NCBI RefSeq assembly: GCF_028737255.1
Contig: NZ_JAQZAN010000018.1
Location: 62,001 to 126,000 of the forward strand
Direction: 5' to 3'
DNA length: 64,000 nt
Origin: Actinomycetospora straminea
GTDB lineage: Bacteria > Actinomycetota > Actinomycetes > Mycobacteriales > Pseudonocardiaceae
The position numbers and the translations under genes were made by a program. Each line of letters opens with the position of its first letter. Position 1 is the stretch's first letter. The notes below the pieces were generated by a model. The model was given only the letters and a program-made list of their open reading frames with translations, was not told where the DNA came from and made no database searches. Below, piece by piece: positions 1 to 64,000 of this stretch.

Positions 1-71
1 GCCCGGTCGACCGCGCGGTACGACGACTCCGAGCCGTCCGTCCCGACGGCCACGGTCTGGTAGGCACCCAT
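1..71 (-). CDS. Universal stress protein, N-terminal fragment
   Basis: Only the first 23 codons lie in the window; the gene runs off the left edge. The ATG at 71 opens a peptide (MGAYQTVAVGTDGSES, then a Ser/Tyr-rich stretch) with the beta1 strand and G-T-D-G-S turn typical of the UspA fold, where the Asp contacts ATP in nucleotide-binding members. UspA proteins are cytoplasmic stress proteins. It is transcribed away from the lycopene cyclase gene, 64 bp upstream of it on the same strand. Family assignment rests on this short motif alone. Confidence 0.6.
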   Translation of the reverse strand, partial: MGAYQTVAVGTDGSESSYRAVDR

Positions 72-135
72 GGCGGCCCCTTCTCGTCGGTGGCGGGTCA
101 CGAACCCGTCACGATGCCGGTTCACGAGCGTACCG

Positions 136-1386
136 CTACTGCTCCGTTCGGACGCTCCGGGCCCCGAGGAGCGTTCCCCTGATCAGGTGGGCGCGCAGCC
201 GCGGTGTCAGCCGACCGAACAACGACGACATGGCCGCCACCGATGCGGTGACGTCCTCGCGCGCGTCGAGATACGCCCGGCGGTGCGCCGGCGGGAGGGT
301 GAAGAAGCGCTCGAAGAACGCCGGGACCTCCGCCGGCGGCATCGCCAGCAGCGTCTCCAGCCCGCGGCGGCGCAGGGCGTGCACGGTGACCGCGCCGGGG
401 GAGCGGATGACGCGCCGGGCCGCGCGGGCGACCCCGACCGGCTCGGTGCCCCCGCGCAGCGCGTCGGCGAGCACGGTGGCCAGGCGCGGCGCCAGGCGCA
501 GCGACGTCGCGAGGCTGAACCCCGACGCCGGGTGCACGAGCGGGTCGGCGGCACCGATCGCGACCACGCCCGACGGGGAGCGGTGCCGCGGCGAGTCGAC
601 GGGGAAGCGCACCTTCTCGACGTCGGCGGGCTCGTCGGGGATCTCCGCCTCGGCGAGGCCCGCGGCGCGCAGCCGGGCCCGCAGCCGCGCGCGCAGCTCG
701 GGCATCGGCAGCCCGGGGCGGCGGGCGAGCGAGGTCTCCTCGAGCAGCACGCGCTCGGCGTCGAGGGGGACCGCGTAGAGGAACGTCGGCCAGCCCGGGC
801 GGCCGTGCGCGGGACGCCAGTCCATGAACAGCAGCCGGTCCCCGCTGACGCGGGCGGCCACCTCGCGCGGCACGACGACGCCGAACGCCGTCTGCTCGGC
901 GCGCGGCGGCCCGGCGTCGAGCTCGCGCGCGGCGCCGCGGCGGGCCAGGGCCTGGCGGGCGCCGGTGGCGTCGACGACCACACGGGCGGTGACGCTCGTG
1001 CCGTCGTCGAGCAGCACCGCGGGGTGCCGCCCCGGCCCGGCCGGCACCGCACCGACGCCCCGGGCGCGGCGCACGGCGACGGCCGGGTCGGTGAGGTGCG
1101 CCTGCAGCGCCGCGGTGTCGAGCACGACGTACTCGTCGTCGAGCTCGTGGGTGCGCTGGGCGATCGCCACCCCCCGCCCGCGGGCGGCGACGACCTCGCC
1201 GGGCAGGTCGTCGGGCAGCTCGTGGGACCAGGCGCCGTAGGTGTGCGTCCACGGGCGGTGGGGCCTCGGGTCGACGATGAGGGTGCGCAGGTCGCGCGCC
1301 GCGCAGGCGCGCGCCAGCGACCGGCCGGCGGGACCGGCTCCGGCCACGACCACGTCGGCGACCGGCACGGCCGCACCGGGGCTCAC
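136..1386 (-). CDS. Lycopene beta-cyclase-like FAD enzyme (CrtY family)
   Basis: A predicted 416-residue flavoprotein that would cyclise the linear ends of lycopene. The N-terminus carries a Rossmann FAD motif (ADVVVAGAGPAG, about residues 10-21) followed by an acidic dinucleotide end (IVDPRPH). Further on are the cyclase-like segments GAWSHELPD, FMDWRPAHG, PTFLYAVPL and LEETSL, and the second FAD contact GAADPLVHPASGFSLATS, all in the order expected of CrtY/CrtL cyclases. The GTG start at 1386 is chosen because it overlaps the TGA of the upstream gene (GTGA), which implies translational coupling; the open frame extends further upstream but without homology. A second carotenoid gene (CrtU-like) lies near 53 kb, so the strain probably makes cyclic, possibly aromatic, carotenoids. 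The substrate is inferred from family only. Confidence 0.8.
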   Translation of the reverse strand: MSPGAAVPVADVVVAGAGPAGRSLARACAARDLRTLIVDPRPHRPWTHTYGAWSHELPDDLPGEVVAARGRGVAIAQRTHELDDEYVVLDTAALQAHLTDPAVAVRRARGVGAVPAGPGRHPAVLLDDGTSVTARVVVDATGARQALARRGAARELDAGPPRAEQTAFGVVVPREVAARVSGDRLLFMDWRPAHGRPGWPTFLYAVPLDAERVLLEETSLARRPGLPMPELRARLRARLRAAGLAEAEIPDEPADVEKVRFPVDSPRHRSPSGVVAIGAADPLVHPASGFSLATSLRLAPRLATVLADALRGGTEPVGVARAARRVIRSPGAVTVHALRRRGLETLLAMPPAEVPAFFERFFTLPPAHRRAYLDAREDVTASVAAMSSLFGRLTPRLRAHLIRGTLLGARSVRTEQ

Positions 1387-1796
1387 CGGTCGCGGTCCCG
1401 CTCCGACGCCTGGTCGGCTTCGGCCCGAGTCATCTCCTCGAGCGCCGCCCGGTCGGCCTTCGCCCGCGCGTTCCAGCGCCGCATCTCCGGCGGGTAGCCG
1501 GTGACCGTGACGTCGTGGCACGCGACCTTCACCGAGCGCGCCAGCTTCTCCGCCGCCTTCGGGGTGCCGACGCGCCGGCGGGTCCACTCGCCGTCGAAGG
1601 CCACGGCGACGACCGTCGTGTCGGTGGCCGTGGTCTCGGGCTCGACGTAGAACGCGACGCCCTCGCGGCTGCGCGCGAAGGCCCGGAGGTGCTCGAGATC
1701 CGCGCCCGTCGCCTCGCGGTCGAGCACCTGACGCTGCCCCCCGGCACCGACACCGCTCCCACCGCCGCCGCGGCGCCACCTGCTGAAGAGGCCCAT
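1383..1796 (-). CDS. Conserved small protein, unknown function
   Basis: A 137-residue protein that I do not recognise. It begins MGLFSRWRR, has a Gly-rich stretch, then a compact alpha/beta-looking domain (residues about 25-110, with VAFYVEPETT and VVAVAFDGEWTRR) and a charged C-terminus rich in Arg/Glu that may be helical. There is no signal peptide or membrane segment. The ATG at 1796 has a good upstream purine tract (GGGAGGG). Its stop overlaps the start of the lycopene cyclase gene by 4 bp, so the two are co-translated; that is the only clue to function. WTRRRVGTPKAAEK looks like a conserved actinobacterial family, but I cannot name it. Confidence 0.7.
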   Translation of the reverse strand: MGLFSRWRRGGGGSGVGAGGQRQVLDREATGADLEHLRAFARSREGVAFYVEPETTATDTTVVAVAFDGEWTRRRVGTPKAAEKLARSVKVACHDVTVTGYPPEMRRWNARAKADRAALEEMTRAEADQASERDRDR

Positions 1797-1863
1797 GTGA
1801 CCACCCTCCCGATCACCACCATTCTGCCCGTCCGCGGTTGAGGTGGCCGTTTACGTGATCCGG

Positions 1864-2637
1864 TCACGTGCTCCCGGTCGCGAGCAGGCCACCGTCGACG
1901 CGCACGGTCTCGCCGGTGATCCACGCCGCGGCGTCGGAGACGAGGAAGCCGACGAGCGCGGCGACGTCGCCCGTCGTGCCGAGGCGCCGCATGGGGTAGC
2001 GGGCGACGATCTCGTCCTCCTGGCCCGACCACAGCGCCTCGGCCATCCGCGTCTTGACCAGCGCGGGCGCGACGGCGTTGACGCGGATCGACGGCCCGAG
2101 CTCCCACGCCAGCTCCTCGGTGAGCCGGATCAGCGCCGCCTTCGACGCCCCGTACGCGCCGATCACGCCGCTGGAGCGGAATCCGCCGACCGAGGCCATG
2201 TTGACCACCGCGCCCCCGTGCTCGCCCATCCACGCCCGGTGGGCCTCCTGCACGAAGCCGAGGGCGGCGACGACGTTGACGTCGAAGATCTTCGACACCG
2301 CGCCGAGGTCGGCCTCCATGAGCGGGCCGTACTGCGGGTTGGTGGCGGCGTTGTTGACCAGCACGTCCAGGGACCCGAAGCGCTCCACCGCGGCGTCGAC
2401 CGCCCGCGCCCGGGCGGCCGCGTCGCCCGAGTTGCCGGCGACGGCGAGGACCCGGTCGGGCTCGTCCAGCTCGGCCACCGCCTCGTCGAGCTGGCCCGGC
2501 TTGCGGGCGGTCAGGGTGACGCTCGCGCCGCGGTCGAGCAGGTGGCGCGCGACGCCGAGGCCGATGCCCCGGCTGGCGCCCGTGACCAGCGCGGAGCGGC
2601 CGGCGAGATCCTGGGCGGGGGGAGTGGCCTCGGTCAT
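1864..2637 (-). CDS. SDR-family NAD(P)-dependent oxidoreductase (FabG-like)
   Basis: A 257-residue classical short-chain dehydrogenase/reductase. It has the cofactor motif TGASRGIG near residue 19, the NNAA motif, the catalytic Ser in NMASVGG, the Tyr-x3-Lys pair in YGASKAAL, and the C-terminal WITGETVRVDGG of 3-oxoacyl reductases. An Arg after the second strand (TARKPGQ) favours NADPH. It probably reduces a keto group on an acyl or alcohol substrate; the substrate cannot be read from sequence. The ATG lies six bases after a TAGGGT -10 element, so the mRNA is probably leaderless. It is divergent from the ABC-F gene with a 115-bp shared promoter region. Confidence 0.85.
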   Translation of the reverse strand: MTEATPPAQDLAGRSALVTGASRGIGLGVARHLLDRGASVTLTARKPGQLDEAVAELDEPDRVLAVAGNSGDAAARARAVDAAVERFGSLDVLVNNAATNPQYGPLMEADLGAVSKIFDVNVVAALGFVQEAHRAWMGEHGGAVVNMASVGGFRSSGVIGAYGASKAALIRLTEELAWELGPSIRVNAVAPALVKTRMAEALWSGQEDEIVARYPMRRLGTTGDVAALVGFLVSDAAAWITGETVRVDGGLLATGST

Positions 2638-2643
2638 GCGCGC

Positions 2644-2649
2644 ACCCTA
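2644..2649 (-). promoter_or_regulatory. -10 element of a probably leaderless SDR transcript
   Basis: On the minus strand TAGGGT is followed by six bases and then the ATG at 2637. Transcription from this hexamer would begin at or next to the start codon, and no ribosome-binding site precedes the ATG. Leaderless mRNAs with TANNNT boxes are common in actinobacteria. On the plus strand TACACT at 2677-2682 could serve the ABC-F gene. Confidence 0.5.
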
Positions 2650-2752
2650 GAGCCGAATCCGGGTGTGGGGCCCGCCTACACTGGGAGGGTCAGCGTGGCG
2701 CCGTGTTCCCGATCGGCGCCCGCACCGATCCCCGTCCTCGAGGACCTCCCCC

Positions 2753-4378
<1,626 letters not shown>

Positions 4379-4563
4379 CCCGGATCGGCGGGGGCGTGGC
4401 CCGACTCGTTAGGCCACGACACGAAGGATCCGACGAACGGCCGTCGATCAGGCCGATCGGCCCAACCGCTTACCGATCACGGGAATTGTGCCGTGGCGCA
4501 CACCCCCACTTTCGATCACCATGGGTCGACCGGACCTGCGGTCGGACGAGGGGTGAGATCGAG

Positions 4564-4773
4564 ATGGCCGATCTGAAGAAGGGTGCTCGGATCACCGGCA
4601 CCCAGCGTGACAAGCTCGCCACGGACCTGAAGAAGAAGTACGAGAAGGGCGCGAGCATTCGTTCCCTGGCCGAGTCGACCGGCCGTTCCTACGGATTCGT
4701 GCACCGCGTGCTGTCGGAGTCCGGGGTCACGCTGCGGGGGCGCGGGGGCGCCACGCGCACGAAGAAGAAGTAG
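4564..4773 (+). CDS. Small helix-turn-helix DNA-binding protein
   Basis: A 69-residue, very basic protein. The centre (residues about 28-55: YEKGASIRSLAESTGRS, then YGFVHRVLSES) is a resolvase/MarR-like helix-turn-helix, and the tail is Lys/Arg-rich (RGRGGATRTKKK), a nonspecific DNA-contact tail. This type of protein is highly conserved and abundant in actinobacteria as a putative nucleoid-associated or global regulator; its exact role is not known to me. The ATG at 4564 follows GAGATCGAG and gives the conserved MADLKKGARITG start. The 185-bp upstream gap (4379-4563) is less GC-rich than its surroundings and should hold its promoter. Confidence 0.8.
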   Translation: MADLKKGARITGTQRDKLATDLKKKYEKGASIRSLAESTGRSYGFVHRVLSESGVTLRGRGGATRTKKK

Positions 4774-4860
4774 CGCGACCGCCCCGTCCCCGGGGTACCC
4801 GCTCGCCGAGAGGACCCGGCGGACCACCACCCGCCGGCCCCGCGCCGCGTCCGTCCGCTT

Positions 4861-4882
4861 GACCTCGACCTTGGTCGAGGTC
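4861..4882. promoter_or_regulatory. Perfect 10-bp inverted repeat, probable operator of the ABC exporter
   Basis: GACCTCGACC, two bases (tt), then GGTCGAGGTC form a perfect palindrome of 22 bp. It starts two bases into a TTGACC -35-like hexamer (4859-4864) and ends 46 bp before the exporter start. Dyads placed between -35 and -10 are typical of MerR-family activators (ACCT-type arms), and the arms resemble such sites. No MerR gene is in the window, so the regulator is unknown. Confidence 0.5.
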
Positions 4883-4928
4883 GCACGCTCGCGGGGTACT
4901 CGGTCCTCACGAGCGACGGGAGCCGGCG

Positions 4929-6791
4929 TTGGACGCCTGGTCGTTGATGATGTCCGCCGCCCGGGCGGATCAGGTGCCCCGGTCGGTGCCGAAGGGGACG
5001 CTGCCGCGCATCTGGCGCTTCGCCGCGCGCCACCACCGGATGCTGGCGGTCTTCCTGCTGCTGGCGACCGCGTCGGCGGTGATCGGCGTGGCCACGCCCG
5101 TGCTCGCGGGGCGGGTCGTCACGGCGATCACGGGCCGCTCGGACGCGTCGGTCGTCGTCACGCTGGCGCTGGTCATCGCCGGCCTCGCCGTGGTCGACGC
5201 CGGGCTGACGCTGGGGGAGCGGTGGCTGTCGTCGCGGATCGGTGAGGGGTTGATCTACGACCTGCGCCTCGCGGTGTTCGGGCACGTCCAGCGCATGCCG
5301 CTGGCGTTCTTCACGCGCACGCGCACCGGGTCGCTGGTCAGCCGTCTGAACAACGACGTCATCGGGGCCCAGCGCGCCTTCACCTCGACGCTCTCGGGCC
5401 TCGTCACCAACGTCATCCAGCTGGTGCTCGCGGTCGTCGTCATGCTGGCGCTGGCGTGGCAGGTGACGCTGCTGGCGCTGGTCCTGCTGCCGGTCTTCCT
5501 GCTGCCCGCCCGGCGGATGGGGCGGCGCATCGCCGCACTGCAGCGCGAGTCGGCCGACCTCAACGCGGCGATGACCGGGCAGATGACCGAGCGCTTCTCC
5601 GCCGGCGGCGCGACCCTCGTCAAGCTCTTCGGGCGCCCCGAGGCGGAGGCGGCCGAGTTCGGCGACCGGGCCGACCGGGTCCGTGGCGTCGGGGTCCGCA
5701 CGGCCATGGTCAGCCGCGTCTTCCTCACCTGCCTCACCCTCGTCGCCGCGCTGGCCCAGGCGCTGGTCTACGGCCTCGGCGGCTGGTTCGCGGTCACCGG
5801 GCAGCTCGACGCCGGCACCGTCGTCAGCCTCGCGCTGCTGCTCACGCGGCTCTACGCCCCGCTGACGGCGCTCTCGACCGCCCGCGTCGACGTCATGAGC
5901 GCGCTGGTGAGCTTCGAGCGCGTGTTCGAGGTGCTGGACCTGCAGCCCGCCCTCACCGAGCCCGAGCACCCCACGCCCCTGCCCGCCGGCCCGCTCGGGG
6001 TCGCCGCCCGCGGGGTGCGGTTCACCTACCCGTCGGCGTCGTCGGTGTCGCTGGCCTCCCTGGAGGAGGTCACCCGGCTCGACGACCGCCGCGGCCACGA
6101 GGTCCTGCACGGCGTCGACCTGGAGGTGGCGCCCGGGCGGATGCTGGCGCTCGTCGGGCCGTCGGGCGCCGGGAAGTCGACCATCGCGTCGCTGCTGCCG
6201 CGGCTCTACGACGTCGACGAGGGGCAGATCACGATCGGCGGGGTCGACGTGCGCGACCTCTCCTTCGCCGACCTGCGCGGCGCCGTGGGCGTCGTCACCC
6301 AGGACGGACACCTCTTCCACGACACGGTGCGTGCCAACCTGCGCTACGCCGCGCCGGACGCGACCGACGAGGAGCTGCGCGCCGCGATGGTCCGCGCCCG
6401 CCTCGGGGAGCTGCTCGACGAGCTGCCGGCGGGGCTGGACACGGTGGTGGGGGAGCGGGGCCACCGGCTCTCCGGCGGCGAGCGCCAGCGCCTCACGATC
6501 GCGCGCCTGCTGCTCGCGTCGCCGCGGGTGGTGATCCTCGACGAGGCCACCGCCCACCTGGACTCGGAGTCGGAACAGGCCGTCCAGGAGGCGCTGACCG
6601 AGGCCCTCGTCGGGCGCACCTCGGTGGTCATCGCGCACCGCCTGTCGACGGTCCGCGCCGCGGACACGATCGCCGTCGTGGAGCACGGGCGCGTCGTCGA
6701 GCAGGGCACGCACACCACGCTGCTCGAGCGCGGCGGCCGCTACGCGGACCTCTACCACACCCAGTTCGCGCCGCCCCGCGCGGCGGCGTGA
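4929..6791 (+). CDS. ABC transporter, fused membrane and ATPase domains (exporter)
   Basis: A 620-residue half-transporter. Residues about 35-320 form a type IV exporter membrane domain with six predicted helices (AVFLLLATASAVIGVATPVL, VVVTLALVIAGLAVV, and so on). The C-terminal half is an ABC domain with Walker A GPSGAGKST (about 410-420), signature LSGGERQRLTIARLL (about 513), Walker B VVILDEATAHLD and the H-loop IAHRLSTV. It works as a homo- or heterodimer exporting a lipid, drug or peptide; no partner gene is adjacent, so a homodimer is likely. The TTG start at 4929 has a GGGAG box six bases upstream; ATGs at 4947 and 4950 are alternatives. A dyad operator lies just upstream. Confidence 0.85.
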   Translation: MDAWSLMMSAARADQVPRSVPKGTLPRIWRFAARHHRMLAVFLLLATASAVIGVATPVLAGRVVTAITGRSDASVVVTLALVIAGLAVVDAGLTLGERWLSSRIGEGLIYDLRLAVFGHVQRMPLAFFTRTRTGSLVSRLNNDVIGAQRAFTSTLSGLVTNVIQLVLAVVVMLALAWQVTLLALVLLPVFLLPARRMGRRIAALQRESADLNAAMTGQMTERFSAGGATLVKLFGRPEAEAAEFGDRADRVRGVGVRTAMVSRVFLTCLTLVAALAQALVYGLGGWFAVTGQLDAGTVVSLALLLTRLYAPLTALSTARVDVMSALVSFERVFEVLDLQPALTEPEHPTPLPAGPLGVAARGVRFTYPSASSVSLASLEEVTRLDDRRGHEVLHGVDLEVAPGRMLALVGPSGAGKSTIASLLPRLYDVDEGQITIGGVDVRDLSFADLRGAVGVVTQDGHLFHDTVRANLRYAAPDATDEELRAAMVRARLGELLDELPAGLDTVVGERGHRLSGGERQRLTIARLLLASPRVVILDEATAHLDSESEQAVQEALTEALVGRTSVVIAHRLSTVRAADTIAVVEHGRVVEQGTHTTLLERGGRYADLYHTQFAPPRAAA

Positions 6792-6834
6792 ACGATCACT
6801 CGGCGTGGTGTTCGCCTCCGGGACGACCCGGTCG

Positions 6835-6855
6835 CGGGCCCCTGCGAGGGGCCCG
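6835..6855 (+). terminator. Hairpin terminator after the ABC exporter
   Basis: GGGCCCCT (6836-6843) and AGGGGCCC (6847-6854) pair perfectly around a GCG loop, extended by one C-G pair. There is no U tract, as usual in high-GC actinobacteria. It separates the exporter from the ergothioneine operon; a TAGCGT hexamer near 6865 could be that operon's -10. Confidence 0.55.
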
Positions 6856-6942
6856 GGCCGCGTGTAGCGTCGTCGAGCAGTCCGTGTGCGTCCACCAGCG
6901 GCGCCGGCGCTCGCCGCCGGTGCCGGTCGATGAGGAGGCCCC

Positions 6943-8394
6943 GTGCCGGCACCTTCCGTGCGCTCCAGCAGCGCCGACGGCGCGGCCGTCCGGGGCCGCG
7001 TGGCCATCGACCCGAACGGTCCGGTCCCCGACCGGGCGGCGGCCGAGGCGTACGTGGCGTCGGTGTGCTTCAAGCACGGGCCGCCGCGGCTGGTCGGCAC
7101 CGAGCTCGAATGGCTCGTCCGCCACCACGACGACCCCACCCGCCCCGTCGACCCCGACCGGCTGGCCCGGGCCCTCGGCCCCCACGCCCCGGCCACGCTC
7201 TCGCCCCACCCGCCGTCGAACGGCTCCGGCCCCGCCCCGCTGCCCGCGGGCGGTGTGATCACCGTCGAGCCCGGTGGCCAGGTGGAGATCGCCAGCCCGC
7301 CCCTGCCCGGCCTCGGCGCCCTCGTCCGCGCCGTGCGCGCCGACCACGCCACGCTGCGCGGGCTCCTCGCCACCGAGGGCCTCGTCACCGCCCCCCGCGC
7401 CGGGGACGCGTTGCGCCCGCCGCGCCGCATCCTGCAGGTCCCGCGCTACGCGGCGATGGAGGCCACCTTCGACCGCATCGGTCCGCACGGGCGCACGATG
7501 ATGTGCTCGACCACCGCGGTGCAGGTGTGCGTCGACGCCGGCGAGGGCGGGGACGTCGCCCGCCGCTGGGCCGCGCTGCACGAGCTCGGACCCGTGCTGC
7601 TCGCCGCGTTCGCGAACTCCCCGGCGGTGCACGGACGGCGCACCGGCTGGAAGTCGTCGCGCTGGGCGGCCTGGATGGCCCTCGACCCGGAGCGCACCGG
7701 CCCGCCCCGCGTCCTCGGTCCCGATCCCGCCGCCGACTACGCCCGCCGGGCCCTGGACACCCGGCTCCTGTGCGTGCGTCGCGAGGGTGCCGACGGCGAC
7801 TCGTGGGCGGCGCCGGACGCGACGTTCGCGCAGTGGGTGGACGGCGCGCTCGCGCCCCCGCCCGGCCGCGCGGACCTCGACTACCACCTGACGACGCTGT
7901 TCCCGCCCGTGCGGCCGCAGGGCCACCTCGAGGTGCGCTACCTCGACCAGCAGGCCGGCGACGAGTGGGTCGTGCCGCTGGCCGTCGTGGCCGCGCTGAT
8001 GCACGACCCGGCGACGGTGGACCGGGCCCGCGCCGCCGCCGAGCCCGCCGTCGGCCGGTGGGCCGCCGCCGCCCGGCACGGCCTCGCCGACCGGGTGCTG
8101 CGCCGCGCCGCCGGCGACCTGTTCGAGCAGGCCCACCGCACCCTCGCCGGCCCCGCGTTCGCCGACCTGCCGCCCGACGTGCTCGAGCTCGTCGACCGCG
8201 TCATCGCCGAGCGCGTCCTGCGCGGACGGTGCCCCGCCGACGAGCCGCTCGACGCGGCCGAGACCTTCCTCCCGCCCGACCCCGCGCCGGTGATCCCGGA
8301 CGAGGTCGACGACCCGGTCGTCCTGGACACCTGGACCACCCTGGAGCCCCTGGACACCCCCGACGGCACCCGACCCGGAGGTGAGCGACCGTGA
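6943..8394 (+). CDS. egtA: Ergothioneine biosynthesis glutamate-cysteine ligase EgtA
   Basis: A 483-residue cytoplasmic enzyme of the GCS2/EgtA family that joins glutamate and cysteine to gamma-glutamylcysteine, the sulfur donor used by EgtB. Family features are the GTELEWLV segment near residue 50 (Glu pair for metal/ATP), the glutamate-binding region VEPGGQVEIASPP, and the MMCSTTAVQVCVDAG strand. It is somewhat longer than mycobacterial EgtA, mostly at the C-terminus (VIPDEVDDPVVLDTW and after). The GTG at 6943 has a strong AGGAGG six bases upstream. It is the first gene of the egtABCD operon and overlaps egtB by 4 bp (GTGA). Confidence 0.93.
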   Translation: MPAPSVRSSSADGAAVRGRVAIDPNGPVPDRAAAEAYVASVCFKHGPPRLVGTELEWLVRHHDDPTRPVDPDRLARALGPHAPATLSPHPPSNGSGPAPLPAGGVITVEPGGQVEIASPPLPGLGALVRAVRADHATLRGLLATEGLVTAPRAGDALRPPRRILQVPRYAAMEATFDRIGPHGRTMMCSTTAVQVCVDAGEGGDVARRWAALHELGPVLLAAFANSPAVHGRRTGWKSSRWAAWMALDPERTGPPRVLGPDPAADYARRALDTRLLCVRREGADGDSWAAPDATFAQWVDGALAPPPGRADLDYHLTTLFPPVRPQGHLEVRYLDQQAGDEWVVPLAVVAALMHDPATVDRARAAAEPAVGRWAAAARHGLADRVLRRAAGDLFEQAHRTLAGPAFADLPPDVLELVDRVIAERVLRGRCPADEPLDAAETFLPPDPAPVIPDEVDDPVVLDTWTTLEPLDTPDGTRPGGERP

Positions 8395-9749
8395 CCGCCA
8401 CGGACCCCGCACCCGACCGCACCGACCCTGCCGAGATCACAGCCCTGCGCCGCCGCCTCGCCGCCGAGCTGGCCGCGGCCCGCGCCCGCACCCGGGCGCT
8501 GACCCACGACGTCTTCGCTCCCGGCGACCCCGACATGACGCGCCAGCACTCGCCGCTGATGTCGCCGTTCCACTGGGACGTCGCGCACATCGCGAACATG
8601 GAGGACTTCTGGCTGGTGCGGCGGGGGTCGCCCACCAGCGAGATCACCGAGGGCGTGCGCGAGGACGTCGACGGCCTCTACGACGCCTTCACCAACCCGC
8701 GGGCCGGCCGCACGCAGCTCCCGCTGCTCGACCCCGCCGAGGCACGCGTCTACGGGGACCGGGTGCGCGAGCGCGCGCTGGAGCACCTCGAGGCCGGCGC
8801 GTTCGACGAGCGCCGCACGCTCGTTGGCGGGTTCCTGTTCTCCATGATCGTGCAGCACGAGCAGCAGCACGTGGAGACGATGCTCGCCACCCACCAGCTG
8901 CGCGCCGGCGCGCCGGTGCTGCACGCCGACCCGCCGCCGCCCGCGGTGGTGCCGGGCCTCGCGGGCACGGAGGTGTTCCACCCGGGCGCGACGTTCCCCA
9001 TGGGCACCTCCGACGAGCCGGCGGCGCTGGACAACGAGAAGCCAGCGCACCCGGTGACCGTGGCGGACTTCTGGCTCGACGCGGCGCCGGTGACCAACGC
9101 CGAGTACGCCCGGTTCGTCGACGACGGCGGCTACTCCCGCCGCGAGCTGTGGTCCGAGGCCGGCTGGGAGCACATCCGCGCCGAGGGCTGGACCGCGCCG
9201 ATGACGTGGGAGCGCGAGGACGGGCGCTGGTACCGGACGTCGTTCGGGGTGCGCGAGGAGATCCCGGCCGACCAGCCCGTGCTGCACGTGTGCTTCCACG
9301 AGGCCGCGGCCTACGCGGCGTGGGCGGGCAAGCGCCTGCCCACCGAGGCCGAGTGGGAGTTCGCCGCGCGTTACGACCACGCCACCGGCACCACCCGCCG
9401 CTTCCCGTGGGGCGACGAGGACCCGACGCCCGAGCGCGCGAACCTCGACCAGCGCCACCTGCAGCCCGCGCCGGTCGGCGCCTACCCGGCGGGCGCGTCG
9501 CCGCTGGGCGTGCACCAGCTCGTCGGCGACGTGTGGGAGTGGTGTGACTCGGGGTTCTCCGGTTACCCGGGCTTCGAGCCCTTCCCGTACAAGGAGTACT
9601 CCGAGGTGTTCTTCGGTGGCGACTTCCGCATGCTGCGCGGCTCGTCGTTCGGCGTCGGCACCCCGAACGCGCGCACGACCTTCCGCAACTGGGACCTGCC
9701 GATCCGCCGGCAGATCTTCTCGGGCTTCCGCTGCGCCCGAGACGCCTGA
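8391..9749 (+). CDS. egtB: Ergothioneine sulfoxide synthase EgtB
   Basis: A 452-residue non-haem iron enzyme that uses oxygen to couple hercynine (N-alpha-trimethylhistidine, from EgtD) with gamma-glutamylcysteine, giving the sulfoxide. The N-terminal DinB-like domain supplies the iron ligands: the HWDVAHIANMEDFW segment (about residues 62-75) and H156-x3-H160-x-E162 (HEQQHVE). The C-terminal formylglycine-generating-enzyme/FGE-sulfatase domain is clear (GATFPMGTSDEP, LPTEAEWEFAARY, GDVWEWCDSGF, FSGFRCARD). Length matches the family. GTG 8391 overlaps the egtA stop, indicating coupled translation. Confidence 0.95.
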   Translation: MTATDPAPDRTDPAEITALRRRLAAELAAARARTRALTHDVFAPGDPDMTRQHSPLMSPFHWDVAHIANMEDFWLVRRGSPTSEITEGVREDVDGLYDAFTNPRAGRTQLPLLDPAEARVYGDRVRERALEHLEAGAFDERRTLVGGFLFSMIVQHEQQHVETMLATHQLRAGAPVLHADPPPPAVVPGLAGTEVFHPGATFPMGTSDEPAALDNEKPAHPVTVADFWLDAAPVTNAEYARFVDDGGYSRRELWSEAGWEHIRAEGWTAPMTWEREDGRWYRTSFGVREEIPADQPVLHVCFHEAAAYAAWAGKRLPTEAEWEFAARYDHATGTTRRFPWGDEDPTPERANLDQRHLQPAPVGAYPAGASPLGVHQLVGDVWEWCDSGFSGYPGFEPFPYKEYSEVFFGGDFRMLRGSSFGVGTPNARTTFRNWDLPIRRQIFSGFRCARDA

Positions 9750-9755
9750 CCCACC

Positions 9756-10544
9756 GTGTGCCGCCACCTGGCCCATGTGGGCCCGACGCCGGTGACGCTC
9801 GCGTCGCTGCTGACCGAGCCGCCCCACGCCCTGCTGGTCCAGAGCTACGCCCCCACCGACATGCGCGGCGGCGGCACGGTCAACGCCGACGGGTTCGGGG
9901 TGGGCTGGTACGTGCGTGATCTTCTCAGCGATAGCTCAGAAGATCACGCACGGACGGCGCTGTACCGGCGCGACGACCCGATGTGGACCGACGCGTCGTT
10001 CCTCGACCTCGCCGCCGCGGTGGAGACCACCGCGCTCGTCGCCGCGGTGCGCTCGGCGACGGTCGGCATGCCCGTGTCCACCGCCGCGTGCGCGCCCTTC
10101 CGGGCGGACGGGCGGCTCTTCAGCCACAACGGGGTCGTGCGCGGCTGGCCGCACACCATGGCCGACCTCGCCGCCACGCTGGCGCCGGTCGACCTGCTGA
10201 CCCTCGACGCCGCGACCGACTCGGCCCTGCTCTGGGCCCTGGTCCGCGCCCGCCTCGCCGCCGGCAAGGACCCCGCCGACGCGCTGGCCGGCGTCGTCGC
10301 CGACACCCTCGCGGCCGCGCCGGGCTCCCGGCTGAACCTGCTGCTCGGCGACGGCGAGCAGATCGTCGCCACCGCCGTCGACCACGCGCTCTCGTACCGG
10401 ACGCACCCCGACGGCGCGGTCACCGTCGCCTCCGAACCCCTCGACCTCGACGACGCGTGGGTCGCGGTCCCCGACGGCTCCCTGCTCGCAGCCCGGCCGG
10501 GCACACCGCACGACCCGCCCGCCGTGACCGTCACGGCGCTGTAG
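9756..10544 (+). CDS. egtC: Class II amidohydrolase EgtC with an in-frame palindromic insertion
   Basis: A 262-residue Ntn-type glutamine amidotransferase fold enzyme that removes the gamma-glutamyl group from the EgtB product. After start removal Cys2 (MCRHLAHVG) is the N-terminal nucleophile. Other family signatures are NADGFGVGW (about 43-51), RSATVGMPVS and LFSHNGVVRGW. The GTG at 9756 lies six bases after the egtB stop. Compared with mycobacterial EgtC, about 12-14 residues are extra between GWYV and ALYRRDDPMW (residues about 53-66, RDLLSDSSEDHAR). These are encoded exactly by a 42-nt palindrome (listed separately). The insertion keeps the frame and is in a surface-loop position, so activity is probably retained. 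Confidence 0.92.
   Translation: MCRHLAHVGPTPVTLASLLTEPPHALLVQSYAPTDMRGGGTVNADGFGVGWYVRDLLSDSSEDHARTALYRRDDPMWTDASFLDLAAAVETTALVAAVRSATVGMPVSTAACAPFRADGRLFSHNGVVRGWPHTMADLAATLAPVDLLTLDAATDSALLWALVRARLAAGKDPADALAGVVADTLAAAPGSRLNLLLGDGEQIVATAVDHALSYRTHPDGAVTVASEPLDLDDAWVAVPDGSLLAARPGTPHDPPAVTVTAL
9911..9952. repeat. 42-nt palindrome inserted in frame in egtC
   Basis: The 15-base arms CGTGCGTGATCTTCT (9911-9925) and AGAAGATCACGCACG (9938-9952) are perfectly complementary. Inside them, after one C-C mismatch, AGC (9927-9929) pairs with GCT (9934-9936) around a GATA loop. The stretch is 42 nt, a multiple of three, is less GC-rich than the flanking egtC sequence, and encodes the extra residues of EgtC. 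A terminator or attenuator in mid-gene is implausible. Confidence 0.85.
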
Positions 10545-10627
10545 CCGCGCTCCTCCGTTCCCGACGCCGTGAACGGCAGGCCCCGACCCGTGGGCGTGCC
10601 CCGACCCCAGGACGTGACCCGACACCG

Positions 10628-11599
10628 ATGAGCCTGCCCGCGCTCGACGTACACCTCACCGAAGCCGACGCCGAGGCCGCCCTCCGGGCCGACGCGCGGC
10701 GCGGTCTGACCTCGACCCCGAAGGTGCTCACCCCGCAGTGGCTCTACGACGCCCGGGGGAGCGAGCTGTTCGAGCAGATCACCGCGCTGCCGGAGTACTA
10801 CCCCTTCACCGCCGAGCGCGAGGCCCTCACGGCGCACGCGGACACGATCGCCCGCGCCGCGGCCGCGGACACCCTCGTCGAGCTGGGGTCGGGGTCGTCG
10901 TCGAAGACCCCGCTGCTGCTCGACGCCCTGCAGCGGGCGGGCACGCTGCGGCGCTACGTGCCGGTGGACGTGTCGCCGGCGGCGCTCGAGGAGGCGGTGC
11001 CGGGGCTGGTCGCGGCCTACCCGGGGCTCGACGTGCACGGCGTCGTCGCCGACTTCACCAGCGACCTGCGCAGCATCCCCCGCGACGGGCGGCGGATCGT
11101 GGCCCTGCTCGGCGGGACGCTCGGCAACTTCGAGCCCGGCGACCGCCAGGCCTTCCTCGCCGCCCTCGCCGACGCGCTCGACCCGGGGGAGGCGTTCCTC
11201 GTCGGCACCGACCTCGCCAAGGACGAGGCGACACTCGTCGCCGCCTACGACGACGCCGAGGGCGTGACCGCGGCGTTCGACCTCAACGTGCTCGCGGTAC
11301 TCAACCGCGTGCTCGGCGCCGACTTCGACCCCGACGGCTTCGAGCACCTCGCCATCTGGGTGCCGCAGGCGAGCCGGATCGAGATGCGGCTGCGGGCCCG
11401 GCGGGCGATGCACGTGCGGGTGCCCGAGCTGGACCTCGAGATCGACTTCACCGCGGGCGAGGAGATGCGCACCGAGATATCGACGAAGTTCACGCGCGAG
11501 GGCATCCGCGCGGAGCTGGCCGCCGCGGGGTTCGCCCACGACGGCTGGTTCACCGACCCGCAGGGCCGGTTCGCGCTGTCCCTCGCCGTGCGTCGCTGA
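10628..11599 (+). CDS. egtD: L-histidine N-alpha-methyltransferase EgtD
   Basis: A 323-residue SAM-dependent enzyme that trimethylates histidine to hercynine, the first step of ergothioneine synthesis. Recognisable are the EgtD-specific N-terminal PKVLTPQWLYDARGSELFEQI and PEYYPFTAERE segments, the SAM site LVELGSGSSSKTPLLL (about residues 84-99), LLGGTLGNFEP, and the C-terminal EEMRTEISTKFTREGI substrate region. The ATG at 10628 precedes the conserved start. It is separated from egtC by an 83-bp gap, so it may have its own promoter or be read through. Its last 50 bp overlap the convergent roadblock-like gene. No egtE lies downstream. Confidence 0.94.
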   Translation: MSLPALDVHLTEADAEAALRADARRGLTSTPKVLTPQWLYDARGSELFEQITALPEYYPFTAEREALTAHADTIARAAAADTLVELGSGSSSKTPLLLDALQRAGTLRRYVPVDVSPAALEEAVPGLVAAYPGLDVHGVVADFTSDLRSIPRDGRRIVALLGGTLGNFEPGDRQAFLAALADALDPGEAFLVGTDLAKDEATLVAAYDDAEGVTAAFDLNVLAVLNRVLGADFDPDGFEHLAIWVPQASRIEMRLRARRAMHVRVPELDLEIDFTAGEEMRTEISTKFTREGIRAELAAAGFAHDGWFTDPQGRFALSLAVRR

Positions 11600-12296
11600 G
11601 CGGGACCAGCGGCGAGGAGATCTGCTCGGACACGCCGGTGACCAGCGGCGACGCCACCGAGGCGATCGTCCGCGACGCGGGTGTCGTGTCCGGCGACGGG
11701 GTGGTGGCGCCGCGGGGGGCCATCGCCGAGAGCGGGGCCGCGGTCGGCGTGGGAGTGGGCTCCGGGGCCCCTGCGGCGTCGGCTGCGTCGTCCCCGGCGT
11801 CCTCCCCGTCGTCGTCCGGGGCGGGCGTGCTCGGGGTCGGGTCGTCGACGACCCAGCTGCCGTCGACCGGACGCCGGGCGAGCGTCGGCCCGGCGGTGAG
11901 CGCCTCGACCGACACCGTCCGCAGGCGCAGCCGGGCCTTCGCCACGTGGCGGGAGGCGCCGCGGACGACGACGGCCACCACCAGCCGCTCACCGTGCGGG
12001 TCGGGCACGGCGTGGAGCAGGTGGTGGTGACCGTCGTCGGTGTTCACGGAGAGCTCCGCGAGCGCCGGGGTGACCGCCAGGGCGGCCCGCACCATGTCGG
12101 CGTGGGCCGCGCCCAGCAGCTCGAGGTCGGCGAGCGCGGGGTGCTCGCCGGCGTCCTCCACCCAGCCGTCGAGGACGAGTCCGCTGTCGGCGTCGACGAG
12201 GGTGGCGGCGACGATGCGGCGGTCGTCGAGCAGCGGGCGGAGCACCGCCGACAGCCCGTCCGACCGCACGCACGTCAGGTGGCGGTGTCGGCCCAC
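11550..12296 (-). CDS. Roadblock/LC7-like protein with disordered acidic/Pro tail
   Basis: A 248-residue protein. Residues about 10-125 look like a roadblock/longin-type alpha/beta fold (GLSAVLRPLLDDRRIVAATL, VDADSGLVLDGW, LLHAVPDPHGERLVVAVVV, ending in a helix RHVAKARLRLR). The rest is low-complexity, Asp/Pro/Thr-rich and probably disordered. It is the last of three tandem genes whose folded domains end in a similar A-R-x-x-L helix. The GTG at 12296 has AGGGGAG upstream and lies 31 bp after the preceding gene. The 3' end runs 50 bp into the convergent egtD, so the C-terminal residues (from about 233) are coded by egtD antisense; the true stop could only be here in this frame. Function is not known; roadblock proteins usually regulate small GTPases. 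Confidence 0.7.
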   Translation of the reverse strand: MGRHRHLTCVRSDGLSAVLRPLLDDRRIVAATLVDADSGLVLDGWVEDAGEHPALADLELLGAAHADMVRAALAVTPALAELSVNTDDGHHHLLHAVPDPHGERLVVAVVVRGASRHVAKARLRLRTVSVEALTAGPTLARRPVDGSWVVDDPTPSTPAPDDDGEDAGDDAADAAGAPEPTPTPTAAPLSAMAPRGATTPSPDTTPASRTIASVASPLVTGVSEQISSPLVPLSDARRGTARTGPAGR

Positions 12297-12324
12297 CCTC
12301 GCCGCTCCCCTCGACCGACCGGCG

Positions 12325-12765
12325 TCAGCGCCGGCCGACCTGCTGGTAGTAGCCCTGGTCCTGCTGGGGCACGGCCGGCGCCTGCGACGGGTCGTCGAGG
12401 TAGAAGCGCTGACCGATGATCTTCAGGTCGCGGCGCGCCATGGCGAGGTTCGCCTGCTGGCGGTTGAGCACCAGGTAGAAGAACATCTTGTCGTCCGGGT
12501 TGCCGTAGATCGGCCGGATCAGGTGGTACTGCGTGTCGAGGGTGATGAGGATGTCCTCGATCGTCTCGCGCAGGCCCAGCTTCTGCATGACGTCGAACTT
12601 CGCGCGGACGACCTCGCTGTTGCCGGGCGCGGCGACGTCGAGGTCGAACTCGGCGCTGCCGCCCCGCGAGCCGAGGGTCATGCCGCTGTCGTAGTCGACG
12701 ATGGCCACGGCGAACGCGCCCTTGATGTTGGCGGCCGCGTTGAGGGCGTACTCGATGTCACTCAT
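12325..12765 (-). CDS. Roadblock/LC7 domain protein
   Basis: A 146-residue protein, middle gene of the three-gene operon. It has the compact roadblock pattern: an amphipathic start (IEYALNAAANIKGAFAVAIV), a hairpin with DYDSGMTLG, a central helix (VVRAKFDVMQKLGL), two strands (DILITLDTQYHLIRPI and KMFFYLVLNR) and a final helix (QQANLAMARRDLKIIG). A short Gln/Pro tail follows. Roadblock proteins bind and regulate Ras-like GTPases or act as scaffolds in actinobacterial conservons; no GTPase gene is adjacent. ATG 12765 has GGAGGAATCC upstream, and the stop of the preceding gene overlaps it (ATGA), so translation is coupled. It is the best conserved member of the trio. Confidence 0.82.
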   Translation of the reverse strand: MSDIEYALNAAANIKGAFAVAIVDYDSGMTLGSRGGSAEFDLDVAAPGNSEVVRAKFDVMQKLGLRETIEDILITLDTQYHLIRPIYGNPDDKMFFYLVLNRQQANLAMARRDLKIIGQRFYLDDPSQAPAVPQQDQGYYQQVGRR

Positions 12766-14063
12766 GGATTCCTCCGTGTCGGGGTCGCTCCGGGGGAGCG
12801 GGTCGTGGTCGGTTCGGGGGTGGAGCCGGCGAGCGCCGCCTGGGGGCGGCCCAGGCGGAGCAGGCCGGCGAGGACCCGCCGCAGGGTCTCGGGGTCGGTG
12901 CGCCAGCGTTGGCCGAGCACACCGGCCGAGTCCCGCGGCGGGGACGAGCCCGGGTCGCCGTCGGTGGCGTCGGGAGCCGGCGTGCGGACCGCGGCGGGCA
13001 ACGATGCCCCCGGCGGCCGGCGGGGTGCCGGCAGGGCCACCGCGGCCGGCGGGGCCGGGGTGGTCGGTGGTGGGGCCGCGGAGGCCGGAGCCGCCGGGGC
13101 GGACGGCGCCGCGGGTGCGGACGGCGTCGTCGGCGACGGTGACGGTGCCGCGGTCGGTGCCGCGGTCGGTGCCGCGGTCGGTGCCGCGGTCGGTGCCGAT
13201 CGGGGCGGCGTGGCCGAGGGCGTCGACCGGGGATCGGTCGGCGTCCGGGACCGCGCCGGCGGGGGCGAGGCCGGCACGGAGGACGGTGCCGACGGGGCCG
13301 CCGACGGGGCGGCCGACGGGCCCGACGGCGCGGGCAGCACGCGCAGCGAGGCGGGGGCCGCCGCGAGGGCCGCGGGAGCCGCGGGAGCCGCCGGAGCGAC
13401 CGAGGCCGCCGGCCGGGCCGGGACGCCGGTCGGCCACGCGGACGTCCGGGCGTCCCGCGCTGCCGGCGGGTCGGCGGGTCGGCGGTCCGGCCGGGCGTCC
13501 CGTCGGGCCGCGGGGGAGGGGGCCGTGGACGACGCCGGCACGGGCGCCGTCGACGACCGGCCGGGGGGGAGCCCGACCGGCCGGGCCGGGGTGGAGCTCG
13601 CCGGCGCGGGAGGGGCCGGCACGGCCGGACCCGCCGGCACGGCGGGCATCGCAGGCACGGCAGAGGCCGTCGTGACGGCCGCGAGGCGACGGCGGGCGAC
13701 GGCGAGGTTGCCCTCGTCGCGCCGGACCCGCAGGTAGATCCAGGTGCCGTCGACGGTGCGCAGCAGGTGGTACGCCGCGTCGGTGGTGACGATGAGGTCG
13801 TCGAGGGCGAGGTCCCGGTCCGTCGCGACGGCGGCGGCGCGGCGGCCCCAGGCGAGGACCGCGGGCGCGGTGCCCTCGTCGGTGCCGATCTCGGCGACGA
13901 CGCGCCCCTCCGGGGACCCGGCGTCGAGGGCGAGCGCCTGGGCCAGGCCCGGCAGGTCACGCAGGGACTCGAGCAGGGTGGGTTGCGGGACGGCGGCGGC
14001 CGGGGTCGACCGGGCCCCGGGAGCAGGCCCTGTAGGGCCCGAACGCGTCGCCGCCGTGGTCAC
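12762..14063 (-). CDS. Roadblock-like domain fused to long Pro/Ala-rich linker
   Basis: A 433-residue protein, first gene of the trio. Residues about 25-140 resemble the other two (LLESLRDLPGLAQALALDAG, DLIVTTDAAYHLLRTV, TWIYLRVRRDEGNLAVARRRL). About 220 residues of Pro, Ala, Thr and Ser follow, including a tandem TAAP repeat, and then a short helical end (DPETLRRVLAGLLRLGRPQAA, roughly). The layout suggests a tethered scaffold: a folded roadblock head, a disordered spacer and a C-terminal docking helix. GTG 14063 is preceded by GAGAGGATTCC; an upstream in-frame ATG lacks a ribosome-binding site. Its TGA overlaps the ATG of the next gene. I do not know a characterised homologue. Confidence 0.72.
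   Translation of the reverse strand: MTTAATRSGPTGPAPGARSTPAAAVPQPTLLESLRDLPGLAQALALDAGSPEGRVVAEIGTDEGTAPAVLAWGRRAAAVATDRDLALDDLIVTTDAAYHLLRTVDGTWIYLRVRRDEGNLAVARRRLAAVTTASAVPAMPAVPAGPAVPAPPAPASSTPARPVGLPPGRSSTAPVPASSTAPSPAARRDARPDRRPADPPAARDARTSAWPTGVPARPAASVAPAAPAAPAALAAAPASLRVLPAPSGPSAAPSAAPSAPSSVPASPPPARSRTPTDPRSTPSATPPRSAPTAAPTAAPTAAPTAAPSPSPTTPSAPAAPSAPAAPASAAPPPTTPAPPAAVALPAPRRPPGASLPAAVRTPAPDATDGDPGSSPPRDSAGVLGQRWRTDPETLRRVLAGLLRLGRPQAALAGSTPEPTTTRSPGATPTRRNP
13144..13197. repeat. 12-bp tandem repeat (about 4.5 units) in the Pro/Ala linker
   Basis: The 12-bp unit GCCGCGGTCGGT is repeated four times without change plus a partial unit. Read on the minus strand it codes for the repeated peptide TAAP within the disordered linker. 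Because the unit is a multiple of three, slippage would change linker length without breaking the frame. Confidence 0.8.
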
Positions 14064-14271
14064 GGAATCCTCTCGCTGCCAACTCGAAAACATCACGAGC
14101 CTAGGTACAGCGATCACGCTCAGCAATTGGCCGTTCGGGTACAGATGACTGTCCGGGTGACGCAGCGGACCGTCCGGGAACTGACTGACTACTCTACGCC
14201 GAACGGTCCTGGTCTCTCAGCGATTGCTCTGTCCGTGTCGCGCATCTACGCCGAACGAGTCGACGCGCGGG
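14064..14271. promoter_or_regulatory. Upstream region of the roadblock operon with a direct repeat
   Basis: This 208-bp gap is clearly less GC-rich than its surroundings and should contain the promoter of the minus-strand roadblock operon. CTACGCCGAACG occurs twice (14194-14205 and 14246-14257), a 12-bp direct repeat 52 bp apart, roughly five helical turns. GGTACAG also occurs twice nearer the gene. These may be regulator sites; no regulator is assigned. Confidence 0.35.
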
Positions 14272-14517
14272 TCATGCCGACGCGCGGGGCACGAGGCGCG
14301 ACCAGAGCCCGCCGCGGCGGTCGCCCGTCCCGGCCACGGCCTCGCCCGTGGCCGAGGCGCACGACGGGCAGCGCGAGGCCGGGGGAGAGGAGAGCGAGGA
14401 CGCCCAGACCGTGGCTTCACAGAGCGCCTCGAAGCGCCCGTCGCCGCCCTGGGCGGCGAGGAACGCGGCGTCCGAGACGGCGTGGTCGGCGCCGTCGACA
14501 GCGCAGGTCAACCACAT
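14272..14517 (-). CDS. Small cysteine-containing actinobacterial protein
   Basis: An 81-residue protein, starting MWLTCAVDGADHAVSD. It has three to four conserved-looking Cys (C5, the ALCEATVWASS Cys and the pair RCPSC), a pattern I associate with small actinomycete proteins in which the Cys pairs may bind zinc; function unknown. It lies 23 bp downstream of the DUF397 gene on the same strand, so it is probably the third gene of the XRE-DUF397 unit. ATG 14517 has only a weak GGGGG upstream. It could be mistaken for noise because of its size, but the Cys-rich pattern and the position argue for a real gene. Confidence 0.55.
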   Translation of the reverse strand: MWLTCAVDGADHAVSDAAFLAAQGGDGRFEALCEATVWASSLSSPPASRCPSCASATGEAVAGTGDRRGGLWSRLVPRASA

Positions 14518-14540
14518 GGATCGGCCCCCGGACGGGCGCC

Positions 14541-14795
14541 TCACGACACGAGGGCGATGTCGTCGGGACCCAGGAGGTCGTCGTAGGCGCCGCGCTTGAT
14601 GTCGGCGAGGAACGCGCTCATCTCCGCGGCGGAGAAGACGAGGGCCGGGCCCTCGGGGAACCGGGAGTTGCGCACCGCGACCCGGTGCGCGGGCACCGGC
14701 GCGAGCTCGACGCAGTTGCCCTGCTTGCCCGAACGGGCGCTCTTGCGCCACGTCACGTCGGGCAGGCCGTCCCGTGCATTCGGCACCTGGCCCAT
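14541..14795 (-). CDS. DUF397 domain protein
   Basis: An 84-residue protein with the full DUF397 signature: WRKSARSGKQGNCVELAPV, then VAVRNSRFPEGPALVFS and the final helix EMSAFLADIKRGAYDDL. DUF397 proteins are small partners encoded beside XRE-type regulators in Streptomyces and relatives; they act in development or as toxin-antitoxin-like modules depending on the pair. The ATG at 14795 gives the expected start. The upstream gap to the XRE gene carries GTGCAC-type palindromes that could be its operator. Confidence 0.88.
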   Translation of the reverse strand: MGQVPNARDGLPDVTWRKSARSGKQGNCVELAPVPAHRVAVRNSRFPEGPALVFSAAEMSAFLADIKRGAYDDLLGPDDIALVS

Positions 14796-14812
14796 GCGAC
14801 CGCCTCAGTCAT

Positions 14813-14879
14813 GTGCACGTGCATCCGACAGTGCACCCGACACTAGCAACCGAGCGCGTCCTCTGCAGGGCACGTGCAC
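14813..14879. promoter_or_regulatory. Clustered TGCACGTGCA-type palindromes upstream of the DUF397 gene
   Basis: TGCACGTGCA occurs at 14814-14823 (perfect 10-bp palindrome), GTGCAC at 14831-14836, and GCACGTGCAC at 14870-14879. All lie in the 121-bp gap between the XRE gene and the DUF397 gene. Repeated related palindromes at a promoter suggest cooperative binding, most simply by the adjacent XRE regulator. No binding data support this. Confidence 0.45.
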
Positions 14880-14916
14880 GCCGCAGGCGGGTCGCCCGCA
14901 CCGGCTCGTCGGCGTC

Positions 14917-15804
14917 TCAGCGCTCGGCGACGAGCTTCGTGAGGTACTGGCGCGTCTCGTCGGGCGTCAGCGCGTCGACGGCCACGCGGTCCATGACCCG
15001 GCTGTAGGCCTCCACCTCGGGCCGCTTGTCCAGGTACACCGCGGCGGTGAGGTGCTCCTGGTAGACGAGGTCGGGCAGCTCGGGCTCGGCGAAGCGCAGG
15101 ATCGAGAACGTGCTCTCGGCGGCGTAGCCGCTGAGGGTGAACGGCAGGACCTGGATGACGACGTTCGGCAGCGCCGAGAGCTCGAGCAGGCGCTCGACCT
15201 GGGCGACGAGCGTGTCGTGGCCGCCGATCGGCCGGTGCAGCACCGACTCGTCGATGATCGCCCACACCGTCGGCGCGTCGCGGCGCCCGAGCATCTGCTG
15301 GCGGCGCATGCGCACGGTGAGCCGGCGCTCGTCGTCGGAGCTCGCCCGGTCCGGGTGGCCCGAGGTGATGACCGCGCGCGCGTAGTCCTCGGTCTGCAGC
15401 AGGCCGGGGACGAAGAGCAGCTCGTAGGTCTGGATGCGCGACGCGCTCATCTCCAGGCCGACGTAGTCCTCGAACCAGTCGGGCAGGACGTCGCCGTAGG
15501 GCTGCCACCAGCCCGGCTCGTTGCTGCGGCGGGTCATGTCGAGGAGCAGCTCGCGCTCGCCGGGGTCGGTGACCCCGTACATCGTCAGCAGGTCGGCGAC
15601 GTCGCGCTCCTTGAAGCCGACCTTGCCGGCCTCGAGGCGGCTCATCTTGGAGTCCGACCCGCGGATCGACCACGCGGCGTCGGACCGGACCACGCCGGCG
15701 CGCTCACGCAGGCGTCGCAGCTGGGCCCCGAGGATGATGCGGCGGGCGGTGGGGCCGGCGCCCTCGGGTCCGCCGTCAGCCCCGGTCTGCTCCCGCTCGG
15801 CCAC
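14917..15804 (-). CDS. XRE-family regulator with DUF5753 domain
   Basis: A 295-residue transcriptional regulator. An N-terminal helix-turn-helix (residues about 25-85: LGAQLRRLRERAGV, SKMSRLEAGKVGFKERDVADLL) is followed by the large DUF5753 domain (GWWQPYGDVLPDWFEDYVGLE, IQTYELLFVPGLLQTEDYARA, VWAIIDESVLHRPIGG, VIQVLPF) seen in the Streptomyces WhiJ/DUF397-associated family. It probably controls its partner DUF397 gene and a developmental or redox function. It is divergent from the DUF574 methyltransferase gene; the 182-bp gap before that ORF should hold both promoters. The start at 15804 gives a short nonconserved lead before the HTH. Confidence 0.88.
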   Translation of the reverse strand: MAEREQTGADGGPEGAGPTARRIILGAQLRRLRERAGVVRSDAAWSIRGSDSKMSRLEAGKVGFKERDVADLLTMYGVTDPGERELLLDMTRRSNEPGWWQPYGDVLPDWFEDYVGLEMSASRIQTYELLFVPGLLQTEDYARAVITSGHPDRASSDDERRLTVRMRRQQMLGRRDAPTVWAIIDESVLHRPIGGHDTLVAQVERLLELSALPNVVIQVLPFTLSGYAAESTFSILRFAEPELPDLVYQEHLTAAVYLDKRPEVEAYSRVMDRVAVDALTPDETRQYLTKLVAER

Positions 15805-15986
15805 CCGCGCGCTCCCCGCTCGTCCTCCGCAGCGGCCGCTCCTCGCCCCCCGGCCCGCCGCGCCGAGGTCGAGACGTTACACGTCGCCGCGCGCGGTTGT
15901 CCGCTGATCGACCCGCGACCGGCCGTGCGGCATTACCCTCCTAGGGTGAGCGACCGTCCGTGACGTACTTCCCAGATGGGACCCCG

Positions 15987-16826
15987 ATGACCGCTGCGCA
16001 CTCCTCCTCCCGCACGGGGTCCGCACCCGCCTACATCGACACGACCAAGGCGAGCATCGCGCGGGTGTACGACACGGCCCTCGGCGGCAAGGACAACTAC
16101 CCCGCCGACCGCGAGGTCGTCGAGAAGCTCAAGGTGGTCGCGCCGGAGATCGAGCAGTTCACGGTCGACCACCGCGCGTTCCTCGTGCGCGTCGTGCGCT
16201 TCCTCGCCGGCCAGGCGGGCATCGACCAGTTCCTCGACCTCGGCTCGGGCCTGCCGACCGCGGAGAACACCCACCAGGCGGCCCAGCGCCTCAACGCCGA
16301 GGCCCGGGTGGTCTACGTCGACAACGACCCCACGGTCGTCGCGCACGGGCGGGCGCTGCTGGAGGAGAACGACCGGACGTTCTTCTCGCCGGGCGACCTC
16401 ACGCACCCGCAGGAGGTGCTCGAGGACCCGGTGGTCACGCGCAACCTCGACGTCGAGCGTCCGATCGCGCTGCTGCAGCTGGGCACGCTGCACCACTACG
16501 ACGAGTCCGAGCTGTCGTGCGCGGAGATCATGAAGCAGTACGTCGACGCCCTGCCGTCGGGCTCGTACGTCGCGCTGAGCCACTTCCTCGACCCGCAGGA
16601 CGAGGACAGCGTCGTCGCCCGGCGCATGGAGGACGTCTTCCTGCACAGCCCGCTGGGCACCGGCCGGTTCCGCACGCGCGAGCAGATCCTGGCGATGATG
16701 CCGGGGCTCGAGCTCGTCGATCCCGGACTGGAGCTGTGCGTGCTGTGGTGGCCGGACGGCCCGATGCTGCGCCCGCTCGTCCCGGCGCAGCGGTGCATCG
16801 CGGGCGTGGTGGGTCGCAAGCCCTGA
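15987..16826 (+). CDS. SAM-dependent methyltransferase, DUF574 family
   Basis: A 279-residue protein of the actinobacterial DUF574 group. It has the diagnostic IARVYDTALGGKDNYPADRE near residue 25, a SAM-binding strand QFLDLGSGLPT, VVYVDNDPTVVAHGRAL, and the C-terminal GLELVDPGLELCVLWWPDG. Family members are abundant beside XRE/DUF397 genes, but their substrates are unknown. ATG 15987 is chosen for its GATGGGA upstream and the usual length; a GTG at 15960 in the same frame is possible, with TAGGGT (15942-15947) as a -10. The next methyltransferase follows after 7 bp, so they form an operon. Confidence 0.87.
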   Translation: MTAAHSSSRTGSAPAYIDTTKASIARVYDTALGGKDNYPADREVVEKLKVVAPEIEQFTVDHRAFLVRVVRFLAGQAGIDQFLDLGSGLPTAENTHQAAQRLNAEARVVYVDNDPTVVAHGRALLEENDRTFFSPGDLTHPQEVLEDPVVTRNLDVERPIALLQLGTLHHYDESELSCAEIMKQYVDALPSGSYVALSHFLDPQDEDSVVARRMEDVFLHSPLGTGRFRTREQILAMMPGLELVDPGLELCVLWWPDGPMLRPLVPAQRCIAGVVGRKP

Positions 16827-16833
16827 GGTCCCG

Positions 16834-17391
16834 GTGAGCACGGCCGACCGGAAGCGCTGGGACGCGCGCTTCGCCGACCTCGAGGCGGTCGAGCCCGGCC
16901 CGCCGACGGCCCTCGCCGGCCGCGAGGACCTCGTGCCCACGACGGGCCGGGCCCTCGACGTCGCGTGCGGGCGCGGGGCCGTCGCCGTGTGGCTCGCGCG
17001 TCGCGGCCTGGACGTCGAGGCCGTCGACGTGTCGCCCGTGGCGCTGGCGGCCGGGCGGGCGCTGGCGGGCGAGGTGCACTGGGTCGAGGCCGACCTCGAC
17101 GACGGGCTGCCCGTCGACGGCCCCTACGACGTGGTCGTCTGCCAGCGCTTCCGCGACCCCGCGCTCTACCCCGCCCTCGTCGACGCGCTCGCCCCGGGCG
17201 GGCTGCTGGTGGTGACGGTGCTGACCGGCGAGGGTGCGTTCCGCGCCCCGCCGGGCGAGCTGCTCGCGGCGTTCGGCCACCTCGACGTCCTCCACCACGA
17301 CGCCGGCGACCGCGAGGAGGGCCTCGTGGCCCGCCGCCCGCTCACGCCGGCGGCCGCCAGTCCAGGACCCCGTCGAGACCCCGGACGGTGA
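16834..17391 (+). CDS. Class I SAM-dependent methyltransferase
   Basis: A 185-residue small methyltransferase. The SAM motif is ALDVACGRGAVAVWLARRG (about residues 40-58), followed by the acidic VEAVDVSP and the motif IV-like YDVVVCQRF. The compact size and WDARF start recall TehB-like or thiol-directed enzymes, but the substrate is not deducible. It is 7 bp downstream of the DUF574 gene. Its last 50 bp overlap the convergent monooxygenase gene; the residues after RRPLTPAA are probably a poorly conserved tail. Confidence 0.78.
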   Translation: MSTADRKRWDARFADLEAVEPGPPTALAGREDLVPTTGRALDVACGRGAVAVWLARRGLDVEAVDVSPVALAAGRALAGEVHWVEADLDDGLPVDGPYDVVVCQRFRDPALYPALVDALAPGGLLVVTVLTGEGAFRAPPGELLAAFGHLDVLHHDAGDREEGLVARRPLTPAAASPGPRRDPGR

Positions 17392-18445
17392 CGGCGGTCG
17401 GGACCAGGCGCCCGACCCCGTCCCGCACCGCCGTCGGCACGCGGCCCCGGAGGCCGGCGACGCGGCCGGCGAACCGGGACATCCGGGTCAGCCGTGCGGT
17501 CCGCGGCCGGCGCAGGCGGTCGTGGCGACGCAGGCCCTCGTCGACGTCACCGCTCGCGAGGCAGCGCCCCAGCGTCGCGGCGTCCTCGAGCGCGAGGCAG
17601 GCGCCCTGGCCGAGGTTCGGCGTCATCGCGTGCGCGGCGTCGCCGACGAGCACGGTGCGTCCGGCCACCGTGCGGCGCAGGGGCGGGAGCCAGCGCAGCT
17701 CCGTGACCAGCGCCGACGCCGGGTCCGCGCGGGCCAGCAGCGCCGGGAGCGGGTCGTGCCAGCCGGCGAGGCGGTGCCGCAGGGCGTCGAGGTCGGACGC
17801 GGCGGGCTCGCCCGCGGGCACCACCGCCCACAGGTGGACGCGGCCGTCGCCGTGCGGGGCGATGCCGGCGTAGGCCCCGTCGCCCCAGGTCTCGCCGCCG
17901 GCGCGGGGCGGGTCGCCGGCCGGGGCCGCCGCGACGCGCCAGGCCACCGTGCCCGTCGACCGGGGCCGCGCCTCGGGGGCGACGAGCGCGCGGGTCGGCG
18001 AGCCGATGCCGTCGGCGCCGACGAGGAGGTCGGCGGTCTCACCGGGCACGCCCAGCGCGGTCGGGTCGACCGTCTCGCCGGTGCGGACCGCGCCGTCGGG
18101 CAGGGCGTCGACCAGGACCCGCAGCAGGTCCGCGCGGTCGAGCACGAGGATGCCGTCGCCGTGGCGGCGGGCGAGCACGGCGTTGTCGGTGCGGGCGAGC
18201 CAGCGGCCACGGCGGTCGCGGATGCCGCCGGCCTCGTGCGCGTGGCCGACCGCCCGCACGGCGTCGCCGACCCCGAGCGCGTCGAGCGCCCGCAGCGCGT
18301 TGGGCCACAGCGAGATGCCCGCGCCCTCGTCCCACGGCGCCGCCCGGCGCTCGCGGACCTCGACCTCCCAGCCCGCCCCGCGCAGCGCGATCGCCGTCGC
18401 GAGCCCGCCGATCCCCGCACCCACGACCAGCGCCCGTCCCGCCAC
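17342..18445 (-). CDS. FAD-dependent aromatic-type monooxygenase
   Basis: A 367-residue class A flavoprotein monooxygenase (salicylate hydroxylase-like). The N-terminal FAD motif is ALVVGAGIGGLATAIAL (residues 4-20), the central DG motif is LLVGADGIGS and the second FAD/ribityl motif is LVGDAAHAMTPNLGQGACLALEDA. Such enzymes use NAD(P)H and O2 to hydroxylate or epoxidise small ring compounds; the substrate is unknown. The gene stands alone, convergent with the methyltransferase and divergent from the aldehyde dehydrogenase operon (148-bp gap). Confidence 0.85.
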   Translation of the reverse strand: MAGRALVVGAGIGGLATAIALRGAGWEVEVRERRAAPWDEGAGISLWPNALRALDALGVGDAVRAVGHAHEAGGIRDRRGRWLARTDNAVLARRHGDGILVLDRADLLRVLVDALPDGAVRTGETVDPTALGVPGETADLLVGADGIGSPTRALVAPEARPRSTGTVAWRVAAAPAGDPPRAGGETWGDGAYAGIAPHGDGRVHLWAVVPAGEPAASDLDALRHRLAGWHDPLPALLARADPASALVTELRWLPPLRRTVAGRTVLVGDAAHAMTPNLGQGACLALEDAATLGRCLASGDVDEGLRRHDRLRRPRTARLTRMSRFAGRVAGLRGRVPTAVRDGVGRLVPTAVTVRGLDGVLDWRPPA

Positions 18446-18592
18446 GCGACCGGGGTGCCCCGCCCGCCCGGGCCCAGACGTCGGGCGCGGGTGCGGTCGG
18501 TGTCAAGGATGGTGCTGGCGGTGTACGGGGTCGATACTCGGGCGACCGGTCCGCACGGCCGACCGGGTGACACGGACGAGGAGGCGCCGGGC

Positions 18593-20095
18593 GTGGGTCA
18601 GCTGTTCATCGACGGAGCGTGGACCTCAGCGGTCGACGGGGGACGCCGGGAGATCCGGTCTCCCGCGGACGGGTCGCTGGTCGCGGAGGTCGACGAGGCC
18701 GGGGCGAAGGACACCGAGCTCGCGATCGCGGCGGCGCGACGGTCGTTCGACGACGGGCGGTGGGCGTCGGTCCCGGCGGCGGAGCGGGGCGGCCTGCTGC
18801 TGCGGGTGGCCGACCTGCTCCAGCGCGACAAGGCGCGGCTCGCCCAGGCCGAGACCGACGACACCGGCAAGCGCCTCGCCGAGTCCGAGATCGACATGGA
18901 CGACATCACGAACTGCTTCCGCTGGTTCGGCCACCTCGCCGCCAGCGACGACGGGCGGCTCGTCGAGACCGGCATCGCCACGGCCCGCAGCAAGGTGGTC
19001 CACGAGCCCGTCGGCGTGTGCGGGCTCATCACGCCCTGGAACTACCCCCTGCTGCAGACCGCGTGGAAGGTCGCGCCGGCGCTCGGCGCGGGGTGCTCGT
19101 TCGTCCTCAAGCCCAGCGAGCTCACCCCGCACACCGCGATCATCCTCATGGAGCTGCTGGCCGAGGCCGGGGTGCCCGAGGGCGTCGCCAACCTGGTGCT
19201 GGGCGCCGGGGCCACGGCGGGCGCGCCGCTGTCGTCCGACCCGCGCGTCGACATGGTCAGCTTCACCGGCGGGCTCGTCACCGGCCGGAAGATCATGGAG
19301 TCGGCGGCGCCGACCGTGAAGAAGGTCGCGCTCGAGCTCGGCGGCAAGAACCCCTTCGTCCTGTTCGCCGACGCCGACCACGAGACCGCCGTCGACAACG
19401 CCCTCACCGCGATCTTCCTGCACTCCGGGCAGGTCTGCTCCGCCGGCGCGCGGCTCGTCGTCGAGGAGTCCGCGCACGACCGGATCGTCGACGACCTCGT
19501 CGAGCGGGCGCGGCGGATCCGCCTCGGCGGGCCCGATGACCCCGAGACCGAGACCGGCCCGCTGATCTCCGCCGCGCACCGCGAGAAGGTCGAGCGCTAC
19601 GTCGCGGCCGGGGTGGCCGAGGGCGCCGTGCTGCGCTGCGGCGGCGAGCGGCCCTCGGACCCGAAGCTGCAGCACGGCCACTACTACCCTCCGACGATCC
19701 TCGACCGCTGCACCCAGGACATGTCCGTGGTGCACGACGAGTCGTTCGGCCCGGTGCTCACCGTCGAGACGTTCACCGACCTCGACGACGCCGTGCGCAT
19801 CGCCAACGACACCGAGTACGGCCTGGCCGGCGCGGTCTTCTCGTCCGACCACGGGACCTGCGAGGAGGTCGCCGCGCGGCTGCGCCACGGCACCGTCTGG
19901 ATCAACGACTTCGGCCCGTACGTCCCGGCCGCCGAGTGGGGCGGCTTCGGCCACTCCGGCGTCGGCCGCGAGCTCGGGCGCGCCGGCCTCGCCGAGTACC
20001 AGGAGCCCAAGCACATCTGGACCAACACCCGCCCGGGACCGACCGGGTGGTTCCCCTCCTCCAGCAGCCGTTCCACACCAGGGAGTGGTTCGTGA
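18593..20095 (+). CDS. Aldehyde dehydrogenase, betaine-aldehyde dehydrogenase-like
   Basis: A 500-residue NAD(P)-dependent aldehyde dehydrogenase. Visible are the PWNYPLLQ motif, the cofactor loop VSFTGG, the general base E248 in LELGGKNPF and the catalytic C282 in SGQVCSAGARL. The C-terminal NDFGPYVPAAEWGGFGHSGVGRELG resembles BetB/GbsA enzymes. With the GMC oxidoreductase two genes on it suggests two-step oxidation of an alcohol such as choline to the acid (glycine betaine). GTG 18593 has a strong GAGGAGG box; the open frame upstream is noncoding. The stop overlaps the permease start by 4 bp (GTGA). Confidence 0.88.
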   Translation: MGQLFIDGAWTSAVDGGRREIRSPADGSLVAEVDEAGAKDTELAIAAARRSFDDGRWASVPAAERGGLLLRVADLLQRDKARLAQAETDDTGKRLAESEIDMDDITNCFRWFGHLAASDDGRLVETGIATARSKVVHEPVGVCGLITPWNYPLLQTAWKVAPALGAGCSFVLKPSELTPHTAIILMELLAEAGVPEGVANLVLGAGATAGAPLSSDPRVDMVSFTGGLVTGRKIMESAAPTVKKVALELGGKNPFVLFADADHETAVDNALTAIFLHSGQVCSAGARLVVEESAHDRIVDDLVERARRIRLGGPDDPETETGPLISAAHREKVERYVAAGVAEGAVLRCGGERPSDPKLQHGHYYPPTILDRCTQDMSVVHDESFGPVLTVETFTDLDDAVRIANDTEYGLAGAVFSSDHGTCEEVAARLRHGTVWINDFGPYVPAAEWGGFGHSGVGRELGRAGLAEYQEPKHIWTNTRPGPTGWFPSSSSRSTPGSGS

Positions 20096-21675
20096 CCAGC
20101 ACCGACCCGAGCAGCAACCGCGCCGGCAACACCGGCAGCACCGATCACGAGGACGTCAGCGAGTTCGGCTACAAGCCGAGCCTCGTCCGCTCGCTCGGCA
20201 GCTTCCACACCTTCGCCGCGGGGATCAGCTACATCTCGATCCTCACCGGCACGTTCCAGCTCTTCTACTTCGGGCTCGGGTCCGGCGGACCCGCGTACTG
20301 GTGGTCCTGGCCGCTGGTGTTCGTCGGCCAGCTCATGGTCGCGCTGTGCTTCTGCGAGCTCGCCGCGCGCTACCCGGTCGCCGGCTCGATCTACAACTGG
20401 TCCAAGCGCCTGGCCAAGCCCGGCACGGCGTGGCTCGCGGGCTGGACGATGCTGACCGCGTCGATCGTGTCGATCGCCGCGGTCGCGCTGGCACTGCAGG
20501 CCACGCTGCCCGAGCTGTGGTCGGGCTTCCAGTTCATCCCGGACCCGACCGGGGAGGACACGACCGCCCAGGCGCTCAACGGTGTCATCCTGGCCACCGT
20601 CCTCATCCTCTTCACCACCGCGATCAACGCCTTCGGCACCCAGTTGATGGCGCGCATCAACTCCGCCGGCGTGTTCATCGAGCTGATCGCGGCCGTGCTG
20701 CTGATCATCCTGCTCGCGGTGAACATCGTGCGGGGTCCGCAGGTCGTCCTCGACACCGGCGGCATCGACGCGAGCGGGCGGCCGCTGGGCTACGCCGGCG
20801 CGTTCCTCGTGGCCATGTTCGCCTCGCTGTACGTCATGTACGGGTTCGACACGGCGTCGTCGCTGGCCGAGGAGTCGCACGACCCGCGCCGCAACGCGCC
20901 CAAGGCGATCCTGCGCGCGCTGTTCTTCTCGTTCCTGCTCGGCGGGCTGATCCTGCTCTTCGCGCTGATGTCGGCTCCGGACCTCAGCGACCCGAGCTTC
21001 TCGAGCCTCGGCGGCCTGCAGAACCTCATCCTCGCGGTGCTCGGGGGACCGATCGGTTCGGTGATCCTCGTCGCCGTCGTCGTCGCGGTGATCGTCTGTG
21101 CCCTCGCGGTGCACGCCGCGGCGATCCGGCTGGCGTTCGCGATGAGCCGGGACAACAACCTGCCCGCCGGCCCGAAGCTGTGCACGATCAGCCCGCGGTT
21201 CGGCACGCCGGTGGTCGCCTCGGTGGTCATCGGCGCGCTCGCGATCGCCCTGCTGCTCGTGACGTTCAGCCCGCAGATCTACACGGTGGTCACGTCGATC
21301 GCGATCATCATGATCTACACGGCCTACCTGCTGGTCACCGTGCCCATGCTGATCCAGCGCTTCCGCGGGAAGTGGGAGCCGCGCGAGGGCGCGTTCTCCC
21401 TCGGGCGCTGGGGTCTGCCGGTCAACGTCCTCGCCGTGCTGTGGGGCGGGGTCATGGCCGTCAACCTCGCCTGGCCGCGCAACGAGGTCTACAACGCCAG
21501 CGAGCCGTTCCACTGGTACCTGCAGTGGGGCGGGGTGCTGCTGCCCGGGGTCATCCTCGGGGCCGGGTTCGCCTACTACTGGACCGTGCAGCGCCACAAG
21601 ACCGGCGTCGTGGCCGAGCACGCCCGCGTCGAGAGCACGGACAGCACGCCCACCACTCCCCGGACGGAGGCCTGA
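20092..21675 (+). CDS. APC-superfamily amino acid/amine permease
   Basis: A 527-residue integral membrane protein with about 12 hydrophobic helices, starting with SFHTFAAGISYISILTGTF and ending near residue 495 with a hydrophilic tail. The early motif FYFGLGSGGPAYWWSWP and the YGFDTASSLAEESHDPRRNAPKA loop are typical of the amino acid-polyamine-organocation family (GABA/choline-type permeases in fungi and bacteria). It probably imports the amine or amino alcohol oxidised by its neighbours. GTG 20092 has ACCAGGGAG seven bases upstream and overlaps the dehydrogenase stop; its own stop overlaps the next ATG (TGATG). Confidence 0.87.
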   Translation: MTSTDPSSNRAGNTGSTDHEDVSEFGYKPSLVRSLGSFHTFAAGISYISILTGTFQLFYFGLGSGGPAYWWSWPLVFVGQLMVALCFCELAARYPVAGSIYNWSKRLAKPGTAWLAGWTMLTASIVSIAAVALALQATLPELWSGFQFIPDPTGEDTTAQALNGVILATVLILFTTAINAFGTQLMARINSAGVFIELIAAVLLIILLAVNIVRGPQVVLDTGGIDASGRPLGYAGAFLVAMFASLYVMYGFDTASSLAEESHDPRRNAPKAILRALFFSFLLGGLILLFALMSAPDLSDPSFSSLGGLQNLILAVLGGPIGSVILVAVVVAVIVCALAVHAAAIRLAFAMSRDNNLPAGPKLCTISPRFGTPVVASVVIGALAIALLLVTFSPQIYTVVTSIAIIMIYTAYLLVTVPMLIQRFRGKWEPREGAFSLGRWGLPVNVLAVLWGGVMAVNLAWPRNEVYNASEPFHWYLQWGGVLLPGVILGAGFAYYWTVQRHKTGVVAEHARVESTDSTPTTPRTEA

Positions 21676-23264
21676 TGAGCAGCCCGCAGACCTCGGGACG
21701 CGAGTTCGACTACGTCGTCGTCGGCGGCGGGACCGCCGGGTCGGCGGTGGCCGCACGGCTCTCGGAGGACCCGGACGTCTCGGTCCTCCTGGTCGAGGCG
21801 GGCCCGTCGGACGTCGGCGACCCGGCCATCCTCAACCTCTGGCGCTGGATGGAGCTGCTCGAGTCCGGCTACGACTGGGACTACCCCATCGAGCCGCAGG
21901 AGTTCGGCAACTCCTTCATGCGCCACGCGCGGGCCAAGGTGCTCGGCGGCTGCTCGTCGCACAACTCCGCGATCGCCTTCTGGGCGCCGCGCGAGAACCT
22001 CGACGACTGGGAGGCCCAGGGCTGCACGGGTTGGGGCGCCGACGAGAGCTACGCCTTCTACCGCAAGCTCGAGACCGCGCTCGACGGCGCCGACCAGGCC
22101 GAGCCGCCGGGTCGCGGCACCGACGGGCCGGTGACCATCCGGTCGATCGCGCCGAAGGACCCCTGCGGGCGGGCGCTGCTCGAGGCCTGCGAGCAGGTCG
22201 GGCTGCCGGTCACGCCGTTCAACACCGGGCGCACGGTGCTGCGCGGCGCCAACTGGTTCCAGGTCAACGCCAACCCCGACGGGACGCGCAGCTCGGCGTC
22301 GGCGGCCTACCTGCACCCGGTCATGGCGCAGCGCAAGAACCTCGAGGTCTGGACCGGCTACCGCGCCGAGCGCCTGACGTTCGACGACTCCGGCCCCCGC
22401 CCGCGCGCCACCGGCGTCGCCCTGCGCACGCCGGACACGCGCTGGACGATCGAGGTCACCGCGCGCCGCGAGACCATCGTGTCCGCCGGGGCGATCGACG
22501 GCCCGAAGCTGCTCATGCTCTCGGGCATCGGGCCGGCCGAGCACCTGCGGTCGGTGGGCATCGAGGTGCGCGTCGACGCCCCGGGCGTGGGGGAGAACCT
22601 GCAGGACCACCCCGAGGGCCTGGTCCAGTGGGAGGCGCTCCAGCCGATGCCGACCGAGTCGGTGCAGTGGTGGGAGATCGGCATCTTCGCCGGGGCCGAG
22701 GGCCGGACGACGCCGGACCTGATGTTCCACTACGGCTCGGTGCCGTTCGACCTCAACCTGGTGCGCTACGGCTACCCGAGCACCGACAACACGTTCTGCC
22801 TCACCCCGAACGTGACCGGCGCCCAGTCGAAGGGCACGGTCCGGCTCCGCACCCGCGACTTCCGCGACAAGCCCGCGGTCGACCCGCGGTACTTCACCCA
22901 CGAGCACGACCGCGAGGTGATGATCCGCGGCGTGCGGGTGGCGCGGGAGATCGCCGCGGCGCCGGCCCTGCAGGACTGGGTGGGCAAGGAGCAGGCCCCG
23001 GGCGACGCGGCCCAGACCGACGAGGAGATCTTCGACTACATCGCGAAGACCCACAACACCGTCTACCACCCGTCGTGCACGGTGAAGATGGGCCCGGACT
23101 CCGACCCGATGGCCCCGGTCGACCCGCAGCTGCGCGTCCGTGGCGTCGACGGCCTGCGCGTCGCCGACGGGTCGATCATGCCGGACCTGATCACGGTCAA
23201 CCCGTGCATCACCACGATGATGATCGGTGAGCGCTGCGTCGACTTCATCAAGAACCCGCGCTGA
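21675..23264 (+). CDS. GMC-family FAD oxidoreductase, choline dehydrogenase-like
   Basis: A 529-residue flavoprotein of the glucose-methanol-choline family. Residues about 12-40 carry the FAD motif VVVGGGTAGSAVAARL and an acidic end LLVEAG. GMC signatures follow: KVLGGCSSHNSAIAFW, SAGAIDGPKLLMLSGIGP, and the C-terminal YHPSCTVKMG and GLRVADGSIMPDLITVNP segments with the active-site His/Asn region. It probably oxidises choline or another amino alcohol to the aldehyde, which the upstream dehydrogenase then oxidises. The ATG at 21675 overlaps the permease stop by one base. A strong hairpin follows. Confidence 0.87.
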   Translation: MSSPQTSGREFDYVVVGGGTAGSAVAARLSEDPDVSVLLVEAGPSDVGDPAILNLWRWMELLESGYDWDYPIEPQEFGNSFMRHARAKVLGGCSSHNSAIAFWAPRENLDDWEAQGCTGWGADESYAFYRKLETALDGADQAEPPGRGTDGPVTIRSIAPKDPCGRALLEACEQVGLPVTPFNTGRTVLRGANWFQVNANPDGTRSSASAAYLHPVMAQRKNLEVWTGYRAERLTFDDSGPRPRATGVALRTPDTRWTIEVTARRETIVSAGAIDGPKLLMLSGIGPAEHLRSVGIEVRVDAPGVGENLQDHPEGLVQWEALQPMPTESVQWWEIGIFAGAEGRTTPDLMFHYGSVPFDLNLVRYGYPSTDNTFCLTPNVTGAQSKGTVRLRTRDFRDKPAVDPRYFTHEHDREVMIRGVRVAREIAAAPALQDWVGKEQAPGDAAQTDEEIFDYIAKTHNTVYHPSCTVKMGPDSDPMAPVDPQLRVRGVDGLRVADGSIMPDLITVNPCITTMMIGERCVDFIKNPR

Positions 23265-23270
23265 CGACGT

Positions 23271-23309
23271 CGGTGGCGGGACCCGCGGTGACCGCGGTTC
23301 CCGCCACCG
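23271..23309 (+). terminator. Terminator hairpin of the aldehyde dehydrogenase-permease-GMC operon
   Basis: CGGTGGCGGGACCCGCGG (23271-23288) pairs with CCGCGGTTCCCGCCACCG (23292-23309) with a single mismatch around the loop TGA. It begins seven bases after the GMC stop codon and ends 60 bp before the HAD gene. Confidence 0.7.
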
Positions 23310-23369
23310 AGGTCGCTGTCTTGTCACCCCGCGCATGCCGGCGGGGCCGTCGGGGGCATCCCGGATCCC

Positions 23370-24047
23370 ATGGCCGATACCCAGGGCACGGTGATCCTCG
23401 ACGTCGACGGGACCCTCGTCGACACCAACTACCACCACGCGCTCGCGTGGTACCGGGCGTTCCGCCGCTTCGACGTGACGGTGCCCGTGTGGACGATCCA
23501 CCGGCACATCGGCATGGGTGGCGACCAGCTCGTCGGGGCCGTCGCCGGCGACGACGTCGAGCGCGCGCACGGTGACGACATCCGCGCGGCGTGGACCGAG
23601 CAGGCGGACGCGATGCTCGACGAGATCAGCGCGCTGCCGGGTGCCCACGAGCTCCTGGAGGCGGTGCGGGAAGCGGGGTTCGGGCTGGTCATGGCCAGCT
23701 CGGGCAAGCCGCACCACGTCGAGCGCTACGCGGAGCTGATCCAGGCCGGCGACCTCGCGGACGCGTGGGTGAGCTCGGGGGACGTCGAGCGGACCAAGCC
23801 CGCGCCGGACCTGCTGCAGGTCGCGATGGAGCGGATCGGCGCGCGGGCCGCGGTCGTCGTCGGCGACTCCGTCTGGGACTGCCGCGCGGCCGCCCGCGTC
23901 GGCCTGCCGTCGGTGGCGGTGCGCACCGGCGGGTTCTCGAACGAGGAGCTGCGCGAGGCGGGCGCGACGTCGGTGTACGAGTCCGTCGACGAGCTCACCA
24001 AGGACGTCGCCGGCCTCGAGCCCCGCGAAGCGACGTCCCCGCGGTGA
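23370..24047 (+). CDS. HAD-family phosphatase
   Basis: A 225-residue haloacid dehalogenase-like hydrolase. Motif I is ILDVDGTLVDT with the nucleophile D11 and acid/base D13. Motif II is the Ser/Thr in MASSGK, motif III the Lys in ERTKPAPD, and motif IV VVGDSVWD. A helical cap lies between motifs I and II (residues about 20-85). It is like the beta-phosphoglucomutase/phosphoglycolate phosphatase subgroup, so it likely dephosphorylates a small metabolite. It stands alone after the operon terminator and is convergent with the aldolase gene. Confidence 0.85.
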   Translation: MADTQGTVILDVDGTLVDTNYHHALAWYRAFRRFDVTVPVWTIHRHIGMGGDQLVGAVAGDDVERAHGDDIRAAWTEQADAMLDEISALPGAHELLEAVREAGFGLVMASSGKPHHVERYAELIQAGDLADAWVSSGDVERTKPAPDLLQVAMERIGARAAVVVGDSVWDCRAAARVGLPSVAVRTGGFSNEELREAGATSVYESVDELTKDVAGLEPREATSPR

Positions 24048-24080
24048 CCCGAGTCCTGACCAGCCTTCGCTCAGAGAGGC

Positions 24081-25106
24081 TCAGGCCGCCCCGCGCTCCG
24101 CGTCCCTGGTCCACTCGCCGCGGTTCGCCGCGCCGGTGAGGCGCACGCGCTCGGCGAACGCGTCCTGCGCGGCCGCGACGTTCTCCTCCGCGCCGGCCCA
24201 GACCGCCATCGGGCGGCCCTGCAGCGCGCGGGCGTAGGAGAAGCTCACCGTCCAGGGCTGCGGGCCCCGGCGGGCGATCGCGTCGAGGTTGGCGTTGGCC
24301 TGCGCGTCGTCCTGCCCGCCCGAGAGGAACACGATCCCCGGCACGGCCGCCGGGATCGTCCGGTGCAGCACCTCCAGGGTGCGGTCGGCGACCTCGTCGG
24401 GCCCGGCCTGGTCGCCGCCCCCGTAGCCCGAGACCACCATGTTGGTCTTCACGAGCACGCCCTCGAGCGCCACCCGCTGGCGGCGCAGCGCCTCGATCGT
24501 CGCGGCGAGGACCTCCTCGGTGACCGCGGCCGAGCGGTCGAGCCCGTGCTCGCCGTCCATGATCGACTCGGGCTCGACGATCGGCACCAGGCCCGCCTCC
24601 TGCGCCAGCGCGGCGTAGCGCGCCTGGCCGGCGGCGTTGAGCTCGATCGCCGTCGCGCTCGGCAGCGTCTCCGACACGCTGATCACCGAGCGCCACTTGG
24701 CGAACCGGAGCCCGAGGTCGGCGTACTCGGCGAACCGTTCGCGCAGCCCGTCGAGCCCCTCGGTGACCTTCTCGCCGGGGAAGCCCGCGAGGTCCTTCGC
24801 CCCCGCGTCGACCTTGATGCCCGGCACGATCCCGCGCCGGCGCAGCAGGTCGACCATGCCGGTGCCGTCGAGGGCGTCCTGCCGCACGGTCTCGTCGTAG
24901 AGGATCACCCCGCCGAGGCGCTGCTCGACGTCCTTCGTCGTGAACAGCAGGTCGCGGAAGCGGCGCCGGTTCTCCTCGGTCGACTCGACCCCGACGGCCT
25001 CGAGGCGCTTCGTGATCGTCCCGGTGCTCTCGTCGGCGGCGAGGATCCCCTTGCCGTCGGCGAGGATCTCGCGCGCGGTGTCCTGCAGTGTCGTCACGTC
25101 GGCCAT
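24081..25106 (-). CDS. Class I fructose-bisphosphate aldolase
   Basis: A 341-residue Schiff-base aldolase of the animal/plant type, cleaving fructose 1,6-bisphosphate to dihydroxyacetone phosphate and glyceraldehyde 3-phosphate. Signatures are GKGILAADESTGTI (about residues 18-31), the Lys of LRFAKWRSVI, VPIVEPES, the Schiff-base Lys in GVLVKTNMV, and the phosphate-binding FLSGGQDDAQA. The C-terminal Tyr of animal enzymes is absent. Many actinobacteria also carry a class II enzyme; none is in this window. ATG 25106 follows AGGAGCA. Confidence 0.92.
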   Translation of the reverse strand: MADVTTLQDTAREILADGKGILAADESTGTITKRLEAVGVESTEENRRRFRDLLFTTKDVEQRLGGVILYDETVRQDALDGTGMVDLLRRRGIVPGIKVDAGAKDLAGFPGEKVTEGLDGLRERFAEYADLGLRFAKWRSVISVSETLPSATAIELNAAGQARYAALAQEAGLVPIVEPESIMDGEHGLDRSAAVTEEVLAATIEALRRQRVALEGVLVKTNMVVSGYGGGDQAGPDEVADRTLEVLHRTIPAAVPGIVFLSGGQDDAQANANLDAIARRGPQPWTVSFSYARALQGRPMAVWAGAEENVAAAQDAFAERVRLTGAANRGEWTRDAERGAA

Positions 25107-25179
25107 CGCTGCTCCTTCCGTCCCGGGCAGGGTTGACCGCGACGGCGCGCCGCATGCTCGCCCACGACGTCGACGGAAG

Positions 25180-25198
25180 TTAGGGTGACCTCACCTGG
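25180..25198. promoter_or_regulatory. IdeR/DtxR-like iron box before the siderophore-interacting protein
   Basis: TTAGGGTGACCTCACCTGG matches the 19-bp DtxR/IdeR consensus (TTAGGTTAGGCTAACCTAA) at 12 positions, including TTAGG and CT-ACCT half sites. It contains TAGGGT, a plausible -10, and lies 21 bp before the GTG at 25219. Iron-loaded IdeR would therefore block transcription, as for most siderophore genes. Confidence 0.55.
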
Positions 25199-25218
25199 CG
25201 GTGACGGAAGGGGCATGC

Positions 25219-26046
25219 GTGACGGCGGCGTCGACACGTCCGGCGGTCCGGTTGCGACGCGCGGTGGTGCGCGCGGTGGCGCGGCCGACGCCCCGGGTGA
25301 TCCGGGTGACCCTCGCGGGCCCCGAGCTGGCGGACCTCCCGGTCGTCGCGCCCGACGGCTACCTCAAGCTCTTCTTCCCGCGCCCCGACGAGGTCGAGCC
25401 GCAGGTCCCGGCGCTGGAGGACGACGACGTCTCGGGCTGGTTCCGCCGCTACCTGGCGATGGCCGACGACGTCCGCCCGCCGATGCGCACCTTCACGCTG
25501 CGCCGGCGGCGCGAGGACCCCGTGGAGTTCGACGTCGACTTCGTCCTCCACGACGAGGGCCCGGCGCGCGACTGGGTGCTGCGCGCCGTGCCGGGCGAGC
25601 ACATCGCGTTCACCGGCCCTTACGGCCTCTACGCCCCGCGCGACGAGCACGACGGCGTGCTGCTCGCCGGCGACGAGACCGCGGTGCCGGCGATGGCGGC
25701 GATCGTCGAGGACCTGCCGCCCGGCCGGCGCGCAGTCGTGCTCGCGGCCGTCCGGGACGTCACCGAGCAGCAGCGCTGGGACACCGCCGGCGACGTCGAG
25801 GTGGTGTGGACGACGCCGGAACAGCTCGCCGATCGCCTGCGCGAGCTCGACCTGCCCGGCGAGCGCCCGTACGTCTGGCTCGCGGGCGAGGCCGCGCAGG
25901 TCACGCTGATGCGCCGTCACGTCGTGCGCGAGCGCGGGGTGCCCAAGGGCGACGTGTGCTTCACCGGCTACTGGCGCCGCGGGCGCACCGAGGAGCAGGA
26001 GGTGCGCGCCGCGATGGACGGCACCGCCGCGCCCGCCGAGGATTGA
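25219..26046 (+). CDS. Siderophore-interacting protein (ferric-siderophore reductase, SIP family)
   Basis: A 275-residue cytoplasmic flavoprotein that reduces imported ferric siderophores to release iron. The N-terminal FAD-binding barrel shows RVIRVTLAG and the flavin motif MRTFTLRRRR (R-x-Y/F-T); the C-terminal NAD(P)H-binding lobe shows LLAGDETAVPAMAAI, YVWLAGEAAQVTLMRRHVV and the SIP-typical FTGYWRRGRTEEQ. GTG 25219 is chosen for the GGAAGGGG box six bases upstream; a GTG at 25201 is in frame but lacks one. An IdeR-like box covers the promoter. The last codons are part of the large hairpin shared with acnA. Confidence 0.88.
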   Translation: MTAASTRPAVRLRRAVVRAVARPTPRVIRVTLAGPELADLPVVAPDGYLKLFFPRPDEVEPQVPALEDDDVSGWFRRYLAMADDVRPPMRTFTLRRRREDPVEFDVDFVLHDEGPARDWVLRAVPGEHIAFTGPYGLYAPRDEHDGVLLAGDETAVPAMAAIVEDLPPGRRAVVLAAVRDVTEQQRWDTAGDVEVVWTTPEQLADRLRELDLPGERPYVWLAGEAAQVTLMRRHVVRERGVPKGDVCFTGYWRRGRTEEQEVRAAMDGTAAPAED

Positions 26047-26125
26047 GCCCCTGGAAAGCAGCGAACGCGCTGTTCGCTGCTTCTAGAGCAACGAACAGCG
26101 CGTTCGCTCGTTCAGGCCGGGGCTC
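26045..26125. terminator. Compound bidirectional terminator containing two opposed palindromic repeats
   Basis: A hairpin of about 81 nt lies between the convergent sip and acnA genes. The core arms GCGAACGCGCTGTTCG (26061-26076) and CGAACAGCGCGTTCGC (26092-26107) are perfect, and GAGCCCC (26045-26051) pairs with GGGGCTC (26119-26125) at the base. Each core arm is itself a copy of a short palindrome: 26058-26080 and, in reverse with 3 of 23 bases changed, 26088-26110. An exact copy of the first occurs inside a gene at 58153. Confidence 0.75.
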
Positions 26126-26127
26126 GC

Positions 26128-28983
<2,856 letters not shown>

Positions 28984-29377
28984 GGGCACGTTCCTCCTTG
29001 TTTCCTCACGGCCGCGGCGAGTGGCGTTCACGCGCGACCGGGGTCGCTCCTCGTCCCGGCGGCGTCGTCGAGGTGGTCCCGGACCGTCCCCTCCTGGCGG
29101 GGCCGGCCGAGGCCCGTGCGGAGTGGTGGTCCGCCGACGCTCGACCCGGGGGTCGGGCGGGAGTCTCGCGCACCCTCGCGGTGCCCGCACCCCCGCCCTC
29201 ACCAGCCTACGACCGGGTACCCCGACGAGCCCTCCGTCGCGCACCCCGTCGGGACCGATCGGGGCCCCCGGGCGGGCGATCCACGCCACACCGCCGCGTG
29301 TCGGAGCCCGACGACGGCTCCGGTGACCGGGAGGCTCCGGGCGCTCGTGCCGGCCGGTCGACGGGGGAGGAGGCGGC
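28984..29377. promoter_or_regulatory. Divergent intergenic region between acnA and the NlpC/P60 gene
   Basis: These 394 bp hold no convincing gene. AAGGAGG at the left end is the acnA ribosome-binding site and GGGGGAGGAGG at the right end that of the NlpC gene. GGAGCC (29307-29312) and GGCTCC can form a small hairpin before the NlpC gene. I looked for a c-di-AMP (ydaO) riboswitch, which often precedes such hydrolase genes, and did not see its conserved segments. Confidence 0.4.
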
Positions 29378-30730
29378 GTGCGCGCGCTCGTGACCGTCCC
29401 GGCCCTGCTCGCGGCCGTGCTGACCGTCGCGCTGGCCGCGACCCTGCTGCTCGTCCCGGTCGCCGTGGCCGGCCCCGCACCACCGACCCCGGCGCCCGGT
29501 CCCGCCGCGTCGGAGGACCCGTCCGACGACGCCGGCTCGCTCGTCGCCCGGATCGCCACCGCGCGCGCCGCGCTGGACGCCCTGACCGCCGACGTCGGCC
29601 AGCGCCAGGAGCTCGCCAACCGGGCCCTCGCCGACGAGGCCGCCGCCCGGGCGCGCGCCGACGACGCCCGGCGGGTGGCCGAGGAGAGCCGCCGGGGGGC
29701 CGACGTCGCCGCCGCGGACGCCGAGCGGGCACGCACCGAGGTCGACGCGTGGGTGGCGGCGTGGTTCCAGCAGGCCGACGTCCTGGGGCCGCTCTCGGTG
29801 CTGTCGGGCTCGGCGGGTCCCGACGACGTCGCCGAGCGCGCCCACCTGCGCGACGTCGTCACCGCCGACCAGCGCGCCGCGCTCGAGCGCGCCGAGCACG
29901 CGCGGATCGAGGCCGCCAACGCCGACTCGCGGGCCCGCGCGGCCCGGATCGTCGCCGACGCCGAGGCGGTGCGCGCCGCCGACGCCCGCACCGCCGCCGA
30001 GGCCGAGGTCGCCCGGGTGCGCGCCGACGCCGACGCCCAGCAGGCGCAGCTCGCCCAGCTCACCGCCGAGCGCGACGCCGCCGAGGGCCGCCTGCGCGCG
30101 CTCGAGGACGCCGACCCCGAGCTCGCCGCCCAGCGCGACCGCGCCGCGGCCTTCGACGCCGCCGCCACCGAGCGCGACGCCGCCCGCGACGTCCGGGTCC
30201 GCGACACCGCACGCGCCGGGCTCCTGCGCGTCGGCCCGGCCCGCACCGAGACCGAGGACCCGCTGGCGGCGGCCGGCATCGCCACCGACGGGATGTCCGA
30301 CACCGTCGAGCAGGTGCTGGCGCGCGCGCTGTCGCAGCTCGGTGTCGTCTACGCCTGGGGCGGCGGGAACGTCGACGGGCCGACGCAGGGTATCCGCGAC
30401 GGCGGCGAGGCCGACGCCCACGGCGACTACCGGAAGACGGGCTTCGACTGCTCCGGGCTGATGATCTACGCCTTCGCCGCCGCCGGGAAGGACCTCCCGC
30501 ACTACAGCGGCTACCAGGCCGAGGCCGGGCGCCGGGTGCCGCTGGCCGAGCGGAAGCCCGGGGACCTCCTGTTCTGGGCCGACGACGACGGCGCGGGCGC
30601 GGTGCACCACGTCGCGCTCTACCTCGGGGACGACCAGATGGTCGAGGCGCCCGAGTCGGGCAAGACCGTCCGCATCACCCCGGTGCGGATGAACGCGGAG
30701 ATCCTCCCGACCGTCACGCGACTCGTCTGA
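29378..30730 (+). CDS. Secreted NlpC/P60 peptidoglycan endopeptidase (RipA-like)
   Basis: A 450-residue cell-wall hydrolase. Residues 1-31 form a signal peptide ([20 protein letters not shown], then AVAGP). Residues about 55-290 are a long Ala/Arg/Glu-rich coiled coil, as in RipA, where it holds the enzyme inactive or links it to division proteins. The C-terminal NlpC/P60 domain has catalytic C358 in [13 protein letters not shown] and His410/His411 in VHHVALYLG. It would cut D-Glu-mDAP bonds for cell separation. Position next to acnA and before moxR matches mycobacterial ripA (Rv1477). GTG 29378 has a very strong GGGGGAGGAGG. Confidence 0.88.
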
Positions 30731-30849
30731 CCTGTTCACCGCCCCCACACCGGCCGCCCGGTTGCCTGGGAGGGCGACGGGTAGCGTGCCGCCGGAGGAC
30801 GTCCACGTCCGGTGTGGGCGGGAGAGACCGCAGTCGGGGAGGAACACCG

Positions 30850-31917
30850 GTGACCGAGCCCGGTAGCGAGCAGCAGGGCCAGACGGGGCCGGCGGGACCT
30901 TCGACGCCCGCGCACGACGCCGAGCAGCTCGAGCGCACGGTGCTCGAGGTCAAGCGCGTCATCGTCGGTCAGGACCGCCTCGTCGAGCGCATGCTCGTCG
31001 GCCTCCTGGCCAAGGGCCACCTGCTGCTGGAGGGCGTGCCCGGCGTCGCCAAGACGCTCGCGGTGGAGACGTTCGCGCGGGTGGTCGGCGGGTCGTTCGC
31101 CCGCATCCAGTTCACGCCCGACCTCGTGCCCGCCGACATCCTCGGCACGCGCATCTACCGTCAGGGCCGCGAGGAGTTCGACGTCGAGCTCGGCCCGGTC
31201 GTGTCGAACTTCGTGCTCGCCGACGAGATCAACCGCGCGCCGGCGAAGGTGCAGTCCGCGATGCTCGAGGTGATGGCCGAGCGCCACGTCTCCATCGGCG
31301 GCCAGACCCACCCGATGCCCGACCCGTTCCTCGTGCTCGCCACGCAGAACCCCATCGAGAACGAGGGTGTCTACCCGCTGCCCGAGGCGCAGCGCGACCG
31401 CTTCCTGTTCAAGATCCTCGTCGAGTACCCGACGGCCGACGAGGAGCGCGAGATCGTCTACCGGATGGGCGTGAGCCCGCCGTCGCCGCACCGCGTCCTC
31501 GACCCCGGCGAGCTGCGCCGCCTCCAGGACGTCGCCGCGCAGGTCTTCGTCCACCACGCGCTCGTGGACTACGTCGTGCGCCTCGTCGTCGCGACCCGCT
31601 CGCCCGCGGAGCACGGCATGGCCGACGTCGGCGGCTGGGTCGCCTACGGCGCCTCGCCGCGCGCGTCGCTGGGGATCATCGCGGGGGCCCGCGCGCTCGC
31701 GCTGGTGCGCGGGCGGGACTACGTGCTGCCCCAGGACGTCGTCGACATCGCGCCCGACGTGCTGCGCCACCGCCTGGTGCTGTCCTACGACGCGCTGGCC
31801 GACGGGGTGCCCGTCGACCACGTCGTCACCCGCGTGCTGCAGACCGTGCCGCTGCCGCAGGTGTCGGCCCGTCCCGTGGGGATGGGGCCGGCGCCCGTGC
31901 CGGCGGCGGGTCGGTGA
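30850..31917 (+). CDS. MoxR-family AAA+ ATPase (MoxR1-like)
   Basis: A 355-residue AAA+ chaperone-type ATPase. Walker A is GVPGVAKT (about residues 61-68), Walker B VLADEINRAP (about 122-131), sensor 1 LATQNPIENEG and the arginine-finger region PEAQRDRF. MoxR proteins work with VWA-domain partners to mature or activate complexes; here DUF58 and VWA genes follow directly, overlapping. The GTG at 30850 has GGGGAGGAA upstream. The order NlpC-MoxR-DUF58-VWA equals Rv1477-Rv1479-Rv1480-Rv1481 (minus RipB), whose M. tuberculosis MoxR1 affects cell-wall function. Confidence 0.92.
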   Translation: MTEPGSEQQGQTGPAGPSTPAHDAEQLERTVLEVKRVIVGQDRLVERMLVGLLAKGHLLLEGVPGVAKTLAVETFARVVGGSFARIQFTPDLVPADILGTRIYRQGREEFDVELGPVVSNFVLADEINRAPAKVQSAMLEVMAERHVSIGGQTHPMPDPFLVLATQNPIENEGVYPLPEAQRDRFLFKILVEYPTADEEREIVYRMGVSPPSPHRVLDPGELRRLQDVAAQVFVHHALVDYVVRLVVATRSPAEHGMADVGGWVAYGASPRASLGIIAGARALALVRGRDYVLPQDVVDIAPDVLRHRLVLSYDALADGVPVDHVVTRVLQTVPLPQVSARPVGMGPAPVPAAGR

Positions 31918-33020
31918 CGACCCCCGGGGACCCGCCGCCCGACGACACACCTTCGGCCCGGGTCCCCGAGCCCGACCCGCGGCCGCCGAGCGGGCCGCCC
32001 CCCACGACGCCCGCGGGTGAGCCCCGCCCGTCCTGGGCGCCGCCGCCGACCTCGCCCGTCCCCGCGGGCGGCGAGGTCGCGGGCGAGGCCACGCAGGCGC
32101 GGCTGGCGGCCTCGCTGCGCACCCTCGAGCTCACCGTCCGGCGCCGCCTCGACGGGCTGCTGCAGGGCAACCACCTCGGGCTCGTCCCGGGCCCGGGCAC
32201 CGAGCCGGGGGAGCCGCGGCTCTACCAGCCCGGCGACGACGTGCGGCGCATGGACTGGGCGGTCACCGCGCGCACCACCGAGCCCCACATCCGCGAGACC
32301 ATCGCCGACCGCGAGCTCGAGACCCAGCTCGTCGTCGACCTCTCGCCGAGCCTCGACTTCGGCACCGCCGCCTGCGAGAAGCGGGACCTGGCGGTGGCCG
32401 CGTGCGCCGCGGTCGTTCACCTCACCCGCGGCGGCGGCAACCGGGTCGGCGCCGTCGTCGCCACCGGGGACCGCACGCTGCGCCTGCCCGCCCGCGGCGG
32501 CGAGACCGCGGCCCGCGAGCTGCTGCGCCGCATCGCCGCCACCCCGCCCGCGCCCGAGGGCACGCGCGGCGACCTGCCCGGCGCGCTCGAAGCGCTGCGC
32601 CGCCCGCCGCGACGGCGCGGGCTGGTCGTGGTCGTGAGCGACTTCCTCGGCGACGTGGACTGGGAGCGCGCGCTGCGGGCCCTGCGCGCGCGCCACGACC
32701 TGCTCGCCGTCGAGGTCGTCGACCCCCGCGACGAGGAGCTCCCCGACGTCGGCACCGTCGTGCTCGCCGACCCCGAGACCGGCCGCCGCCGCGAGGTCAC
32801 CACCACCCCGACCCTGCGCCGGCGCTTCGCCGCCGAGGCCGCCGCCCACCGCGGGCGCGTCGCGGCGGCCCTGCGCGGCTGCGGCGCCGGGCACCTCGTG
32901 CTGCGCACCGACCGCGACTGGATCGCCGACGTGGTCCGGTTCGCGGTGGCCCGCAAGCGCGGCTGGTCGGGCGGCTCGTCGACGGGCATCGTGCCCACCC
33001 CGGCGGGGGCGACCCGCTGA
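31914..33020 (+). CDS. DUF58 protein of the first MoxR locus
   Basis: A 368-residue protein with a Pro-rich, probably disordered N-terminus (about 55 residues) and a DUF58/VWA-like domain. DUF58 signatures are RRRLDGLLQGNHLGLVPG, YQPGDDVRRMDWAVTART and LVVDLSPSLDFG, the last a metal-site-like D-x-S-x-S (DLSPS). DUF58 proteins are substrates or partners of MoxR ATPases. There are no membrane helices, unlike the second DUF58 protein in the window. GTG 31914 overlaps the moxR stop (GTGA), and its own TGA overlaps the next ATG, so the three are coupled. Confidence 0.9.
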   Translation: MTTPGDPPPDDTPSARVPEPDPRPPSGPPPTTPAGEPRPSWAPPPTSPVPAGGEVAGEATQARLAASLRTLELTVRRRLDGLLQGNHLGLVPGPGTEPGEPRLYQPGDDVRRMDWAVTARTTEPHIRETIADRELETQLVVDLSPSLDFGTAACEKRDLAVAACAAVVHLTRGGGNRVGAVVATGDRTLRLPARGGETAARELLRRIAATPPAPEGTRGDLPGALEALRRPPRRRGLVVVVSDFLGDVDWERALRALRARHDLLAVEVVDPRDEELPDVGTVVLADPETGRRREVTTTPTLRRRFAAEAAAHRGRVAAALRGCGAGHLVLRTDRDWIADVVRFAVARKRGWSGGSSTGIVPTPAGATR

Positions 33021-33991
33021 TGTTCGCGCACCCCTGGTGGTTCCTGCTCCTGATCGTGGTCGCCGCGCTCGCGGTCGGCTACTGGTGGATCAACCGGCGA
33101 CGCCAGCGCTACACGATGCGCTTCACCAACCTCGCGCTGCTCGAGCGCGTCGCGCCGAAGGGGCCGGGCCGCTGGCGCCACGTGCCGATGGCGCTGGTGC
33201 TGGTGGCGCTGGTGCTCATGACGATCGCGCTGGCCGGGCCCCAGGGCACGGCCCAGGTGCCGCGCAACCGCGCGACGGTGATGCTGACGATCGACGTGTC
33301 GCTGTCGATGCGCGCCACCGACGTCGAGCCCTCGCGCCTGCAGGTCGCGCAGACCGCGGCCTCGGCGTTCGCCGACCAGCTCCCGGCCGGGATCAACCTC
33401 GGCCTGTCGTCGTTCGCCGCGACCCCGAGCACGCTCGTCACGCCCACCACCGACCGCCAGGCCGTGAAGAACGCGATCGGCAGCCTGCAGCTCGCGGAGT
33501 CGACGGGCACCGGCGACGCGATCCGCGCGAGCCTCGCCGCGATCCGGGCGTTCGGCAGCCAGATCCGGGGCCCCGAGGGCCCGCCGCCGGCCCGGATCAT
33601 CCTGCTCTCGGACGGCAAGCAGACGACGCCGACCACCGACCCCGCCGACGACCGCGGCGCCTACCCGGCCGCCGCCGAGGCACGCGCCGCGGGTGTGCCG
33701 ATCTCGGCGATCTCGTTCGGCACCGAGTACGGCGAGATCGAGATCGACGGCCGGCCGGTGTCCGTCGCGGTCGCCGACGACCAGATGCGCGAGATCGCCC
33801 AGCTCTCCGGCGGCGACTTCCGCCGCGCGTCGACCGAGCTCGACCTGCGCGAGACGTACGCGAACCTCGCCGAGCAGGTGGGCTACGAGGAACGCACCGT
33901 CGACCTCTCGGGGCGCTGGTTCCTCGCGGCCACGATCCTCGTCCTGCTCGGCGCGGGCACCGCGATCGTCACCGGCCAGCGGTTGCCCTAG
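33020..33991 (+). CDS. Membrane-anchored VWA-domain protein
   Basis: A 323-residue protein with two N-terminal helices (WWFLLLIVVAALAVGYWW and MALVLVALVLMTIALA), an external or cytoplasmic VWA domain and a C-terminal helix (WFLAATILVLLGAGTAIV). The metal-ion-dependent adhesion site is D92-x-S94-x-S96 (DVSLS) with a Thr in STGTGDA and an Asp in LLSDGK. Aerotolerance BatA-like proteins have this layout and pair with MoxR. It corresponds to Rv1481. ATG 33020 overlaps the DUF58 stop. Its stop codon shares CTAG with the convergent esterase gene. Confidence 0.9.
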   Translation: MFAHPWWFLLLIVVAALAVGYWWINRRRQRYTMRFTNLALLERVAPKGPGRWRHVPMALVLVALVLMTIALAGPQGTAQVPRNRATVMLTIDVSLSMRATDVEPSRLQVAQTAASAFADQLPAGINLGLSSFAATPSTLVTPTTDRQAVKNAIGSLQLAESTGTGDAIRASLAAIRAFGSQIRGPEGPPPARIILLSDGKQTTPTTDPADDRGAYPAAAEARAAGVPISAISFGTEYGEIEIDGRPVSVAVADDQMREIAQLSGGDFRRASTELDLRETYANLAEQVGYEERTVDLSGRWFLAATILVLLGAGTAIVTGQRLP

Positions 33992-35127
33992 ACGTGGTCG
34001 ACCGTCAGCCGGTCGACGAAGGCGCGGACGTCGGCGATCGCCGCGCGGTGCTCGCCGGGCAGCGCCTGGCGGAAGATCATCTCGGCGGCGTGGGTGATGC
34101 CGAGGTGCACCCGCCCCTCGGCCGGCACGCCGGCGGCGAGCAGCTGGCGGTAGTAGGCGAGCCCCTCGTCGCGCAGCGGGTCGAGCTCGTTGACGGTGAT
34201 GACGTGCGGGGGGAGGCCCGCGAGGTCGTCGGTGGTGGCGAAGTACGGCCAGGCCAGCGGGTCCTCGGCGTGGCGGCCCTCCGGGTCGTACTGGGCGACC
34301 AGCAGGTCCATCAGCGCGCAGTTGATGAAGTAGCCGTCGTTCTCGATCATCGACGGGAGCTCGCGGAGCTTGCGCTCCCGGTCCCACGCGTAGCCGCCGC
34401 TGACGTAGGGCACCGAGGCGTACACGCCGTCGATCGCGTCGAGGTCGCCCGAGCGCTTGGCCCGCAGCGTCGTGGCCAGCACGAGGTTCGCGCCACCGGA
34501 CTCGCCCTGCAGCACCAGGCGGGTCAGGCCCAGCTCGCCGCGCTGATCGTCGAGCCAGCGCACGGCCACCGCGCAGTCGTCGAGACCCGCGGGGAACGGG
34601 TGCGGGCCGAGCTCGGTCCACGCGTTGCGGAACCCGACGCGCGCCGTGACGACCCCGGTGAGGGCGAGCTCGCGGCACCAACGGTCGTGCACGCGGGTCT
34701 CCGCGTCGAGGATCGTCATGCCGCCGCCGTGGAGGTAGACGACGCACGGCAGCGGGCCCGCGACCCCGACCGGGCGGTAGAGGCGCAGGGGCACGAGGTG
34801 CCCGTCGGGCGAGGCCACCGAGGTGTCGGTGGTCTCGACGGCGTCGTCGGGCAGGTCGCCGGGCAGGTCGAGGGGGATGGTCGCGTAGAGGGCGCTGAAC
34901 CCGGCGTGCAGCCCGCCGACGGCCTCGGCCACGGCCTCGCGCCCGGCCTCCCGTGTGATCGGGGGCTCGGCGGCCGGGCCGTCGAGGCCGACCGCGGCCA
35001 GCGCGGCCACGAGGTCGGGCTTGGCGCGCGGGTCGGTGCGCAGGTCGAGGGCGGGGTCACCGAGCCGGCCCGGCAGGGTCGGCCGGGCGGTCGGGTCGGT
35101 GGTCGACGGGGCATCGGTCGCGGACAC
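33988..35127 (-). CDS. Alpha/beta-hydrolase, hormone-sensitive lipase family esterase
   Basis: A 379-residue carboxylesterase/lipase. The oxyanion motif is HGGG (133-136), nucleophile S210 in GESGG, acid D316 in ELDPLRDEG and His346 in HLGITHAAE, the order of the HSL (group IV) family. Substrate is likely a short- to medium-chain ester; no signal peptide. GTG 35127 is chosen for GGGAGGA just upstream, giving an N-terminal low-complexity lead of about 25 residues. It sits, in opposite orientation, between the VWA gene and fabG, where Mycobacterium has Rv1482c. Confidence 0.88.
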   Translation of the reverse strand: MSATDAPSTTDPTARPTLPGRLGDPALDLRTDPRAKPDLVAALAAVGLDGPAAEPPITREAGREAVAEAVGGLHAGFSALYATIPLDLPGDLPDDAVETTDTSVASPDGHLVPLRLYRPVGVAGPLPCVVYLHGGGMTILDAETRVHDRWCRELALTGVVTARVGFRNAWTELGPHPFPAGLDDCAVAVRWLDDQRGELGLTRLVLQGESGGANLVLATTLRAKRSGDLDAIDGVYASVPYVSGGYAWDRERKLRELPSMIENDGYFINCALMDLLVAQYDPEGRHAEDPLAWPYFATTDDLAGLPPHVITVNELDPLRDEGLAYYRQLLAAGVPAEGRVHLGITHAAEMIFRQALPGEHRAAIADVRAFVDRLTVDHV

Positions 35128-35201
35128 GGGTCCTCCCGGGGTCGACGGCGGTGTTGATCGACTCGTGATCGACCCTATGGCGCGGCCCACACCGTTCCTA
35201 G

Positions 35202-36002
<801 letters not shown>

Positions 36003-36043
36003 CACCGGCCACCAGTACCCATCCATCAGGGAGGAACGCGTCC

Positions 36044-36811
36044 GTGTCTGGACTGCTCGACGGCAAGCGCATCCTGGTCACCGGGATCATCACCGACGCC
36101 TCGATCGCGTTCCACGCGGCGAAGGCGGCCCAGGAGGCCGGCGCCACCGTGGTGCTCACCGGCTTCGGGCGCCTGTCGCTGGTCAAGCGCGTCGCGCAGC
36201 GCCTGCCGCAGGAGGCGCCGGTGATCGAGCTGGACGTGCAGGACCAGGAACACCTGGACGCCCTCGCCGACAACGTCCGGGAGCACGTCGACGGCCTCGA
36301 CGGCGTCCTGCACTCCATCGGGTTCGCGCCGATGGACGCTCTCGGCGGCAACTTCCTGAACACCGAGTGGAAGGACGTCGCGACCGCGGTGGAGGTCTCG
36401 GCGTACTCCTTCAAGTCGCTCGCCATGGCCTGCAAGCCGCTGTTGGGCCGCGGGTCGTCGCTGGTCGGCATGGACTTCGACAACACCGTCGCCTGGCCCG
36501 GCTACGACTGGATGGGCGTCGCCAAGGCCGCGCTCGAGGCCACCACCCGCTACCTCGCGCGCGACCTCGGCCCCGAGGGCATCCGCGCGAACCTCGTCGC
36601 GGCCGGGCCGGTGCGCACCATGGCCGCGAAGTCGATCCCGGGCTTCGACACCTTCGAGGAGGCCTGGGTGCAGCGCTCGCCGCTGGGCTGGGACCTCGGC
36701 GACCCGACGCCGGTCGCGAGGACCATCTGCGCCCTGCTCTCGGACTGGCTGCCCGCCACCACCGGCGAGGTCGTCCACGCCGACGGCGGCTACCACGCGA
36801 TGGGCGCGTAG
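36044..36811 (+). CDS. inhA: NADH-dependent enoyl-ACP reductase (InhA/FabI)
   Basis: A 255-residue enoyl-ACP reductase, the last step of the FAS-II cycle and the isoniazid/triclosan target in relatives. It aligns closely with M. tuberculosis InhA: GLLDGKRILVTGIITDASIA, ELDVQ, HSIGF (S91 = InhA S94), GMDFD, catalytic Y154 and K161 in YDWMGVAKAALE, NLVAAGPVRT and LPATTGEVVHADGG. The substrate-binding loop after RTMAAKSIPG is about 11 residues shorter than in InhA, suggesting shorter acyl chains. GTG 36044 has GGGAGGAA upstream, 41 bp after fabG. Confidence 0.94.
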   Translation: MSGLLDGKRILVTGIITDASIAFHAAKAAQEAGATVVLTGFGRLSLVKRVAQRLPQEAPVIELDVQDQEHLDALADNVREHVDGLDGVLHSIGFAPMDALGGNFLNTEWKDVATAVEVSAYSFKSLAMACKPLLGRGSSLVGMDFDNTVAWPGYDWMGVAKAALEATTRYLARDLGPEGIRANLVAAGPVRTMAAKSIPGFDTFEEAWVQRSPLGWDLGDPTPVARTICALLSDWLPATTGEVVHADGGYHAMGA

Positions 36812-36837
36812 CCGGGGACGTCCGCGGAGGTCTCACC

Positions 36838-37944
36838 GTGTGGCCCCGTCGGCGGCGGGGGATGCTGGGACACGTGAGTGCCCCGCACACGGCCGACCCG
36901 GATGCCGTCCTGCTCCTGTCCTTCGGCGGCCCCGAGGGGCCCGACGAGGTGCGGCCGTTCCTCGAGAACGTGACGCGCGGGCGCGGGGTGCCGCCCGAGC
37001 GGCTCGACGCCGTCGAGGAGCACTACCAGCACTTCGGCGGCGTCAGCCCGATCAACGAGCTGAACCGCCGCCTCGTCGCCGACCTGTCGCGCGCGCTGCG
37101 CGAGGCCGGCCGCGACCTGCCCGTCTACTTCGGGAACCGCAACTGGCACCCCTTCGCCGAGGACACGGTGACCGCGATGGCCCGGGACGGCGTCCGCCGC
37201 GCCCTGGTCTTCGCGACGAGCGCCTACGGCGGCTACTCCGCCTGCCGGCAGTACCACGAGGACATCGCGCGGGCCCGCGAGGCGGCGATCGACCGCACCG
37301 GTGCGGCGCCGGACCTCGTGAAGCTCCGCCACTTCTACGACCACCCGCTGTTCGTCGCGTCGGTCGCCGACGGCGTCCGGGCCGCCCGCGAGCGCCTCGA
37401 CGCGGGCCACGACGCCCGGCTGGTCTTCACCGCGCACTCGATCCCGGAGTCGGCCGACCGCACCGCCGGGCCGCCGGAGGAGGGCGGGCACCGCTACTCG
37501 CGGCAGATGGCCGAGGCCGCCCGGCTCGTCGCCGCGGCCGTCGACGCGCCCGAGCACGACCTCGTGTGGCAGTCGCGGTCCGGGCCGCCGCAGATGCCGT
37601 GGCTCGAGCCCGACATCGTCGACCACCTCTACGACCTGCACGACCGCGGCGTCGGTGCCGTGGTCGTCAGCCCGGTCGGGTTCGTGTCCGACCACCTCGA
37701 GGTCGTCTGGGACCTCGACAACGAGGCCGCCGAGCAGGCCGAGAAGCTGGGCATGGGGTTCGTCCGCGCAGCGAGCGCGGGGTCGGACCCGCGGTTCGTG
37801 GAGATGATCACCGAGCTGATCGCCGAGCAGGTCGACGGCGCCCCGGTCCGCGAGCTCGGCACCGCCCCGCGGGCGGGCGTGGGGTGCAACGGCGCCCTGT
37901 GCCACCCGGGCTGCTGCGAGCCCGTGAAGCACCCGTCGCGCTAG
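36838..37944 (+). CDS. hemH: Ferrochelatase (coproporphyrin ferrochelatase type)
   Basis: A 368-residue enzyme inserting Fe(II) into the porphyrin; in actinobacteria it acts on coproporphyrin III. Family motifs: LLLSFGGPEGPDEVRPFL, YFGNRNWHPF, ATSAYGGYSACRQY, FTAHSIPE with the active-site His, WQSRSGPPQMPW and PVGFVSDHLEVVWDLD. The C-terminal GCNGALCHPGCCEPV supplies Cys for the [2Fe-2S] cluster found in actinobacterial ferrochelatases. GTG 36838 is chosen because GCGGAGG lies seven bases upstream; GTG 36874 and ATG 36862, in the same frame, lack spaced boxes. It is 26 bp after inhA, same operon; the stop shares CTAG with a convergent gene. Confidence 0.94.
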   Translation: MWPRRRRGMLGHVSAPHTADPDAVLLLSFGGPEGPDEVRPFLENVTRGRGVPPERLDAVEEHYQHFGGVSPINELNRRLVADLSRALREAGRDLPVYFGNRNWHPFAEDTVTAMARDGVRRALVFATSAYGGYSACRQYHEDIARAREAAIDRTGAAPDLVKLRHFYDHPLFVASVADGVRAARERLDAGHDARLVFTAHSIPESADRTAGPPEEGGHRYSRQMAEAARLVAAAVDAPEHDLVWQSRSGPPQMPWLEPDIVDHLYDLHDRGVGAVVVSPVGFVSDHLEVVWDLDNEAAEQAEKLGMGFVRAASAGSDPRFVEMITELIAEQVDGAPVRELGTAPRAGVGCNGALCHPGCCEPVKHPSR

Positions 37945-38231
37945 TCGCCTCCGCCGCCCGACGCCGCCAGGGCGGCGTGCCCGTGGCGGGCGTCCACGAG
38001 GGTCACGCGCGCGACCCGGCCGAGGACGCGGTGGCGCCGGCGGAGGGTGGTGCCACGGCCGTCGTCGAGGGTCCAGTCGATGCGTCCGGCGGATCCCTGG
38101 TCGGCGACGACGCGGATCGTCTCGTCACCTGCGGTCACCGTGTCGGCGGCGACGCCGAACGCCTGCTCGCGGTGCACCGCGACAGGAGCGACCACGGCGT
38201 CAACCTGCCCTGTTGTCACCCACCGTGACAT
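37941..38231 (-). CDS. Small hypothetical protein, convergent with hemH
   Basis: A 96-residue protein I do not recognise. The middle looks like a small beta-rich domain (VAVHREQAFGVAADTV, IRVVADQGSAGRIDWTL, VARVTLVDARHGHAAL) and the C-terminus is Ala/Gly-rich. The start is uncertain: ATG 38231 and several GTGs further in are possible. Its stop overlaps the hemH stop by sharing CTAG, an arrangement also seen at two other convergent pairs in the window, which supports a real gene. Codon bias fits the minus strand. Confidence 0.5.
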   Translation of the reverse strand: MSRWVTTGQVDAVVAPVAVHREQAFGVAADTVTAGDETIRVVADQGSAGRIDWTLDDGRGTTLRRRHRVLGRVARVTLVDARHGHAALAASGGGGD

Positions 38232-38334
38232 CGATAGTCACCGATATGGAGCAGTGATCCCCCTCTCGGGGCTGCTCGCCGGCCGTGTTGCCGGTGATCG
38301 TGAGCATCGCTAGTGTCCGCCATCACGTGGTCGG

Positions 38335-38348
38335 CGATGCATGCATCG
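38335..38348. promoter_or_regulatory. 14-bp perfect palindrome upstream of the lactonase operon
   Basis: CGATGCATGCATCG is its own reverse complement. It lies 63 bp before the lactonase start in a region less GC-rich than the average of the window, a good position for an operator. No regulator gene is adjacent. Confidence 0.4.
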
Positions 38349-38410
38349 TCGGTGCAGCGGCCCGGCCGCGTTCCCCGATCGGCATGGCGGCAGAGCGGAG
38401 GCGCGCTGGA

Positions 38411-39235
38411 ATGGCTGCGAGTGGCGAGATCAAGGTGACCATCCTGGACTGCGGGAAGATGACCGCGGACCTGACGTGGCTGCTGCTCAAGCCGGGGCGG
38501 TCGATCCGCCCCCGACAGATGCGCGACCAGCCCACCGAGTGGGCCGACGTCCCCACCCACACCGTCCTCGTCGAGACCCCCGACGGCACGATCCTCTGGG
38601 ACACCAGCTGCCCGCGTGACTGGGAGGAGCGCTGGGGCCCGACGGGCCTGCAGGACTTCTTCCCGTACGAGAAGGTCAGCGAGGAGGAGTACCTCGACTC
38701 GCGCCTGAGCCAGATCGGCGTCTCGACCGACCAGATCGACTACGTCGTCCTCTCCCACCTGCACTTCGACCACTGCGGCAACGCCGACATGTTCAAGGAC
38801 TCGTCGGCGAAGCTGATCTGCAGCGACAAGGAGAAGGACTGGGCCTTCGGCTTCGACGGCCTGTTCAACGGCGCCCACCTCAAGACCGACTACGAGGACC
38901 TGAACTGGGAGACGGTGTCGGGCGACACCGAGTTCCTCCCCGGCGTCACGCTGCTCCAGACCCCGGGGCACACGCCCGGCACCATGTCGATGCAGGTCGA
39001 CCTCCCCGACAGCGGCACGATGATCTTCACGTCGGACGCCGTGTACATGGGGGAGAGCTACGGCCCGCCGACGACACCGGCCGCCATCGTCAACGACATG
39101 GGCCAGTTCTACTCGTCGGTCGAGAAGATCCGCGGCGTCGCCGAGAAGACGAACGCGACCGTGGTCTTCGGGCACGACGCCGAGCAGATCCACCAGCTCA
39201 AGACGGTGGGCAACGGCGGCGGCCACTACACCTGA
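38411..39235 (+). CDS. Metallo-beta-lactamase-fold lactonase (AttM/AiiB-like)
   Basis: A 274-residue dinuclear-zinc hydrolase. The signature HLHFDHCG (HxHxDHxG) is near residues 117-124, with further ligands in TPGHTPG, the Asp in FTSDAVY and the His in VVFGHDAEQ. The start (LDCGKM, then a long segment before VLVETPDGTILWDT) is like acyl-homoserine or gamma-butyrolactone lactonases. Because an iron alcohol dehydrogenase follows 16 bp on, as in Agrobacterium attM-attL, I infer a role in opening gamma-lactones to hydroxy acids; quorum quenching is the alternative. ATG 38411 has GGAGG nine bases upstream; ATG 38384 has none. Confidence 0.85.
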   Translation: MAASGEIKVTILDCGKMTADLTWLLLKPGRSIRPRQMRDQPTEWADVPTHTVLVETPDGTILWDTSCPRDWEERWGPTGLQDFFPYEKVSEEEYLDSRLSQIGVSTDQIDYVVLSHLHFDHCGNADMFKDSSAKLICSDKEKDWAFGFDGLFNGAHLKTDYEDLNWETVSGDTEFLPGVTLLQTPGHTPGTMSMQVDLPDSGTMIFTSDAVYMGESYGPPTTPAAIVNDMGQFYSSVEKIRGVAEKTNATVVFGHDAEQIHQLKTVGNGGGHYT

Positions 39236-39251
39236 TCGGAGAGTCCTCCCG

Positions 39252-40544
39252 ATGACCGTCCCCCCGGTCCCCACCGAAGAGTCCGTCTTCACGTGGGGCG
39301 CCCCGCCCCTGAAGTTCGGCGCCGGCGCCTGCGACGAGATCGGCTTCGACCTCGCCCAGTACGGCGCGAAGCGCATCCTCCTCATCACCGACCCGGGCAT
39401 GCAGCAGACGGGCCTGCCCGACCGGATCGCCGACCAGATCCGGCGCTACGACATGACCGTCGAGATCTTCGACGGCGTGCACGTCGAGCCCACCGACGAC
39501 TCGATGAACAAGGCCGTCGGCTACGCCTCCGAGCAGGGCCCGTGGGACGGGTTCGTCGCGGTCGGGGGCGGGTCGGCGATCGACACCGCCAAGGCCGTCA
39601 ACCTGCTGACGACCTACCCCGGCGACCTGATGGACTACATCAACAAGCCGGTCGGCAAGGCGCAGGTCCCGCCGGGCCAGCTCAAGCCGCTGATCGCGGT
39701 GCCCACCACGGCGGGCACGGGCTCGGAGTCCACGGCGATGTGCATCCTCGACGTGCTCTCGCTGCGCGTGAAGACGGGCATCAGCCACTGGCGGCTGCGC
39801 CCGACGCTCGCCGTCGTCGACCCGCTGCTCACCATGACCCTGCCGCCGCAGGTCACCGCGGCGTCGGGCATGGACATCGTCTGCCACGCGCTCGAGTCGT
39901 ACACCGCGCGCTGGTACACGTCGTTCGACCGCAAGAAGCCCGAGGAGCGGGTGACCTACTGCGGGTCGAACCCCGTGTCCGACCTGTGGTGCGAGAAGTC
40001 GATGTCGCTGCTGGCCCGCTCGTTCCGCACCGCGGTGGAGCGGGGCGACGAGGACGTCGACGCCCGCATGGACATGATGATGGCGGCGACGTTCGCCGGC
40101 ATGGGCTTCGGCAACTCCGGGGTGCACATCCCGCACGCCAACGCCTACCCGATCGCCGGGCAGGTGCGGGACTTCCACCCGGCGGGCTACCCGCAGGACG
40201 AGCCGATGGTGCCGCACGGCATGTCGGTCTCGCTGACGGCGCCCGAGGCGTTCCGGTTCAGCTTCGAGTCCGCGCCCGACCGCCACATGGCGGCCGCGCG
40301 GTTGCTCGGGCCGAACGCGGAGACGCAGTCGAACGCGGCCGAGCAGCTGCCCCACGTGGTGACCGAGCTGATGCGCGACATCGACATCCCGAACGGGATC
40401 GGCGCGGTGGGCTTCGGCGAGGGCGACATCCCCGACCTCGTCGACGGGACGATGAAGCAGCAGCGGCTGCTCGCGACCTGCCCGCGGATGCCCACCGAGG
40501 ACGACATCGCGGACATCTTCCGCAAGTCGATCGAGAACTGGTAG
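39252..40544 (+). CDS. Iron-containing alcohol dehydrogenase, hydroxyacid-oxoacid transhydrogenase-like
   Basis: A 430-residue group III alcohol dehydrogenase. NAD-binding GGGSAIDTAKAVNLL (about residues 99-113), PTTAGTGSEST, and iron ligands in ASGMDIVCHALESYTARW and GVHIPHANAYPIAG are clear. The inserted segment with PEERVTYCGSNPVSDLWCEK is characteristic of the hydroxyacid-oxoacid transhydrogenase (ADHFE1) group, which oxidises 4-hydroxybutyrate to succinate semialdehyde. This fits an upstream lactonase producing 4-hydroxybutyrate. ATG 39252 follows CGGAGAG. The zinc-ribbon gene starts 5 bp downstream. Confidence 0.87.
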   Translation: MTVPPVPTEESVFTWGAPPLKFGAGACDEIGFDLAQYGAKRILLITDPGMQQTGLPDRIADQIRRYDMTVEIFDGVHVEPTDDSMNKAVGYASEQGPWDGFVAVGGGSAIDTAKAVNLLTTYPGDLMDYINKPVGKAQVPPGQLKPLIAVPTTAGTGSESTAMCILDVLSLRVKTGISHWRLRPTLAVVDPLLTMTLPPQVTAASGMDIVCHALESYTARWYTSFDRKKPEERVTYCGSNPVSDLWCEKSMSLLARSFRTAVERGDEDVDARMDMMMAATFAGMGFGNSGVHIPHANAYPIAGQVRDFHPAGYPQDEPMVPHGMSVSLTAPEAFRFSFESAPDRHMAAARLLGPNAETQSNAAEQLPHVVTELMRDIDIPNGIGAVGFGEGDIPDLVDGTMKQQRLLATCPRMPTEDDIADIFRKSIENW

Positions 40545-40548
40545 CCGC

Positions 40549-41019
40549 GTGCCGATCTACGACTACCGCTGCGGCTGCGGGGCCCGGTTCGACCGCCTGG
40601 TCGGGCTGGACGCGCCCGCGCCGGCGTGCCCGGAGTGCGGGGGCGAGACGCGCAAGGTGCCGTCCCGTCCCGCGCTCACCGGGACCGCCGACGCCGGCCT
40701 GTCCCAGGAGCAGATGCCGCAGACCTGGCGGGGCACCTACCACGGCAACCGGGAGTACGTCACCGGGATGCAGCGGAAGTGGGAGCAGCGCCAGCGCCTC
40801 GAGGCCAAGCACCCCGAGCTCCGCGGGGACACCCGCCCCGTGGCGGCGCACGAGGGGCGCTACGAGCAGGCGCCCCTGCGTGCGGGGGAGCCGTACCTGG
40901 GGCACTCCTCGGGGTCGTCGTCCGGTGAGTCCGCGCCGGCGAAGGAGTCCGGGGGCGGGTCGTCGTCCGGGCACGGTCACGGACATGGTCACGGGCACGG
41001 GCACGGTCACTCGCACTGA
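40549..41019 (+). CDS. FmdB-type zinc-ribbon protein with His-Gly tail
   Basis: A 156-residue protein. Residues 1-40 are an FmdB/CxxC zinc ribbon (MPIYDYRCGCGARF, then CPECGG), a small domain found near amide and alcohol dehydrogenase genes, with a proposed regulatory or chaperone role. The middle is charged (MQRKWEQRQRLEAK) and the C-terminus is Ser/Gly-rich ending in about seven HG pairs and HSH, a likely nickel/zinc/iron-binding tail. Next to an iron-dependent dehydrogenase this suggests metal delivery, which is inference. GTG 40549 lies 5 bp after the dehydrogenase stop. Confidence 0.82.
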   Translation: MPIYDYRCGCGARFDRLVGLDAPAPACPECGGETRKVPSRPALTGTADAGLSQEQMPQTWRGTYHGNREYVTGMQRKWEQRQRLEAKHPELRGDTRPVAAHEGRYEQAPLRAGEPYLGHSSGSSSGESAPAKESGGGSSSGHGHGHGHGHGHGHSH

Positions 41020-41032
41020 GCAGTGACCGAAG

Positions 41033-41067
41033 GACGCCCCCGCTGCGTGCGACGCAGCGGGGGCGTC
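41033..41067. terminator. 16-bp-stem hairpin between convergent genes
   Basis: GACGCCCCCGCTGCGT (41033-41048) and ACGCAGCGGGGGCGTC (41052-41067) are perfectly complementary around GCG. It lies 14 bp after the zinc-ribbon gene and 46 bp from the end of the convergent hypothetical gene, so it can stop transcription both ways. A degenerate copy of the same sequence is found at 41939-41966, upstream of that gene. Confidence 0.7.
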
Positions 41068-41112
41068 GCTCGTTCCGGGGCGGCGATCGGTGACGCCGTC
41101 GCCCGACCCCGG

Positions 41113-41904
41113 TCAGGCGGCGGTCAGCGCCCGCACCGTCTCGGCGACGGCCGCGACGCGTGCCGCGCGCACGGCCGTGGCCAGCGGGCGCAGGGCGTCG
41201 GTGCGGGCGAGGGCGGCGGACGACGAGACGGCGCCGCCCGGGTCGTCGCCCGCGGCCGCGACGACGATCGCCTCGACCTCGTCGGCGTGCTGGAGCACCC
41301 GCAGCGGACGGCCCGGGGTGCCCGCCGGCCAGGTCGGGCGGGGTCGGCGGCGCAGCGCGTCGGCGATCTCCTCGCGCACCCCGGCGCGGGGGCGGGCGAC
41401 GTCCATGGCGGCGAGCGTGTCGGCGGCGTCGCGGACCGAGCCGCGCAGGTCGTGCTCGGCGTCGGCGAGGCTGGGGTGCGCGGCGGGCGGAACGTCGTCG
41501 ACGAGGTGCACGGTCCAGCGCAGCACGCCGTCGGCGACGGGGGAGGGCACGGCGGCGAGTCCCGCCCCGGCCAGCACCGCGCACTCGCCGGCGTCCATCG
41601 CCGCGATCCGCAGCGGGTCGGGCCCCGGCAGCCCGCGCACGTCGCCCGGCGCGGGCATGACGAGGCGCGCGTCGGGACCGAGCGGGCCGACGCGCTTCCG
41701 GGCGAGGACGAGCAGGGCCGCGAGGCCGGTGCCGGCGCGGTCCGGGGTCGGCAGGTCGGTGACCGCGGCGGCGGCCGTGTCGGCGGCGACGACGTCGTGG
41801 GCGTCGGACCACGGGGTCAGCGCGTCGAGGACGTCGTCGGCCGCGACCGAGCCGGCGAGCCACGCCGCGCTCCACACGGCCAGGGAGGCACTGGCACAAG
41901 GCAC
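41113..41904 (-). CDS. Conserved hypothetical protein
   Basis: A 263-residue, Ala-rich protein with no membrane segment or signal peptide. It starts VPCASASLAVWSAAWLAG and contains VLDALTPWSDAHDVVAADT, GLAALLVLARKRVGPLGPDARLVMPAPGD and WTVHLVDDVPPAAHPSLADAEHDLR. I know no function. Codon bias and length fit a real gene. It lies between hemH and the NfeD-SPFH genes, where Mycobacterium has Rv1486c, so it may be that orthologue (inference from position). GTG 41904 is chosen; upstream in-frame sequence reads through the palindrome at 41929. Related hairpins flank both ends. Confidence 0.72.
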   Translation of the reverse strand: MPCASASLAVWSAAWLAGSVAADDVLDALTPWSDAHDVVAADTAAAAVTDLPTPDRAGTGLAALLVLARKRVGPLGPDARLVMPAPGDVRGLPGPDPLRIAAMDAGECAVLAGAGLAAVPSPVADGVLRWTVHLVDDVPPAAHPSLADAEHDLRGSVRDAADTLAAMDVARPRAGVREEIADALRRRPRPTWPAGTPGRPLRVLQHADEVEAIVVAAAGDDPGGAVSSSAALARTDALRPLATAVRAARVAAVAETVRALTAA

Positions 41905-41928
41905 CCGATCAACGCTACCGCGGCTCCG

Positions 41929-41983
41929 GGCAGCGAGGGACGCCCCCGCTGCCTCCCACGCAGCGGACGTGACCCTCGCTGCC
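41929..41983. repeat. Nested palindrome related to the 41033 hairpin
   Basis: Outer arms GGCAGCGAGGG (41929-41939) and CCCTCGCTGCC (41973-41983) are perfect; inner arms CCGCTGC and GCAGCGG pair around CTCCCAC. The 14 bases from 41939 (GACGCCCCCGCTGC) and ACGCAGCGG at 41958-41966 are identical to the hairpin at 41033. It lies 25 bp upstream of the GTG of the hypothetical gene, not in a terminator position for that gene. Confidence 0.65.
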
Positions 41984-42005
41984 ACGAGTCCGCGCGCCCA
42001 CCAGC

Positions 42006-42998
42006 GTGTCGACCCCGGACGACTACCACGCACCGTTAGCGTCGCCGCTCGTGGCGAGGACGCAGGGTCGGGGGATGCACGGCTCGACCGGGGACCCCGG
42101 ATTCCGCACGACCGGTGGGGCCGTGCGCCTGCCGGGGCGGGGAGGCTCGCCGTCATCGGGCGCCGGGCGCACCGGCGGTCTGCCGGGGCTCGCGCCGCAC
42201 CGGCCGGCGCGCGAGGTGGTCTCGGTGGTCGCCGAGCCGGGGCTGGTCGTCGAGGACGCCGCCGAGACCTTCTGCGGGGCGGTGATCCGCGCCGACGTCC
42301 GCGAGGTCGTGCTGGAGGACTCGGCGGGCCGCCGCCGGCTGTTCCCCAACAAGCCCGCGGCGTTCCTGCACGAGGGACGGCCGGCGACGCTCGTGCCGCC
42401 CCAGCGCGCCGCGGGACCGGACGACGCCACCAGCCAGCAGCGCTCCGCGTCGGGGTCCCGGCGGGTGGAGAACGCCCGCGCGCGCACCGCGCTTCCGCAC
42501 CGCATCTGGGTGGAGGGCCTGCACGATGCGGAGATCGTCGAGCGGGTCTGGGGTCACGACCTGCGCGTCGAGGGCGTCGTCGTCGAGCCCCTGCACGGGG
42601 CCGACGTGCTGGTGGAGGCCGCGCGCGAGTTCGGGCCCGGCCCGGACCGGCGGCTCGGGGTGCTCGTCGACCACCTGGTGACCGGTTCGAAGGAGTCGCG
42701 GATCGCCGAGGGCCTGCGCCGCGACCTCGGGCCCGCCGCCGCCCACGTGCTGGTGCTCGGGCACCCGTACATCGACATCTGGGAGGCCGTGAAGCCGCGC
42801 ACGGTCGGGATCGAGGCGTGGCCGACGATCCCGCGCGGCATCGAGTGGAAGCGCGGTGTCTGCGAGGCGCTGGGCTGGGGTGACGAGCGGGCCGGGGCGC
42901 GCCGGGTGCTGTCGTCGGTGTCGACGTGGACGGACCTCGAGACCCCCCTCATCACCGCGATGGAGCAACTGATCGACTTCGTGACCGTGGGTGCCTGA
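42006..42998 (+). CDS. DUF3097 domain protein
   Basis: A 330-residue protein of the actinobacterial DUF3097 family. Recognisable segments are VVSVVAEPGLVVEDAAETFCG (residues about 72-92), RRRLFPNKPAAFLHEGRP, a Toprim-like LPHRIWVEGLHDAEIVERVWG with an acidic triad, LGVLVDHLVTGSKESRIA and GIEWKRGVCEALGWG. The Toprim resemblance (Glu in WVEG, D-H-L) suggests a nucleic-acid nuclease or primase-type active site, but no function is established. The N-terminal 60 residues are low-complexity. GTG 42006 gives MSTPDDY; no clear ribosome-binding site is visible, so the start is tentative. Confidence 0.8.
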   Translation: MSTPDDYHAPLASPLVARTQGRGMHGSTGDPGFRTTGGAVRLPGRGGSPSSGAGRTGGLPGLAPHRPAREVVSVVAEPGLVVEDAAETFCGAVIRADVREVVLEDSAGRRRLFPNKPAAFLHEGRPATLVPPQRAAGPDDATSQQRSASGSRRVENARARTALPHRIWVEGLHDAEIVERVWGHDLRVEGVVVEPLHGADVLVEAAREFGPGPDRRLGVLVDHLVTGSKESRIAEGLRRDLGPAAAHVLVLGHPYIDIWEAVKPRTVGIEAWPTIPRGIEWKRGVCEALGWGDERAGARRVLSSVSTWTDLETPLITAMEQLIDFVTVGA

Positions 42999-43039
42999 AT
43001 CCGCCCGTCGGACGAGTGGGGTCTGGCACACTCAGCAGG

Positions 43040-43564
43040 GTGATCCCGCTGCTGTGGGCGATCGCGGGGGTGGTGCTCGTCGCGGTCGAGCTCGTGACCG
43101 GCACCTTCGTGCTGCTCATGCTCGGGCTCGCCGCGCTCGTCACCGCCGGGGCCTCCGCGCTCGGCGCCCCGCTCGGGGTCGACGTCGCCGTGTTCGGGCT
43201 GTCGTCCCTGGTGCTGATCCTGCTCGCGCGCCCCGCGCTGCAGCGGCGGGTGCGCACCGACACCGCCGACGGTCGGGTCAACGCCGGCCCGCAGGCGCTG
43301 CTCGGCACCCAGGCCGAGGTCGTCGAGGCCATCACGCCGGGTGACGCCGGCACCGTGCGGATCAACGGCGCGCTCTGGACCGCCACGGCGCTGCACGACG
43401 ACGCGGCGCTGCGGCCGGGCGCCGCCGTGGTCGTCGTCGACATCCGCGGGGCGACCGCCGTGGTGACCGGTACCGACCCGTCCGGCTCGACCTCGTCCGG
43501 CGGCCCGACCGGCGCCGACCCCGCGGCCCACCCGTCCCGCCCGCCCCTGCAGGGAGAGAGCTGA
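43040..43564 (+). CDS. NfeD-family membrane protein
   Basis: A 174-residue protein with two to three hydrophobic N-terminal segments (PLLWAIAGVVLVAVELVTG, VLLMLGLAALVTAGASALG, VAVFGLSSLVLILLA) and a C-terminal OB-fold (QALLGTQAEVVEAITPGDAG, GTVRINGALWTATA). NfeD proteins pair with SPFH/stomatin proteins in membrane microdomains, and the SPFH gene follows with a TGATG overlap. It corresponds to Rv1487. GTG 43040 has little ribosome-binding site; a CACACT -10 seven bases upstream suggests leaderless mRNA. Confidence 0.88.
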   Translation: MIPLLWAIAGVVLVAVELVTGTFVLLMLGLAALVTAGASALGAPLGVDVAVFGLSSLVLILLARPALQRRVRTDTADGRVNAGPQALLGTQAEVVEAITPGDAGTVRINGALWTATALHDDAALRPGAAVVVVDIRGATAVVTGTDPSGSTSSGGPTGADPAAHPSRPPLQGES

Positions 43565-44742
43565 TGGAGCCCGTCACGCTCGTGCTGTACGTGGTCATCG
43601 CCGCGGCGCTGATCCTCATCATCACGGCGGTGGTCAAGAGCATCACCGTCGTGCGCCAGGCCGAGGCCGCGGTGATCGAGCGGCTCGGGCGCTACCAGCG
43701 CACGGCGGCGCCGGGCCTGACGTTCCTGCTGCCGTTCATCGACCGCATCCGCGAGCGCGTCGCGCTCTGGGAGCAGGTCGTCTCGTTCCCGCCCCAGCCG
43801 GTGATCACCCAGGACAACCTGACGGTGTCGATCGACACCGTCGTGTACTACCAGGTCACCGAGCCGCGCGACGCGGTCTACGAGATCTCCGACTACATCA
43901 ACGGCGTCCAGCAGCTGACCACGACGACGCTGCGCGACGTCGTCGGCGGCATGAGCCTGGAGGAGGCGCTGACCTCCCGCGAGACGATCAACTCGCGCCT
44001 GCGCCGGGCCCTCGACGACGCCACCGGACCGTGGGGTCTGCGGGTGGTGCGCGTCGAGCTCAAGGCCATCGACCCGCCGCCGTCGATCCAGGACTCGATG
44101 GAGCGGCAGATGAAGGCCGACCGCGAGAAGCGGGCGATGATCCTCACCGCCGAGGGCCACCGCGAGGCCGCGATCGCCGAGGCGCAGGGCAACAAGCAGG
44201 CCGCGATCCTGTCCGCCGAGGGCGCCAAGCAGGCGGCGATCCTCGGGGCCGAGGCCGACCGGCAGTCCACCATGCTCCGCGCCCAGGGCGAGCGGGCCGC
44301 GCAGTACTACCAGGCCCAGGGCGAGGCGAAGGCCATCGAGAAGACCTTCGCCGCGATCAAGGCCGGCCGCCCGACCCCGGAGCTGCTCGCCTACCAGTAC
44401 CTGCAGACGCTGCCGCAGATGGCGCAGGGCGAGGCGAACAAGGTCTGGATGGTGCCGAGCGACTTCGGCAAGGCGCTCGAGGGCTTCACCCGCATGCTCG
44501 GGGCGCCCGGCGAGGACGGCGTCTTCCGCTACCAGCCCTCGCCCGAGGACGGGGCGGCGACGTCGCGGCCCGGCGCGGACGACCCCGACGTCGCCGACTG
44601 GTTCGACACCAGCACCGACCCCGAGATCGCCAAGGTCGTCGCGGCCGCCGAGCAGCGGGCCGACGCCGCCGTGGCGGAGCCGGAGTCGAACGGCACGGGC
44701 CGGCACGCGAGCGAGGGGGGTCTCCCGCCCGACAGCCTCTGA
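43564..44742 (+). CDS. SPFH/Band 7 (stomatin-like) membrane protein
   Basis: A 392-residue protein with one N-terminal membrane helix (VTLVLYVVIAAALILIITAVV) and an SPFH domain (VRQAEAAVIERLGRYQRT, PGLTFLLPFIDRIRERV, QPVITQDNLTVSIDTVVYYQV). A long Ala/Glu-rich coiled coil follows (AAIAEAQGNKQAAIL region) and an acidic, variable tail. It oligomerises into membrane scaffolds and would work with the overlapping NfeD protein. It corresponds to Rv1488, the end of the conserved acn-to-SPFH block. ATG 43564 overlaps the nfeD stop. Confidence 0.92.
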   Translation: MEPVTLVLYVVIAAALILIITAVVKSITVVRQAEAAVIERLGRYQRTAAPGLTFLLPFIDRIRERVALWEQVVSFPPQPVITQDNLTVSIDTVVYYQVTEPRDAVYEISDYINGVQQLTTTTLRDVVGGMSLEEALTSRETINSRLRRALDDATGPWGLRVVRVELKAIDPPPSIQDSMERQMKADREKRAMILTAEGHREAAIAEAQGNKQAAILSAEGAKQAAILGAEADRQSTMLRAQGERAAQYYQAQGEAKAIEKTFAAIKAGRPTPELLAYQYLQTLPQMAQGEANKVWMVPSDFGKALEGFTRMLGAPGEDGVFRYQPSPEDGAATSRPGADDPDVADWFDTSTDPEIAKVVAAAEQRADAAVAEPESNGTGRHASEGGLPPDSL

Positions 44743-44758
44743 GCCGGGGACCACCTCG

Positions 44759-44764
44759 TAGGAT
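44759..44764 (+). promoter_or_regulatory. -10 element of the probably leaderless gltX-like gene
   Basis: TAGGAT is followed by eight bases and the ATG at 44773, with no ribosome-binding site between. This spacing puts the transcription start at or next to the ATG. It lies 17 bp after the SPFH stop, so the tRNA synthetase gene has its own promoter. Confidence 0.45.
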
Positions 44765-44772
44765 CCGGTCCC

Positions 44773-46431
44773 ATGCTCGACCGCGCCCTCGTCGACGGCC
44801 TGTTCCCGGACGACCTGCCCGAGCCCGCCGAGCTCGAGGAGCGCTACCCGCCGCGTGACCTGTCCGACGGTGCGCTGGTGACCCGCTTCGGCCCGAGCCC
44901 CACGGGGTTCGTCCACGTCGGCGGCCTGTACACCGCGATGGTGTCGCGCGACCTCGCGCACTCGACCGGCGGCGTCTACGTCCTGCGGATCGAGGACACC
45001 GACCAGAGCCGCGAGGTCGCGGGCGCCGACGAGCAGTTCCGGCGCGCGTTCGAGGCGTTCGACCTGGTGCCCGACGAGGGCGACGTCGCGCTCGACGAGC
45101 CGCGGGGCGACTACGGGCCCTACCACCAGTCGCAGCGCGCGGCGATCTACCAGACCTACGTGCGCGAGCTCATGCGCCAGGGCAAGGCCTACCCGGACTT
45201 CGCCAGCAAGGAGGAGCTCGCCCAGATCTCCGACGCGCAGCGGACGCTGAAGCTCCCGACCGGCTACTACGGCCGCTGGGCGCCGTGGCGCGACGCGAGC
45301 GAGGACGACGTGCGCGCCGCGCTGGACGCCGGCTCGCCCTGGGTGGCGCGGTTCCGGTCCGACGGCGTGGTGGGGGAGCGGTTCGCGTTCTCCGACCGCC
45401 TGCGCGGCCGGGTGGAGATGGAGGACAACCACAACGACGTGGTCATCCTCAAGTCGTCCGACAGCCCCGTGCGGCTGCCGACCTACCACTTCGCGCACGC
45501 CGTCGACGACCACCTCATGCGCACGACGCTGGTGGTGCGCACCGAGGAGTGGCTGTCGTCGGTGCCGGTGCACCGCCAGCTCTTCGCCGCACTCGGGTTC
45601 GACCCGGTCGACTACGCCCACCTCGCGCCGCTGATGAAGCAGGAGGGCGGCTCCAAGCGCAAGCTCTCCAAGCGCAAGGACGCCGAGGCGTCGGTCGACT
45701 TCTACCTCGAGGCCGGCTTCCCGGTGCCCGCCGTGCAGTACTACCTGCGCGGCCTCGCGAACCCGCGGCTCGCGGAGGTGCCGCTGCCCGAGGCGCTGGC
45801 GACCCCGCTGCGCCTCGACGAGTTCGGGCTCGCGGGCCCGCTGGTCGACACGGTGAAGCTGCGCGACATCGCCGCCGACCACGTCGCCACCCTGTCCGGG
45901 CCCGAGGTCCTCGCCGGCGTGCGGGCGTGGGCCGCCGAGTACGACCCCGAGATCGTCAAGGTCCTCGACGCGAACCCCGAGCTCGCGCTCGCCGCGATCG
46001 ACGTCGAACGGGTCGGCGTCGAGAACCCGCGCAAGGACCTCGCGACCTGGTCGGACTTCCGCGACGCCTACGGCTTCTTCTTCCCGGAGCTCTTCACCGA
46101 CGTCACCGACCCCGGCGACGACCGCTTCGGCGAGCTGGACCCGGAGCTGGTCCGCACGGTCGCCGCGGACCTGGCCGACACCTACGTCCACGAGGGCGAC
46201 CAGCCGACGTGGTTCCAGCAGATCCGCGACCTGGCGAACCGGCACGGCTTCGCGCCCAACCCGAAGACGTACAAGAAGGACCCGGACGCCTATCCGGGCA
46301 TGCTGCGCGACGCGGCCAACGTCGCCCGGGTCGCGATCACCGGCGCGCAGCGCAGCCCCGACCTCTACGAGGTCACCCGGGCCCTCGGCGCCGAGGAGGT
46401 CGTGCGCCGGCTGCGGGCCCTGCAGCGATGA
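44773..46431 (+). CDS. gltX: Glutamate-tRNA ligase, clostridial-type
   Basis: A 552-residue class I tRNA synthetase charging tRNA-Glu (or tRNA-Gln). The HIGH signature is HVGG (48-51, in PSPTGFVHVGGLYTA) and the KMSKS signature KLSKR (297-301). VLRIEDTDQSREV and LPTYHFAHAVDDHLM, TEEWLSSVPVH confirm GluRS. The N-terminus is about 35 residues longer than in usual actinobacterial GltX, and the size and opening (LFPDD, ERYPPRDL, VTRFGPSPTGF) resemble Clostridium GltX. So this may be a second, horizontally acquired enzyme. It follows the SPFH gene with its own promoter. Confidence 0.88.
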   Translation: MLDRALVDGLFPDDLPEPAELEERYPPRDLSDGALVTRFGPSPTGFVHVGGLYTAMVSRDLAHSTGGVYVLRIEDTDQSREVAGADEQFRRAFEAFDLVPDEGDVALDEPRGDYGPYHQSQRAAIYQTYVRELMRQGKAYPDFASKEELAQISDAQRTLKLPTGYYGRWAPWRDASEDDVRAALDAGSPWVARFRSDGVVGERFAFSDRLRGRVEMEDNHNDVVILKSSDSPVRLPTYHFAHAVDDHLMRTTLVVRTEEWLSSVPVHRQLFAALGFDPVDYAHLAPLMKQEGGSKRKLSKRKDAEASVDFYLEAGFPVPAVQYYLRGLANPRLAEVPLPEALATPLRLDEFGLAGPLVDTVKLRDIAADHVATLSGPEVLAGVRAWAAEYDPEIVKVLDANPELALAAIDVERVGVENPRKDLATWSDFRDAYGFFFPELFTDVTDPGDDRFGELDPELVRTVAADLADTYVHEGDQPTWFQQIRDLANRHGFAPNPKTYKKDPDAYPGMLRDAANVARVAITGAQRSPDLYEVTRALGAEEVVRRLRALQR

Positions 46432-46461
46432 TTCGGGGGGTCGCGGCCCGTCTCTCCTGAC

Positions 46462-47259
46462 GTGACCACCGAACAGATCACCGTGCAGACCACCACGACC
46501 CCCGACGGCATCGCCTACGACCGCGCCGGCCACGGCGGGCGGCCCGTGATCCTCGTCGACGGGCTGGGCCAGATGCGGGCCGTCGACGCGGGCACCCGGG
46601 CGCTGACCACGGCGCTGGCCGAGCGCGGCTTCGACGTCGTGCACCACGACCGGCCCGGCCGGGGCGACAGCGCCGGCGAGCCGCCCTTCACCCTCGCCGG
46701 CGAGGTGGCCGCGCTGCGGGTGCTCGTCGACGAGCTCGGCGGGCGCGCGGCGCTCTACGGCAGCTCCTCGGGGGCGGCGATCGCCCTGGCGGCGGCGGCC
46801 GCGATCCCCGGCGTCGACCGGCTGGTCCTCTGGGAGATCCCGCTGGACGTCGACGCCGACCCCGGGGCCGGGTGGGCGTTCCACGCCGGGATCGTCGAGC
46901 GGGCGGGCGACCCCGAGGCCGCGCTGCGCGCCGCGATGGGCTTCCTGCCGCCCGAGGTGCTCGACGGGATGCTGGCCGGCCCGGACGGCGACCGCTACCG
47001 GCGTCTGGCGCCCACGACCGCCGCCGACGCGGAGGCGCTCGCCCGGGCCCTGGACGGGTTGCGCGACGGCTCGCTCGCCGCGACGGTGACCGTGCCGACG
47101 ACGCTGCTCACCGGCACCTCGACCTGGCCGTTCATGGCCGCGGCCGCCGACGCGCTCGCCGCGGCACTGCCCGACGCGCGGCGCGCCGAGGTCCCCGGGG
47201 CGGACCACGCCTGGGAGCCGGACGACATGGCCGCGGTGCTCGCCTCCGCCCTGGGGTGA
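46462..47259 (+). CDS. Alpha/beta-fold hydrolase
   Basis: A 265-residue hydrolase. The nucleophile elbow is GSSSG (YGSSSGAAIALAAAAA, near residue 96), with DRPGRGDSAGEPPF before it and a C-terminal His in GADHAWEPDD. There is no signal peptide. It resembles general esterase/haloperoxidase-like hydrolases; the substrate is unknown. It starts with GTG 46462, 30 bp downstream of gltX, and could be in the same transcript. Nothing unusual in composition. Confidence 0.82.
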   Translation: MTTEQITVQTTTTPDGIAYDRAGHGGRPVILVDGLGQMRAVDAGTRALTTALAERGFDVVHHDRPGRGDSAGEPPFTLAGEVAALRVLVDELGGRAALYGSSSGAAIALAAAAAIPGVDRLVLWEIPLDVDADPGAGWAFHAGIVERAGDPEAALRAAMGFLPPEVLDGMLAGPDGDRYRRLAPTTAADAEALARALDGLRDGSLAATVTVPTTLLTGTSTWPFMAAAADALAAALPDARRAEVPGADHAWEPDDMAAVLASALG

Positions 47260-47344
47260 CCGGCGCACCTCGGCGGAACATTCCGGCGGCGTCGCGACGT
47301 CAGACGCGGCGAGATCATCCCGCCGAGCCACGACGAGGTGCGCC

Positions 47345-47821
47345 GTGCCCGCCCTGCCCACCGCCCTGCCCACCCAGCCCGCCCGGACTCCCGGCCGCCG
47401 ACCAGCTGCCGTCCTGACCGCGGCCGACGCGCCGCCGGGCCGGCGCCGGGTCCTCGGCACCCTCGCGGTCGCCCTCGTCGCCGGCGGCCTGCTCGCCGGG
47501 TGCAGCGGCGGCTCGAGCACCTCGGTGAGCTGCCGGGGCGCCGACTGCCGGGCGACGGTCAGCGGCGCGCCGGTGGAGGTCGGCCAGCCGGACACGAACC
47601 AGTCGACGCGCTCGGCCCGCAGCACCAAGCGCCGGCCGCCCCGGGACAACGACGGCGTGGACTTCGGGGTCAACGCCATCGGCCCGGGCTGGGTCGACGT
47701 CGAGGACGACGGCCGCGTGACCCGCATCCCCCAGGGCGGCACCTTCGTCGAGGACGGGTCGACGGTGCGCCTGGAGTCGTCCGACGGCCGGACCGCCGTG
47801 TTCACGTTCCGCGCGCGGTGA
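47345..47821 (+). CDS. Putative twin-arginine lipoprotein
   Basis: A 158-residue exported protein. After a Pro-rich lead the signal segment has three Arg (PGRRRVLGTLAVALVAGG) and the lipobox LLAGC, with the Cys near residue 53, so it is probably a Tat-type lipoprotein. The mature part has two Cys in VSCRGADCRATVSG, which may form a disulfide, then a short Arg/Lys stretch and a beta-rich domain (GVNAIGPGWVDVEDDGRVTRIPQGGTF, in pieces). Function unknown. The start may be downstream of 47345, since the first 30 residues are long for a signal peptide. Its stop overlaps the following start (GTGA). Confidence 0.7.
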   Translation: MPALPTALPTQPARTPGRRPAAVLTAADAPPGRRRVLGTLAVALVAGGLLAGCSGGSSTSVSCRGADCRATVSGAPVEVGQPDTNQSTRSARSTKRRPPRDNDGVDFGVNAIGPGWVDVEDDGRVTRIPQGGTFVEDGSTVRLESSDGRTAVFTFRAR

Positions 47822-48888
47822 TCGGCGGTGATGATGGCGGGGTGGCCGACACCGTGAGCCCGCCCCTCCCCGTCCGCCTGCACCTCGGCGCGCACGCCCC
47901 CACCGCCGGCCTCGACCTCTCGGGCGTGGCCGTCGCGGGCGACACGATGTTCCTCGCCCCGGACGAGGGCTCCTCGTTGCTGCGGCTGCGCCGGGTGCCC
48001 GGGGGCTCGCTCGACTGGGAGGACCCGCAGGAGGTCCCGCTCCACGACGCGGTCGGGCTGCGCGGCACGCCCGAGGACGAGGTCGACGCCGAGGGCCTCG
48101 ACGTGGTCGACGGCTGCCTGTGGGTCGCGGGGTCGCACAGCGCCAAGCGGCGGCGGATCCGGCCCGAGACCCCGACCGAGGACGTCGGCGAGCGGCTCGC
48201 GCGGGTGACGCCCGAGAAGTCCCGTCGCGTGCTGGCCCGGCTGCCGCTGCGCGAGGGACCGGACGGGCCGGTGACCGTGCCGGCGGGGGAGGAGGTGCGC
48301 GGGCTCGGGGTCGCGGCGCGCCTGCCGTCGGGCAAGCGCGGCCTCTGGGGTGCGCTGCGCGACGACGAGCACCTGGGCCCGTTCCTCGGCATCCCGGGCA
48401 AGGACAACGGGTTCGACGTCGAGGGCGTCGCCGTGCGCGACGCCGCGGCCGGCGGGGGCGTGGTGCTCGGGCTGCGCGGGCCGGTGCTGCGCGGGTGGGC
48501 GGTGCTGCTCGAGGTCGCGGTGCACGCGGACGGGACCGAGCTCGTGCTCGACGACATGGCGAAGTGCTTCGTGGACCTCGAGGGGCTGGGGGTGCGCGAC
48601 CTCGCCCGCGACGGCGACGACCTGCTGGTCCTGGCCGGGCCCACGATGGTGCTCGACGGCCCCGCCCGCGTGCTGCGCCTGCCCGGCGGCGCCGCGGGCC
48701 CGCTGCCGCCGGCGATCCGGGCCGAGGAGCTGACGCTCGTCACCGAGGTCGCGGTGGGGCGGGGCTGCGACCGGCCGGAGGGTCTCGCCGCCCTGCCCGA
48801 GGGCCTGCTCGTCCTGCACGACACCCCCGCGCCCCACCGCCTCGACGGCGAGCACCTGGTGGGCGACCTGTGGGCTGCGCCCATGTGA
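47818..48888 (+). CDS. DUF3616 family protein ending in a palindrome
   Basis: A 356-residue protein with the DUF3616 beta-propeller-like pattern: LDLSGVAVAGDTMFLAPDEGSS, DAEGLDVVDGCLWVAGSHSAKR, FDVEGVAVRDAA and DLEGLGVRDLARDGDDLLVLAG, RPEGLAALPEGLLVLHD (each ending a blade). Function is unknown, possibly a binding or hydrolase scaffold. GTG 47818 overlaps the lipoprotein stop; GTG 47842 is an alternative. The last seven or so residues (DLWAAPM) and the stop codon are encoded by the left arm of a 70-nt palindrome, which probably replaced the original 3' end. Confidence 0.82.
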   Translation: MIGGDDGGVADTVSPPLPVRLHLGAHAPTAGLDLSGVAVAGDTMFLAPDEGSSLLRLRRVPGGSLDWEDPQEVPLHDAVGLRGTPEDEVDAEGLDVVDGCLWVAGSHSAKRRRIRPETPTEDVGERLARVTPEKSRRVLARLPLREGPDGPVTVPAGEEVRGLGVAARLPSGKRGLWGALRDDEHLGPFLGIPGKDNGFDVEGVAVRDAAAGGGVVLGLRGPVLRGWAVLLEVAVHADGTELVLDDMAKCFVDLEGLGVRDLARDGDDLLVLAGPTMVLDGPARVLRLPGGAAGPLPPAIRAEELTLVTEVAVGRGCDRPEGLAALPEGLLVLHDTPAPHRLDGEHLVGDLWAAPM

Positions 48889-48939
48889 GCAGAAAGAAGT
48901 GCTCCAGCACTTCTTTCTGCTCACGTGCGCGCAGCCCAC
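48870..48939. repeat. 70-nt near-perfect palindrome over the 3' end of the DUF3616 gene
   Basis: Outer arms GTGGGCTGCGC (48870-48880) and GCGCAGCCCAC (48929-48939) and inner arms GTGAGCAGAAAGAAGTGCT (48885-48903) and AGCACTTCTTTCTGCTCAC (48906-48924) are all perfect. Three of the four bases between them also pair, leaving one C-C mismatch and a CC loop. It contains the stop codon of the DUF3616 gene and lies 98 bp before ctaD. The inner arm is AT-rich compared with everything around it. It may terminate transcription, but it is unusually long for that. Confidence 0.85.
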
Positions 48940-49036
48940 CCGGCCTCTTGCCGCCGTGCGGGGTGGCTCCTAACGTGTGAGGTGGGTCACTCCCACACCT
49001 CGTATCCGTCGCCGGGACCGAGGAGCTCTGTCGACC

Positions 49037-50803
49037 ATGTCGACCACCTCGCACCGACCGCCCAGGCCGATCGTCACCACGCCGTACCCCCCGCGCGAGG
49101 CGAAGCGCGGGTCCGCGTTCGCGCACTACCTGCGGACGACGGACCCCAAGGACATCGCGATCCTCTACCTCGTCACGTCGTTCGCGTTCTTCCTGATCGG
49201 CGGGCTCATGGCGCTGCTGATGCGCGCCGAGCTGGCGCAGCCGGGGCTGCAGATCCTGTCGGTGGACCAGTACAACCAGCTGTTCACGATGCACGGCACG
49301 ATCATGCTGCTGCTCTACGCGACGCCGATCCTGTTCGGCTTCGCCAACTACATCGTGCCGCTGCAGATCGGCGCGCCCGACGTCGCGTTCCCGCGCCTGA
49401 ACGCCTTCTCGTACTGGCTGTTCCTGTTCGGCGGGACCATCGTCCTGTCCGGGTTCTTCACCCCGGACGGCGCCGCCGCGTTCGGCTGGTTCGCCTACAT
49501 CCCGCTGTCCGACGTCGTGCACTCGCCGGGGCTGGGCGGTGACCTGTGGCTGCTCGGTCTGGTCGTCGCCGGCCTGGGCACCATCCTCGGTGCCGTCAAC
49601 TTCGTGACCACCATCGTCTGCCTGCGTGGTCCGGGCATGACGATGTTCCGGATGCCGATCTTCACCTGGAACATCCTGGTGACGGCCATCCTCGTGCTGA
49701 TGGTGTTCCCGATCCTCACCGCGGCGCTGCTCGGTCTGGAGGCCGACCGGCACCTGGGGGCCCAGCTCTTCGCGCCCGAGCACGGCGGGGCGATCCTCTG
49801 GCAGCACCTGTTCTGGTTCTTCGGCCACCCCGAGGTCTACATCGTCGCGCTGCCCTTCTTCGGCATCGTCACCGAGGTCTTCCCGGTGTTCAGCCGCAAG
49901 CCGCTCTTCGGCTACAAGACGCTCGTGTTCGCCACCGTGGCGATCGGTGCGCTGTCGGTGGCGGTGTGGGCCCACCACATGTTCGCCACGGGCGCGGTGC
50001 TGCTGCCGTTCTTCTCGTTCACCACGTTCCTCATCGCGGTGCCGACCGGCATCAAGTTCTTCAACTGGATCGGCACGATGTGGCGGGGCCAGCTGACGTT
50101 CGAGACGCCGATGCTGTTCGCGGTCGGGTTCCTCGTGACGTTCCTGTTCGGTGGCCTCACCGGCGTGCTGCTGGCCAGCCCGCCGCTGGACTTCCACGTG
50201 TCGGACTCGTACTTCGTGGTGGCGCACTTCCACTACGTGCTGTTCGGCACGATCGTGTTCGCGACCTACGCCGGCATCTACTTCTGGTTCCCGAAGATGA
50301 CCGGCCGGATGATGGACGAGCGGCTCGGCAAGTTCCACTTCTGGCTGACCTTCATCGGGTTCCACACGACGTTCCTGGTGCAGCACTGGCTGGGCAACGA
50401 GGGCATGCCGCGCCGCTACGCCGACTACGTCGCGACCGACGGGTTCACCGTGCTGAACACGATCTCGACGATCGGGGCGTTCATCCTCGGGGTCTCGACG
50501 CTGCCGTTCGTGTGGAACGCGTTCCACAGCTACCGGTACGGCCGGCCGGTGGAGGTCGACGACCCGTGGGGTCACGGGAACTCGCTGGAGTGGGCCACCT
50601 CGTGCCCGCCCCCGCGGCACAACTTCCTCGAGCTGCCGCGCATCCGCTCCGAGCGCCCGGCGTTCGAGCTGCACTACCCCCACATGTCCGAGCGCATCCG
50701 GCTCGAGGCCCACATCGGGACCTCGGCCCCGGCCGCCGGCGAGGCGGCGGCCGAGGCCGTTGCTCCGGAGCACACCCCGGACGGCGACCCGCGGGACCGG
50801 TGA
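49037..50803 (+). CDS. ctaD: Cytochrome c oxidase subunit I
   Basis: A 588-residue haem-copper oxidase subunit reducing O2 to water and pumping protons (aa3 type). About 12 helices are visible. Ligand motifs: HGTIMLLLY (low-spin haem His), [13 protein letters not shown] (CuB H264 and the cross-linked Y268), WAHHMFATG (CuB His pair) and HFHYVLFG (haem a3 and a His). [22 protein letters not shown] is typical of the actinobacterial enzyme. The hydrophilic tail after [18 protein letters not shown] is usual. ATG 49037 follows GAGGAG; its spacing is long, so the start is likely but not certain. Confidence 0.95.
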
Positions 50804-50806
50804 GTC

Positions 50807-52270
50807 CTACACGTTCATCGCCACGTACTTGATCTCGAGGTACTCGTCGATGCCGACGCTGCCGCCCTCGCGGCCCAGGCCCGACTGCTTCCAGCCGCCG
50901 AACGGCGCGCCGGCGTTGGACACCATGCCCTGGTTGAGCCCGACCATGCCGGCCTCGAGGCGCTCGGAGAGGCGGATCGCCCGGCTGAGGTCCCGGGTGT
51001 ACAGGTAGCTGACCAGCCCGAACTCGGTGTCGTTGGCCGCGCGGATCGCCTCGTCGTCCTCGGTGAACGTGAAGATCGGCGCGACCGGGCCGAAGATCTC
51101 CTCCTTGGCCAGACGCGCGGAGGTGGGGACGTCGGCGAGCACGGTCGGCGGGTAGAAGTAGCCGGCTCCCGAGGGCACCTCGCCGCCGGTGCGCACCGTC
51201 GCGCCCTTCTGCACGGCGTCGTCGACGAGCTCGGCGACCTTGTCGCGCTGGTCGGCCTCCACCAGCGGCCCGACCTCGACGCCCTCGTCGGTGCCGCGGC
51301 CGATCTTCATGTCGCCCATGCGCTCGGTGAGCTTCTTCGTGAACTCCTCGGCGACGTCGGCGTGGACGTAGAACCGGTTGGCCGCGGTGCAGGCCTCGCC
51401 GATGTTGCGCATCTTGGCGAGCATCGCCCCCTTGACGGCCTCGTCGACGTCGGCGTCGGCGCAGACGACGAACGGGGCGTTGCCGCCGAGCTCCATCGAC
51501 GTCTTGAGCACCTGCTCGGCCGACTGCTGGAGCAGCTTCTGCCCGACCTCGGTGGAGCCGGTGAACGACAGCTTGCGGACGCGCCCGTCGGTGATCAGCG
51601 GGCCCATCACCTTGCCGGTCGACTTCGTGGTGACGACGTTGAGCACGCCGTCGGGCAGCCCGGCCTCGGCGAGGAGGTCGGCGAGCTTGAGGATCGTCAG
51701 CGGGGTGAGCGACGCGGGCTTGATGACCATCGTGCAGCCCGCGGCGATCGCCGGGCCGATCTTGCGGGTGCCCATGGCCAGCGGGAAGTTCCACGGCGTG
51801 ATGAGCAGGCAGGGCCCGATCGGCTGGCGCATCACGAGGACGCGGCCGCTGCCGGTCGCGTTGACCTTCCACTCGCCGCTGATCCGCACGGCCTCCTCGG
51901 AGAACCAGCGGAAGAACTCGGCGGCGTAGGTGATCTCGGCCTTCGACTCGGCGAGCGGTTTGCCCATCTCGAGCGTCATGAGCATGGCGATGTCGTCGGC
52001 CCGCTCGGTGATCAGCTCGAACGCGCGGCGCAGGATCTCGCCGCGCTCGCGCGGGGCCGTCGCCGCCCACTCCGGCTGCGCGGCGTGCGCGGCGTCGAGG
52101 GCGGCCATCCCGTCCTCGGGGGAGGCGTCGGCGACGTCGCAGAGGATCTCGCCGGTGGAGGGGTCCTCGACGCCGAACGTCCTGCCCTCGGTGGCGTCGC
52201 GCACCGACCCGCCGATGATCAGTCCCTTGGTGACCTCGTCGATCACGCGGCGTTCCCGGTCGGTCTGCAT
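50807..52270 (-). CDS. gabD: NAD(P)-dependent succinate-semialdehyde dehydrogenase-like
   Basis: A 487-residue aldehyde dehydrogenase of the GabD group. Visible are PWNFPLAMGTRKIGPAIAAGC, SFTGSTEVGQKLL, the base E260 (SMELGGNAPF) and catalytic C294 (NIGEACTAANRF). The KIGRGTDEGVEVGPLV and GREGGSVGIDEYLEIKYV segments are GabD signatures. It would oxidise succinate semialdehyde to succinate, thereby able to finish a gamma-hydroxybutyrate route begun by the lactonase and iron dehydrogenase at 38-40 kb. It is convergent with ctaD (3-bp gap) and divergent from the CrtU-like gene. Confidence 0.88.
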   Translation of the reverse strand: MQTDRERRVIDEVTKGLIIGGSVRDATEGRTFGVEDPSTGEILCDVADASPEDGMAALDAAHAAQPEWAATAPRERGEILRRAFELITERADDIAMLMTLEMGKPLAESKAEITYAAEFFRWFSEEAVRISGEWKVNATGSGRVLVMRQPIGPCLLITPWNFPLAMGTRKIGPAIAAGCTMVIKPASLTPLTILKLADLLAEAGLPDGVLNVVTTKSTGKVMGPLITDGRVRKLSFTGSTEVGQKLLQQSAEQVLKTSMELGGNAPFVVCADADVDEAVKGAMLAKMRNIGEACTAANRFYVHADVAEEFTKKLTERMGDMKIGRGTDEGVEVGPLVEADQRDKVAELVDDAVQKGATVRTGGEVPSGAGYFYPPTVLADVPTSARLAKEEIFGPVAPIFTFTEDDEAIRAANDTEFGLVSYLYTRDLSRAIRLSERLEAGMVGLNQGMVSNAGAPFGGWKQSGLGREGGSVGIDEYLEIKYVAMNV

Positions 52271-52367
52271 GGGTGCCCTCCCGCCTCGACGCGTCGCGGT
52301 GGTGTGACGCGTCCTCCGTGGCCGGAAGATGCCCCCGTCCCCGCAGGCTCATGCCGCCCGTCCGGCC

Positions 52368-52373
52368 TAGGCT
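52368..52373 (+). promoter_or_regulatory. -10 element of the probably leaderless crtU-like gene
   Basis: TAGGCT is followed by six bases (CCCTGC) and the GTG at 52380. No ribosome-binding site precedes the start, so a leaderless transcript is likely. This is the same arrangement as at the SDR and gltX genes. Confidence 0.45.
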
Positions 52374-52379
52374 CCCTGC

Positions 52380-53909
52380 GTGCTGCGCGTGCCCGGCCCG
52401 TTCCGTCCCCACCACCACGTCACCGCCCGCCCCGACCTCCCGCACCGCGTGGGCCCGGACGCGACGGCGGTGGTGGTCGGCGGCGGCGTCGCCGGCGTCA
52501 GCGCCGCCCTGGTGCTCGCCGAGCGCGGCGTGCGGGTGGAGCTGCTGGAGGCCGCGCCGCAGCTCGGGGGGCGTCTCGGCACCTGGGACCGGCGGCTGTC
52601 CGACGGCAGCGAGGTGATCGTCGAGCACGGCTACCACGGCTTCTTCCGGCAGTACTACACGCTGCGCGACCTCCTGCGCCGCCTCGACCCGGAGCTCGGC
52701 TTCCTGCGCGACGTCGGCGGCTACCCGATCGCGAGCCGGCCCTCGGTCGGCTGGGAGCCCGAGGACTTCACCGCCCTGCCGCGCACACCGCTGCTCAACC
52801 TCGTCGCGCTGGTGCTGCGCAGCCCCAGCTTCAAGCTCGGCGAGCTGCGCCACGTCAACGCCGACGAGGCGCTGGCGATGCTGCACTACGACCCGGTCCG
52901 CACCTACGCCGAGCACGACCACCGCAGCGCCGCCGAGCTGCTCGACTCCCTCGGCTTCTCCGACCGCGGCCGGGCGATGCTCTTCGAGGTCTTCGCGCAC
53001 TCGTTCTTCAACGTCGAGCAGCGGTACTCGGCGGCCGAGTTCCTCGCGATGTGCCACTTCTACTTCACCGGCAACCCCGAGGGCCTGGGCATGGACGCCC
53101 CGGTCGACGACTACCGCACGACGCTCTGGGACCCCTTCACCCGTCTGCTCGAGAAGCACGGGGCGACGGTGACGACGGGCGCGCGAGCGGTGTCGCTGCG
53201 CCCGGACGGGGCGCGCGGATGGGCGGTCGACGTCGAGGGCGAGCCCGCCCGGCAGGCGCGCCACCTCGTCGTCGCGACCGACGTGCCCGCCACCCGGGAG
53301 CTCGTCGCCGCCTCGCCGGAGCTGGCCGCCGCCGCGCCCGGGCTGGCCCGCCGGATCGCCGCGCTGCCCAGCGGCGAGCCGTACTTGGTGGCCCGCCTCT
53401 ACTGCGAGGGCGACGTCGACCCCGCCCGCGCGCCGTTCACCGGCGTCACCCGCGAGCGCGTCCTGGACTCGGTGAGCCTGTTCCACCGGCTCGAGGGCGG
53501 GTCGGCGCGCTGGGCCCGAGAGCGCGGCGGGTCGGTCGTCGAGCTGCACTCCTACGCGTGCCCGCCCGCGGCGTCGCGCGACGAGCTGGTGGCCGCGATG
53601 CGCGAGGAGCTCACGGCGCTGTGGCCCGAGGCCGCGGACCTGCGGGTCCTCGACGCCGAGTCCCACCGCTACACCAACGCGCCCGGCTTCGACCCCGGCT
53701 ACCACCTCGTGCGGCCCGGCGTCCTCACCGACGCCCGCGGCCTGCGCCTGGCCGGCGACTGGGTGGCGTGCGAGGTCCCGTCGGCGCTGATGGAGCGCGC
53801 GGCGGTCACCGCGGTCACCGCCGCCAACGACGTCCTGCGCGAGGAGGGCGCCGGCCCCGAGCCCATGCGCTCGATCCGGCCGCGGGGGGTGCTGGCGGGG
53901 CGTCGGTAG
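52380..53909 (+). CDS. FAD carotenoid desaturase/methyltransferase-like enzyme (CrtU family)
   Basis: A 509-residue flavoprotein of the phytoene-desaturase superfamily. The FAD motif is VVVGGGVAGVSAALVLAERG (residues about 33-52) ending in LLEAAPQLGGRLG; the C-terminal second FAD contact is LRLAGDWVACEVPSALMERA. EHGYHGFFRQYYTLRDLLRR and LPRTPLLNLVALVLRSP resemble isorenieratene synthase CrtU, which aromatises beta-carotene rings. With the lycopene cyclase at 0.1-1.4 kb this suggests aromatic carotenoids, but other carotene oxidases of the family are possible. GTG 52380 is followed by a Pro/His-rich lead. Confidence 0.78.
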   Translation: MLRVPGPFRPHHHVTARPDLPHRVGPDATAVVVGGGVAGVSAALVLAERGVRVELLEAAPQLGGRLGTWDRRLSDGSEVIVEHGYHGFFRQYYTLRDLLRRLDPELGFLRDVGGYPIASRPSVGWEPEDFTALPRTPLLNLVALVLRSPSFKLGELRHVNADEALAMLHYDPVRTYAEHDHRSAAELLDSLGFSDRGRAMLFEVFAHSFFNVEQRYSAAEFLAMCHFYFTGNPEGLGMDAPVDDYRTTLWDPFTRLLEKHGATVTTGARAVSLRPDGARGWAVDVEGEPARQARHLVVATDVPATRELVAASPELAAAAPGLARRIAALPSGEPYLVARLYCEGDVDPARAPFTGVTRERVLDSVSLFHRLEGGSARWARERGGSVVELHSYACPPAASRDELVAAMREELTALWPEAADLRVLDAESHRYTNAPGFDPGYHLVRPGVLTDARGLRLAGDWVACEVPSALMERAAVTAVTAANDVLREEGAGPEPMRSIRPRGVLAGRR

Positions 53910-54024
53910 GGCGGGCCGGACCGGAGATCGCTCACACGGGGCGAGCGCGGCGAGCGGCGCGGGGACGCGATACCGTCTGCCCGCCGCCGGCGCAGGACCG
54001 GTGCGAGACCCGGGAGGACCCGCA

Positions 54025-54345
54025 GTGCCGAACCGACGGACGGCCGGTCGCACGGCGGCCCTGGCGGGCGTGCTGCTCGCCGGCGGCATCGCCCTGAGCG
54101 CCTGCGTGTTCCCCGCCGAGCCGGCTCCCGGGTCGCCGTCGAGCCCGAACGACTACTCGACGGGCGGTTTCCCGCCGCCCGGTCCCGCGCCGCAGCCGGG
54201 CGTCATCACCCCCGACCCGGTCGCGCCGCCCGCCCCCGCCGACGCGCCGCGTCCCGAGGAGGGCCCGGTGCCCACCGAGGGCCCGCCCACCAGCGTCGGC
54301 GACGAGCCGGAGCCCGTCCAGCCCGCGCCGCCGCCCGGCAGCTGA
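54025..54345 (+). CDS. Small proline-rich lipoprotein
   Basis: A 106-residue predicted lipoprotein. The signal is [17 protein letters not shown] and the lipobox LSAC, with Cys near residue 27. The mature part is low in predicted structure and rich in Pro, Glu, Gly and Asp ([25 protein letters not shown]), probably a cell-wall spacer. No function is known. GTG 54025 has GGGAGGA six bases upstream; the GATACC at about 53968 could be its -10. It is convergent with the TVP38 gene, stop to stop with one base between. Confidence 0.75.
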
Positions 54346-54346
54346 C

Positions 54347-55006
54347 TCAGCGCTCCGGCGGGACGGTCGGGGTGCGCGCGCAGAGCAGCACGCCGACCAC
54401 CCCGATCGCGCCGCTGACCGCGAACACGGCCAGCATCCCCGGGGAGGGCGTGCCGGTCACCGCGTCCCCGAGCAGCACGACCGCCGAGGTGCCCGGGACG
54501 AGCCCGATCGCGGTGCCGCCCAGGTAGTGGCGCCAGCGCACGCTGGTGAGCCCGAAGGTGTAGTTCAACGGGGCGAACGGGATCGCGGGCACGAGCCGCG
54601 CCGAGGTCACGGCGAGCAGGCCGCGGGCGGAGATCCTCTCCTCGAGGACCCGCACCCGGCCCGCCCCGAGGTGCCGCGCCGCCCGGCCCCCGAGGCGCCG
54701 GACCAGCGCGAACGCGGCCGCCGCGGACACCGTGCTGGCCACCAGGCACAGCGCGAGCCCCACCCACGGCCCGAACAGCAGGCCCGCCGACAGCGAGAAC
54801 GCGGTGCGCGGCAGGGGCGTCGTCGTCACCACGGCGTGCACGAGCAGGAAGGTCACCGGCGCCCAGAGGCCGAGCACGGCGACGCGGTCGCGCACCTCGA
54901 GCGCCGTCGGCAACGGCACCGTGAGCAGGAGGACGACCACCGCGAGCGCGGCGGCGGCGAGCACGACCCAGCGAGCGGGGCCGGAGGTCAGGCGCAGCGC
55001 GGCCAC
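54347..55006 (-). CDS. TVP38/TMEM64 (SNARE-associated/VTT) membrane protein
   Basis: A 219-residue integral membrane protein with four to five hydrophobic helices. The VTT domain has the diagnostic [19 protein letters not shown], the [17 protein letters not shown] segment and the conserved re-entrant [31 protein letters not shown] region (in pieces). DedA/TVP38 proteins are thought to move lipids between leaflets. The gene follows the DUF1089 gene on the same strand with a 39-bp gap. GTG 55006 has GGAGGGG upstream. Confidence 0.87.
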
Positions 55007-55045
55007 CCCTCCACCTCGCCGGGACCAGGACCCCGTCGAGGGTAC

Positions 55046-55636
55046 CTAGGCGACGCGCGTGAACAGGCCCTGGTAGGCGACGACGAGGCCGGCCGGGTCG
55101 ACGGTGATGCCGTACTCGCCGTAGGTCGGGTCGGCGTAGGTGTAGGTCGCGAGACCCCGGGCGTCGTCGGGGCCGCGGCGGTAGACCTGGCGCACGCGGT
55201 GGACCGCCAGCGACGGCACGTCGAGCCACGCGACGTCGACGGTCGCCTCGCCGCCGACGGGCAGGCCCAGGCGGCGCACGGGCAGGGCGTTGGTCAGCGG
55301 CGACGCGGAGACGTCGACGTCGGTGCAGCCGCGCAGCTCGGGCCACGGGCGGCCGTCGAGGGACCACTCGCCGAGCTGGTCGACCGACAGCGTCACCCGC
55401 TCGAGCCCGTCGTCGGCGAGGACCTCGACGAACACGGTGCGGGTGAGCCACGCCCGGTCGGCCACGACGGAGAAGCGCAGCGACCAGGGTCCGGCGCCGT
55501 CGCGCATGACCGCCGAGCCGTCGAGGAGGTGCGCGCCGTCGGGGTGCTCGGCGTCGGGCGTGAAGTCGGAGACGGCGCCGTGGGCCAGGCCGTCGGCCAC
55601 GTCGAGGCGACGCCACAGGGCGGAGTGCAGGGCCAC
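55046..55636 (-). CDS. DUF1089 putative glycolipid-binding protein
   Basis: A 196-residue, beta-rich protein of the putative glycolipid-binding family. Matches to the family pattern are [58 protein letters not shown] with the D-V-D-V-S-A-S-P segment, and the end [25 protein letters not shown] (in pieces). No signal peptide is seen. The ATG at 55636 gives the expected length. It is first in a minus-strand pair with the TVP38 gene; the following 114 bp toward the next gene hold both promoters. Confidence 0.82.
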
Positions 55637-55750
55637 CGGTGGATCGTGGCAGACACGGTGCGGACGATGGACGCGTGCCGGGCGTACACGCGTGGCACGA
55701 TCACCGCGTCATCGGTCCGGCGCGGGGAGTCACCGGCGCGAGGAGGGAGC

Positions 55751-57319
55751 GTGCCCGAGGTGAGTGGTCCGTCGTCCGGCTCGTCGTCGGGAACGCCCGG
55801 CGAGGACGAGTCCCGGGAGGCGCGTGGCGACGAGCGCACGCCCCCCGAGGGCACGCCCGGCCCCTCGTCCGTCCCGGCCTGGGACCCGAGCGGCGGTGAC
55901 GCCGGCCCGTCCGGTGCCGCCCCGACCGAGGTGCACCGGACGGGGGAGGGGCAGGGCTTCACCGCTCCCGACGCCGGGAGCGGCTCGAGCTTCGCCCAGC
56001 CGGAGTCGAGCCGGCCGACATCGGGCGACGCCGGGCAGGGTCCGGCGGGGTACGGGCAGCAGCCCGGCTACGGGCAGCCGGGTCAGCAGGGCTATGGGCA
56101 ACCCGGGTACGGGCAGCCCGGTCCGGAGAGCTACGGCCCGGCCGGGCCGGGGAGCTACGGCCAGCAGCCGGGCTACGGCCAGCCCGGGTACGGCCAGCAG
56201 CCGGGCTACGGCCAGCCCGGGTACGGCCAGCCCGGGTACGGCCAGCCCGGTCAGCAGGGCTACGGGCAAGCCGGCTACGGGCAACCCGGGTACGGGCAGC
56301 CGGGCTACGGCCAGCCCGGCTACGGGCCGCCGGGCCAGCAGGGCTACGGCCAGCCCGGGTACGGCCAGCCCGGCTTCGGCGGCGTGCCGGCGCGGGCCCC
56401 CAAGCCCGGGATCGTGCCGCTGCGGCCGCTGGGCCTCGGCGAGATCCTCGACGGCGCGCTGGGCTACATCCGCGCACACCCCAAGATCGTGCTCGGGACG
56501 TCCGCGCTGGTCTCGGTGGTCAGCGGTCTCGCCCAGCTGCTCGTGACGCTGTTCGCGCCGGCCGCGACGCCCCCGCTCGGCGGGTCGGCGGATCTCTCGC
56601 GCGTCACCGGGCAGGTCGCGGGCTCGAGCGCCTCGTCGGGCATCACCGCCGTGATCACGCTGATCGCGACCGCGGTGCTCACGGGCATCGTCATGGTCGT
56701 CATCAGCCGTGCGGTGCTCGGCGCGCCGGTGGACGCCGGCGAGACCTGGCGGGCCGCCCGCACGCGCATCTGGGGCCTCATCGGCGTCGCCCTGCTGGTC
56801 GCCCTGATCATCTTCGGTGTCGTGCTCGTCGGCCTCCTCCCCGGGCTGCTCCTGCTGATCGCCGACCCGACCGTCGGGGCGATCGTCATCGGCGTCGGCG
56901 CGCTGGCCGCGATCGTCGTCGCGATCTGGCTCGCGGTGATGCTGTCGCTGGCCACGCCCGCCTACGTGCTCGAGGGCATCGGGGTGATCGAGGCGCTGCG
57001 CCGGTCGTGGTTCCTCGTCAAGGGGCGCTTCTGGCCGGTGCTCGGTATCCAGCTGCTCGGCGCGATCATCGCGTTCGTCGTCTCGGCGATCATCGCGGTG
57101 CCGTTCGGCATCATCGGCGGGATCGCGGCGTTCGGCGGCGGCGGCGGGGGCGTGACACCGCTGCCGCTGCTGCTCCTCACAGCGCTCGGCGGGATCATCG
57201 CGAGCACGCTGACGACGCCGTTCCAGGCAGGGGTCACCGGCCTCCTCTACGTCGACCAGCGCATGCGCCGCGAGGGCTTCGACATCGAGCTGCAGCGGGC
57301 CGCGGCCGGCGGGCGCTGA
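55751..57319 (+). CDS. Membrane protein with GYGQP-repeat N-terminal tail
   Basis: A 522-residue protein. The first about 215 residues are hydrophilic: an acidic Ser/Gly/Pro part and then a dense repeat of GYGQPG/GYGQQPG units. The rest is a six- to seven-helix membrane domain ([72 protein letters not shown], ending in [20 protein letters not shown]). The last part matches the glycerophosphoryl-diester-phosphodiesterase membrane-domain family. It is equivalent in position to Rv3689. GTG 55751 has AGGAGGGA upstream. The Tyr/Gln/Gly tail could phase-separate or bind partners. Confidence 0.85.
56047..56373. repeat. Degenerate tandem repeat coding GYGQPG
   Basis: Units of about 15-18 bp (GGCTACGGCCAGCCC and variants) are repeated around 20 times. 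Several blocks are identical over longer stretches, so recombination between units is likely and length may vary among strains. The repeats are in frame and code for the Tyr-Gly-Gln-Pro tail of the membrane protein. Confidence 0.85.
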
Positions 57320-57346
57320 GGGACCTGCGTTGATGGACCCGCGCTG

Positions 57347-58006
57347 ATGGACCCGGTGGTGCCCACCGTCCCCGGCGCGCCCGCCCCCGGGACGGTGCCG
57401 ATCGACATCGGCGCCGATCCCGCCCGCGAGCTCGCCCGCGAGGAGCTCGCGCGGCGGGCCTACCAGGAGGCCGCGCCGGACCCGGTCACGGCGGGGCTGC
57501 AGTGGCTCGCCCGACGCCTGGACGAGCTGCTGCGTGCCGCCTCCGACATCTCGCCCGGCGGCGGGTGGGGGCTGCTGGTGCTCGTGGCGGTGCTGGTGGT
57601 CGTGGTGGTGCTGGTGCGGCGCCGCTTCGGGCCGGTGGCGCGCACCGCGGCCGCGTCGGGGGCCGTGCTCGGCGACACCGTCCGCACCGCCGACGAGCAC
57701 CGCCGCCTCGCCGACCGCCACGCCGCCGCCGGCGCCTTCGACGACGCGGTGCGCGAGCGGATGCGGGCGATCGTGCGCTCACTCGAGGAGCGCACGATCC
57801 TCGAGCCCCGCCAGGGCCGCACGGCCGGCGACGCGGCGCGCGAGGGCGGGCGGGTGCTGCCCGCCGCGGCCGGGGAGCTGCTCGAGGCCGCGCGGCGGTT
57901 CGACGAGACGGTCTACGGCGGCCGCCCGGCCGACGCCGACACCGACGCCCGCCTGCGCGCGGTCGACGCCGCCGTCGCCGCCACCCGCGCGGTGGAGCCC
58001 GCGTGA
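57347..58006 (+). CDS. DUF4129 membrane protein
   Basis: A 219-residue protein with one membrane helix near residue 75 (WGLLVLVAVLVVVVVLVRRRF). The C-terminal DUF4129 domain has HAAAGAFDDAVRERMRAIVRSLEERT, GRTAGDAARE and FDETVYGGRP, the last two being the family signature. DUF4129 proteins are encoded next to MoxR/DUF58 genes and resemble transglutaminase-associated domains. ATG 57347 lies 27 bp after the GYGQP protein; the stop overlaps the next start by 4 bp (GTGA). Corresponds to Rv3690 by order. Confidence 0.85.
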   Translation: MDPVVPTVPGAPAPGTVPIDIGADPARELAREELARRAYQEAAPDPVTAGLQWLARRLDELLRAASDISPGGGWGLLVLVAVLVVVVVLVRRRFGPVARTAAASGAVLGDTVRTADEHRRLADRHAAAGAFDDAVRERMRAIVRSLEERTILEPRQGRTAGDAAREGGRVLPAAAGELLEAARRFDETVYGGRPADADTDARLRAVDAAVAATRAVEPA

Positions 58007-59352
58007 CCGACCGCGCGCCCGGCCCGCCGCCCGCCCCGCCGCCCGATCCGACGGCCACCCCGCCGCCCGATCCGACGGCCACCCCGCCGCCCGGTCCGGC
58101 GCCCGATCCGCCGCGCGCCCCGGTGATCAACGGGGACTCCCGGCGCCTAGAGGCAGCGAACAGCGCGTTCGCTGCGTCCCGGACCCGCCGCTGGCGCGGG
58201 CCGGTGCTGGTGGTGGCGGCGGTGTTGGTCGGCGCGCTGGTCATCGCCGTGCTCGGCGCCGCGCCCCGCACCGGCGGGCTGGACCCCGAGGCCGCGTCGC
58301 CCGAGGGCTCGATGGCCCTGGCGCGCCTGCTCACGGGGCAGGGGGTGCGGGTCGAGCCCGTCGCCGACCTCGACGCCGCGACCGCCGGCCCCGGCCGCAC
58401 GGTGCTCGTGACCTTCCCCGAGCGGATGAGCACCCGCCAGCGCCAGGCCCTCGCGGCGTCGGGGGCCGACCTCGTCGTCGTCCGCCCCGACGAGCGCTCG
58501 CTCGCCGCGCTGGCCCCGACCGTGCGCCCCGAGCTGCTCGCCCTCCCCGAGCCCACCGACCCCGCCTGCGGGCTGCCGGCGGCCGTCCGCGCGGGCCCGG
58601 TCGACCTCGCCGGCGCCGCCTACGCCACCGACGACCCGACCGCCCAGCGCTGCTACCCCGTCGAGGAGCCGGTCGGCGCGAGCTCGCTCGTCGCGGTCCG
58701 CGACCGCGGGCGCACCGTCACCGTCGTCGGCGACGCCGCGCCCTTCACCAACGACGTCCTCGACGAGCAGGGCAACGCCGCGCTCGCGCTCAACCTCCTC
58801 GGCGCACACCCCGACCTGCTCTGGTACCTGCCGGTCCCGCCGCCGGCCGAGCCCGGCCAGGAGCGCAGCACCACCGAGCTCCTGCCGAGCGGGTGGATCT
58901 GGGGGCCGGTGCAGCTGCTCGTCGCGGGCCTCGCGGTGGCGCTGTGGCGGGGCCGGCGACTCGGGCCGGTGATCACCGAGGACCTGCCGGTCGTGGTCCC
59001 CGCGGGCGAGACCGTGCGGGGCCGGGCACGCCTCTACCGGCGCGCCGGGGCCCGCGACCGCGCCGCGGCGGCCCTGCGCGGGGACGCCGTGCGCGACTTG
59101 GCGGCGCGGCTCGGTGTCCCGCGCGGCGCGGGCACGCGGGCCGTGGTCGACGCCGTCGCCGCCCGGTCGGGCCGCTCGGTGGCCAAGGTCGGCGGGGTCC
59201 TCGACGGGCCCGTCCCCGCCGACGACGCGGCGCTCGTGGCCCTCGCCGGCGACCTCGACGCGCTGCGCCGCAGCGTGCGCGGGACGAACGGGGCCGCGAC
59301 GGAGACAGCGACGGAGACAGCACCGCGCGACGCACGGGATCCGGCGCCGTGA
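58003..59352 (+). CDS. DUF4350 membrane protein with an in-frame palindromic repeat
   Basis: A 449-residue protein. A Pro-rich lead (about 45 residues, with PPPDPTATPP repeats) is followed by RRLEAANSAFAAS and then a membrane helix (VLVVAAVLVGALVIAVLG). The DUF4350 domain (GLDPEAASPEGSMALARLLTGQG, VLVTFPERMSTRQRQAL) is next, and a second helix (WGPVQLLVAGLAVALW) precedes the cytoplasmic tail. EAANSAFAAS is encoded by the 23-bp palindrome repeated at 26058. GTG 58003 overlaps the DUF4129 stop. Corresponds to Rv3691 by order. Confidence 0.83.
   Translation: MTDRAPGPPPAPPPDPTATPPPDPTATPPPGPAPDPPRAPVINGDSRRLEAANSAFAASRTRRWRGPVLVVAAVLVGALVIAVLGAAPRTGGLDPEAASPEGSMALARLLTGQGVRVEPVADLDAATAGPGRTVLVTFPERMSTRQRQALAASGADLVVVRPDERSLAALAPTVRPELLALPEPTDPACGLPAAVRAGPVDLAGAAYATDDPTAQRCYPVEEPVGASSLVAVRDRGRTVTVVGDAAPFTNDVLDEQGNAALALNLLGAHPDLLWYLPVPPPAEPGQERSTTELLPSGWIWGPVQLLVAGLAVALWRGRRLGPVITEDLPVVVPAGETVRGRARLYRRAGARDRAAAALRGDAVRDLAARLGVPRGAGTRAVVDAVAARSGRSVAKVGGVLDGPVPADDAALVALAGDLDALRRSVRGTNGAATETATETAPRDARDPAP
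58153..58175. repeat. 23-bp palindrome, exact inverted copy of the one at 26058
   Basis: Arms GCAGCGAAC and GTTCGCTGC flank AGCGC. The whole 23 bp is the exact reverse complement of 26058-26080, and six upstream bases (CTAGAG) match TCTAGA-type flanks there with one change. Here it lies within an open reading frame, adding AANSAFAAS just before a membrane helix. Confidence 0.85.
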
Positions 59353-59400
59353 TCGGATGGCGCACGGCGGGGCCGCGGGGTCCCGGGAGGGGAGGGCCGC

Positions 59401-60417
<1,017 letters not shown>

Positions 60418-60422
60418 CGGCG

Positions 60423-61724
60423 ATGGCGGTCACCGGGCGCCTCGCGCTCCTCGTCGCCCTGGGGGCGCTGGTCGTGGGCCTCCTCTGGCCCTCGGGCACC
60501 GGGGTGCTCGTGGTGTCCGGGGTGCTGGCGCTCGCCGCGGCCGTCGACGCGCTGGTCGCGGTGCCGGTGCGCAGCCTGCGGCTCGAGCGCGAGCGCGACG
60601 GGATCGCCACGCTGCGCCTCGGGACGTCGCTGGAGGTCGCGCTGCGCGTCGCGAACCCGGGCCGCCGCCGGGCGAGCCTCGTGCTGCGCGACGCCTGGGA
60701 GCCCTCGGCGGGCGCGGTGCCGGCGCGTCACCGGGTGGTGGTGCCGGCGGGGGAGCGGCGCCGGGTGGTGACGACGCTGACCCCGACCCGGCGGGGCGAC
60801 CGGGACGCCGTGCGGGTCACGGTCCGCTCGATCGGCCCGCTCGGGCTCGCCGCCCGCCAGGGGCGTCGCGACGTCCCGGCCCGTGTGCGGGTGCTGCCCG
60901 CGTTCGGGTCGCGGCGCCACCTCCCGTCCCGGCTCGCCCGGCTGCGCGAGCTCGACGGCCGGCGGGCGGTGCAGATCCGCGGGCAGGGCACCGAGTTCGA
61001 CTCGCTGCGCGAGTACGTCGCCGGCGACGACGTGCGCTCCATCGACTGGCGCGCCTCGGCGCGCTCGACCGACCTGGTGGTGCGGACCTGGCGCCCCGAG
61101 CGCGACCGGCACGTGCTCGTCGTCATCGACACCGGCCGCAGCGCCGCGGGCCGGGTCGGCGACGCCCCGCGGCTGGACGCGGCCCTCGACACCGCGCTGC
61201 TGCTCGCCGCGCTCGCCTCCCGGGGCGGCGACCGCGTCGACCTGCTCGCCCTCGACCGCGAGGTGCGGGCCTCGGTGCTCGGCGCGACGGCGGGCGACCT
61301 GCTCCCCGCGCTGGTCACGGCCATGGCGCCGCTGGAGCCGCGCCTCGTCGAGACCGACATGCGGCTGCTCGCGACCGCGGCGCTGGCGCGGGCCGGTCGG
61401 CGCAGCCTCGTCGTGCTCGTCACCGGGCTCGACGAGGCGGCGGTGAGCGAGGGCCTCGACCCCGTCCTCGGGCCCCTGCTGCACCGCCACACCCTGTTGC
61501 TGGCCGCGGTCGCCGACCCCGAGCTCGCGACGATGGCGGCGGGCCGCGGGGACGCCGAGGCCGTCTACACCGCGGCCGCGGCCGGCGCGGCGCGCGATGC
61601 CCGCCGGCGCACCGCCGAGCGGCTCGCCCGGCGCGGCGTGGAGATCGTCGACGCGGGCCCCGAGGACCTGCCCCCGGCCGTCGCCGACCGCTACCTGGCG
61701 CTCAAGGCCGCGGGCCGGCTCTAG
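60423..61724 (+). CDS. Membrane-anchored DUF58 protein
   Basis: A 433-residue protein with two N-terminal helices (LALLVALGALVVGLLWP and VLVVSGVLALAAAVDALVAV), a beta-rich segment, then the DUF58 domain: QGTEFDSLREYVAGDDVRSIDWRASAR and HVLVVIDTGRSAAGR. It pairs with the preceding MoxR; equivalent to Rv3693. The first Ser of the metal-site-like motif is replaced (DTGRS). ATG 60423 follows the MoxR stop by 5 bp. The stop shares CTAG with the convergent VOC gene. Confidence 0.9.
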   Translation: MAVTGRLALLVALGALVVGLLWPSGTGVLVVSGVLALAAAVDALVAVPVRSLRLERERDGIATLRLGTSLEVALRVANPGRRRASLVLRDAWEPSAGAVPARHRVVVPAGERRRVVTTLTPTRRGDRDAVRVTVRSIGPLGLAARQGRRDVPARVRVLPAFGSRRHLPSRLARLRELDGRRAVQIRGQGTEFDSLREYVAGDDVRSIDWRASARSTDLVVRTWRPERDRHVLVVIDTGRSAAGRVGDAPRLDAALDTALLLAALASRGGDRVDLLALDREVRASVLGATAGDLLPALVTAMAPLEPRLVETDMRLLATAALARAGRRSLVVLVTGLDEAAVSEGLDPVLGPLLHRHTLLLAAVADPELATMAAGRGDAEAVYTAAAAGAARDARRRTAERLARRGVEIVDAGPEDLPPAVADRYLALKAAGRL

Positions 61725-62149
61725 CCGAAGTCGGCGGGCGAGAACGCGCGGGGCTCGACCAGCACCAGCCAGTTCCCGGAGTTGTCGCGCATGACGGCCT
61801 CGACGCCGTAGGGGCGCTCGGCGGGCTCCTGGGTGAACTCGACGCCGAGCTTCGTCAGGCGCTCGTACTCGGCGCGGCAGTCGTCCGTGGTGAGCCCGAA
61901 CCCGCCCATCGACCCCTTCGCGAGCGCGCGGCGCACGGCGGTCGCCATCTCCTCGTCGAGCGGCGGGCCGGGGACCATCAGCGTCACCTCGAGCTCGGGC
62001 TGCTCCGGGTGCTTGACCGTCACCCAGCGGAAGCCCTCGCCCATGCTGACGTCGGTGCCCTCCACGAACCCCATCACGTCGCAGTAGAACTTCTTCGCCT
62101 CGTCCTGGTCGGTGACGTACAGCGTGAGCAGCGAGATGTTGGTGATCAT
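61721..62149 (-). CDS. VOC-family (glyoxalase-fold) protein
   Basis: A 142-residue small protein of the vicinal-oxygen-chelate fold. It has two beta-alpha-beta-beta-beta modules: ISLLTLYVTDQDEAKKFYCDVMGF and RWVTVKHPEQPELEVTLMVPG, then GFGLTTDDCRAEYERLTKLGVEFTQEP and AVMRDNSGNWLVLVEPR (each in parts). The metal-ligand positions of glyoxalase I are only partly kept. It is likely a small-molecule resistance or isomerase-type protein, function unknown. Its ATG overlaps the stop of the AraC-type gene (ATGA), so both are co-translated. Last gene of a three-gene minus-strand unit. Confidence 0.85.
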   Translation of the reverse strand: MITNISLLTLYVTDQDEAKKFYCDVMGFVEGTDVSMGEGFRWVTVKHPEQPELEVTLMVPGPPLDEEMATAVRRALAKGSMGGFGLTTDDCRAEYERLTKLGVEFTQEPAERPYGVEAVMRDNSGNWLVLVEPRAFSPADFG

Positions 62150-62604
62150 GCGGAGGATTCTCCTCGCGCGGGGCCGGGTCCCGGCTTCTCCGGAGTTGCT
62201 CGGTCCGAGAGGCCGTGCATCATCACGAAGCAGCCCGGGATGCGCGGCGGCCCGGTGGGCGCCCAGCGCGCCTGGTACTCCGACGGGCTGCACCCCACGA
62301 GGCGGCGGAACCGCGTCGAGAACGACCCGAGCGCCGAGTACCCGACGAGCCAGCAGACCTCGGTGACGGTGAGGTTCGTGGCGCGCAGCAGGTCCTGGGC
62401 TCGCTCGACGCGGCGCTCGGTGAGGTAGGCGTGCGGGGTGCGGCCGTAGGTGCGGGCGAAGCAGCGCAGGAAGTGGAACTTCGACAGGCCCGCCGTGGCG
62501 GCGAGCGCGTCGAGGTCGAGCGGCTCGGCGTAGTGCCGGTCGATGCGGTCGCGCGCGCGGCGCAGGCCGACGAGCAGGTCCTCGGGGACGGCCACCGCCC
62601 TCAC
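62146..62604 (-). CDS. AraC-family regulator, DNA-binding domain only
   Basis: A 152-residue regulator that consists almost wholly of the two helix-turn-helix motifs of AraC proteins: LDALAATAGLSKFHFLRCFARTYG (HTH 1) and LTVTEVCWLVGYSALGSFSTRFRRLVGCSPSEYQ (HTH 2, in parts). A ligand domain is missing, so it is a short AraC type. GTG 62604 overlaps the stop of the SpoIIM gene (GTGA); GTG 62595 is an alternative. The VOC gene follows with an ATGA overlap, so the regulator probably controls this pair. Confidence 0.87.
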   Translation of the reverse strand: MRAVAVPEDLLVGLRRARDRIDRHYAEPLDLDALAATAGLSKFHFLRCFARTYGRTPHAYLTERRVERAQDLLRATNLTVTEVCWLVGYSALGSFSTRFRRLVGCSPSEYQARWAPTGPPRIPGCFVMMHGLSDRATPEKPGPGPARGESSA

Positions 62605-63614
62605 CCCGTCGCCGGCAGGGCTGCCCCGCGCCGGTCGGCGGCGAGGTCGGCGAGCGCCGGCGCCGTCGGGCCGTGGCGGCGCACCAGCACCACGCCCCAC
62701 AGCACGTACGCGACGAACCCGAGCTCGGCGAGCACCCCGATCCCGATCCGCGCCGCGGTCGGCAGCCCCGACGGCGTCACGAACGCCTCGATCACCCCGG
62801 AGACGAGCAGCAGCACCCCGACCCCGAGCGCCACCCCGACGGTCGTGCGGCCCTGGCGCGCGAGCGACTCCGAGCGGGTCAGCGGGCCGGGGTCGATCCA
62901 CGACCAGCCCAGCCGCAGCCCCGCCCCGGCCGCGACGAACAGCGCGGTGAGCTCGAGCAGGCCGTGCGGGGTGATGAGCCCGAAGAACAGGTCGGCGCGC
63001 CCGTTGGCGGCGAGGATCCCGCCCGAGATCCCGATGTTGACGACGTTCTGCAGCAGCACCCACAGCACCGGCAGGACCAGCACGCCCGACACGAGGCAGA
63101 CGGCGGCGAGCCAGACGTTGTTCGTCCACACCCGCGCCGCGAACGAGGACGCCGGGTTCGAGCTGTAGTACGAGGCGAAGTCCTCCTCGACGAGCTGCCG
63201 GGTCTCCTCCGGCGGCAGCAGCGCGGCCTGGACGTCGGGGGAGCGCGCCACCCACACCCCGACCGCCACCATGACGACCGAGCACACCGTCAGCGTCGTC
63301 AGCCACCACCGCCACGACGCGGCGAGCGCGACGGCGAAGCCGACACCGGCGAAGCGGGTGAGGTCGCGCCACGACGCCGTCGCCGACCCGGTGATCGCCG
63401 TCCGGGCCCGCGCGACCAGCGTCGACAGTCGCGCGACCAGCGCCGGGTCGGGCGAGGTTGACCGCACGACCGACAGGTGGGTGGCCGTCCGCTCGTAGAG
63501 CGCGACGACCTCGTCGACCTCGGCGCCGGTCCAGCGGCGGCGGTCGAGCAGGTCCGCCAGGCGGTCCCACTCGGGCCGGTGCGCGGCCACGTACGCGTCG
63601 ACGTCCACGATCAC
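62601..63614 (-). CDS. SpoIIM-family membrane protein
   Basis: A 337-residue membrane protein. The N-terminal about 85 residues are cytoplasmic (VDVDAYVAAHRPEWDRLADLLDR and YERTATHLSVVRS), followed by about five to six helices (WWLTTLTVCSVVMVAVGVWVA, VWLAAVCLVSGVLVLPVLW, LLELTALFVAAGAGLRLGW and so on). FGLITPHGLLELTALFVAAGAG is the conserved SpoIIM motif. The family is also found in non-spore-formers next to RDD and DUF58 genes; equivalent to Rv3694c. GTG 63614 has GGGAGGATCC upstream. It is divergent from the RDD gene. Confidence 0.9.
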   Translation of the reverse strand: MIVDVDAYVAAHRPEWDRLADLLDRRRWTGAEVDEVVALYERTATHLSVVRSTSPDPALVARLSTLVARARTAITGSATASWRDLTRFAGVGFAVALAASWRWWLTTLTVCSVVMVAVGVWVARSPDVQAALLPPEETRQLVEEDFASYYSSNPASSFAARVWTNNVWLAAVCLVSGVLVLPVLWVLLQNVVNIGISGGILAANGRADLFFGLITPHGLLELTALFVAAGAGLRLGWSWIDPGPLTRSESLARQGRTTVGVALGVGVLLLVSGVIEAFVTPSGLPTAARIGIGVLAELGFVAYVLWGVVLVRRHGPTAPALADLAADRRGAALPATG

Positions 63615-63657
63615 GGATCCTCCCACCGATCCGCCCGCCCGCTGGCACGATGGCGCC

Positions 63658-64000
63658 GTGGACCGGGTGGTGATCGGCGAGGCCGTCGAGCTGGACGTGC
63701 GCACCGCCCGGCTGCCCAGCCGCGCGCTCGGCCTCGCACTGGACGTGATCATCATGATCGCGCTGCTGGTGGCGGTGCTGCTGACGATGTCGCTGGCCGG
63801 GGCGGAGGTCGACGAGGCGCTCGGGGCGGCGGTCAGCATCGTCATCACGGTCGGCGTGTTCGTCGGCTACCCGCTGCTCTGGGAGACGCTGACGCGCGGC
63901 CGCTCGCCCGGGAAGTACGCGATGGGGCTGCGGGTGGTGCGCACCGACGGCGGGCCGATCGTGTTCCGCCACGCCCTGGCCCGCGCGCTGGCCGGGTTCA
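63658..64000 (+). CDS. RDD-family membrane protein, N-terminal part
   Basis: The first 114 codons, open to the right edge. It begins VDRVVIGEAVELDVRTARLPSRALGLALD, where the R-x-x-x-x-x-D pattern (SRALGLALD) is the RDD signature at the start of helix 1. Two hydrophobic helices follow (VIIMIALLVAVLLTMSLAG and VSIVITVGVFVGYPLLWE), then the loop RGRSPGKYAMGLRVVRTDGG typical of the family. Equivalent to Rv3695. GTG 63658 is preceded by CACGAT six bases upstream, so the mRNA may be leaderless. Confidence 0.88.
   Translation, partial: MDRVVIGEAVELDVRTARLPSRALGLALDVIIMIALLVAVLLTMSLAGAEVDEALGAAVSIVITVGVFVGYPLLWETLTRGRSPGKYAMGLRVVRTDGGPIVFRHALARALAGF

Follow-up and report, generated by a model that had tools for sequence, protein, structure and literature searches.

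A dispersed 42-nt palindrome of Actinomycetospora, in frame within egtC, whose arms differ between species at conserved places

Four consecutive genes of an operon-like run lie on the forward strand near the start of the window, the 64,000-nucleotide stretch of Actinomycetospora straminea DNA analysed here. The gene egtC (9756–10544, GTG start at 9756, 262 aa) is located between egtB (8391–9749) and egtD (10628–11599, with the start taken from our own gene caller), and egtA (6943–8394) precedes them. All four products score beyond their NCBIfam cut-offs: 406.7 bits for EgtA (TIGR03444, cut-off 370.8), 401.1 for EgtB (TIGR03440, cut-off 360), 267.3 for EgtC (TIGR03442, cut-off 218.65) and 346.8 for EgtD (TIGR03438, cut-off 290.9).

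A first-pass annotation of this DNA had described a 42-nt palindrome lying in frame within egtC, and this description is confirmed. Positions 9911–9952 (no strand assigned) read CGTGCGTGATCTTCT C AGC GATA GCT C AGAAGATCACGCACG, wherein a left arm (9911–9929, forward strand) and a right arm (9934–9952, forward strand) of 19 nt each enclose a GATA loop (9930–9933, forward strand). Fifteen perfect outer pairs are followed by one C/C mismatch and three inner pairs, giving 18 of 19 pairs in all. The palindrome runs from the third base of codon 52 to the second base of codon 66, matching the residues (about 53–66) assigned to it earlier, and with the first two bases of codon 52 it codes YVRDLLSDSSEDHAR. 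It is also AT-richer than its surroundings, as had been remarked, with a G+C content of 0.55 versus 0.77 for the remainder of egtC.

The predicted RNA fold of the palindrome and its flanks (91 nt) reaches −53.3 kcal/mol, compared to −33.7 (sd 3.25) for dinucleotide-shuffled sequences (z = −6.0; none of 200 shuffles as low). An 11-nt core of the arm, CGTGATCTTCT, has 51 matches in the 6.29-Mb genome and its reversed control has none. Together these two results exclude a chance origin for the palindrome. At the gathering score there are no Rfam matches in the window or in three further loci (L031, L088 and L133), and plasmid and phage collections contain no match to positions 9905–9958 of the window.

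A second palindrome in the window, at 48885–48924 (40 nt, no strand assigned, 18 of 18 pairs, GTGAGCAGAAAGAAGTGCT...AGCACTTCTTTCTGCTCAC), belongs to a wider superfamily. It adjoins a called gene at 47842–48888, for which the palindrome's TGA serves as the stop codon, and its type is found twice within 400 kb of contig C22.

EgtC was found in all 18 genomes of the genus, and in eight of these (G000, G002, G004, G005, G007, G008, G012 and G021) the palindrome follows directly after the residues GWY. The G007 gene runs off its contig and offers only the upstream flank. The ten remaining proteins lack the palindrome and differ in the loop, so none provides an exact empty site; for example, G011 reads GWF-TAA-GEPLLYRR where G005 reads GWY-VRDLLSYSSEDHAR-GEPVLYRR, giving three residues in place of 14. 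Likewise, alignment to the solved EgtC structure 4zfk shows nine fewer residues in 4zfk exactly at the palindrome. An AlphaFold model of EgtC made from a two-sequence alignment has a mean pLDDT of 30.9, and placement of the insert rests on the 4zfk alignment gap instead.

In a three-gene tree, from which G004 is absent, the insert-less genomes G010 and G011 cluster with G000 and G008 (support 0.974), and the deepest node uniting carriers has a support of 0.183. An exact probe from the MocR-type region matches G010 to A. succinea. The simplest reading of this distribution would be that the egtC palindrome was gained in an ancestor that the carriers share and lost from G010 and G011, although separate gains are also possible. 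On the sequence comparisons, egtC has apparently been occupied since before most carrier species split.

The 51 arm-core matches in the A. straminea genome resolve into 35 places, of which five are single arms resembling chance occurrences and 30 are palindromic and align without gaps over 54 columns. The arm thus recurs well beyond egtC, an outcome opposite to the one named by the first-pass annotation as a refutation of its reading. A looser pattern, CGTGNGYG-N26-CRCNCACG, matches 42 places in this genome (two for the reversed control), although a few of these are plainly non-palindromic, and 46 distinct copies were placed in total. The family form consists of two 19-nt arms and a 4-nt loop, 42 nt in all, with CGTG and CACG at its ends. 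TATA is the commonest loop (75 of 167 copies). Several arm types coexist in one genome, among them A (CGTGCGTGATCTTCTGAGC), B (CGTGAGCGAAGTTCCCGGC) and D (CGTGAGCGAACTTCGGGGC). Arm variants seemed at first to be confined to one side, but the counts are low and contigs may be written in either orientation, and this idea was abandoned.

Across the 18 genomes of the genus, matches to the looser pattern range from 1 to 73 per genome. Eight of them are G001, G003, G006, G024 and G025 (1 each), G022 (2), G009 (6) and G023 (13), where controls give 0–2. When one genome from each of 84,980 species was searched with a pattern for the A, B and D types, 93 stretches were matched, and the 80 titles listed are all from Actinomycetospora. 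In a sample of 298 genomes of the order this pattern occurs in one, that of A. straminea itself, and is absent from G003, the other member of the genus sampled. A scan of 345–400 kb from each of G000, G008 and the distant G003 for palindromes of 18-4-18 geometry revealed that GTG is the commonest end triplet, and GTG-ended palindromes with at least 15 pairs number seven, seven and four, respectively. This excess in G003 suggests that the distant genome contains related palindromes that fit the wider geometry but have different arms. In two genomes from other genera of the family (G044 and G072, about 100 kb each), other palindromes are present and none has GTGAG or GTGCG ends.

Most copies reside at the 3′ ends of genes, a main habitat that the earlier reading left out, along with the turnover of arms between species. 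Among the 46 copies of A. straminea, 29 lie between convergent genes, 11 between tandem genes and one between divergent genes, with four inside a gene and one across a stop codon. Across 400 kb sampled from this genome, 66 of 377 neighbours are convergent pairs, with 2733 of the 36484 intergenic bases between them, and the 29 of 41 intergenic copies found between convergent genes correspond to p = 1e-13. Pooling A. straminea, the named contigs and G008 gives 161 placed copies (21 of 182, near locus ends, were left out): 94 convergent, 38 tandem, seven divergent, 19 inside genes and three across a stop codon. In this pool, orthologous copies from different species are tallied separately, and the copies from named contigs, having been fetched with a pattern fitting the main types, are not a random sample. 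The class counts are approximate, since genes were called with a simple script of our own that missed one coding copy (the A. cinnamomea egtC copy, L154:5999, called tandem).

The contact with stop codons is close. Copies are faced by 226 stop codons, 203 of which are no more than 10 nt away, and in 76 of the 226 the stop is the element's own TGA, at offset −9 in 41 and at offset −5 in 35. From position alone we infer that the family may provide a two-way hairpin 3′ end or a terminator at gene ends. Like intrinsic and bidirectional terminators, the copies form a strong hairpin directly after stop codons and are symmetric between convergent genes. However, they lack a T-rich tract (none of 334 sides has at least five T in the 8 nt after the hairpin), and their arms are long, fixed in length and common to many sites. 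Tandem and coding copies have 13 G-U, 20 A-C and 25 other mismatches on their sense strand; because G-U is not commoner than A-C, these give no sign of selection at the level of RNA.

A smaller set of copies lies within continuous coding sequence, judged by a coding signal on both sides and no stop codon through the element. This holds for 18 of the 161 placed copies, and 17 of these are in the same phase as the egtC copy. The single off-phase example (L127) forms just 15 of 19 pairs. The egtC phase is the consensus frame without a stop codon, and as it alone is stop-free, a copy inserted in either of the others would truncate the protein. Each coding copy is predicted to add about 14 residues, approximately [YH]VRDLLSYSSEDHAR for the A type and HVSEVPGYSRELRSR for the B type. 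Hosts include EgtC, a MocR-type regulator (GntR-aminotransferase) with the element in its interdomain linker, an HldE-like protein (PfkB-cytidylyltransferase fusion), a glycosyltransferase 9, an HpcH/HpaI-decarboxylase (aldolase/decarboxylase) fusion with the element near the domain junction, and NRPS genes; six of these proteins were assigned to families by Pfam. The proposal that the egtC insert is an in-frame coding palindrome of the Rickettsia kind is therefore supported by a dispersed family that recurs in the same phase in other genes.

Orthologues at three host genes were fetched by protein rather than by palindrome, yielding 27 orthologous copies: eight in egtC, ten in the MocR-type gene and nine in the HldE-like gene. 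Outgroup loci without a palindrome number eight for the MocR-type gene and seven for the HldE-like gene. At all three genes the position of the palindrome is kept, and the arms differ wholesale yet still pair. For egtC this also disposes of the other refutation named beforehand, namely that relatives would encode the same residues without symmetry; the carrier relatives code different residues, and the palindrome still pairs. Sister species exhibit complete swaps of type with flanks more than 90% identical. In the most extreme case, the egtC copies of G004 and G007 have upstream flanks that are 97% identical and elements that are 62% identical (16 of 42 bases differ), with 18 and 19 of 19 pairs formed, respectively. 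A fourth coding site with swapped arms, at the same position of an NRPS gene, carries HVSALPSHSSKDRSR in G008 (L276:1500) and HVRDLLSYSSEDHAR in A. cinnamomea (L129:2816).

When copies of the same gene from different species are compared, the identity of the element is 0.750, versus 0.891 for the 60-nt flanks (gap columns disregarded), and the element is the lower of the two in 98 of 109 pairs. Copies from different genes of one species share 0.827 identity (24 pairs), and copies differing in both gene and species share 0.729 (218 pairs). When species labels were shuffled within genes, 1 of 5000 permutations reached 0.827. Because likeness within a species thus exceeds likeness within a gene, replacement by other copies is suggested. 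The faster divergence of the element relative to its flanks could in part reflect relaxed constraint in the protein loop, as loops may evolve fast.

Individual genomes give the same picture of arms common to unrelated sites. The G007 egtC copy differs at only two of 40 bases from a copy elsewhere in its own genome (G007:C38:11016). In A. cinnamomea, which was matched to G005 by exact probes at egtC, the MocR-type gene and the HldE-like gene, one identical 42-mer occupies 19 of 35 fetched places, coding copies included. The HldE-like 42-mer of A. callitridis (G021) is present at five of 31 fetched places, its own site among them. The pattern is not uniform, however. A. callitridis mixes types, with an A-type copy in egtC and B-type copies in the MocR-type and HldE-like genes. 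Near matches (at most two mismatches) were lacking among the fetched copies for the G010 HldE-like element (0 of 22) and for the G002 egtC and HldE-like elements (0 of 10). Some copies decay, namely the HldE-like ones of G008 (13 of 19 pairs) and G007 (14 of 19). For single sites only, we used a hairpin synteny table whose rough mapping rule failed or was partial for many. One convergent site holds three different palindromes in G000, G008 and the distant G003. A clean empty site with both edges was not seen, and at one site G008 retains just GTGAG.

Arms that are common to unrelated sites require copying. Where both arms have changed together at an old site, either the whole hairpin was replaced or one arm was copied and the other subsequently corrected. 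We favor the reading, to which we assign a probability of roughly three in four on these comparisons, that the egtC element belongs to a dispersed 42-bp Actinomycetospora family whose members turn over by replacement with other copies of the family. A resident copy at a fixed place would be overwritten now and then by another copy from the same genome, through ectopic conversion or targeted re-insertion, such that both arms are swapped and the hairpin and reading frame are kept. Within genes, the element would be tolerated where an extra loop is harmless.

Weighing against this reading are the uneven pattern of types, the decaying copies and the want of a clean empty site, and no transposase has come to light. 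The RAYT-type transposase domain (Y1_Tnp, PF01797) was detected in none of the 18 genomes of the genus, 15 of which are at least 90% complete, in a search whose control detected it in five of 14 known genomes. It is conceivable, though we hold this only tentatively, that a dedicated, RAYT-independent process overwrites resident hairpins, with an agent that recognizes nothing but the CGTG and CACG ends and the 42-nt length and exchanges the interior for that of a different copy. If this were true, positions would outlast sequences, and coding copies too would be converted to whichever type currently prevails in the genome.

Strong covariation between the arms fits the favored reading as well as one of its rivals. 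Among 24 distinct copies, 93.0% of cells are paired, versus 79.2% in shuffled sets, and 70 cells are changed on both sides, versus 25.4 (sd 3.7); the covariation score is 0.387, versus 0.149, and slid registers reach at most 0.086. None of 500 shuffles attained any of these three values. Two further measures were matched by shuffles, with 10 pairs showing a double change (70 of 500 shuffles as high) and 17 further pair types (479 of 500 as high). This in-register covariation, together with the retention of the palindrome in coding genes over several species, is what would be expected if a hairpin were needed at each site, as RNA or as a cruciform, and changes in one arm were answered by the partner arm with no copying between sites. 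However, compensatory evolution of this type does not predict arms common to unrelated genes of one genome, as in the 1-in-5000 permutation result and the 19 identical 42-mers of A. cinnamomea, nor does it predict complete type swaps between sister species whose flanks exceed 90% identity. The sense strand also lacks a preference for G-U. We consider this explanation improbable.

A related proposal invokes template switching, a form of correction known for quasi-palindromes (PMC6649704, in the part of that article available), wherein a polymerase that slips at the hairpin uses one arm as the template for the other, such that a mutation in either would soon show up in both and the palindrome maintains itself without selection. 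Such correction accounts for symmetric change inside genes and probably helps to keep arms equal, but it acts at a single site and cannot give many sites one new arm sequence, which makes it unlikely as the full explanation.

Species-specific types at common places would also arise if the same nucleotide positions were insertion hot spots, hit anew in each species by its current subfamily, and some sites are indeed filled in just one of two close species. Independent insertions would nevertheless have to strike the same nucleotide in eight, ten and nine genomes at three genes of which the eight MocR-type and seven HldE-like outgroup loci are empty, and some chimeric arms are seen; we doubt that this occurred. 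Least probable of all is that the arms track the changing preference of a species-specific DNA- or RNA-binding protein, which would fit the constant ends and length and the variable interior, since several arm types exist within one genome (G021, G002 and G007) and copies in coding genes would have no need to follow.

Several known systems are comparable to the Actinomycetospora elements. In-frame palindromes are known from Rickettsiales and from a few REP-rich genomes. The Rickettsia palindromic elements are 105–146 bp long and lie in frame in 19 reading frames, and like the Rickettsia and Wolbachia elements, as described in the accessible portion of the source (PMC2229807), the present family is dispersed, occurs both between genes and in frame within genes of conserved function, and would add a short peptide. 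In common with that kind, it has many dispersed copies, in-frame copies in otherwise normal genes and related genes without the insert. The family differs in its length of 42 bp and in its phylum, and the likeness is one of the way of working only; descent from a Rickettsia element has no basis and was rejected. Moreover, Rickettsia elements are reported to lose the identity of their repeats over time (PMC6649704, available part), whereas the Actinomycetospora arms change together and stay paired.

REP repeats offer a second comparison. According to the available part of one account (PMC3733652), these are palindromes of 20–40 bp that lie mostly near the 3′ ends of convergent or same-way genes, often supply a stop codon and sometimes sit inside genes, and two Xanthomonas species have been observed to carry "different REPs" at approximately the same position of recB. 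The present family resembles them in its location near 3′ ends of convergent and same-way genes, in often giving the stop codon and in sometimes lying within genes. Unlike REP repeats, it carries no tag (among 334 eight-base sides 5′ of the hairpin, GTAG occurs in 5 and CGTC in 29), and the absence of Y1_Tnp from all 18 genomes led us to reject a RAYT-driven REP. The words Actinobacteria, Streptomyces, Frankia and Mycobacterium are absent from the main text of PMC3733652.

A third comparison is with the coding palindromes of nematomorph mitochondria, which are likewise perfect inverted repeats in coding sequence whose arms stay equal; these extend up to 284 bp and both of their arms code conserved protein, in contrast to a dispersed family that forms a variable insert (PMC6649704, available part). 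In the portions seen of the open-licence literature on bacterial palindromes and small dispersed repeats, we found no description of the Actinomycetospora 42-nt family. Although elements of this kind have precedents, what appears to be new is the host group, the constant 42-nt form that has neither tag nor RAYT and, above all, the combination of stable places with exchanged arms.

In this high-G+C actinobacterial family, and even inside enzymes, copies retain their place, frame and pairing when their sequence is exchanged, and site is thereby separated from sequence. The family provides a testable case for the spread and homogenization of short repeats without an obvious transposase, and for genes that gain and rewrite short peptide segments. 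Caution is also due, because part of egtC, and likewise part of any other gene here, may track the history of the repeat rather than that of the gene.

Several smaller observations concern the abundance and variety of hairpins. At locus L031 (G000:C19:27000–45000), four copies lie within 13 kb, including two coding ones (in the HldE-like and glycosyltransferase 9 genes), with a fifth at C19:48488, a density far above the genome average. The 84%-complete G007 genome yields 125 forward matches to a 40-nt pattern (control, 9), and many copies among the matches listed are of type GTGAGTGCTTGTCCGTGC, which is uncommon among the G000 copies listed. Two copies, G000:C6:46542 and G021:C11:43598, are chimeric, with arms partly of different types, and are possible traces of partial exchange. 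The distant G003 carries other repeated hairpins near gene ends (L317–L336), including TCCCGACGACGGGT and GTCGTTGCTGTC types. Finally, at locus L342 of G072, from a different genus of the same family, one 40-nt palindrome (AAGCGGGTCTCCGCAGCTGG...) occurs twice in identical form at a distance of 7 kb, so dispersed hairpins extend beyond Actinomycetospora.
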